This document shows positions 1 to 34,858 of a DNA stretch of 34,858 bases, piece after piece (within the stretch, counting starts at the first letter, position 1; every line of letters starts with the position of its first letter). The position numbers were made by a program, and so were the translations under genes. Location of the stretch: positions 1 through 34,858 of the forward strand of contig CAIQQH010000128.1 in NCBI GenBank assembly GCA_903873915.1, written 5' to 3'. The DNA comes from an uncultured Flavobacteriia bacterium (GTDB lineage: Bacteria; Bacteroidota; Bacteroidia; Flavobacteriales_D; Crocinitomicaceae). Under the pieces are notes generated by a model. It ran no database searches, was not told the DNA's origin, and saw only the letters and a program-made list of their open reading frames with translations.

Positions 1-2
1 AG

Positions 3-488
3 AATATTGCTAAAGCAAAAAAGGAATCAAAAGAATTGCACCTTTCTGAGGAGAAAACAAACCATCGTGTGGCATCAGCAAAAATGGAGAGCTCCTACAT
101 AGGTCATCTTGGACATTTCATTGAGCCTGCCATTCAACCGCTTGGATACGATTGGAAAATTGGGATTTCACTCATTACATCATTTGCGGCACGCGAGGTC
201 TTCGTTGGCTCTTTATCTACCATTTACGCGGTGAATGAAACGGACGATGTCAACAGGCGACTTATCGATAAAATGCGGGCGGAGAAACGCGCTGATGGCA
301 CAAAAGTTTATACTCTTGCCGCTGGGGCGTCACTCATGGTGTTTTATGTCTTCGCGATGCAGTGCATGGCAACACTTGCGGTCGTTAAGCGAGAAACAAA
401 CAGTTGGAAATGGCCCTTAATTCAATTAGGATTTATGGGAGCTTTGGCCTACTTTGGCGCTATGATCACATTTCATCTCCTTTCCTGA
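3..488 (+). CDS. feoB: Ferrous iron transport protein B, C-terminal part (5'-truncated by window edge)
   Basis: This is the last ~161 residues of FeoB, the inner-membrane Fe2+ transporter whose N-terminal GTPase domain lies outside the window. The reading frame is open from base 3 and stops with TGA at 486-488. The visible part matches the C-terminal membrane domain. It has the stretch GHFIEPAIQPLGYDW, then ITSFAAREVFVGSLSTIYAV, which is the conserved Gate/Core segment of the family. Two hydrophobic segments follow, around YVFAMQCMATLAVVKR and the C-terminal end. The family is usually about 700 residues, so most of the gene is missing. Its stop overlaps the ATG of the next small gene (TGATG), implying translational coupling. 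A TTG at 36 is not the true start, because the frame is open upstream of it. Recognition is by motif memory and is strong. Confidence 0.93.
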   Translation, partial: NIAKAKKESKELHLSEEKTNHRVASAKMESSYIGHLGHFIEPAIQPLGYDWKIGISLITSFAAREVFVGSLSTIYAVNETDDVNRRLIDKMRAEKRADGTKVYTLAAGASLMVFYVFAMQCMATLAVVKRETNSWKWPLIQLGFMGALAYFGAMITFHLLS

Positions 489-619
489 TGCAAGAAGTTC
501 TCGTATTCATCGCTATTGCTGCGGCAAGTATCTTTCTTGCACGACAATTCTACACGAAATTCGTGCGCAAAGACGCGAAATGCCATGGCTGTGCAGTTGG
601 GAAAATACAAGAGAAGTAG
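488..619 (+). CDS. FeoB-associated Cys-rich membrane protein
   Basis: This 43-residue protein starts at the ATG that overlaps the feoB stop by one base. It has a single N-terminal hydrophobic helix (about residues 4-19, VLVFIAIAAASIFLARQF). A basic stretch follows, then a CxxC pair (KCHGCAVG). Proteins of this size and layout are commonly found directly after feoB in Bacteroidota and are annotated as FeoB-associated Cys-rich membrane proteins. A role in Fe2+ handling or as a small FeoC-like partner is inferred from position only. The overlap makes co-translation with feoB likely. It ends 17 bases before the convergent transposase gene. Confidence 0.82.
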   Translation: MQEVLVFIAIAAASIFLARQFYTKFVRKDAKCHGCAVGKIQEK

Positions 620-635
620 GTCGATTTATTCTTTT

Positions 636-1313
636 CTAATCTTCACTCTTTAAATTCAATTTTTTCTTCTTTTTCTTCTTCCAATTCCTTGGGTTATCGA
701 TAATGTATTTTTCGATTCGAATATAATCTCTTTGATTTCTAATGATATGCTCGTAATAATTTCTCTGAAAGATTTTATTGTAAGATGGGGCGAATAGCGA
801 TTCGCCCGTTCTAGGAGATGGGGCGAATAGCGATTCGGGAGAGGGGGCGGCTGGGGCGAATAGCGATTCGCCCGTTCTAGGAGAGGGGGTGAATTGCGAT
901 TCGCCCGATCTAGAGGAATTTAGAAAAAGATTTATCTTTTTTGTGCTGGCGCCTTTAAATCCGCGGATTATTGCGCCAATGGTGTGTGAAGGGCTTTTTG
1001 GATTCGAATGAATCCATTCATCGTTATCTTTTTTTTCGACTTGAGTGGTAATGGTTACAATCATATGCATGTGGTCAGGCATAATGATAAATTCTCCCAA
1101 ACTGACATTAGGTCGTAATTGAATGGTATTTAGCCATTCTTCTTCGACGATTCTTCCAACGGAACTTAAGATCATTTTTCCGTCTTCAATTTTGCCAAAT
1201 AAGTGTTTTCGATTTTGAGTAACGATGGTAATAAAATAACTCCCCTTTTGAGAATAATCGTAGTTTTTTAGACGAATAGATCGTCTATTCGGTAGATTTG
1301 AATTCGTTGGCAT
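636..1313 (-). CDS. REP-associated tyrosine transposase (RAYT, IS200/Y1-like HUH family)
   Basis: This is a 225-residue Y1 transposase of the RAYT/TnpA_REP type, which in this family acts on single-stranded REP hairpins. The start of the fold is typical (RRSIRLKNYDYSQKGSYFIT). The HUH metal-binding pair is H81-M-H83 in MPDHMHMIV. The likely nucleophile is Y203 in KYIIDNP, preceded by the family block FQRNYYEHIIR. Between the HUH domain and the tyrosine helix, residues ~134-177 form an 11-residue repeat in four copies (GES-x-F-x-P-S). It is encoded by 33-bp DNA repeats containing REP-like hairpins, listed separately. A Lys-rich tail (WKKKKKKKL) ends the protein. It is intact with an ATG start and converges on the feo genes. 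Proteins of the family are usually 150-230 residues, so the repeat accounts for extra length. Confidence 0.9.
   Translation of the reverse strand: MPTNSNLPNRRSIRLKNYDYSQKGSYFITIVTQNRKHLFGKIEDGKMILSSVGRIVEEEWLNTIQLRPNVSLGEFIIMPDHMHMIVTITTQVEKKDNDEWIHSNPKSPSHTIGAIIRGFKGASTKKINLFLNSSRSGESQFTPSPRTGESLFAPAAPSPESLFAPSPRTGESLFAPSYNKIFQRNYYEHIIRNQRDYIRIEKYIIDNPRNWKKKKKKKLNLKSED
787..906. repeat. Four 33-bp tandem repeats with REP-like hairpins inside the transposase gene
   Basis: Four copies start at 788, 821, 854 and 887, exactly 33 bp (11 codons) apart. Copies 1 and 3 contain a perfect inverted repeat: arm GGGCGAAT, loop AGCG, arm ATTCGCCC (788-807 and 854-873). Copy 4 (887-906) keeps the 8-bp stem with one G·T wobble and loop TGCG. 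Copy 2 (821-840) has lost the outer right arm (ATTCGGGA) but keeps the inner 5 bp. The hairpin form is what RAYT enzymes recognise in other bacteria. Because the period is a multiple of three, the array stays in frame with the gene. Confidence 0.9.
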
Positions 1314-1365
1314 TTGACTTTTTTCATAATAAGTTACGAAAAAATGTTGTGCCTAAATGATCTTT

Positions 1366-2790
1366 TTAATGCCCTCCCCCTTCAGTTGCGTCAAAGGAAA
1401 TCCCTCGTTTCTTCAGGATTCTACCTACATACACGGCAAAGAAAGTAAGGTAAGCAAAGCATACCACCCCTACCCAGTAGGAGTGTTGAATTCCGAGCAT
1501 CTTTTCATCCGACAATGCACCTTGGATGAGAGAAATCACCCCACCACCCATGATCATCATGATCAACAAGCTCGAGGCCGTATTTGTTTTCTCACCCAAT
1601 CCAGCAATGCCCAAGGTAAAGATGCATGGCCAAAGTGTACTGCAGAACAAGCCCACAGAGATAAAGGCAAAGACACTTGTCATTCCACTGGAGAAAATAC
1701 CGATAATCAGCGCAAGGATTCCTAAGCTTGAATAAATGATAATTTGACGGGCTGGTTTCCCTTCACTCACGGCATCAGCCACAGCGAGAATCACCACGAT
1801 TAACAAATAAGGATAGAGCGATTGAATGGAATGACCTCCAATTACATTGGCAAAAGCAAACACGCCGAAAGCGGCAAATGGAAGTAAAAGACTCAACTTC
1901 AATTTTGTTGCTTCCTTCAAGTCAAATGCACCAGCAGCGGATGTCCAACGACCAATCATTAAACTTGCCCAGAACAAGGAAACATATGGGGCTACAGCAC
2001 TTTCTGGCGTACCCAACTTTTGCTTCATGAATTCTGGTAGGTTACTCGCAGTAGAAACTTCCACACCTACATATACGAAAATAGCGATCATGCCCAATAC
2101 CACTTGCGGATAGCGCAAGGTTTCCAGGATCCCGCCACCATTGATTTGGGTTTCACCACCGATGCGGTCGGGAACAGAAGAAAATTTAAAGAAGACAGCA
2201 GCTACTAAGAACGCCGCACCAAGCACGAGGTAGGGAATCTGCACCGCTTCAAGGTTTAATCCTGCATCTGGATTGGATATTCCCCCAAAAATGGCAAACG
2301 ACACGATGACAGGCCCGATGGTCGTGCCCACATTGTTGATTCCTCCGGCTAGAGACAAGCGCATGTTTCCTTTCGAGGGATCACCCATTTGAATGGCAAG
2401 CGGATTTGCTGCAATTTGCTGAAGTGAGAATCCAAGTCCGACAGTAAACAAGCCTCCAATCAATAAAGGAAAAGATGCATTGTTGGATGCTGGAATGAAC
2501 AGAAGTGTACCCACCGCTGAGATAATTAAGCCTAGGGCAAGACCATTGCGGTAACCGATTAGATTTAAGATATCGCGTTTTAACAAGCCTGAAATGACAA
2601 AGTATAAAATTGATCCGACCGTATACGCCACATAAAAAGCAAATGAAATCATCTGCGATTGAAGTTGGCTGAGGTCTAAGGCCTTTTTGAAGACTGGAAT
2701 TAAGATGTCATTGCTCGCTGCAACGAAGCCCCAAAAGAAAAAGATAACAATGAGCGTAACAAGTGAGCTACTTTTAGTAGGAATTGACAT
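1366..2790 (-). CDS. Sugar MFS transporter, FucP/GluP type
   Basis: This 474-residue inner-membrane protein has about 12 hydrophobic helices and belongs to the fucose permease/glucose-galactose branch of the major facilitator superfamily. The N-terminus IFFFWGFVAASNDILIPVFK matches the family signature, with the WGF...NDIL block of helix 1. GFSLQQIAANPLAIQMG and LAGGINNVGTTIGPV are also typical of the family. Substrate (fucose, glucose, galactose or another sugar, by H+ symport) cannot be told from sequence alone. The gene follows dxs on the same strand after 39 bases and may be cotranscribed with it. The start is the ATG at 2790, directly before a hydrophobic helix. No frameshift or truncation is seen. 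Confidence 0.88.
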   Translation of the reverse strand: MSIPTKSSSLVTLIVIFFFWGFVAASNDILIPVFKKALDLSQLQSQMISFAFYVAYTVGSILYFVISGLLKRDILNLIGYRNGLALGLIISAVGTLLFIPASNNASFPLLIGGLFTVGLGFSLQQIAANPLAIQMGDPSKGNMRLSLAGGINNVGTTIGPVIVSFAIFGGISNPDAGLNLEAVQIPYLVLGAAFLVAAVFFKFSSVPDRIGGETQINGGGILETLRYPQVVLGMIAIFVYVGVEVSTASNLPEFMKQKLGTPESAVAPYVSLFWASLMIGRWTSAAGAFDLKEATKLKLSLLLPFAAFGVFAFANVIGGHSIQSLYPYLLIVVILAVADAVSEGKPARQIIIYSSLGILALIIGIFSSGMTSVFAFISVGLFCSTLWPCIFTLGIAGLGEKTNTASSLLIMMIMGGGVISLIQGALSDEKMLGIQHSYWVGVVCFAYLTFFAVYVGRILKKRGISFDATEGGGH

Positions 2791-2829
2791 AAGTAATAAA
2801 TTTGAGCCAAGTTAGCGGTAATTCTGCGC

Positions 2830-4785
2830 TTAACTTACAGATTGGCTCAAATTGCTGAAGTTTTTTTCGTACGAAATGAGTTTTTTCGTTGCAGCAACGA
2901 TTCCTTTCACGTCGAAACCACAGTCTTCCCAAAGTTCTTCTTGCGTTCCGTGGTGCACGTAGCGGTCTGAAATACCGAGGCGTACCACTTCAGCTGAATA
3001 CTTTTGATCGACCATAAATTCAATCACAGCAGAACCAAATCCGCCCATCAAGCAGCCATCTTCAACCGTGATCACTTTGGAGAATTTTGAGAACACTTCA
3101 TGCAGCATCACCTCATCGACTGGTTTCACAAAACGCATGTCGTAATGTGCTGCGCTAACGCCAAGTTCTTTCAATTCAGCGATGGCCTTTTGTGCAAAAT
3201 TCCCAGGATGACCTACTGTCAAAATAGCGACATCTTCACCATTCGTTAGTTTTCGGCCTGTCCCAACTTGAATCGCTTTCATCGGCGTTTTCCACTCCAA
3301 CATTACACCATTTCCACGAGGATAGCGAATAGAGAAAGGTCCCATATTTTCTTGCTGAGCCGTAAACATGAGGTTTCTCAATTCAGCTTCGTCCATTGGT
3401 GCAGAAACAACCATGTTTGGAATGTGACGCATGTACGCCATATCGTAGGCACCGTGATGCGTAGCACCATCCGCTCCAACTAATCCACCGCGATCGAGGC
3501 AGAAGACAACATTTAAATTTTGAAGGGCCACATCGTGCAATACCTGATCATAGGCACGCTGCATGAAGGACGAGTAGATGTTACAAAACGGCACCAATCC
3601 TTGCGTTGCCAATCCTGCGGAGAACGTGACCGCATGTTGTTCAGCGATTCCCACATCGAAAGCACGATCTGGCATGGCCTCCATCATGATGTTCAAGGAA
3701 CACCCTGAAGGCATTGCCGGGGTAACACCCATAATCTTGGTGTTTTTTTCCGCTAACTCAACGATGGTATGGCCAAAAACATCTTGGTATTTCGGTGGTT
3801 GAGGAGATTTTGGGACTACTTTCACAATTTCTCCTGTCTCCTTGTTGAATACTCCCGGCGCATGCCATTTTGTTGGGTTTCCTTCCTCAGAAAACTTATA
3901 TCCGGCACCTTTTCGGGTGATACAATGCAGAATTTTTGGACCAGGAATATCTTTTAAATCTTCCAAGACCTTCGCTAAGCCAATCACATCGTGGCCGTCA
4001 ACAGGACCGAAGTAGCGGAAGTTTAACGATTCAAATAAATTACTTTGCTTCAACAAAGATCCCTTCAAAGCGTGCGTTACTTTCGATGCAATCGTTTGCG
4101 CATCTGGTCCAAACTTGGAGATTTTCCCCAAAAGGTTCCACACCTCATCCTTGATCTTATTGTATGTATGAGAGGTTGTAATATCTGTAAGGTATTCTTT
4201 TAGAGCACCAACATTCGGGTCAATCGACATGCAGTTGTCATTCAACACCACCAATAGATTGGCATCTTTTTCAAATCCAGCATGGTTCATTCCTTCAAAC
4301 GCAAGGCCAGCAGTCATGGCGCCATCGCCAATCACAGCGATGTGTTGACGTTGCTTTTCCCCTTTGTATTTACTGGCAACAGCCATTCCAAGTGCGGCAG
4401 AAATCGATGTCGATGAGTGACCTACACCGAAGGTATCGTATTCACTTTCAGAGCGCTTTGGAAAACCAGACATTCCACCTTTCAATCGATTCGTATGAAA
4501 ACGTTCGCGGCGACCCGTTAAGATTTTATGTCCGTAAGCTTGATGTCCCACATCCCAAACCAATTGATCTTCAGGTGTATTGAACACATAGTGCAAAGCA
4601 ACCGTCAATTCAACCACACCCAAACTTGCGCCGAAGTGGCTATTTCCTATTTCTGAAATGACATCCACAATGTATTGACGCACCTCATCGGAAACTTGTG
4701 GCAAATCATCCATCTTAAATTTTTCCCGAAGATCGGAAGGGATTTGGATTTGCTCCAAAAATGGCCCTGCAGTGTATTCTCCCAT
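2830..4785 (-). CDS. dxs: 1-deoxy-D-xylulose-5-phosphate synthase
   Basis: This thiamine-diphosphate enzyme condenses pyruvate and glyceraldehyde-3-phosphate to DXP, the first step of the MEP isoprenoid pathway, in the cytosol. The 651-residue protein shows NSHFGASLGVVELT (H50), the VWDVGHQAYGHKI block, GHSSTS (H122), and the ThDP/Mg motif GDGAMTAG with downstream NDN (from residue 153). Later come the transketolase-type pyrimidine domain (DRGGLVGADGATHHG) and a C-terminal domain. The ATG at 4785 was chosen over the upstream in-frame TTG at 4833, because MGEYTAGPFL fits the family length (620-650) and the extra 16 residues look like leader DNA. It lies 90 bases after ileS on the same strand and could be in one transcript with it. 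Confidence 0.96.
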   Translation of the reverse strand: MGEYTAGPFLEQIQIPSDLREKFKMDDLPQVSDEVRQYIVDVISEIGNSHFGASLGVVELTVALHYVFNTPEDQLVWDVGHQAYGHKILTGRRERFHTNRLKGGMSGFPKRSESEYDTFGVGHSSTSISAALGMAVASKYKGEKQRQHIAVIGDGAMTAGLAFEGMNHAGFEKDANLLVVLNDNCMSIDPNVGALKEYLTDITTSHTYNKIKDEVWNLLGKISKFGPDAQTIASKVTHALKGSLLKQSNLFESLNFRYFGPVDGHDVIGLAKVLEDLKDIPGPKILHCITRKGAGYKFSEEGNPTKWHAPGVFNKETGEIVKVVPKSPQPPKYQDVFGHTIVELAEKNTKIMGVTPAMPSGCSLNIMMEAMPDRAFDVGIAEQHAVTFSAGLATQGLVPFCNIYSSFMQRAYDQVLHDVALQNLNVVFCLDRGGLVGADGATHHGAYDMAYMRHIPNMVVSAPMDEAELRNLMFTAQQENMGPFSIRYPRGNGVMLEWKTPMKAIQVGTGRKLTNGEDVAILTVGHPGNFAQKAIAELKELGVSAAHYDMRFVKPVDEVMLHEVFSKFSKVITVEDGCLMGGFGSAVIEFMVDQKYSAEVVRLGISDRYVHHGTQEELWEDCGFDVKGIVAATKKLISYEKNFSNLSQSVS

Positions 4786-4875
4786 AGTATTTACTTCGTT
4801 GTTTCGCGTCACGCGTCTTAAACTAACAAACAAGATAATTATTTTGTTCGTTAAATCAATTTTAGCGTTTATTCC

Positions 4876-7800
4876 TTATGCCTTCAACAGCTCCACACGT
4901 GTGTCGCCTTCTGTTTCCAAATCCGTGATCAATGCGCTGCTGCTCGTAGCACCAAATACAATTTCTGTTGCTAAAACTTCCGCTTTTACATATGCCGCAT
5001 TGGCCGAAATGGCTTCTCGAATCGCATCCGTTGTTTCCACAGTGATGTGGATCTTATCTGTGACTTCCAATCCTGAGTCCTTGCGCAAATTCTGCACTCG
5101 GTTGACCAATTCTCTGGCTATTCCTTCAGATTTCAATTCGTGCGAAATGGTAATGTCCAAAGCAACAGTCAAGCCTCCTTCAGACGCCACCAACCACCCT
5201 GGAATATCCTGCGCAGCGATTTCAAAGTCCGCCAAGTCGAGCACAATGGGTTCGCCATCGATTGTTCCACTCCAAGCACCAGTAGACTCTATGGCTGAAA
5301 TATCATCACCCGACATTTGCCCGACAAGCATTGCGATGGCTTTCATTTGCTTGCCGTATTTCGGACCGATAGTTTTAAAATTCGGTTTAATGCTTTTCAC
5401 CAAAACACCGCTAACCTCCTCGAGCAACTCAAGTTCCTTGATGTTTACTTCAGAAAGAATCAAATCCTGCACGTGGCGCAAATTGTCTGCAAAAGTTTGG
5501 TTTAAGACCGGCACCATAATTTTTTGTAGTGGCTGACGCACGCGGATTTTTTCTTTTTTCCGAAGCGCCAACACGAGCGATGAGATGCGCTGCGCGATGT
5601 CCATTTGATCTTCGAGATCCGCATTGATCAAAGCGCTGTCAACCTTTGGAAAATCTGCCAAGTGGACCGATTCTACGGCATGTTTATTTGATACGCTGTT
5701 TAAGTCAGAGAACAACTGATCCATGAAGAAAGGCGCAATGGGTGAACCCAAAATAGCCACCGTTTCAAGGCAGGTGTACAAGGTTTGGTAGGCCGATAAT
5801 TTGTCTTTTGAATCGTCACTCTTCCAAAAGCGGCGACGGCAGAGACGCACATACCAATTCGACAGTTGGTCATTCACGAAATCCTGAAGCAATCGTCCTG
5901 CTTTAGTTGGTTCATATTCCGCAAAAGCGGCATCCACTTCTTTCACTAACGAATTCAATCGCGACAAAATCCATCGGTCAATTTCTGGACGTTCCTTGTG
6001 AGGTACCTCCGTTTCCGAGTAATCAAAACCATCGATATTCGCGTACAAAGAGAAGAACGAATAGGTGTTGTAGAGCGTCCCGAAGAATTTTCGTTGCACT
6101 TCTGTGATTCCATCACTGTCGAACTTCAGGTTGTCCCATGGTTGGGCATTTGTAATCATGTACCAGCGTGTCGCATCGGCTCCGTAAGTCGACAAGTTCT
6201 CAAAAGGCTCAACCGCGTTACCAAGACGTTTCGACATTTTTTGGCCATTCTTATCCAGCACCAATCCATTCGAAACCACATTTTTATAGGCCACTGAATC
6301 AAATACCATTGTTGAAATGGCGTGTAAGGTATAGAACCAACCACGCGTTTGATCGACACCTTCCGCGATGAAGTCACCTGGAAAAGCTTTGTGATCATCG
6401 ATCAACTCCTTGTTTTCGAATGGATAATGCCACTGTGCATAAGGCATAGAGCCTGAATCGAACCATACATCGATGAGATCCGCTTCGCGTTTCATTTGTT
6501 TTCCGGAAGGTGAAACCAGCGTAATCAAATCCACATAGTTTTTATGCAGATCAATTTGCGCATAATTCTCCTTCGACATATCTCCGGCAGCAAAGTGAGC
6601 CAATGGATTTTCAGCCATTACCCCTGCATTTACCGCTTTATCGCATTCATTTTTTAATTGTTCAACCGATGAAATACAGATGCGCTCATCCCCTTCTGCT
6701 GTTGACCAAATTGGAATTGGAATTCCCCAATAGCGTGAGCGAGAAAGGTTCCAGTCGTTGGCGTTTTCGAGCCACTTTCCAAAGCGTCCAGACCCGGTAG
6801 ATTCCGGTTTCCAGTTGATCGTATTGTTCAGCTCCATCATGCGCTCACGAACATCTGTCACACGAATGAACCATGAATCCAACGGATAGTAAAGCACTGG
6901 CTTGTCTGTTCGCCAACAATGCGGATAACTGTGAACATATTTCTCCACCTTAAACGCCTTATTGTCCGTCTTCAAGGCAATGGCGATTTGTACATCTACT
7001 GAGCGTTCGGGCGCATCGTTTTCATCGTAATATTCATACTTGACAAACATACCCGCGAGCTCACCCATTTCTGGGCGGAACTTCCCTTGTAGATTCACCA
7101 AAGGCACTAAATTTCCTTTATCGTCTGCCACCAACATCGGCGGAACACCTGCATCAGCAGCCACGCGCGCATCATCCGCACCAAAAGTTGGCGCGATGTG
7201 TACGATTCCAGTTCCATCTTCTGTGGTGACAAAATCCCCACCAATCACTCGGAAAGCTTCTTCCGGTTTTTCTGCTGGCAAGGCATAGGACAAGAGTTGC
7301 TCGTAGCGAACACCGATAAGGTCAGCACCGAGACATTCACCCGCAATGAAATAGGGAATCACCTTATCACCAGCTGTGTAATTGTTCAATTCATCCGCGC
7401 TTTCAAGCGCTTGGAAACCTTTACTAAACTGGTATCCCACTAAGTTTTTTGCAAGAATAACATTGATGGGTGAATGTGTGTATTGATTGAACGAGCGCAC
7501 CAAAACATACTCGATTTTCGGTCCAACGCATAGCGCTGTATTCGATGGTAAGGTCCATGGTGTCGTCGTCCAAGCGAGAAAATGTGTCTCTCCGGAGCTC
7601 ATGTCAACTCCTCTAAATGGTGTAAATCCTTTCCAATCATTGATTTTAAACTGGGCAACAATTGTCGTGTCGGTCACATCCTTGTAACAGCCCGGCTGAT
7701 TGATTTCGTGCGAAGAAAGTCCTGTCCCTGCTTTCGGCGAATATGGCTGAATGGTGTACCCTTTGTACATCAAGTTCTTCTCGAACAATTGACCAAGCAA

Positions 7801-8289
7801 CCACCACACCGACTCCATGTACTTTGGTTCGTAGGTGATGTAGGGATCTTCCATATCCACCCAGTACCCCATTTTTCTTGTGAGGTCATTCCAAATATCG
7901 GTGTAACGCATGACGGCTTCACGACATGCTTTGTTGTAATCTTCGACAGAAATCCTTGTTCCGATGTCTTCCTTGGTAATTCCTAATTCTTTCTCCACGC
8001 CCAATTCAACGGGCAAGCCGTGGGTATCCCATCCTGCCTTGCGTTTCACTTGAAAGCCTTTTAATGTTTTATAGCGGCAGAAGATATCCTTGATGGCGCG
8101 TGCCATGACGTGGTGAATGCCTGGTAATCCATTCGCAGATGGCGGACCTTCGAAGAAAATGAACGGTGTTTTCCCTTCACGCGTGGCAATTGACTGTTCG
8201 AAAACCTTCTCACGCTCCCATTTTTCCAACACGCGTTCTGCCACATTTGGCAAATTCAACCCTTTGTATTCTGGATATTTATTCGACAT
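4876..8289 (-). CDS. ileS: Isoleucyl-tRNA synthetase, long (type 2-like) form
   Basis: This class I aminoacyl-tRNA synthetase charges tRNA-Ile. It is 1137 residues long. The HIGH motif appears as GIHH (residues 57-60) within EGPPSANGLPGIHHVMARAIKD. The KMSKR loop (KMSKRLGN) is near residue 684. The editing domain (CP1) lies between them, with TTTPWTLPSN at about 240 and GTGIVHIAPTFG. After the catalytic core is a long anticodon-binding and C-terminal region. I see no C-terminal zinc-ribbon cysteine set of the type 1 bacterial enzyme. Length and motif form match the eukaryote-like type 2 enzymes common in Bacteroidota. The ATG at 8289 is clear. The divergent neighbour begins at 8466, so the promoter should lie in this gap. 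Confidence 0.96.
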   Translation of the reverse strand: MSNKYPEYKGLNLPNVAERVLEKWEREKVFEQSIATREGKTPFIFFEGPPSANGLPGIHHVMARAIKDIFCRYKTLKGFQVKRKAGWDTHGLPVELGVEKELGITKEDIGTRISVEDYNKACREAVMRYTDIWNDLTRKMGYWVDMEDPYITYEPKYMESVWWLLGQLFEKNLMYKGYTIQPYSPKAGTGLSSHEINQPGCYKDVTDTTIVAQFKINDWKGFTPFRGVDMSSGETHFLAWTTTPWTLPSNTALCVGPKIEYVLVRSFNQYTHSPINVILAKNLVGYQFSKGFQALESADELNNYTAGDKVIPYFIAGECLGADLIGVRYEQLLSYALPAEKPEEAFRVIGGDFVTTEDGTGIVHIAPTFGADDARVAADAGVPPMLVADDKGNLVPLVNLQGKFRPEMGELAGMFVKYEYYDENDAPERSVDVQIAIALKTDNKAFKVEKYVHSYPHCWRTDKPVLYYPLDSWFIRVTDVRERMMELNNTINWKPESTGSGRFGKWLENANDWNLSRSRYWGIPIPIWSTAEGDERICISSVEQLKNECDKAVNAGVMAENPLAHFAAGDMSKENYAQIDLHKNYVDLITLVSPSGKQMKREADLIDVWFDSGSMPYAQWHYPFENKELIDDHKAFPGDFIAEGVDQTRGWFYTLHAISTMVFDSVAYKNVVSNGLVLDKNGQKMSKRLGNAVEPFENLSTYGADATRWYMITNAQPWDNLKFDSDGITEVQRKFFGTLYNTYSFFSLYANIDGFDYSETEVPHKERPEIDRWILSRLNSLVKEVDAAFAEYEPTKAGRLLQDFVNDQLSNWYVRLCRRRFWKSDDSKDKLSAYQTLYTCLETVAILGSPIAPFFMDQLFSDLNSVSNKHAVESVHLADFPKVDSALINADLEDQMDIAQRISSLVLALRKKEKIRVRQPLQKIMVPVLNQTFADNLRHVQDLILSEVNIKELELLEEVSGVLVKSIKPNFKTIGPKYGKQMKAIAMLVGQMSGDDISAIESTGAWSGTIDGEPIVLDLADFEIAAQDIPGWLVASEGGLTVALDITISHELKSEGIARELVNRVQNLRKDSGLEVTDKIHITVETTDAIREAISANAAYVKAEVLATEIVFGATSSSALITDLETEGDTRVELLKA

Positions 8290-8465
8290 ATACCTTGCTT
8301 TTTCGCAAGCAGCGAAATTAACGAAATTTGGCGAGAGCGCATAGGAAGTACGGCTATTTTTGTCCCGATTTCGATGGTGTGAATTGTTAAAATTCGCATT
8401 TCAGTTCGGGATCATGAAATAGAAACCCGTCTTGCTCGTTCAAGCGTTCACTAAATTACTTACTG
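8290..8465. promoter_or_regulatory. Divergent ileS / outer-membrane protein promoter region
   Basis: This 176-bp gap separates two divergent genes. On the plus strand a TAnnTTTG -7 candidate (TATTTTTG, 8355-8362) has a TTTG 24 bases upstream (8327-8330). That is slightly longer than the usual Bacteroidota spacing, so support is weak. A small inverted repeat, CTTGC/GCAAG around TTTTTC (8294-8309), lies in the ileS leader. I see no T-box specifier hairpin or tRNA-Ile-reading leader, and T-boxes are not expected in this phylum. Confidence 0.35.
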
Positions 8466-9299
8466 ATGAAAAAACTCACCGTTTTCTTTTTATTCGTTTC
8501 CACAGTACTCGTTGCGCAGGAAAAATCAGGCTGCATGCAACTTACCGAAGCGCAGGTGCTGATTGGCTCGAACCTCTCGTCTGTTGAAACCATGTCACTC
8601 ACTGATTTCAAGACGCTTGCACCAGGATCAAGCATTCTCGCGAAGGATTATACAGGATTCTCGAGCAACTATTACAACAGTACCTATACGAATCCCTCAT
8701 TTACTGGCCTTCTTGGATTCACCTTCAAAAACAAGCCAAATCCCTTGTTGCGTTTGGGCTTGGGGTATAGCACACGCACCTTGGGTACAGGCTCGAGTTC
8801 CAGGTATGAAAGTTTCCATTACGACACCCTTACTTCTGCGCAAACGGGTCAGCAAATTTTCCTCGATTCCACACATACCCAATACATGTACGGCGCATAC
8901 CAAGCGACATATTTATCACTCGATGCCTCTTTAATTTTCCGTACCAAACCCGCGGCGAGATGGTCCATTTACGGAGGAATTGGAGTCAATGTTGGGATGG
9001 CTTTCAATGGCTTCTTGAATATTGATTACCACGACGACCATTACGCTTCATCAGGAAACTATGACCAATCCAATTGGACACATGAACAAGAACGTTTCAA
9101 TCAAAAAACCCACGTAGCTAGCACCGTTTATATCCCAATGGGGTTAGATTTCCGATTAGGAAAGAAAAGTGTATTTATGAACCGTTTGCACATTTTTGTT
9201 GAAACGCGTCCATCAATGACCATTACAACCATTCCGTCATTAAAAACGCAACTGACACCAAACATCACCAGTTCGTTCGGATTGCGCATCGTTTGGTAA
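8466..9299 (+). CDS. Putative outer-membrane beta-barrel protein, function unknown
   Basis: This 277-residue protein has a clear signal peptide (MKKLTVFFLFVSTVLVAQ, cleavage after about residue 18). The rest is rich in alternating polar/aromatic strands, such as PLLRLGLGYSTRTLG, YLSLDASLIFRTK, WSIYGGIGVNVGMAF and VYIPMGLDFRLG. It ends in SFGLRIVW with a C-terminal aromatic residue, as outer-membrane barrels often do. This suggests a small outer-membrane or surface barrel (OmpA/OprF-barrel-like). No catalytic motif is recognised. It begins at an ATG 177 bases from divergent ileS and has no obvious operon partner; the next gene starts 190 bases downstream. Confidence 0.65.
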   Translation: MKKLTVFFLFVSTVLVAQEKSGCMQLTEAQVLIGSNLSSVETMSLTDFKTLAPGSSILAKDYTGFSSNYYNSTYTNPSFTGLLGFTFKNKPNPLLRLGLGYSTRTLGTGSSSRYESFHYDTLTSAQTGQQIFLDSTHTQYMYGAYQATYLSLDASLIFRTKPAARWSIYGGIGVNVGMAFNGFLNIDYHDDHYASSGNYDQSNWTHEQERFNQKTHVASTVYIPMGLDFRLGKKSVFMNRLHIFVETRPSMTITTIPSLKTQLTPNITSSFGLRIVW

Positions 9300-9485
9300 A
9301 AGGGAGTTTAAAAAGTCAATGTATTCGGTCCCAAATTGGTGCTAAACATAAAATATTTAGCCAATATTAAATCTAATATTAAGATTCGTTTGATTCAATA
9401 ATAAAAATAACTTCGTGGTATGAATTTATTGTTGCTCATGTAAAGATGTCTCGTGCAACTGGTAAACTTCCGTAATACTTATTTT

Positions 9486-9493
9486 TACATTTG
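9486..9493 (+). promoter_or_regulatory. Candidate -7 promoter box (TAnnTTTG) for the BNR/PKD protein gene
   Basis: TACATTTG fits the Bacteroidota -7 consensus TAnnTTTG. It overlaps the TTG start candidate at 9491. If it is used, transcription would begin near 9500 and the true start would be GTG 9506. No convincing -33 TTTG is found at the normal distance, so this is a candidate only. Confidence 0.35.
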
Positions 9494-12400
9494 AAAAAAT
9501 CATCCGTGAAAAACCTCCTACTTGTACTTCTGCTTGTTCAATCTTTTCAACAAGTTAACGCTCAACTATTACAACGTCCATCTTCTTATGAAATCAATCA
9601 ATCTCCTGAATGGGCGAAAGAAATGTATAGTGAAACCCCAAATGTCTTTACCGTAGATTCATTAATGAATCAATTTTATAAAACGCAGGCATTTGAAAAA
9701 TCTTATCATACACAATATTATAAGCGTTGGAGACGATTAGTAGCCTCATTAATTGACGAAAACGGATTTATAACACAGCTCACAAAAATTCAATATCAAC
9801 AGAGAGAAAATGAATTTCTTTCGCTACAGAAATCTGCTAAATCTTTAAATTGGTCAGTAGTTGGTCCCATACATAACACAGAAGGAAATGGGAATCAAGG
9901 ATCTGGCCAAACCAATGTGTATTGCATTGACCAATGTGCAGGTCAGACGAATATCCTATACCTCGGAACAGAACCGGGTGAAGTTTTCAAAAGTAGTGAT
10001 GGAGGAATTTCTTGGGAATGCTGTTCATTGGGTGAGAATTTCGGCGGAACAACGGCGATTGAAATACATCCAACAAATGGAAATATTGTTTTCGTTGCTG
10101 GAGATAAGGGGGTATACCGCAGCATAAATGGAGGTCAAGCATGGACACTGGAACTTGACGTAAGTGGTTTTGGAGCAACTGAATTACTTGTTGATCCAAC
10201 AAACAATCAAATTATCTTTGCAACATCAGACAAAGGGCTTTACCGATCAGCGGATGGTGGGACGAGTTGGGTACAACTTTTTAACCAAAAATGTTGGGAT
10301 ATTAAAGCAAAGCCCGGTTCAGCTTCAACCTTTTATCTCCTAAAAAACAATCCCACACTTAGTCAATGTGAATTTTTTATTTCTAACGATAGTGGAATAT
10401 CGTGGACACTTCAATCGTCTGGTTGGTATTCGTCTACGGACCCTGCAAGAAACGATGGAGGGGCAAGATTAGCAGTTACCCCAGCAGACACAAATCGTGT
10501 TTATGCCTATTTAATCGGTGAATCCAAACCGGACGATTATGGGTTTATTGGTGTGTATAGAAGTAATGATGGTGGCATCACTTGGACATTGCCCAACAGC
10601 CCAATTGGTGGTCCTTACACGACAACGCATTTGAATTTGGCTTATGGAAATCCAGGATGGACCTATCATCAAGGATTTTACAATTGTGCTATCGTAGCCT
10701 CTTCCACCAATGCTGATGAAATCTTGGTTGGTGGTTTAAACCTTTACAAATCAAGCGATGGAGCGGCTACCTTTTCTCCTATGGCTGGCTATGTTGGGGG
10801 ACCTTTGAGTATGCATGTTGACATGCAGGATTTCCGATCAGTAAATGGAAATACGTGGGTTACGACAGACGGTGGCGTTTATTTGTCGACTGACTTTTTC
10901 AGTACTCAGCCTACCTTTAAAATGGATGGTGTACGAGGATCTGATTATTGGGGGTTTGGTAGTGGATGGAACGAGGATGTTCTCGTTGGGGGCTTGTACC
11001 ACAATGGCAATCTTGCCTACCATGAAAACTATGGAGAAGGGAATTTCCTCGAACTTGGTGGGGGCGAAGCACCAACAGGATATGTCAATCCGGGCATCAA
11101 TAGAAAAACGTATTATTCAGACATCAGCGGAAAAATTATTCCTCTAAACATCAACGATCCTGTAGATAATTTTAGCTTTGGGATGAGTCCAAATGAATCC
11201 TATTATGCTGCCGAGTCAAGTGAATTAGAGTTTCACCCAAATTGTTATTCCATTGCTTTTTTAGGAAAAGAAAATAAATTATGGAAAACAGATGATGGAG
11301 GTGGGGCATTTAATCTGGTCAAGGAATTTGGTACAGCGCCAACCAACATCATTACATATATTGAAATTTCATCAGAAAATCCCGATGTTATGTATGTTTG
11401 TCAACGTCCATCTTCAGGTAGTGTCGGATATTTATGGAAGACAGCGACTGGCGGTATCCTCTGGGATCAACTCCCCATTCCTAGTGGCAATAGCCGTCGT
11501 ATGCTCGTCACGATTAATCCTATGAATGACGATGAGGTTTGGATTGCATATCCTAGTGGCGCCAATGGATTTAAAGTTTTTCACAGTACAAATGGCGGTT
11601 TGAATTGGACAAACATAACCTCCCTAGAATTGAACAATCAAAGCATTCAATCCTTAGTTTATATTGCCGGAACAAATGGATCTCTATATGCTGCGACAGA
11701 CAATGCTGTGTTCTATAAAAATGGCACCATGACAAATTGGGTGATTGACAATTTAGGACTACCCACGTTTACCAACGGAAATATCCTTAAACCCTTCTAT
11801 CGCGATGGAAAAATTCGACTAGCCACATATGGAAAAGGAATCTGGGAAAGTCCCTTAAACGAACAGGCAACTGCTCCAATATGTAGAATTACCGTCGATA
11901 AAATAAATCAAACCGTATATTGCGTTTCAGATTCTTTTTACTTTGAAGATCATTCATTTCTTAATCATCAAGGAGCGACATGGAATTGGAGTTTTCCATC
12001 AGGTACCCCTTCTTCTAGTTCAGATCGGAACCCAGTTGTTTTCTTTTCTTCACCTGGTAATCATCTCGCTATTCTAACCGTTACCAATCAACAAGGATTA
12101 TCTGATACTGATTCGTTAACAGTGAATGTTACAAATTTCCCTGCGCCAACAATGATACAGGAGGACTTCCAAGGAATGTTTTGTCCACAAGGTTGGTTCC
12201 AAGACAATTTAGATGGAAATGGTCAATGGAAACAATCAACGGATGCCGGTGGTTATGGAATCTCGACTCAAAGTGCCATTTTTGACAATTACAATTACGA
12301 CTCACAAGGTTCATCCGATGACTTGAACGCGCTGTTTAACACTGAGAATATGAGTGAATTGCAACTGTCTTTTGATGTTGCATATGCCCCATGGGGAGGT

Positions 12401-12922
12401 TCATATTCAGATACTTTAGACGTGTTGATCTCCACAGATTGTGGAAACACATACACAAAGGTATTCTCAAAAGGAGGAGCGACACTCGGAACTGCACCTG
12501 CCTTTACTTCGTATTACATTCCAGTAGCAAGCGAATGGAGAACAGAAACAATCAATTTGAATGGGTTCACAGGATATCCAAATGCGGTTATTGCATTCCG
12601 AAACAAGGGACATTGGGGGAATGTGATATATATTGATAATGTGAACATTACAAATGATTTATCCACTCAACAAATCATTAAACAGGAAGTTTCTGTTTTC
12701 CCAAATCCACTTGTTTGCAGCCAGCAATTAACCATATCTGGATTAGAAGAACAGTTTGAGGTGCGGATACGTGATTTGAATGGTAAAACAGTGTATTTCA
12801 ATGAAAAGTCATCAACACTTGTAAACCTTCCGTCTGCGATACGAGATGGTCAGTACATCATAACGATAGAAACGAAATCACACATTTGGAATAAAAAACT
12901 TGTAATTCTCAATGAAAATTGA
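9491..12922 (+). CDS. T9SS-exported protein with BNR/Asp-box propellers, PKD and jelly-roll domains
   Basis: This protein of about 1143 residues has an N-terminal signal peptide (hydrophobic LLLVLLLVQSF, then VNAQ). Repeated BNR/Asp-box motifs of form SxDGGxxW follow (KSSDGGISW, RSINGGQAW, RSADGGTSW, RSNDGGITW, HSTNGGLNW). They spread over about residues 155-790 and imply one or two sortilin/sialidase-like beta-propellers. A PKD-like domain lies at ~798-880 (WNWSFPSGTPSSSS, PGNHLAILTV). A jelly-roll domain with FDVAYAPWGG and IYIDNVNI lies at ~895-1050. The C-terminus starts with VFPNPL and is a type A Por secretion sorting domain. It should be secreted or attached at the cell surface; its substrate is unknown. 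The start is uncertain: TTG at 9491 gives MKKSSVKN, while GTG at 9506 gives MKNLLL, and both leave a workable signal peptide. Confidence 0.87.
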   Translation: MKKSSVKNLLLVLLLVQSFQQVNAQLLQRPSSYEINQSPEWAKEMYSETPNVFTVDSLMNQFYKTQAFEKSYHTQYYKRWRRLVASLIDENGFITQLTKIQYQQRENEFLSLQKSAKSLNWSVVGPIHNTEGNGNQGSGQTNVYCIDQCAGQTNILYLGTEPGEVFKSSDGGISWECCSLGENFGGTTAIEIHPTNGNIVFVAGDKGVYRSINGGQAWTLELDVSGFGATELLVDPTNNQIIFATSDKGLYRSADGGTSWVQLFNQKCWDIKAKPGSASTFYLLKNNPTLSQCEFFISNDSGISWTLQSSGWYSSTDPARNDGGARLAVTPADTNRVYAYLIGESKPDDYGFIGVYRSNDGGITWTLPNSPIGGPYTTTHLNLAYGNPGWTYHQGFYNCAIVASSTNADEILVGGLNLYKSSDGAATFSPMAGYVGGPLSMHVDMQDFRSVNGNTWVTTDGGVYLSTDFFSTQPTFKMDGVRGSDYWGFGSGWNEDVLVGGLYHNGNLAYHENYGEGNFLELGGGEAPTGYVNPGINRKTYYSDISGKIIPLNINDPVDNFSFGMSPNESYYAAESSELEFHPNCYSIAFLGKENKLWKTDDGGGAFNLVKEFGTAPTNIITYIEISSENPDVMYVCQRPSSGSVGYLWKTATGGILWDQLPIPSGNSRRMLVTINPMNDDEVWIAYPSGANGFKVFHSTNGGLNWTNITSLELNNQSIQSLVYIAGTNGSLYAATDNAVFYKNGTMTNWVIDNLGLPTFTNGNILKPFYRDGKIRLATYGKGIWESPLNEQATAPICRITVDKINQTVYCVSDSFYFEDHSFLNHQGATWNWSFPSGTPSSSSDRNPVVFFSSPGNHLAILTVTNQQGLSDTDSLTVNVTNFPAPTMIQEDFQGMFCPQGWFQDNLDGNGQWKQSTDAGGYGISTQSAIFDNYNYDSQGSSDDLNALFNTENMSELQLSFDVAYAPWGGSYSDTLDVLISTDCGNTYTKVFSKGGATLGTAPAFTSYYIPVASEWRTETINLNGFTGYPNAVIAFRNKGHWGNVIYIDNVNITNDLSTQQIIKQEVSVFPNPLVCSQQLTISGLEEQFEVRIRDLNGKTVYFNEKSSTLVNLPSAIRDGQYIITIETKSHIWNKKLVILNEN

Positions 12923-13044
12923 TCCTACGGGAGATTTGTTTAAAATTAAGTTTAGAATAGTATTTTACCATACAGACTTAGACATCAGCCCTATTTCCAT
13001 TGATTTTTTCTCTGGACGTCCTGCTTTTCAATGCGTTTCATCAT

Positions 13045-13052
13045 TACCTTTG
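13045..13052 (+). promoter_or_regulatory. Candidate -7 promoter box for the fumarase gene
   Basis: TACCTTTG matches TAnnTTTG and lies 22 bases before the ATG at 13075, so it would give a short leader. A clear -33 TTTG at the usual spacing was not found. Confidence 0.4.
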
Positions 13053-13074
13053 AAAAAGAAAAAATACATGCACT

Positions 13075-14679
13075 ATGGCTGAGTTCTTTTATGCGGATCC
13101 CTATCCGATTTTACGCGACACTACTGAGTACACGCACGTTTCTTCCGACTATGTTTCGTTGGAGAAATTGGGCGAACGAGAAATCCTTGTTATCGATCCC
13201 AAGGCCCTCGTAGTGTTATCAGAAGCAGCCATGAGTGATGTCTCTTTCTATCTGCGCACTTCACATTTGCAGAAACTCAACAACATTTTGCAGGATCCTG
13301 AAGCTACGGACAACGACCGTTTTGTGGCTTACAACCTTTTACAAAACGCTGTCGTAGCGGCCGAAGGACAATTGCCGTCGTGTCAAGATACGGGAACAGC
13401 CATCATTATGGCGAAGAAAGGTGAAGACGTCTATACCGGTGTGGACGATGCGGAATACTTGTCAAAAGGAATTTTCAATGTCTACCAGGAACGTAACCTG
13501 CGTTATTCGCAGATTGTACCCATCAGCATGTTTGAGGAGAAAAACTCAGGATCAAACCTACCGGCGCAAATTGATATCTACGCGAAGAAAGGAGCGAAAT
13601 ATGAGTTTCTATTTTTAGCGAAAGGGGGTGGTTCGGCAAATAAAACCTTCTTGTACCAAAAGACGAAGTCACTCTTGAATGAGCAATCATTGGAAGAGTT
13701 TGTCCGCGATAAAATAAAAGACCTTGGTACAGCGGCGTGTCCTCCCTACCACTTGGCGCTTGTGATTGGTGGCACCTCTGCGGAAGCGAATCTTGCCACA
13801 GTGAAGAAAGCATCAGCGGGATATTTTGATGAATTGCCAACTGAAGGAAACATGCATGGTCAAGCTTTCCGCGACTTGGAATGGGAAAAACGCGTTCAGT
13901 TGATTTGCCAAGAAAGTCTCATTGGTGCTCAATTTGGTGGGAAATATTTCACCCACGACGTGCGCGTGATTCGTTTGCCGCGACATGCTGCATCGTGTCC
14001 CGTAGGATTGGGTGTTTCGTGTTCCGCAGACAGAAACATCAAAGCGAAAATCACCAAAGAAGGATTGTTCATTGAGAAACTAGAGAAAAATCCTCGAAAG
14101 TTATTGCCTGAAACTGCCCCGCATCTTGAGCCAGCGGTTGAGATCAATCTTGACCGTCCAATGGCTGAAGTGTTGGCGGAACTTTCTCAATACCCGATCA
14201 AAACACGTTTGAAATTGAACGGGACCTTGATCGTTGCAAGGGATATCGCCCATGCGCAGATTAAAGCCTTGCTCGACGCCGGACAACCAATGCCGCAGTA
14301 CTTCAAAGATCACCCAGTTTACTATGCTGGACCTGCAAAAACACCTGAAGGAATGCCATCTGGAAGTTTCGGGCCAACAACCGCTGGACGCATGGACAGC
14401 TATGTGGATTTGTTCCAGCAGCACGGTGGCAGCATGATCATGTTGGCCAAAGGAAACCGTTCGAAGGAGGTCAAGAATGCCTGTCAAAAGTACGGTGGCT
14501 TCTACCTCGGTTCTATTGGAGGTCCAGCAGCAATTTTGGCGAAGGAGAACATCACAGCAGTTGAAGTTGTTGATTTTGAAGAGTTGGGTATGGAGGCAGT
14601 GCGTAAGATTACCGTGAAAAATTTCCCAGCATTCATCATCACGGACGACAAAGGCAACGATTTTTTCGAAAATTTATAG
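13075..14679 (+). CDS. fumA: Fumarate hydratase, class I ([4Fe-4S])
   Basis: This enzyme catalyses the reversible hydration of fumarate to L-malate in the TCA cycle, in the cytosol. The 534-residue single chain joins the alpha and beta domains of class I fumarases. Three cysteines fit the Fe-S ligands: C103 (PSCQDTGTA), C222 (AACPPYH) and C316 (VSCSADR). Each is two residues before the corresponding E. coli FumA ligands as I remember them. Other family blocks are [32 protein letters not shown] and a C-terminal SIGGPAA. The ATG at 13075 is a good start. A TACCTTTG box at 13045-13052 may be its -7 element. The gene ends one base before the convergent SUMF1 gene. Because the cluster is oxygen-labile, organisms with this type often also carry a class II enzyme, which is not in this window. 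Confidence 0.95.
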
Positions 14680-14680
14680 C

Positions 14681-16087
14681 TTAAGGAGTAATCAATGTAG
14701 TCATGACAATGCGGAAGCCGATGTTTCTGTGTGCGTCTACAATTCCTTTGTAAGGATCTGGCGCTAGAATTTTAATCTCTTCAGCGGTATTCATCCATCC
14801 ACCTCCAGCGGTGCCTGGGTCCTTTCGGCCTGTGTTGGAATGGTATACCATTTCGGCGACATTTCCACTCATGTTAAAGAGTCCAAGGGCATTTGGAAAA
14901 TAGGACCCCACTGGAGCAGTGATATCATGGTAGATGAAGGTTTCTGTGGAATCCTTCGGATTGCTTTCTGCACGATAACCTCGGTTCGAAAGGGTTTCAA
15001 CCATGTCTTCCAACTTTTCATCTTGTCGAAGAGGACTCATTTCCGTTTTGTGGTTTGCTAAAATCAGTCCTTGGTAGTTCCGCAGATAACTGCCATCCCA
15101 AGGGTAAGGAAGTTGTTTTCCTTCGGCAGAAGCAGCAAACACCCATTCGACATGCATGGGCAAGCGCACATCGTTGTAACGTTCGGGATGCTTGTCATCG
15201 ACGAATTTCAGCAATTCTTGCGACAGCCACTTGCAATACAATTCCGCTCCGGCGCGCGAGACATTCACCGTTGGGAAATTGTCATAAGCAGGATGAGAAA
15301 AATAGTGTTCCTCCATGGCTGATTTATTTAATTGACCTACGGACCATTGCGATTGGTCGGGTTTGGCGATGAGGAATTCATCCTTTCGGCCTTGAATCAG
15401 CAAATCAAACAAGAAGATGCGGTATTCCTTGTTCGAGATTTCCTTTTTTCCCATGTAAAAGGACTGCAAAGACACTGAATCATTTTGGTAAAGGAAGGTG
15501 CCTGACGGAATGAATGCGTAGTCTTTTTTGTCAAATTTTTGTAGGGAACGGAGCATTTCACGCTTGAATCGATTGGTCTCTTTTATTTCCTCGTCGGTCA
15601 GTTTCGGGAAGATGTATTCATCGAAAAAATCTATGACAAATGCTTGGGATACCTGGATTTGTGAATTTTCTAAAACTTCTTTCTCTTGCTTATTCAAAAC
15701 CTCATCCATCCAAGGAATTACCTGCAATTGGCTATCCGCATTGTTTGCCGATTGAATTTGCGCAGTCTCGCTTGGCAATTTCTTTTGGGTGTGGTTTGAA
15801 TCTGCAGGACTGGATATACTTTTTGTATTGGAATGCTCGGGTACATGCTGAATTCCATCAGACGAAGACGGATTGCTCAAAAACAGCAGTGCCGCGATAA
15901 ATGTTGTTCCAATAGCCATCATGATCCAGAATTTTAGCGGTAAATGAAATTTTGCTGACTGTTTAGTCGGTAATTTTGTTGCGTTAAGGGTATGCAGAAA
16001 CCGAACTTTCGTCTCCTCAAAGGTAACTGCAGTTGGTTGATTCGAATAGTTTTGGAACAATTGATCCAAGGCGCTTAATTTTTCCAT
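14681..16087 (-). CDS. Membrane-anchored SUMF1 (FGE-fold) protein paired with an ECF sigma factor
   Basis: This 468-residue protein has an N-terminal cytosolic part (residues 1-50), one transmembrane helix (about 52-70, FWIMMAIGTTFIAALLFLS), a polar linker, and a SUMF1/formylglycine-generating-enzyme fold from ~190 to the end. Landmarks of the fold are DYAFIPSGTFLYQND, MGKKEISNKEYRIF, FPTVNVSRAGAELYCKWLSQ, RLPMHVEWVFAASAEG and NIGFRIV. The only cysteine is in ELYCKW, so the catalytic cysteine pair of true sulfatase activators is absent. It looks more like the non-enzymatic GldJ/GldK-type SUMF1 proteins of gliding/T9SS bacteria. Its ATG overlaps the sigma-factor stop by one base (TGATG). The topology, a short cytosolic N-terminus plus a periplasmic sensor domain, is that of an anti-sigma factor. 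That role is inference. Confidence 0.8.
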   Translation of the reverse strand: MEKLSALDQLFQNYSNQPTAVTFEETKVRFLHTLNATKLPTKQSAKFHLPLKFWIMMAIGTTFIAALLFLSNPSSSDGIQHVPEHSNTKSISSPADSNHTQKKLPSETAQIQSANNADSQLQVIPWMDEVLNKQEKEVLENSQIQVSQAFVIDFFDEYIFPKLTDEEIKETNRFKREMLRSLQKFDKKDYAFIPSGTFLYQNDSVSLQSFYMGKKEISNKEYRIFLFDLLIQGRKDEFLIAKPDQSQWSVGQLNKSAMEEHYFSHPAYDNFPTVNVSRAGAELYCKWLSQELLKFVDDKHPERYNDVRLPMHVEWVFAASAEGKQLPYPWDGSYLRNYQGLILANHKTEMSPLRQDEKLEDMVETLSNRGYRAESNPKDSTETFIYHDITAPVGSYFPNALGLFNMSGNVAEMVYHSNTGRKDPGTAGGGWMNTAEEIKILAPDPYKGIVDAHRNIGFRIVMTTLITP

Positions 16088-16596
16088 CAGTGAGAAGTAT
16101 TGGTGTGGGGCTTCGCCACATAGGTGAGAATTTCTTGCAAGCGCTCACGTCCGCGCTTCAATCGTTGTTTTACCGCATCTTCAGAAACGGATTGAATTTC
16201 GGCGATTTCCTTGATTCTAAATCCAGAGATTTCGAATAGGATGATGGATTCCTTTTGGGCGGCGGGGAGCTGCGCTAAAGCCAGGTGTAAAAAGTGACCA
16301 TCAGCGAAGATTTCTTGCGCGGTGTCCGCGATTGAACCATGTTCATCCGAATGCGCCACTTCGCTCTTTTTCCGTTGATGGTTGCTGATGATTCGCACTG
16401 AGATTCCAAAAAGAAAAGAAAGAAATGCTTGCTCAGATCGAAGGGTTTCAAAGCGTTCAAAGGCAATGAGTAGCGAATCATTGATCAAGTCCTTGAAGTC
16501 CATTTCACCATAGGATCGAGCTCGACAAAATCGTTCAAAGCGATCATGCACGGGTTCGTACAAAAGCAAAAAATGGGCTTGTTTATCCTTACTCAT
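16087..16596 (-). CDS. ECF-type RNA polymerase sigma factor
   Basis: This 169-residue sigma-70-family protein has only regions 2 and 4, as in ECF sigma factors. Region 2 covers about residues 5-75, with DLINDSLLIAFERFETLRSE and the -10-recognition segment AFLSFLFGISVRIISNHQRK. Region 4 covers about 105-160, with LPAAQKESIILFEISGFRIKE followed by the helix-turn-helix IAEIQSVSEDAVKQRLKRGRERL. It should direct RNA polymerase to a dedicated set of promoters. It is translationally coupled to the downstream SUMF1 membrane gene, which is its likely regulator. It follows the ALDH gene on the same strand after 88 bases, so it may have its own promoter. Targets cannot be read from this window. Confidence 0.9.
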   Translation of the reverse strand: MSKDKQAHFLLLYEPVHDRFERFCRARSYGEMDFKDLINDSLLIAFERFETLRSEQAFLSFLFGISVRIISNHQRKKSEVAHSDEHGSIADTAQEIFADGHFLHLALAQLPAAQKESIILFEISGFRIKEIAEIQSVSEDAVKQRLKRGRERLQEILTYVAKPHTNTSH

Positions 16597-16684
16597 CTAG
16601 TTGTAAGTGTACGAACTTTCAGAAAAGTGACAAACGAGTGGAAATATATAAACCCCAAGTTGAAGCCCAGGGTTTTAAAGAAAT

Positions 16685-18241
16685 TTATAATTCAAATTTA
16701 ATCCCCTGCGCCAAAGGCAAGCTGTCCGAGTAATTGATCGTGTTCGTTTGACGGCGCATGTACACTTTCCACGCATCAGATCCAGACTCACGTCCGCCAC
16801 CTGTTTCTTTTTCACCGCCGAAAGCTCCCCCAATCTCTGCACCTGAGGTACCTATGTTTACATTGGCAATTCCACAGTCTGAACCAGATTGAGAAAGGAA
16901 AGCCTCTGCTTCGCGAAGGTTGTTCGTCATAATGGCAGATGACAATCCTTGCGGAACGCCATTTTGCAATTTGATGCCATTTTCCACACCACCTGAATAT
17001 TTCATGATGTATAAGATCGGAGCGAAGGTTTCGTGTTGCACAATTTGAAAATGATTTTGCGCTTCAACAATTGCTGGCTTCACGTAGCATCCTGATTCGT
17101 AACCTTCTCCTGAAAGAACACCACCTTCAACGATGATTTTTCCACCTTCAGCCACTGCTTTTTCCAAGGCCTCCGAATACATGCGAACCGCATCTTTGTC
17201 GATCAATGGTCCCACATGGTTATTTAAGTCCAATGGATTCCCGATTTTAATTTGCTGATATGCTTTCGCCAAGGCCTCTTTCACCTTGTCGTAAATCTCT
17301 TCGTGGATGATCAAACGACGTGTAGACGTACAACGTTGTCCAGCTGTTCCTACTGCACCAAATACTGCACCTGGAACAACCATTTTCAAGTCAGCTGTTG
17401 GAGTGATGATAATCGCATTGTTACCTCCTAACTCCAACAACGAGCGACCCAAGCGCGCTCCTACAGCTGCACCTACGGATTTACCCATACGTGTTGAACC
17501 TGTAGCCGAAACCAATGGAACACGCGTATCTTCCGCCATCAATTTTCCAATTTCTGGTCCACCAATGACCAATCCTGAAACGCCCTCAGGCACTCCGTTC
17601 GCATCGAATACTTCTTTGGTAATTTGTTGACATGCGATAGCAGTGATTGGTGTTTTTTCGGACGGTTTCCATACACATACATCACCACAGACCCACGCCA
17701 AGGCAGTATTCCAGTTCCAAACCGCCACCGGGAAGTTGAATGCTGAAATGATCCCTACAATCCCAAGCGGGTGGTATTGCTCGTACATGCGGTGCCCTGG
17801 ACGCTCAGAGTGCATCGTCAGACCATACAACTGACGAGAAAGTCCAACTGCGAAATCACAGATATCAATCATTTCTTGTACCTCACCCAAACCTTCTTGC
17901 AATGATTTCCCCATTTCATAAGAAACCAATTTACCAAGCGGCTCTTTGTAAAAGCGGATGCGGTCAGCCAATTGACGCACAATATCCCCACGCTTCGGTG
18001 CTGGAATCATACGCCATTCCTTGTATGCCTCTTGAGCTTTCAAGATGATTGCTTCATAATCGGCTTCCGTGGCTGCATTGACAGATGCAATCAATTTACC
18101 GTCAACAGGAGAAATGGAGTCGATGCGCTCACCGCGTGTTTTGAACCATTTTCCACCCGTTGAAGCACCGTTATTTACTTCTTCGATGCCCAATTGAGCT
18201 AGAATTTCTTGAATTCCTAAATCTGTCATTGTCTCTGCCAT
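16685..18241 (-). CDS. Aldehyde dehydrogenase, ALDH7 (aminoadipate-semialdehyde dehydrogenase-like)
   Basis: This 518-residue NAD(P)-dependent aldehyde dehydrogenase shows the ISAFNFP block (N169), the cofactor-domain motif GSTRMG, the general base E270 in LELGGNNA, and the catalytic C304 in GTAGQRCTSTRR. The C-terminal signature GTSGAEIGGAFGGEKETGGG with DAWKVYMRRQT is characteristic of ALDH7 (antiquitin). That family oxidises alpha-aminoadipic semialdehyde in lysine breakdown and some related aldehydes. The ATG at 18241 fits the family N-terminus (GIQEILAQLGI). It is divergent from the lipoprotein gene at 18368. No other lysine-catabolism gene is visible nearby, so the physiological substrate is inferred. 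Confidence 0.9.
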   Translation of the reverse strand: MAETMTDLGIQEILAQLGIEEVNNGASTGGKWFKTRGERIDSISPVDGKLIASVNAATEADYEAIILKAQEAYKEWRMIPAPKRGDIVRQLADRIRFYKEPLGKLVSYEMGKSLQEGLGEVQEMIDICDFAVGLSRQLYGLTMHSERPGHRMYEQYHPLGIVGIISAFNFPVAVWNWNTALAWVCGDVCVWKPSEKTPITAIACQQITKEVFDANGVPEGVSGLVIGGPEIGKLMAEDTRVPLVSATGSTRMGKSVGAAVGARLGRSLLELGGNNAIIITPTADLKMVVPGAVFGAVGTAGQRCTSTRRLIIHEEIYDKVKEALAKAYQQIKIGNPLDLNNHVGPLIDKDAVRMYSEALEKAVAEGGKIIVEGGVLSGEGYESGCYVKPAIVEAQNHFQIVQHETFAPILYIMKYSGGVENGIKLQNGVPQGLSSAIMTNNLREAEAFLSQSGSDCGIANVNIGTSGAEIGGAFGGEKETGGGRESGSDAWKVYMRRQTNTINYSDSLPLAQGIKFEL

Positions 18242-18342
18242 GCTATTTATGTTTTTTAACGCTGTAAAATTACATCAAATTCCGTCTTCAATGATGTAAC
18301 AAAGGATACAATCTTGGGAATTTTCAATTCCTTAACAAATCG

Positions 18343-18350
18343 TATATTTG
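18343..18350 (+). promoter_or_regulatory. Candidate -7 promoter box for the lipoprotein gene
   Basis: TATATTTG fits TAnnTTTG and sits 17 bases before the ATG at 18368. A TTG at 18314-18316 is 26 bases upstream, longer than the usual spacing. A very short leader is implied. Confidence 0.5.
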
Positions 18351-18367
18351 GAAAAAGTCATTTTTTT

Positions 18368-18916
18368 ATGAATCGACTATTCCTTCTAATTATTCCTCTC
18401 CTCTTTGCCGCATGTGCTGTTCAAAAGGTAGCATCCTCTGCAGAAGCTTCCACGCCTGTTGTGAACTACACGATTAAGCTACTTTGGCAAGTTCACACTC
18501 CCTACTGTGGCGGTGCTTATCCTTCGCCAGAACAAGCCATGGGCTGGAATTCGCCGCTCGGAAATCTAGAATTCATGATCCTCACCGACGACCATCTCGA
18601 TTCGAATAAGGAATACGATTTACAAGTGTACGGTACCGATGGTTATGGGATTGCCAACTTATCCCTACCCAAAGGGACCTACTACATTTACCGCGCAGAG
18701 AAGTTTGAATCCATAGAAGCATTGGAGAAAAAATACCACCCAACCACAGATGCCCAACTGGTTTGGTCAGGTATCGAATGTTTAAAACAATGGCAGTCAA
18801 CACCTGACTTACAACTTATTGTGACAGGCGACATGGAGGCAACGATCACAGAAAACGCCCAATGTTTTCAAGGGACAACACCGTGTGTAAATTATGTGGG
18901 TCCTTATCCTCCGTGA
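18368..18916 (+). CDS. Putative lipoprotein, function unknown
   Basis: This 182-residue protein starts at the ATG at 18368. It has a lipoprotein signal, MNRLFLLIIPLLFAAC, with the lipobox Cys at residue 16. A longer in-frame start upstream (18314) would bury the signal peptide and overlap the candidate promoter. The mature part contains TPYCGGAYPSPEQ followed by a beta-rich stretch (EFMILTDD, YDLQVYGTDGYG, LPKGTYYIYRAEKF). Several Cys (CGGAY, IECLKQW, AQCFQGTTPCVN) could form disulfides outside the cytoplasm. No domain is recognised. It ends four bases from the convergent MDR gene. Confidence 0.7.
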   Translation: MNRLFLLIIPLLFAACAVQKVASSAEASTPVVNYTIKLLWQVHTPYCGGAYPSPEQAMGWNSPLGNLEFMILTDDHLDSNKEYDLQVYGTDGYGIANLSLPKGTYYIYRAEKFESIEALEKKYHPTTDAQLVWSGIECLKQWQSTPDLQLIVTGDMEATITENAQCFQGTTPCVNYVGPYPP

Positions 18917-18920
18917 GGAA

Positions 18921-19958
18921 TCAATCCCATTTTACCGTTAATTTCCCTGTCGTTTTTCCATTTTCTAGCGCTTCATGGGCGTTGGCCACCTCATCGATAG
19001 AATAAATTCCACCCACTTGAGGAATTAATTTTCCGTCTTGGTACAAGGCCACCACCTCTTTCAAGCAGTGTGTCAAGACCATCGGTCGGTTGTCCGCGAT
19101 TTTTAACATGTTCACGCCGAGTACATTCTTCGAGCGCATCATCAGTCCGATAGGTAGCACAAGCCCCATTTTTCGAAGGAAATTCAGTTTCGAAAAGATT
19201 CCATATTTCCCAGACGACAATTCAGAAGCACCGAAAAGCACCACACGTCCACCAGAGCCGATCAACTCGAAATCCTTTTTAAACGTCGATCCAGCAGCAG
19301 GATTGAAGCTTGCATCCAAGCGATCGCCTTTCAAGAGTCGTTTGACCTCTTCGGCATAATCCCCTTTTTTGTAATTGATGACATGGTCTGCACCCAAGGA
19401 ACGAACCACCTCTGCTTTGCTATCATCGCCGATCTTGGCAAAGACCTCAGCACCGCGCAACTTCGCCAGCTGAACCAACAAAGTTCCAACTCCTCCAGCC
19501 GCAGCGTGTATCAATACCTTTTCTCCTGCCTGAATGGGTGTGAGATAAACCGCCATGTAATACGCCGTAACTGCTTGAGTGCACAACACCATCGCTTGTT
19601 CAGCTGGAATGTCATCGATGGGAACAACCGCATATTCTTGCGTCACCACCTGCTTCGCGTAGCCGCCGAAACGACAAAACGCCAAGACTCTTTTACCCAC
19701 CAAATCAGACGAAACATCCTTTCCAACTTGCGTAATTTTTCCTACCACTTCATAGCCAACAACACAAGGCAAGGGTGGCGCCTCTCGGTACAAGCCCAAG
19801 CGCGACATGACATCGGCATAGTTCAAGCCAAAGGCCTCACTTTCGATCACGACCTCGTTGTCTTTCGGTTGATCAATTTCCCAAGAACGACGTTCAAATG
19901 CTGTTGTGGCAGCTCCATTTTGCTTCAGGACAATCGCCTCTGTTGTTATTTTATTCAT
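18921..19958 (-). CDS. Zinc-independent medium-chain dehydrogenase/reductase (quinone oxidoreductase/VAT-1-like)
   Basis: This 345-residue MDR-superfamily enzyme has a GroES-like N-terminal domain (GLNYADVMSRLGLYREAPPLPCVVGYEVVG). Its Rossmann domain carries the NADPH-binding motif AAAGGVGTLLVQLAKLRGA. The structural-zinc cysteine set and the catalytic-zinc C/H ligands of alcohol dehydrogenases are absent. That places it with quinone oxidoreductases and VAT-1 homologues. It probably reduces quinones or enones with NADPH; the substrate is unknown. Its ATG overlaps the end of rsmI by 8 bases, so the two are likely cotranscribed, although no functional link is known. Confidence 0.87.
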   Translation of the reverse strand: MNKITTEAIVLKQNGAATTAFERRSWEIDQPKDNEVVIESEAFGLNYADVMSRLGLYREAPPLPCVVGYEVVGKITQVGKDVSSDLVGKRVLAFCRFGGYAKQVVTQEYAVVPIDDIPAEQAMVLCTQAVTAYYMAVYLTPIQAGEKVLIHAAAGGVGTLLVQLAKLRGAEVFAKIGDDSKAEVVRSLGADHVINYKKGDYAEEVKRLLKGDRLDASFNPAAGSTFKKDFELIGSGGRVVLFGASELSSGKYGIFSKLNFLRKMGLVLPIGLMMRSKNVLGVNMLKIADNRPMVLTHCLKEVVALYQDGKLIPQVGGIYSIDEVANAHEALENGKTTGKLTVKWD

Positions 19959-20625
19959 TTTTTCCTTCGATTAGAATAACGATTTCTCCTTTTGGAGGAT
20001 GTGCTTCGTAGTAGGCCTTCACTTCGGTTGCCGTTCCACGTTTGTATTCTTCAAAAAATTTCGAAATCTCCCGAACCACACATACTTGACGATCTGCGCC
20101 AAAAAATTCTTCGATCTGACCTAGACATTTCACGAGGCGGTGCGGCGACTCGTACAAAATAACGGTGCGCTCCTCTTGCGCTAAAATCGTAAGTCGCGTT
20201 TGTCGTCCTTTTTTATGCGGAAGAAATCCTTCAAACACAAACTTATCACATGGAAAACCACTGGCCACAAGCGCAGGAACAAAGGCCGTTGGACCGGGCA
20301 AACATTCCACCGTAATTCCCTCACGGATACATTCGCGGGCCAATAAAAACCCGGGATCTGAGATTCCCGGAGTACCCGCGTCCGATACCAACACAGTCAA
20401 TTCATTGCCTTTGATTCTCTCCATGACCGTATGAAGTGTCTTGTGCTCGTTGTGTGCATGAAACGGAAGAACAAACTTCTGAATTTCGAAATGGTTCAAC
20501 AGCTTTTTTGTCACGCGCGTGTCCTCCGCTAAAATCACATCACATTCCTTAAACATGCGCAAGGCACGAAGCGTAATGTCCTCTAGATTACCAATTGGGG
20601 TCGGTACGATGCATAATTTGGCCAT
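19951..20625 (-). CDS. rsmI: 16S rRNA (cytidine-1402-2'-O)-methyltransferase
   Basis: This SAM-dependent tetrapyrrole-methylase-fold enzyme makes the 2'-O-methyl group of C1402 in the ribosomal P site. The family signatures are PTPIGNLEDITLRAL at the N-terminus, EDTRVTKKLL, VSDAGTPGISDPG and the central CLPGPTAFVPALVASG. FEGFLPHKKG and ILYESPHRL follow. At 224 residues it is a compact form, without the C-terminal extension that takes some homologues to ~280. The ATG at 20625 fits the start MAKLCIVPTPIG. It overlaps the downstream MDR gene by 8 bases. Confidence 0.95.
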   Translation of the reverse strand: MAKLCIVPTPIGNLEDITLRALRMFKECDVILAEDTRVTKKLLNHFEIQKFVLPFHAHNEHKTLHTVMERIKGNELTVLVSDAGTPGISDPGFLLARECIREGITVECLPGPTAFVPALVASGFPCDKFVFEGFLPHKKGRQTRLTILAQEERTVILYESPHRLVKCLGQIEEFFGADRQVCVVREISKFFEEYKRGTATEVKAYYEAHPPKGEIVILIEGKNE

Positions 20626-20882
20626 AGGGTGTTTTTTGTTGGGGTAAAGATAGTAGAAAGGTAGTTGTTAGTGATTAGTAGTTAGTGATTAGTGGCTAGT
20701 AATCGTGGCTTCGAGTATGCTGGCGCACCTTAGCCACCAAATTTGTAATTCCTTCATTCTTAATCCTTCATTCTTAATTTCCATACAAAACTATTTATAT
20801 CGTTTCTAAATTATCCGCAATGACAGTTTTATGACAAAACGAATGCATTGAGTTTGCACTTTTGCACCTAGAAAGAGGGACA
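20626..20882. repeat. Intergenic gap with two 14-bp tandem duplications
   Basis: This 257-bp divergent gap between rsmI and hemA holds two short tandem duplications. One is a 14-bp word GTTAGTGATTAGT(A/G), at 20667-20680 and 20681-20694. It is followed by GGCTAGTAATCG and GGCTTCGAG (near 20706-20714). The other is CCTTCATTCTTAAT, at 20751-20764 and 20765-20778. The hemA promoter should lie between here and 20882. ATTGAGTTTG at 20847-20856 and CACTTTTG at 20857-20864 are weak candidates. No gene is seen. Confidence 0.75.
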
Positions 20883-22112
20883 GTGAAGGAGCACTTTTAC
20901 ATCATCGCCTATACGCATCGCAATTTATCCGTTCAGGACATCGGTGTCTTGCATATTCCTGAAGAAAATCAGGGTGAGCGGCTGAGCCCAGTGAAATCGT
21001 CACTCAACATGGATGAATTCATGTTCCTTTCTACCTGCAACCGCGTTGAATTTTCCTTTTGTACCTCTCAAAATGTAAGTGAATCGTTCCTTCGGGACTT
21101 ATTTTCACGTTTGTATCCGGAGTTGAGTGACGAACAAGTCGCTTTGTTTGCTGAGAATGCAGACATACACCGCGGATTGTCGGCTGTTGAGCACCTTCTT
21201 TCAGTGGCATCGTCCATCGATTCAATGATTGTGGGCGAACGAGAAATCATCACACAGGTGCGCAATGCCTTTGAGTTGTGCAAGAAAAATGGCTTAACGG
21301 GAGATTTCATACGCATCTTGTTGCGTCATACCATTGAAACAGCAAAGCGCGTTTATACCCAAACAACCATTGCTACAAAACCGGTTTCAGTGGTTTCCTT
21401 AGCTTATCATAAACTGCGCGACTTGAATATCTCGTTGGACGCACGCTTCTTGATCATTGGTGCCGGGGTGACAAACACCAACATGAGTAAGTTTTTGAAG
21501 AAACATGGCTTCAAGAAATTCGTGGTCTTTAACCGCACCTTGGCAAAAGCCGAACAACTCGCCAAAGATCTCGACGGACGCGCCATGCCTTTGTCCGCAC
21601 TTGAATCATATATCGAAGGGTTTGATGTCATCATTGCTTGTACAGGTGCCGATACACACATCATTACACCAGATGTTTACTCATCCCTATTAGCGGGTGA
21701 AACCAATCGAAAGGTGGTGATTGACATTGCCTTGCCGCAAGACTTACATCCTAGCATTCTCGAGCAACATCCCGTCAATCATATTTCTGTCGAAGTGTTG
21801 CAAAAGATTTCCAACGAAAACTTGAAAGTACGCTCGAAGGAAATCATTCATGTCGAAGAAATCATTCACGAGGCCTTGATTGAATTTCGCCGCATCGAAA
21901 AAATGCGTGCGGTAGAATTGGCTATGCGTGAAGTGCCTGAAAAAGTGAAGGAGATTAAATCCAACGCATTGAATCAGGTGTTTAAAAACGACATTGACTC
22001 GATGGATCCACAGTCCAAAGAAACCTTGGAAAAGGTAATGGATTACATGGAGAAAAAATACATGAGCATGCCGATGATCATGGCAAAAGAAATCCTCTTA
22101 AAAAACAACTGA
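20883..22112 (+). CDS. hemA: Glutamyl-tRNA reductase
   Basis: This enzyme reduces glutamyl-tRNA with NADPH to glutamate-1-semialdehyde, the first committed step of C5-pathway heme synthesis. The catalytic Cys lies in STCNRVEF (C52 from the GTG start). Other family blocks are GEREIITQVRNAFELC, the NADPH-binding IIGAGVTNTNMSKFLKKHG, VFNRTLAKAEQLA and DIALPQDL. The C-terminal dimerisation helix is also present. I chose GTG at 20883 (409 residues) because the Shine-Dalgarno-like GAGGGA lies just ahead and the protein then starts like the family (IIAYTHRNLSV). A TTG at 20862 would add seven residues. The stop overlaps the hemC start (TGATG). Confidence 0.95.
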   Translation: MKEHFYIIAYTHRNLSVQDIGVLHIPEENQGERLSPVKSSLNMDEFMFLSTCNRVEFSFCTSQNVSESFLRDLFSRLYPELSDEQVALFAENADIHRGLSAVEHLLSVASSIDSMIVGEREIITQVRNAFELCKKNGLTGDFIRILLRHTIETAKRVYTQTTIATKPVSVVSLAYHKLRDLNISLDARFLIIGAGVTNTNMSKFLKKHGFKKFVVFNRTLAKAEQLAKDLDGRAMPLSALESYIEGFDVIIACTGADTHIITPDVYSSLLAGETNRKVVIDIALPQDLHPSILEQHPVNHISVEVLQKISNENLKVRSKEIIHVEEIIHEALIEFRRIEKMRAVELAMREVPEKVKEIKSNALNQVFKNDIDSMDPQSKETLEKVMDYMEKKYMSMPMIMAKEILLKNN

Positions 22113-23017
22113 TGCAACACATCCGAATTGGTTCTCGCGGCAGTGATCTAGCCCTTTGGCAAGCGAACCATGTCCGAAAACAACTAGAGTCCATGGGGTG
22201 TTCTGTAGATCTCACCATCATTAAAACACAGGGCGATGCCATTCAGCATTTGAGTTTTGACAAACTCGAAGGCAAAGGGTTTTTCACCAAAGAAATTGAG
22301 CAAGCGCTATTGACCAATCAAGTGGATTTAGCGGTGCATTCCCACAAGGATTTAGAAACGACACCACCTGAAGAGCTTGTCATTGCTTGCGTTTCCGAAC
22401 GCGAAGATCCATCGGACCTCCTACTCATTGCTAAAACAGCTGTCAATGCAAGCCAACATTGGGGATTGAAAGATGGTGCCATTGTCGGTACCTCATCGGC
22501 ACGTCGTAAGTCACAAGTGATGCGCTACCGCGCTGATGTGGAAATTCGCGACTTGAGAGGCAATGTTCCCACACGCATTCAAAAGTTACGCGACGGTGGA
22601 TACGATGCCATTTTGTTGGCGAAAGCAGGAGTTGACCGTCTACAGATCGACCTCAGTGAGTTTCATGTCCACGTACTTGACCCTGAGGAATTTGTCCCAG
22701 CGCCGGCACAAGGTGTTTTGGCCTTACAGATCCGGAAGAGCGATCAAGCCTTGTTTGAGATTCTACAGAAGATGAATCATCCAGATGTGCAAAAGCGCAT
22801 CGCAGTAGAGCGTAAAGTCTTGAATCTAATGGACGGAGGATGTCAATTGCCACTTGGTGTGTATTGCACACCCGACCATGCCGTTTATGTTTCGCATGCT
22901 ACCAACTGGGAAGACGGTGCCGATTGGTACGAGTACCGTGCAGAGGAATTGGATGGCTTGGCAGAAATGATTGCCGAAGACTTGAAGTCCACCAGCAATG
23001 AAGCCCTTGATCAGTAG
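22112..23017 (+). CDS. hemC: Hydroxymethylbilane synthase (porphobilinogen deaminase)
   Basis: This enzyme polymerises four porphobilinogens into hydroxymethylbilane. The 301-residue protein shows IRIGSRGSDLALWQA, KTQGD, GKGFFTKEIEQALL, AVHSHKD with catalytic D80, and GTSSARRKSQ. RDLRGNVPTRIQKL, PAPAQGVLALQIR, and C244 in DGGCQLPLG, which carries the dipyrromethane cofactor, complete the set. It starts at the ATG overlapping the hemA stop and overlaps hemD by 20 bases, so translation is likely coupled. hemB, the preceding enzyme, is not in the window. Confidence 0.96.
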   Translation: MQHIRIGSRGSDLALWQANHVRKQLESMGCSVDLTIIKTQGDAIQHLSFDKLEGKGFFTKEIEQALLTNQVDLAVHSHKDLETTPPEELVIACVSEREDPSDLLLIAKTAVNASQHWGLKDGAIVGTSSARRKSQVMRYRADVEIRDLRGNVPTRIQKLRDGGYDAILLAKAGVDRLQIDLSEFHVHVLDPEEFVPAPAQGVLALQIRKSDQALFEILQKMNHPDVQKRIAVERKVLNLMDGGCQLPLGVYCTPDHAVYVSHATNWEDGADWYEYRAEELDGLAEMIAEDLKSTSNEALDQ

Positions 23018-23660
23018 TCTTTTCATTTCAAAAAACGCAGAAGAACTGCCTTTGCTTCGCCAGTTTTGTGCCGAGCAACACATCGCTTTTCATGCACAAT
23101 CCCTCCTGCAATTTGAGGGTATTCCTTTCGCCATTCAGCACCCTTTTGAAATTGTGTTCTTTTCCAGTATTCGCGCGGCAGCGTACTTTTTAGCGCAGTC
23201 CGCTGTCGGTCATGCTGTCATTGCCTGTGTGGGACAAAAAACTGCAGATAAACTAAATACTTTAGGTTATACACCCACATTTGTTGGACATCAATCCGGT
23301 AATCCATCTCAAGTCGCTTTGGACTTTTGTTCCTTCGCAGGCCAGCGTCGTACATTGATTCCTTGCTCCGACATCAGCGCACGCACCATCGCGAAAGCTC
23401 TTCCTGCTGATCAAGTTGAAGAAGTTGTGGTGTACCGCACCAACGCAAAATCAGTCTATGTTCCTGCTTGCGATGTATACGTCTTTACAAGTCCTTCATC
23501 TGTTGATGCCTTTCTTCAGCAAAATGAAAAGCCACTAGGACAAATCATTGCCTGGGGAGATACTACAGCAGCGCGGTTGCATGAATTGGGGATTGGTGTT
23601 TCAAAGGTTTTGAAGACCGCATCGGAAGAGGAGGTCGTGGAGGTTTTGAGGGGGAATTAA
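22998..23660 (+). CDS. hemD: Uroporphyrinogen-III synthase
   Basis: This enzyme closes and inverts ring D of hydroxymethylbilane to give uroporphyrinogen III. The 220-residue protein has the weakly conserved two-lobed fold of HemD. Landmarks are IVFFSSIRAAAYF, ACVGQKTADKLNTLGY, the hinge DQVEEVVVYRTN, and DVYVFTSPSSVDAFLQ, followed by IIAWGDTTAARLHELG. The family has few invariant residues, so position directly after hemC adds much to the call. The ATG at 22998 lies inside hemC. No terminator is evident immediately downstream. Confidence 0.93.
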   Translation: MKPLISSLFISKNAEELPLLRQFCAEQHIAFHAQSLLQFEGIPFAIQHPFEIVFFSSIRAAAYFLAQSAVGHAVIACVGQKTADKLNTLGYTPTFVGHQSGNPSQVALDFCSFAGQRRTLIPCSDISARTIAKALPADQVEEVVVYRTNAKSVYVPACDVYVFTSPSSVDAFLQQNEKPLGQIIAWGDTTAARLHELGIGVSKVLKTASEEEVVEVLRGN

Positions 23661-23829
23661 TAAACAGTGTGAGTGTGAGAGTGAGAGCGGGAGCGGTTTA
23701 CTTCGAGTGAAAATCTAAACTAGAAGTAACGATCCGAACCCCACAAAAACAGTCCCAAAGTTTCGGGGCAAGATGTGAGAGTTATACAGCACAGAATTAG
23801 ATTCGACACCTGACTCCCATGCTCCCCCA

Positions 23830-23909
23830 CATTTTCCCGCAGAATCAGACCGTAAATTGGCGGTCATTTGTGCAGCAAGGCGGAACAAATGAGATTCCTT
23901 GGGAAAATG
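23830..23909. repeat. Nested inverted repeat, possible three-way-junction element
   Basis: The outer arms CATTTTCCC (23830-23838) and GGGAAAATG (23901-23909) pair perfectly over 9 bp. Inside them GAATC (23842-23846) pairs with GATTC (23893-23897). Within that lie two hairpins. One is GACCG (23848-23852) with CGGTC (23861-23865). The other is ATTTGT (23866-23871) with ACAAAT (23885-23890) around a 13-base loop. All stems are free of mismatches. It could be a structured RNA, a MITE-like folded element, or a terminator region for hemD; I cannot tell which. Confidence 0.7.
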
Positions 23910-23925
23910 AAAAACGCACTTTTTG

Positions 23926-23953
23926 TTCCTTTTTTTGCGTTAGAAAAAAGGAA
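23926..23953. repeat. AT-rich 10-bp inverted repeat upstream of higBA
   Basis: TTCCTTTTTT (23926-23935) and AAAAAAGGAA (23944-23953) are perfect reverse complements around the loop TGCGTTAG. It could terminate readthrough from hemD, or belong to the same insertion as the nested repeat immediately to its left. Confidence 0.6.
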
Positions 23954-23985
23954 GATATGCTTTAACTTCTTATTTCAAAAAGAAA

Positions 23986-24004
23986 TGTTCCCTATATGGG
24001 AACA
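23986..24004. promoter_or_regulatory. Palindromic operator candidate for HigA
   Basis: TGTTCCC (23986-23992) and GGGAACA (23998-24004) are perfect inverted arms around TATAT. The site lies 31 bases before the higB start and where the -33 element would be. HigA-type antitoxins commonly bind palindromes that overlap their own promoter. That this one is bound by HigA is inference. Confidence 0.65.
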
Positions 24005-24019
24005 ATGAAAAAATTATCC

Positions 24020-24027
24020 TATATTTG
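24020..24027 (+). promoter_or_regulatory. -7 promoter box of higBA
   Basis: TATATTTG fits TAnnTTTG exactly and ends only 8 bases before the GTG start of higB. The transcript would therefore start at or within a few bases of the start codon. Confidence 0.55.
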
Positions 24028-24034
24028 ATTTCAA

Positions 24035-24337
24035 GTGAAGAACATCATCGCACTAAAAACATTAAAAACACATTGGGAGCAAGTCGGCAGGGAAGATTCA
24101 TGCGAACCTTTGAAGGCGTGGTACCATGAGGTGAAAAACGCCACTTGGAAAAATCCCAATGAATTGAAAGACTTTTATCGCAATGCAAGCATCATTGGCG
24201 ACAATCGTGTGGTATTCAATATTTGCGGAAATAAATACAGGTTGGTGGTACGCATCAACTACGAGGCACAATGGGTGTTTGTCCGATTTATTGGAACACA
24301 TTCGGAATACGACAAGATTGACGCAACGCGCATTTAG
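24035..24337 (+). CDS. higB: HigB-family type II toxin (mRNA interferase)
   Basis: This 100-residue protein resembles the HigB (PF09907-type) RelE-fold toxins, which cleave mRNA on the ribosome. It shows LKTLKTHWEQ, PLKAWYHEVKNATWKNPNELKDFY, a strand core (NRVVFNICGNKYRLVVRINY), and the C-terminal QWVFVRFIGTHSEYDKID with the conserved FIGTH-x-EYD segment. It begins with GTG and its N-terminus aligns with family members, so the start is probably right. No ribosome-binding site is visible. The antitoxin follows 19 bases downstream. Toxin-first order is the HigBA arrangement. Confidence 0.92.
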   Translation: MKNIIALKTLKTHWEQVGREDSCEPLKAWYHEVKNATWKNPNELKDFYRNASIIGDNRVVFNICGNKYRLVVRINYEAQWVFVRFIGTHSEYDKIDATRI

Positions 24338-24356
24338 TTACGAAAGAACAAAAAAG

Positions 24357-24707
24357 ATGAAATTGAAATTGATAAAAACCGAAGAGGAATATGCATTAGC
24401 GCTGGATCAAATGGAGCAGCTGTTTGATGTCACTCCTGATTCAGATCAGTTTGATGAGGCAGAACTATTGATGTTTTTAATCCGCAACTACGAGGATCAG
24501 CACTACGCCATCGACACACCCGATCCTATCGAGGCCATCAAGTTCCGCATGGAGCAAATGGGGATGAAACGTACCGACATGACCAAGTACTTCGGAACGC
24601 GAGGCAGAGTCACAGAAATCCTTAATCGTCAACGCGCACTTTCTCTTGCGATGATTAAAAAATTACACAAAGAATTTGGCATTCCGGCAGAATCATTATT
24701 GGCCTAA
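24357..24707 (+). CDS. higA: HigA-family antitoxin, XRE-type helix-turn-helix
   Basis: This 116-residue partner should bind and neutralise HigB and repress the operon. An acidic N-terminal half (LDQMEQLFDVTPDSDQFDEAE) is followed by PIEAIKFRMEQMGMKRTDM. A helix-turn-helix then runs from about residue 70 to the end (TKYFGTRGRVTEILNRQRAL, then MIKKLHKEFGIPAESLL). These are typical of YgjM/HigA-like antitoxins. The ATG at 24357 was chosen although the frame stays open upstream to 24183, because that upstream part overlaps higB and reads as noise. AAAGA lies just before the ATG. It converges on the metalloprotease gene after 132 bases of AT-rich DNA. Confidence 0.92.
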   Translation: MKLKLIKTEEEYALALDQMEQLFDVTPDSDQFDEAELLMFLIRNYEDQHYAIDTPDPIEAIKFRMEQMGMKRTDMTKYFGTRGRVTEILNRQRALSLAMIKKLHKEFGIPAESLLA

Positions 24708-24839
24708 GATTATCCAAAAATTTTAATTTAAAAACTTTGGGAATAAGATGGTTCGGAATTATCCTCCCCTTAGGCCCATCGACATCGTTCCTTTCCGCAA
24801 AGACATGCTCGAAGGGGAGACAAAAAATGAAAGGGTATA

Positions 24840-27002
24840 TTACTTCACCACCAATGGCAACACTTTGCCACCTACCCCATCGCTTATGCGCAATTGATAC
24901 ACGCCACTCGCAAGGTTCGCCAATGGGATTGTAACAATGTTGATTCCCGCAGCTCCGTTGATGGTCGACTGTGAGATCACTTTTCCACTTATATCGCAAA
25001 CATCCACAGTTAATCGTGTAGCCGTAGGCAACGAAAAGCGCAAATTGGTTTCATTTTCTGCTGGATTTGGAAAGAGGGACAATTCAGATACCTGCATGTC
25101 GTTGGTGATCCCTAATACAAGTTCATCGGACGGCGCACCAGGATAAATATTGATGTCGTCGATGAAGAAGTTGTTTCCATTGTTCCCTTCAAAACGGAAT
25201 TTAAATCTGAAATTCTCTACGAAATAGTCTGGAGTGATGTTGGTCATGTGAACCGTAACCCAATCGCTTGGGAAGGATGGAGACCATTGGGACGTCGCTA
25301 CAAAAGGGGATAAAATGTCTCCATGTATGGTTCTTCGTTGTACCCAATCGTCCCCGCAGTTTTTGCTGATGTACACTTTCAACCATTCATCGGTAGATAA
25401 ATTGCGCTTGCGGTAGGCATAGCGAAAACTTAAGGTTACTGTTCCTGTTGACGGAATGGAAGATAGATCAACGGATGACGAAATCAACTCATCGACATTG
25501 CTGCCAGACTGATTGAAATTCAACAAATGTGTCGATTGATTCCCTGTATATGCTGCGCCAGGGTCAATTTCAAATCCGTTGTTCGCTCCGGGATTGTTGA
25601 TCGTCCAAAAGGGAACGTTTGATAGGTCTGTAATGGATTCAAATCCTTCCCAGAATGGCAATCCTTGCGGGTTTGGAAGCACCGTGATGAAAGAAGTTTT
25701 CTCTTCTGTAGCGTTGTTCGTTCCATCGCTCACAGTCAAGGCAATGGTATATGAACCTGAGTTGTAGAAGCGAATGGCTGGATTTTGAGTTGTGCTTGTG
25801 GATCCCGCGCAAAAGTCCCAATCTACGCCTTGAATTCCTGGCGTTACACTCCAACTCCAAGAACTTGGGTTATGAAAACTTCTATCGTTGAAAAGAACGG
25901 AGTCTCCAGGACACATGCTTGTTCTTGAGGCATCAAAATCAGATCGACACAAAATTTGAGGGTTGTTGATCCCAGTAGCAATGATGTTCGCTGGGGTGAT
26001 CATTGCCGCCATAAAATTGATATCGATGAAGTTCTGAGCCATGATGCCCACTTGATCCATTGAGAACATATTCTGACAAGCGTTATAGCTCATGTAATTT
26101 TCGATTTGATCCGCAGCATCGAATCCATAGGTGTCGTTCACAGGGATCTCAGAACATGAATTAAGTGCGGTTTGACAACCCCAATAGGATTGCTGCTGCG
26201 GAGGGGTATCGCAACAGTAGTCACCCGCTTGATTGCAATCGTCTGTATGACAGCCACTAGATCCATTCCACCCAGCATCAAAGATGTGTTGCAGTCCGAG
26301 CAAGTGCCCCATTTCATGGGTTAAGGTGCGTCCATCTGCCGTAGATGCCGTTTCAATTGTCCCAAAGGAGTCGTGACGAATCAGAATACCATAGTTTGCT
26401 CCATTTGGAAAATACGGCAAGTACGCATAGCCAAGGATGATTCCTGTTCCTCCTCCTGCGATGGAGTTCACTACCCAGATGTTGATGTATTTGTCCATCG
26501 GCCATTGATCAGAACCGCCATTCACAGCGTATTTACACGCATCATCTGCGTTGTACGTCAAGCCTGGTGCGTTTATGCGAACTATCCCATTGGTACAATT
26601 GCCATTGGGATCAATTTGTGCCAAACGAAATTTTACGTCCATCATTCCTGCCTGCGGCGCAAAAGGTGCTAAGGCGGTGTTGCGCGTTGCGGAAGCATCT
26701 GCATTTTGGCGGTTATAATCTGTATTCAAGATCATCAGGGCATCGATGACTTGTTGATCGGAGATGTTTCCCACGCCATTGTCGTGAATGATGTGCACAA
26801 CCACTGGAAGATAGATGGTCGACTTCGGTAGTTCACCTTCACCCTTGGCAGCATTCGTCATCCCTTGGTGCATGCGTTGCTCAAGGTCGGGATATTGCGC
26901 TTTTAACTGTTGAAGAATTTGATCTGTACCGCACCATTTTTCTTGTTGTGCGAAACCCATTAAACCGATAAAAAAAGCGGATATTCCTGCAATAAATCTC
27001 AT
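24840..27002 (-). CDS. T9SS-exported M43-type zinc metalloprotease (second of a tandem pair)
   Basis: This 720-residue secreted protease starts at the ATG at 27002, which places the signal peptide MRFIAGISAFFIGLMGFAQQ at the N-terminus. The in-frame codons further up to 27050 overlap a terminator hairpin. The zinc site is HEMGHLLGLQH (residues 229-239) with the metzincin Met-turn in IENYMSYNACQNMFS, as in pappalysin-like M43 peptidases. A PKD domain (SWSWSVTPGIQG, FYNSGSYTIALTV) and a jelly-roll domain (LSFRYAYRK, FRFEGNNGNNFFIDDINIY) follow. The C-terminal SLFPNPAENE segment is a Por sorting domain. Its order of domains and many blocks are shared with the upstream neighbour. Substrate unknown. 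Confidence 0.9.
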   Translation of the reverse strand: MRFIAGISAFFIGLMGFAQQEKWCGTDQILQQLKAQYPDLEQRMHQGMTNAAKGEGELPKSTIYLPVVVHIIHDNGVGNISDQQVIDALMILNTDYNRQNADASATRNTALAPFAPQAGMMDVKFRLAQIDPNGNCTNGIVRINAPGLTYNADDACKYAVNGGSDQWPMDKYINIWVVNSIAGGGTGIILGYAYLPYFPNGANYGILIRHDSFGTIETASTADGRTLTHEMGHLLGLQHIFDAGWNGSSGCHTDDCNQAGDYCCDTPPQQQSYWGCQTALNSCSEIPVNDTYGFDAADQIENYMSYNACQNMFSMDQVGIMAQNFIDINFMAAMITPANIIATGINNPQILCRSDFDASRTSMCPGDSVLFNDRSFHNPSSWSWSVTPGIQGVDWDFCAGSTSTTQNPAIRFYNSGSYTIALTVSDGTNNATEEKTSFITVLPNPQGLPFWEGFESITDLSNVPFWTINNPGANNGFEIDPGAAYTGNQSTHLLNFNQSGSNVDELISSSVDLSSIPSTGTVTLSFRYAYRKRNLSTDEWLKVYISKNCGDDWVQRRTIHGDILSPFVATSQWSPSFPSDWVTVHMTNITPDYFVENFRFKFRFEGNNGNNFFIDDINIYPGAPSDELVLGITNDMQVSELSLFPNPAENETNLRFSLPTATRLTVDVCDISGKVISQSTINGAAGINIVTIPLANLASGVYQLRISDGVGGKVLPLVVK

Positions 27003-27014
27003 ATTTCTTCCATT

Positions 27015-27041
27015 AAAAAAGGGCCTTCTTTCGAAGACCCT
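27015..27041 (-). terminator. Rho-independent terminator between the two metalloprotease genes
   Basis: Read on the minus strand, AGGGTCTTC pairs with GAAGGCCCT over 9 bp (one T·G wobble) around a GAAA tetraloop (27020-27041). A run of six T follows (27020-27015). It lies 20 bases after the stop of the upstream protease gene and only 13 bases before the ATG of the next. Complete termination here would leave the downstream gene without its leader. Confidence 0.85.
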
Positions 27042-27060
27042 CAATGTCATTTAATCTCTT

Positions 27061-29235
27061 TTATTTCACTACAAACTGCATCGTTTGTTGTATGTCTCCA
27101 AGTGTCAATGTCATGAAGTAGCTGCCAGAAGCCAATTCTATTACCGACATCATTGCAAGGTTTGCTCCAGATGCTGCATTGATCTCTTCTGTGCGAATTA
27201 CTTTTCCTGCCACATCTCTCAATTGAATTGTTGCTTTCTCAGCATTCAGCGCTGTAAACTGAATATTCAACTCGTTCTCTGTGGGATTAGGGAAGAGCGA
27301 CAAGTCTTGAATCAACCCAGCCTCTGCCAATCCTGCCGACACTAAATTGTCTGATGGCCCACCTTGATAGATGTTGATATCATCCAGATAGAAGTTGTTT
27401 CCACCGTTTCCTTCAAAACGGAACTTGTAACGGAAGTTGTCTACCCACTGATCGCTGAAAACATTGATCATGTGCACTGTTGTCCAATCTGCCGCTGTTG
27501 TAGGCTTCCAAGATGATGTGCTCGTCAATGATGACAATGAACTACCTCCCAATGTTTTACGTTGCAACCATGTGCCTCCGCAGTCATTTGTGATGAATAC
27601 TTTTAGCCATTCGTTGTCAGCAGTAGTTTTCTTGCGGTAGGCATAGCGGAAACTTAAGGTAACCGAGCCAACAACACCTGAAAGATCCACTGGAGAAGCA
27701 ATCAATTCGTCGATGTTTGAACCTGTCTGACCGAAGTTCACCACTTTGGCGCATTTCGTTCCTGAATGACTGGTTGTAGATTCGATTGTCCAAGCATTGT
27801 TATTGTTCGGGTTGTACACCTCCCAGTTGTCGAGAGCTGCTAATGAGGTATACGTTTCGAAACCTTCCAAGAATGGAAGAGATGCCGAAGCGGGCAATAC
27901 GCGAACATAGCTCGTTTTTGTTTCTGAATCCGAGTTGCTACCGTCTGTTGCTGTCAATGTTACAGTGTAAAGTCCAGGCGTGGAGTAGGTCACTACAGGA
28001 TTTTGGGCTGTAGATGTTGCTGGAACACCGCCTTGGAAGGTCCATGACCAACCTGTTACTACGTTGTAAGAATCATCCGCAAATTCGATCGAATCCCCCA
28101 CACAAACCGAAGTTTTGTTTGATGTAAATTCAGCTTTACACAACACAAGTGGCGCATTGGCCCCTGTTGCAGTGAGGTTTGCTGTTGTCCATAGTTTATT
28201 TCTTCCACCAGTATTACCTGTACACGCGTTTCGCATGCGTGTTACCTGACCGGGAGTAAACATTTTTGAACAGTAAGAATAATCCATGTAGTTCTCTACG
28301 TTATCGCGGACATCGTACGTCCAATAAGAGTTGATGGAATTGCATGTATTTGCCGTCAATAAGCAAGATGTTACACCAATACAATTTGGGGTATCGGTTA
28401 CAGCATCGTCTGTGCTACAACTAGATGCATTCCCTGGATTGTTATTTCCACCCCACGTGTGATCAAGGTTAAACCAGTGACCAACCTCATGTGTCAATGC
28501 GCGGCTTGTCCCTGTTGAACTGGTTCCAATTGATCCAACATAGTCATGTAAAATCCAAATTCCGTTGTACATCGTTTCACCACCAAAACCGGCAGCAAAA
28601 GGCTTCATGGTATATCCAGCTGCACCGCCAATTTCTCCACAAACGAAGATGTTCAAGTACTTACTACCTGACCATTGTCCTTGATACACATCGTTCCCTG
28701 CGACAATCGCATCTACTTGTGCATTTCCGTCGGCTCCAATATAGCTCATTGATGAAAGTGTGCGCGTAATTCCTTTGAAGCATTGACCATTTGGCGCAAT
28801 CGTCGCCAATACGAATTCGATTTCTACATCTGCAGGCATCCCCTGAAAATCGGATTGTACATTTGCTGCATCGGCATTTTGAAGTCGGTAATCGCGATTA
28901 AAGATTTCAATTTGATTGAAGATTTGTTCGTCGCTGATGTTTTCAATTCCACCATTGTGAAGAACGTGAAATACAACTGGAATTTTATACACTGTACCTT
29001 TGGGCACACTCACACCTGAGTTCTGGTCTTTGAAGCGTTGCACCTCATCGTCCAAAAGAGACTGCGCAAATGCTGGATTTTGTTGAATCATTTGTTGCAA
29101 CTTCTTGTGCTGACCACAGTATTCAACTTTCTCACCATCACGGCAATTTGAAGGGTCAATGGCAGTAGTTTGAGCTATAACGGCTTGGCTAGCAAATAAC
29201 AAACAACCAATAATCCACGAATTCACTATTTTCAT
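27061..29235 (-). CDS. T9SS-exported M43-type zinc metalloprotease (first of a tandem pair)
   Basis: This 724-residue secreted protein begins with the signal peptide MKIVNSWIIGCLLFASQAVIAQ. A pro-region of about 60 residues precedes the M43/pappalysin-like catalytic domain. The zinc motif HEVGHWFNLDH spans residues 249-259 and the Met-turn lies in VENYMDYSYCSKMF. Several paired Cys (CSTDDAVTDTPNC, TSCLLTANTC) suggest disulfides. A PKD domain (GWSWTFQGGVPATSTAQNP), a jelly-roll domain (TLSFRYAYRKK, FEGNGGNNFYLDDINIY) and a sorting domain (DLSLFPNPTENELNIQF) follow. It should be exported through the outer membrane by T9SS. The adjacent downstream gene is a diverged duplicate. A strong terminator follows. 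Confidence 0.92.
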   Translation of the reverse strand: MKIVNSWIIGCLLFASQAVIAQTTAIDPSNCRDGEKVEYCGQHKKLQQMIQQNPAFAQSLLDDEVQRFKDQNSGVSVPKGTVYKIPVVFHVLHNGGIENISDEQIFNQIEIFNRDYRLQNADAANVQSDFQGMPADVEIEFVLATIAPNGQCFKGITRTLSSMSYIGADGNAQVDAIVAGNDVYQGQWSGSKYLNIFVCGEIGGAAGYTMKPFAAGFGGETMYNGIWILHDYVGSIGTSSTGTSRALTHEVGHWFNLDHTWGGNNNPGNASSCSTDDAVTDTPNCIGVTSCLLTANTCNSINSYWTYDVRDNVENYMDYSYCSKMFTPGQVTRMRNACTGNTGGRNKLWTTANLTATGANAPLVLCKAEFTSNKTSVCVGDSIEFADDSYNVVTGWSWTFQGGVPATSTAQNPVVTYSTPGLYTVTLTATDGSNSDSETKTSYVRVLPASASLPFLEGFETYTSLAALDNWEVYNPNNNNAWTIESTTSHSGTKCAKVVNFGQTGSNIDELIASPVDLSGVVGSVTLSFRYAYRKKTTADNEWLKVFITNDCGGTWLQRKTLGGSSLSSLTSTSSWKPTTAADWTTVHMINVFSDQWVDNFRYKFRFEGNGGNNFYLDDINIYQGGPSDNLVSAGLAEAGLIQDLSLFPNPTENELNIQFTALNAEKATIQLRDVAGKVIRTEEINAASGANLAMMSVIELASGSYFMTLTLGDIQQTMQFVVK

Positions 29236-29356
29236 TTTTAACCTTTGAAGTAAATATCCTTGTTTAATATCGCCCTAAATTACATAATGGTTTGCTATTT
29301 GCCTAAAAAACACAAGAGCAACAGGCCTTTTTTTTGGAAATATTCAGTTGTGTTTT

Positions 29357-30058
29357 TTATTCAATCTCGCGGAGCGAACAAACAACTCGATTTATTTCTG
29401 CGTGAACGATCAATCGAAAAAGCTTATCTGAAGCGGCTTCCGGACTGGTCAATTCATCGTTCTTTTTAAGGTCAAGAAAGGTGTCCAAACTGGAAAAATT
29501 AGCCGGCGATGCAGCTCTAATTTTTTCTTGCATGGCAGTATCTATAACTCCGGGTGCGACAGACCAAATGCGCACATCTCTTCCTTTTTCACTTTCTTCC
29601 AGTTGCAGTGTTTCCGAAAAGCGATCGAGGGCTGCCTTTGATGCACAGTATGCCGCCCAACCCGGAATGGCACGGGTTGCTGCGCCCGAACTGATGTTCG
29701 CAATTTTTACGGCACCTTTTGCTTGGTTCAAACATGTCCAGGAAAGATACATCGGCGCCAAGGTGTTGACACGCAGCACCTCCTCGAAATCGGGCTCTTT
29801 TTGATCGCTGATTCGCTGAAGATGTCCAATTTGTCCTGCGTTGTTGATCAGAATAATCTCCTCACTTTCGGCATCAAACTGAATATTCTTCAAGTCGGAG
29901 CTTACTGATAAATCACAGGCTTGAAAGGTGTAATTTTCATGATGAATGTCAGACGTTCGGCCGATGCCAATGACGGAATACCCTTCGTGCAGAAACTTTT
30001 CAGCCACCGCTTTCCCGAGCCCACGTGAGACACCAGTCACATAGACTTTTGTTTTCAT
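29357..30058 (-). CDS. Short-chain dehydrogenase/reductase (sepiapterin reductase-like)
   Basis: This 233-residue NAD(P)-dependent SDR has the cofactor motif TGVSRGLG at the N-terminus, the NNAG motif (LINNAGQIG), a catalytic Ser in NISSGAATR, and the YxxxK pair in YCASK. SVAPGVIDTAMQ follows. The general form matches sepiapterin-reductase/YueD-like SDRs; the substrate is not evident. It starts 5 bases after the stop of the cystathionine enzyme gene on the same strand and is almost surely cotranscribed with it, but no metabolic link is obvious. Confidence 0.88.
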   Translation of the reverse strand: MKTKVYVTGVSRGLGKAVAEKFLHEGYSVIGIGRTSDIHHENYTFQACDLSVSSDLKNIQFDAESEEIILINNAGQIGHLQRISDQKEPDFEEVLRVNTLAPMYLSWTCLNQAKGAVKIANISSGAATRAIPGWAAYCASKAALDRFSETLQLEESEKGRDVRIWSVAPGVIDTAMQEKIRAASPANFSSLDTFLDLKKNDELTSPEAASDKLFRLIVHAEINRVVCSLREIE

Positions 30059-30063
30059 GTGAA

Positions 30064-31203
30064 CTAAGCTAGTGCGAGCGTTAAGTCGGCAATGAGGTCA
30101 TCCGCATCTTCGATCCCCACAGAAAGGCGAATCAAGGAATCTACGACCCCCGTTTTTTCGCGCACTTCCTTTGGAATAGAGGCGTGTGTCATCGTTGCAG
30201 GGTGACCAATCAAAGATTCAACACCGCCCAATGATTCTGCCAAAGCAAAAATCTCCACTTTTTTCACCACCTCCAAGGCGTCTTCAAGACGATTTCCTTT
30301 CAAGGTAAATGAAATCATACCTCCGAAACCACGCATTTGCTTTCGCGCTACATCGTGGTTGGGATGTGTTGGGAATCCAGGCCAGTAAACTTTTTCAATT
30401 TTCGGATGGTTCACCAAGAAGTTGGCTAATTTCTCTCCGTTTTCACAATGACGTTGAACGCGCAAATGCAAGGTTTTGATTCCTCGAAGCACCAAGAAAG
30501 AATCCATCGGTGCAGTAACTGCCCCTGTTGAATTCTGAATGCGGTACATTTCTTTGGCGATTTCTTCATCGTTGCATACCAAAGCACCCATCACCACATC
30601 GGAGTGACCACCGAGGTATTTCGTTACCGAGTGCATCACGATGTCCGCGCCTAAATCCAAAGGATTTTGAAGATAAGGTGTCGCAAAGGTATTGTCTACA
30701 CACAACATTGCCCCTGCTTTTTTCGCGATGGAAGCCATTGCTTCGATATCGATAATATTCATCATTGGGTTGGTAGGTGTTTCCACCCAAATCAACTTTG
30801 TATCTGCATTTACATGCGACTCAACGTTCGTTGGATGTTGCATGTCTACAAAATGAAACTTAATGCCATACTTCTCAAAGATCGTTTTGAAGAGTCGGTA
30901 GCTTCCTCCGTAAAGGTCATTTGTGGAGATCACCTCATCGCCGGGGTTGAGCATTTTAATCACGCAATCGATTGCAGCCAATCCAGATCCAAAACAAGCC
31001 CCAAAATTTCCATTTTCGATCGCCGCAATGTTCTTCTCTAGCGCATGACGTGTCGGATTTAAGGTACGTGAATACTCATATCCTTTGTGGTTTCCAACCC
31101 CATCTTGCACATAAGTGGAGGTTTGATAAATGGGTGTCATGATGGCACCAGTGGATTCATCGGGGTGCACGCCGGCATGTATGGCTTTTGTTGCGAATTT
31201 CAT
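30064..31203 (-). CDS. Cystathionine gamma-synthase / gamma-lyase family PLP enzyme
   Basis: This 379-residue PLP enzyme belongs to the Cys/Met-metabolism (MetB/MetC/CGL) family. The PLP Lys is K195 in HSVTKYLGGHSD. Phosphate-binding YEYSRTLNPT and FGSGLAAID, together with the DxxT block (CVDNTFATPYLQNPLDLGAD), are present. The C-terminal ESLGGVESLIGHPATMTHAS is typical. The family includes both the synthase and the lyase, and residues visible here do not safely separate them, so I leave the gene symbol open. The ATG at 31203 lies just downstream of a good -7 promoter box. The SDR gene follows in the same transcript. Confidence 0.92.
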   Translation of the reverse strand: MKFATKAIHAGVHPDESTGAIMTPIYQTSTYVQDGVGNHKGYEYSRTLNPTRHALEKNIAAIENGNFGACFGSGLAAIDCVIKMLNPGDEVISTNDLYGGSYRLFKTIFEKYGIKFHFVDMQHPTNVESHVNADTKLIWVETPTNPMMNIIDIEAMASIAKKAGAMLCVDNTFATPYLQNPLDLGADIVMHSVTKYLGGHSDVVMGALVCNDEEIAKEMYRIQNSTGAVTAPMDSFLVLRGIKTLHLRVQRHCENGEKLANFLVNHPKIEKVYWPGFPTHPNHDVARKQMRGFGGMISFTLKGNRLEDALEVVKKVEIFALAESLGGVESLIGHPATMTHASIPKEVREKTGVVDSLIRLSVGIEDADDLIADLTLALA

Positions 31204-31229
31204 GAAATTGCGAATTTTGGTTTTGCGGA

Positions 31230-31237
31230 CAAATGTA
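31230..31237 (-). promoter_or_regulatory. Candidate -7 promoter box for the cystathionine enzyme-SDR operon
   Basis: On the minus strand TACATTTG (31237-31230) fits TAnnTTTG. It ends 26 bases before the ATG at 31203, so it would give a leader of roughly 20 bases. No clear -33 TTTG at normal spacing. Confidence 0.45.
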
Positions 31238-31276
31238 CATCAAAGCACACGATTGAATACCTCTAGCAACTAAAAA

Positions 31277-32836
31277 TTATTGCAGTACCACAAGTTTTCC
31301 GCTTTTCGTTTGACCATCGTCGCGGGTGGCATGATAGAAATAAATCCCAGATTTCTCTGCACTTAAATCAACCGTATTGTGCAATGATTGCATCGTCTTT
31401 TGCAGAATGATTCGACCATTCACATCCGTAATCGTCAGTTCCAAGGTATGATGAGACTCCTGTTCCACCTGAAATACGCCATTCGAAGGATTCGGGAAGA
31501 TGTTAAGTTCCTTTTCGATACTGTTTTCATCCAATCCACCAAAAAAGTCGACACAGCCGATATAGCTATCAAGAATCAGCTCGCTGAATTGAAATGCGTT
31601 GGAAACAACTTGAACACCACCCGATTGGTTTGGCGAAAAAGAAAGTGGGGTCAGAATATAGTCATTTGAAGTCAGGGGTTGAGTACCCCATCCACAGGAA
31701 AAGAATCCACCATTGAAAAAGTTCAATGAAGAATCTGCTCGCGATACACCGATGTGGTAATTTGTCATTAATGATGCCCCTTTAACTCCGTAGAGCGGCC
31801 CATTACCAACGACGAAGAAGCCATTATTTGTAGATGGTAATACAGCAAAAGATGCTAAGCCTAAATGAGCCTGCAATTCACCAACACCATTTTTATCTGC
31901 TGAAAGCACAAATCCCATCCAAAACTGCTCCCCTGAACTAAATAAAAAACTAGAGTCTTCTCTTACCGTTACATCAATTGGCATATTCGTACCAAACAAT
32001 TGCGCATCATAAACTTTTGCCCATTGAAATGTTCCATCAACACTTAACTTAACCAGCATTAGTTGGTAAGACGTTGTGTTTACAGAGGAAAAAACAAAAC
32101 TAGAATCTACCACTTCGAGATCGTGAATAATCGTTTCCGGATATGTTTGTGACCATGCCACTGCACCATTCGAGAGGATGCGCATAACTATACTTTCATT
32201 GCCTGCCTTCGGCACAGTTAGAACAAAAGAGCTGTCTGACAAGGCAACAATACGGTAAGCATTTTCTGTTACACTCAAGCCATTAAATACCTTTGACCAA
32301 ATCATATTTCCATTACGATCGTATTTCACCACCAAAAATCCAGCAGTAAATGAGTCGTGTTTTTTTGCCAAAAGCACGATTCCTGAATCCAAAGAACCAC
32401 ATGCGGCTTCATAGGTATTGTAGGGCATCAATTGGTCTTTAACAGTGCGTGTCCAAAGGGTATCGCCATTTCTTGAAATCTTTGCACAAAACGCATTCAG
32501 AGCGATGCCATCATTACTTTGAGATTGTCCCGCAACGATAAAACTAGAATCCTTTAAAACATTAATGGTTTTGATCAATACGTTATCCGTTTGAACAGTT
32601 CCCGAAGCACCAGCAAGGCTCTTTCCCCAGAGAATATTGCCCAAAGAATCAAGACGCATGATGCCTGACTGCGTCCAATTGTACTGCGAAGCGATGACAA
32701 GTCCACCGTCTCCTGAGGAAGTTACAGACTGGCCTTTCAAGTCGAGATTGCCTGTGTAGTAGACCTTGGAGTACAGCGAGTCTTGTGCGTAGGCAACAGT
32801 CGTTGCGATAAAAAAGGCAAGGATAAGTGTTTTCAT
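31277..32836 (-). CDS. T9SS-exported protein with propeller-like repeats, function unknown
   Basis: This 519-residue protein has a signal peptide (MKTLILAFFIATTVAYAQ). A repeating pattern of about 55 residues ends in the form (D/N)-x-x-G-(N/D/T)-x-x-W-(G/T/S/A)-(K/R/Q): LGNILWGKSL, NGDTLWTRTV, NGNMIWSKVF, NGAVAWSQTY, DGTFQWAKVY. It suggests a beta-propeller of the kind common in Bacteroidota delta-60 or PQQ-like surface proteins. The C-terminus from LNIFPNPSNGVFQVE to GKLVVLQ is a type A Por secretion sorting domain. No catalytic motif is seen. It should be exported by T9SS and is probably surface-bound or released. Confidence 0.85.
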   Translation of the reverse strand: MKTLILAFFIATTVAYAQDSLYSKVYYTGNLDLKGQSVTSSGDGGLVIASQYNWTQSGIMRLDSLGNILWGKSLAGASGTVQTDNVLIKTINVLKDSSFIVAGQSQSNDGIALNAFCAKISRNGDTLWTRTVKDQLMPYNTYEAACGSLDSGIVLLAKKHDSFTAGFLVVKYDRNGNMIWSKVFNGLSVTENAYRIVALSDSSFVLTVPKAGNESIVMRILSNGAVAWSQTYPETIIHDLEVVDSSFVFSSVNTTSYQLMLVKLSVDGTFQWAKVYDAQLFGTNMPIDVTVREDSSFLFSSGEQFWMGFVLSADKNGVGELQAHLGLASFAVLPSTNNGFFVVGNGPLYGVKGASLMTNYHIGVSRADSSLNFFNGGFFSCGWGTQPLTSNDYILTPLSFSPNQSGGVQVVSNAFQFSELILDSYIGCVDFFGGLDENSIEKELNIFPNPSNGVFQVEQESHHTLELTITDVNGRIILQKTMQSLHNTVDLSAEKSGIYFYHATRDDGQTKSGKLVVLQ

Positions 32837-32924
32837 GTCAATGATTTGAGGTGTAAGTTGGACAAAAAAACGACAATCGGCAATGATTTAGGTCTGTTTT
32901 TTCAAAATAGGGTATGCAGAAACA

Positions 32925-34109
32925 CTACTCTTCCAATTTCGCTGCTGCCTTCAATTCCTCTTGCTTCCGTTTAATCAACTCGGGGTTTAGAACGATCAAT
33001 TTTTCAACTGGCATGATCGGCTCAGAGGTCAATGGGAACAAATCCATCAACTCACCACTGTAGTAGAACTCATAGCACAAACCACCAAAGGTATACTCAC
33101 GTTCTGCGACATTGAAATTCGATCCTCCAACCTTTGGGTGTTTGCTCGGCTTGCTTTTATGGAAACCTAAGTTATACAAAGTAGCGATGATTTCAGGTCG
33201 AAAAGCCAATGTAAACCCTGCTTTTTCCCAATGAGCTTGGTATTGGCGAATTAAAAATGCCGTGTAGAGGTACGAATAATAGTGGTCTCCACCCTTGATT
33301 AAGCGTTGAATGGTTTTGAGTTTGTGCGATTCAATGCTCGCATCCACCACATCAGGGAAGGAATCGTTTACGTTGATGCAATTTTGGAAATAATCGCCCG
33401 CATAAAAATCGGAATTTCTATTGAACACATTGCTTTCAATACGCAGGGCAGTGTGTTGAAGGATTCCCGTAACACCGTACCCACGATTTGTAGGCATCAT
33501 CAAGCGGTTGAACGGCATGACATATTGTTTGAATTTCTCACGACCTGAATTGAACATCCGCACTTGTTCACCCACCAGACACATCACCAACAATCGAGAT
33601 TCCACGCCTGTAATTCGAGAAACTGAATCAATCGCTGCTTTATCGCGTGACACAGAAGTGCAAAAGTCTTTCCAAGCCTGAGAATGTGCCCAAGGATAGA
33701 GCGATGTAGATTGTTTGGAATATGAGTTGTCAATCTTCTTAAATGCCGTTTGAACTGACTTGTCTTTTTTCAAAAAAATGCGCACCGCATCAAGCATACG
33801 ATCTGCGATTTTTACATCACTCGTTTTCAGGTATGCCGAAAGAATAATCTCCGCATTTTTAGGATACTTATCGGAAAGCACGCCGATTTTTTGATAGATC
33901 CGAACGCGAAGGGCTTGCTGTTGTGATGAATCTAAATCTTTGTCACTTTTTGTAGACACCTTGTCAAAATATCTATTGTTAATGTCCACATCCCCCGCAT
34001 CGTGCGTCCACTTCATCTTTACCGCCAATGCTGTAAACATTAAAAATAAAGCCGCCGCGGCCAATAAATGAACGATAACTTTGTACGAAATGATGAATGC
34101 TTTTTTCAC
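32925..34109 (-). CDS. Uncharacterised membrane-anchored protein (possible lysozyme-like fold)
   Basis: This 394-residue protein has one N-terminal transmembrane helix (about residues 10-30, VIVHLLAAAALFLMFTALAV) and a large extracytoplasmic part. The start is GTG at 34109. A helical segment (about 40-140) is followed by VSRITGVESRLLVMCLVGEQVRMF. The final third has FRPEIIATLYNLGFHKSKP, KVGGSNF and FGGLCYEFYYSGELMDLFP. The E-x-R...E layout and the LYNLGF segment faintly recall DUF1402/lytic-transglycosylase-like proteins. I cannot confirm that relation. It is followed after 88 bases by the T9SS cargo gene on the same strand. Confidence 0.7.
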   Translation of the reverse strand: MKKAFIISYKVIVHLLAAAALFLMFTALAVKMKWTHDAGDVDINNRYFDKVSTKSDKDLDSSQQQALRVRIYQKIGVLSDKYPKNAEIILSAYLKTSDVKIADRMLDAVRIFLKKDKSVQTAFKKIDNSYSKQSTSLYPWAHSQAWKDFCTSVSRDKAAIDSVSRITGVESRLLVMCLVGEQVRMFNSGREKFKQYVMPFNRLMMPTNRGYGVTGILQHTALRIESNVFNRNSDFYAGDYFQNCINVNDSFPDVVDASIESHKLKTIQRLIKGGDHYYSYLYTAFLIRQYQAHWEKAGFTLAFRPEIIATLYNLGFHKSKPSKHPKVGGSNFNVAEREYTFGGLCYEFYYSGELMDLFPLTSEPIMPVEKLIVLNPELIKRKQEELKAAAKLEE

Positions 34110-34688
34110 AGATTGGATATTTTTTTTGCGAATGTAATGGAATTAGACAAAAGACCGCTATCGCTTTAGGACAAAAGACACTTCTACGCTCTTTGAGCTT
34201 CGAAGGACGAGGGACGAAGGACTTAAAAAAGTTACGAGTTACTAATGACGAGTTACTAGTTATGGGATTTTTGCTTCGAAGCTCTGAATTTGGTGGGTTC
34301 CGAAGGAAGTCTCGAAGCCGCAATGGACAAAGGACTTCAAAAAGTGACGAGTTACTAGTTACTAGTTATGGGATTTTTGCTTCGAATTTTAAGGCCATTC
34401 GAAGTAACTGGAGCATTCGAAGCTATCGACTAACTCGTAACCATACAGGGCGGAGCCTCCTATTTGCCCCACTCGTAACTCGTAATTCGTAACTATTAAG
34501 GGCGAAGCTTCCTATTTCCACACTCGTAATTCGTAATTCGTAATTCGTAATTCGTAATTGGTAATTCGTAACTATTTATGGCGAAGCCTCCTATTTTACC
34601 CACTTGTAACTCGTAACTCGTAATTAATAACTCGTAACTAAACAGGGCGTAGCCATCAATTTCCTCAACTCGTAACTCGTAACCACTG

Positions 34689-34820
34689 TTGTCCGATAAA
34701 AATTTTCTGCTCTTCTTGAAACCATTGAAATCATTGGTTTTAAGAAGGGGTTTTAAAGTAAGGGGGTGGTTTTTATTTTATGTGATTTAGTCATTTAGTA
34801 TCACTAGTGTCCGATAAAAC
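34689..34820. mobile_element. Possible insertion-sequence end(s): two GTCCGATAAAA copies
   Basis: The 11-mer GTCCGATAAAA occurs near 34691 (context GTTGTCCGATAAAAATTTT) and near 34809 (context AGTGTCCGATAAAACTTTTT), in the same orientation about 118 bases apart. I recall similar T-G-T-C-C-G-A-T termini from Bacteroidota insertion sequences, but no transposase is visible here. The right copy would open an element that lies beyond the window. Confidence 0.3.
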
Positions 34821-34825
34821 TTTTT

Positions 34826-34846
34826 AAAAAAAGCGGGATTTCCCGC
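34826..34846 (-). terminator. Rho-independent terminator for a minus-strand gene beyond the right edge
   Basis: On the minus strand GCGGG pairs with CCCGC (34846-34842 with 34837-34833), extended by a short AAAT loop, and is followed by seven T (34832-34826). Its orientation serves a gene entering from the right of the window. Confidence 0.65.
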
Positions 34847-34858
34847 AAAGGATTTCCC

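Follow-up and report, generated by a model that had tools for sequence, protein, structure and literature searches.

A gene for a RAYT-like protein of 225 aa (positions 636–1,313, minus strand) in the window, the 34,858-nt stretch of DNA from an uncultured Flavobacteriia bacterium analyzed here, carries inside its own reading frame a tandem array of four REP-like hairpin units. The array (783–913, minus strand) has a period of 33 bp and encodes a loop that is predicted with low confidence. Regarding its origin and anatomy, we think that the array is probably a REP hairpin of the RAYT lineage that lodged in frame in the αC-β4 loop of the protein and was multiplied head-to-tail. The hairpin would have entered the gene in an ancestor when a RAYT transferred it as a single strand, or through some equivalent event, the αC-β4 loop would tolerate it, and the extra copies may have come from slippage or unequal recombination. 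The array looks REP-derived because related genera have the same core flanking RAYT genes or in intergenic DNA with a GTAG or GTAC foot. The preliminary description of this DNA had proposed that the enzyme, or a relative, inserted or amplified its own substrate within its gene, and this proposal is largely supported: relatives have this core in extragenic positions too, on both sides of the RAYT gene in two genomes.

The protein was assigned as a TnpA_REP-like Y1 HUH enzyme using NF047646 (the NCBIfam model of the REP-associated tyrosine transposase), Pfam Y1_Tnp and an AlphaFold2 model. The matches to NF047646 (58 bits, E 9.2e-16) and Y1_Tnp (22.2 bits) lie below the curated cut-offs of 80 and 23, respectively, which are database thresholds and not traits of the RAYT family. 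Of 14 control genomes, only one had a match above the first of these cut-offs, and the NF047646 match of the window protein is interrupted by the array. The HuH and Y-x-x-x-N-P motifs of RAYT/TnpA_REP proteins (class 2 TnpA_Y1) are present as PDHMH and YIIDNP. The HUH motif (H81-M-H83) maps to 1,065–1,073 and the putative catalytic Tyr203 to 705–707, and the IIRGFK motif (954–971) lies in the helix of residues 112–135 that precedes the array (all minus strand, coordinates computed from residue numbers). H81, H83, Y203 and N207 are invariant in alignments of 28 and 47 rows, and a tyrosine occupies the catalytic column in 122 of 122 RAYT rows among the matches listed. The AlphaFold2 model has a mean pLDDT of 80.8 and a confident core; the array falls after helix 112–135 and before strand 187–191, in a loop where the ten-residue blocks of residues 141–180 have mean pLDDT values of 49–59. 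The top solved structural match was 4er8_A (E 1.1e-6, TM by target 0.54), a RAYT bound to a REP hairpin, and IS200/IS605 TnpA was also among the top matches; a sequence search of solved structures with the window protein returned none at 0.001. The RAYT identity given in the preliminary description is thus supported in the form RAYT-like. Apart from the array units, the window contains no perfect palindrome (stem of at least 8, at least 5 G/C per arm) that would flank the gene as in a REPtron, and it offers only 635 bp to the left of the gene. Because no flanking REPs were seen there, we call the protein RAYT-like and place it in no subclass. Outside the loop, NG86 dN/dS was 0.08–0.19 in six of the seven defined pairs and 0.88 in the pair L016/L018 (nine pairs were tried, of which two were undefined through saturation). 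At residue 182, where the 47-row alignment has the almost invariant W of WQ, the window protein has F, as do L055, L056, L060, L061 and L062. The genome of the window (G000) also encodes a second Y1 HUH protein (L008, 1,501–1,815, contig G000:C10), the motif of which, YIYFQKKHHE, resembles subclass 1.2 in Table 1 of PMC6006769.

Tandem Repeats Finder delimited the array to 783–913, with 4.0 copies of period 33, 73% matches and no indels, and an independent repeat search gave unit-to-unit spacings of 33, 33 and 33. This confirms the four repeats with an exact 33-bp period inside the coding sequence that had been noted initially, and position and alignment likewise bear out that they are situated after the HUH motif and before the tyrosine. 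In coding order (all on the minus strand), unit 1 (887–906) has one stem mismatch, the loop CGCA and the foot GATC; unit 2 (854–873) is a perfect hairpin, GGGCGAAT-CGCT-ATTCGCCC, with the foot GAAC; unit 3 (821–840) has three mismatches and has lost the outer stem pairs; and unit 4 (788–807) is a perfect hairpin with the foot GAAC. The initial count of at least three units with an 8-bp stem was therefore slightly generous, since two units are perfect and a further one, unit 1, has a mismatch. The array units form the palindromic stem-loop of a REP, and the GT[AG]G 5' foot of REPs is absent from them in the window, GAAC or GATC standing in its place. The pattern GGGCGAAT-N4-ATTCGCCC with up to three mismatches occurred four times in the window (788, 821, 854 and 887), against 0.16 matches expected from dinucleotide shuffles, in which the largest number was 2. 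Perfect palindromes whose stem is 8 or longer, whose loop does not exceed 8 and whose arms each contain five or more G/C occurred twice in the window, both times as array units. Upon folding, the 131-nt coding strand of the array beat all 200 shuffles, both as RNA (z -7.3) and as DNA (z -4.4).

The hairpin was found in the same loop of 11 RAYT-like genes of the window's genus and its sister genus. An alignment of homologues had been suggested as a check on whether the repeat count of the linker varies, and between congeners it does, from 1 to at least 5 units; unit spacing varies as well. Counting decayed units by peptide likeness, there are four units in the window and in G003, three each in G002, G007, G009 and G011, two and a decayed third in G022, two in G005, a single one in G016 and in G034, and at least five on an incomplete RAYT copy in G008. 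The units of one gene tend to have similar hairpin loops, which vary from gene to gene (CGCT for the most part in the window; TGCT in G011; TGCA in G007; TGCC in G009; TGCT as well as CGCT in G008), as local duplication would give. The RAYT matches of L012, L058 (G008) and L068 (G004) run out where their contigs do, either at the array or next to it. Assemblies probably break at the array, and the unit counts may be understated.

The left neighbor of the RAYT gene (3–488, plus strand) we take to be the 3' end of a feoB-like gene, in synteny, and the right neighbor (1,366–2,790, minus strand) is presumably an MFS-type permease gene. In orthologues with flanks, the RAYT gene adjoins one or both of the feoB-like and MFS genes, and dxs lies further out in those stretches that are long enough to include it. 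The feoB part was present in 13 of 16 further congeners searched, and a RAYT end lay next to it in one of these 13 loci (G004). No RAYT match was seen in the other 12 feoB stretches, where the next matched neighbor was the MFS gene in six (L235, L236, L239, L241, L242 and L243) and dxs in four (L234, L237, L238 and L240), and two (L233 and L244) had no matched neighbor. The RAYT gene therefore holds one place in the genus, with some species having it and others not.

Unit 1 keeps its 8-bp stem, G-U pairs allowed, in 9 of 10 full-length genes. With random synonymous codons, weighted as in the ORFs of at least 200 aa of the same stretch, the probability of this stem is 0.008 to 0.05 per gene, and these values are not simply multiplicable because the genes are related. 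The sole exception is the window's own unit 1, units 2 and 4 of the window being perfect, and the first units of G022 and G005 have G-U pairs instead of broken pairs. Wherever two genes share a Gly, Glu or Ala residue in unit 1, they also share its codon. At the four hairpin residues codon identity was 155 of 171, versus 632 of 902 where these amino acids occur at other positions; within the genus this codon test was modest (P 0.023, computed on column means with related rows).

Copies outside the gene were scarce in G000, which is 87.5% complete. Neither an exact hairpin copy outside the RAYT gene nor an extragenic copy with the loop pattern of the array at up to three mismatches was found in this genome, and the genome-wide search suggested in the preliminary description returned, instead of the many extragenic copies of a REP, two intergenic look-alikes only. 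These look-alikes (L003 and L004, on contigs C8 and C32) are one mismatch away from GGGCGAAT-N4-ATTCGCCC, have other loops and lie between convergent genes, the one on C8 adjoining an A-run. They may be plain terminators, and they could also be REP relics. A third match outside the RAYT gene of G000 (L006) was rejected, lying inside a 658-aa ORF. In G016, L052 holds a perfect-stem intergenic hairpin placed like the first G000 look-alike. Near position 1,501 of their own stretches, L003, L004, L048 (G004) and L052 have GGGCGAAT-like stems between convergent genes, with an A-run beside the hairpin in L003, L048 and L052. Since the GGGCGAAT stem is also terminator-like in the genus, the REP reading is weakened for the genus itself. 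The preliminary description had named as evidence against itself a hairpin absent elsewhere in the genome together with homologues encoding the same repeat by codons without palindromes. The outcome is mixed: G000 has no exact copy elsewhere, yet the homologues keep palindromic codons.

The exact hairpin was absent from the viral contigs searched, and GGGCGAATNGCNATTCGCCC at up to three mismatches was matched in 13 of 27 genomes; among the 12 congeners without a RAYT match, 11 had no GGGCGAATNGCNATTCGCCC match and G021 had one at three mismatches. The core CGAATTGCAATTCG occurred at 19 places in 12 of 149 related genomes, and its reversed control at none across the same 149. Nine of the 19 places are in or beside RAYT genes: the core flanks the RAYT gene on both sides in G031 and G051 (one copy in G051 about 0.5 kb upstream), lies in the RAYT linker in G034, G003 and G007, and in G038 occupies the linker as well as a place immediately 3' of the gene. 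Six of the remaining ten are outside ATG ORFs of at least 100 aa (twice in G007 and once each in G005, G022, G088 and G027), and four overlap such ORFs (twice in G034, and in G120 and G140). The foot is GTAG for the copies in G088 and G027 and GTAC-like for those at G031 and G051; the foot is GTAC in G002, G009, G007, G022, G034 and G038. G007 also contains a 52-bp perfect intergenic palindrome (L064, 253–304, G007:C117), in which GGGCGAATTGCAATTCGCCC is nested in GGGGCGTAT...ATACGCCCC, and a degraded form of it is present in G022 (L073).

Hairpins in the linker of RAYTs extend far beyond the genus. The family sample comprised genomes of the order and the best 80 named loci from many phyla, ranked by similarity to the query, and is not a census; 73 of these 80 loci were usable, and 60 of the places matched in the order, short of the full listing, were taken as loci with flanks. 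The motif test was passed by 127 distinct RAYT ORFs, 122 of them non-redundant, and L172, L197, L201, L207, L208, L214 and L228, without an ORF passing it, stand outside all counts. Hairpins were defined as perfect, with a stem of at least 8, a loop of at most 10 and at least 4 G/C per arm. The filter of the shuffle test dropped 13 of the 127 genes and left 109; it was over-strict, losing confirmed loci, and the comparison with flanks was therefore run unfiltered on the 122 non-redundant genes. Among the matches listed, the HUH-to-W linker of the 109 genes held 95 hairpins versus 6.1 in synonymous shuffles, with 8 versus 0.8 in the N part and 1 versus 0.4 in the C part. A linker hairpin was present in 78 of the 122 non-redundant RAYTs from many phyla (109 hairpins; 54 of 73 genes in the multi-phylum set and 24 of 49 in the order, among the matches listed). 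For 36 of these 78 genes, the central 22-mer of the hairpin was present again, with up to three mismatches, in the DNA flanking the gene itself (35 of them within 600 bp), whereas foreign flanks matched in 169 of 9,400 comparisons (1.8%), again among the matches listed. The in-gene hairpin thus often equals the flanking one family-wide, in support of a match between the hairpin and the REP of its RAYT group. By position, 99 hairpins precede the IIRGFK helix (site A) and 10 follow it (site B) among the matches listed, and site B alone is occupied in six of these genes (the window, L204, L056 and L060 in the genus; L093 of G034 and L097 of G038 in the family); G022 and G005, with one-mismatch forms at site B, were tallied as hairpin-free. 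L189, L174 and L171 have hairpins in both loops. On a quick 144-column tree, in which many forks are unsupported, 26 changes are required to account for the presence of the hairpin, and 2 for the site-B label, versus 5.9 when this label is shuffled. The form GTAGGGGCN12GCCCCTAC with any middle occurred in 20 of 22 genomes tested, in 1 to 80 copies, and its reversed control in none of the 22; G156 has three copies within 0.7 kb of one contig, by computed coordinates at the L196 RAYT. The RAYT linker of L128 (G080) contains a 67-nt perfect palindrome with 33-bp arms and a 1-nt center in an open frame, and L110:8,084–9,121 (G097) encodes a RAYT of about 346 aa with 231 residues from HUH to W, mostly LSGDSLLGEPL-type repeats.

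In-gene REPs as such are already published: the main text of Quentin et al. (2018, PMC6006769) describes for subclass 2.4, with Bacteroidetes among its hosts, in-frame REPs inside tnpA_REP, generally between HuH and Y, and a domain of variable length and sequence between β3 and αC in which short DNA repeats are noted. The window hairpin is likewise in frame between HuH and Y, with a foot unlike that of a REP; unlike the β3-αC insert of subclass 2.4, its array lies between αC and β4, where that text lists short inserts in subclasses 2.2 and 2.6. The subclass 2.4 consensus of Table 1 in PMC6006769 (NH[IFV]H, WQ and YIxNNP) reads DHMH, FQ and YIIDNP in the window, WQ being present in some congeners. 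As described in the main text of Di Nocera et al. (2013, PMC3733652), GTAG-tagged REPs are also short palindromes with a tagged foot, some in ORFs and some overlapping RAYT ends; unlike the array in the middle of the window's RAYT gene, the repeats named there are flanking or end-overlapping, or lie in repair and replication genes. Rickettsia palindromic elements (RPE), cited in PMC3733652, resemble the window array in being palindromes inside protein genes. In E. coli, REPs adjoin the TnpA_REP gene according to the main text of PMC8266576, whereas the window hairpins lie inside the gene. The E. coli TnpA_REP (4er8) and IS200/IS605 TnpA share their fold with the window protein. To our knowledge, RPE are not tied to a transposase carrying its own hairpin, and the E. 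coli TnpA_REP gene has no in-gene array. In the main texts of the literature surveyed, we found no description of a direct array in the αC-β4 loop, of a RAYT with exact hairpins found only in its own gene, or of a hairpin-ended RAYT gene fragment.

Whether the hairpin does anything in its present place is where readings that share the origin proposed above part. The hairpin may be kept because the enzyme binds it, as a putative site in cis on either the gene or the mRNA, which is the weakest step of our proposal and one that we consider less likely than not. We give an even chance to the alternative in which a REP landed in a permissive loop and duplicates and decays there without function. 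The low pLDDT of the loop, the imperfection of two of the four window units, the loss of the GTAC foot in the window's subclade and the varying number and spacing of units are consistent with such a neutral passenger, and the main text of PMC6006769 holds that inserts of this kind may have little impact. The retention of nine of ten first-unit stems, including the single-unit genes of G016 and G034, at the low synonymous probabilities given above, argues against it. This argument is weakened by possible outside donors, namely two extra core copies in G034 and the perfect-stem intergenic hairpin in G016.

Two other explanations were considered. Selection might act on the repeated peptide, Gly-Glu-x-x-Phe-Ala-Pro, with the palindrome incidental to it, and genus orthologues do share the reading frame and a similar peptide. 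We regard this as very improbable: synonymous shuffling abolishes most linker hairpins, G038 has this hairpin in the corresponding loop but translates it in another frame, and across the family three frames, with differing peptides, are in use. The phases of GGGC were 42, 34 and 6 among the 82 hairpins holding it (among the matches listed), so no single peptide is kept. The array could instead be an attenuator of mRNA or transcription, possibly derived from a terminator and unrelated to the DNA substrate of the enzyme, in keeping with the strong RNA folding, the G-U pairs seen at unit 1 in G022 and G005 and the similar stems of terminator-like intergenic hairpins in the genus. A generic attenuator leaves unexplained why the core is common to the palindromes that flank RAYTs of other genera, and we consider this explanation quite unlikely.

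One locus suggests that the hairpin-bearing gene may have been mobile. G008 contains at a second locus a 124-bp piece of the 3' part of its RAYT gene, one end of which coincides with the foot of the hairpin (coding strand AGAAC); in the array, this foot comes immediately after CT. The matching site of G011 is uninterrupted, without the 124-bp piece, and G000, the surround of which is more diverged, also lacks the piece. The E. coli TnpA_REP is reported to cleave at CT 5' or 3' of the REP in the main text of PMC8266576. Short matches between donor and target were seen by eye at both junctions (TTCT and CTTG, on the strand shown), and the fragment, a single event with microhomology at each of its ends, is compatible with template switching too; moreover, a chance break near one of several units would not be rare. 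Judged from sequence, enzyme-linked mobility of the G008 fragment is suggestive only, and the earlier idea that the gene is both source and target of its enzyme has in this fragment one suggestive case.

A further-reaching reading, which we deem unlikely, is that the RAYT of this genus has lost its flanking REPs and most or all dispersed ones, and that its recognition hairpin persists mainly in its own frame as a length-variable array under selection at the nucleic-acid level. The enzyme would then be directed mainly at itself, binding its gene or message as a putative autoregulator and occasionally launching hairpin-ended gene pieces as in G008. The two intergenic look-alikes of G000 make this reading somewhat less likely. 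The array bears on how REPs spread and why RAYTs persist as single, vertically inherited genes. As its exact hairpins were found nowhere but in the coding sequence, this RAYT helps to tell apart two commonly conflated ideas, namely that a RAYT is retained for mobilizing REPs and that it is retained for another purpose. The genus offers a natural series, from 1 to at least 5 units together with gene-free congeners at the matching place, for testing the importance of the in-gene hairpin. Elsewhere in the window, Tandem Repeats Finder reported two short 14-bp tandem arrays at 20,662–20,778 and periods of 52 and 66 at 34,201–34,690, a mosaic built from 7-bp units (ACTCGTA/TCGTAAT) in which modules resembling GGGCGAAGCC recur.
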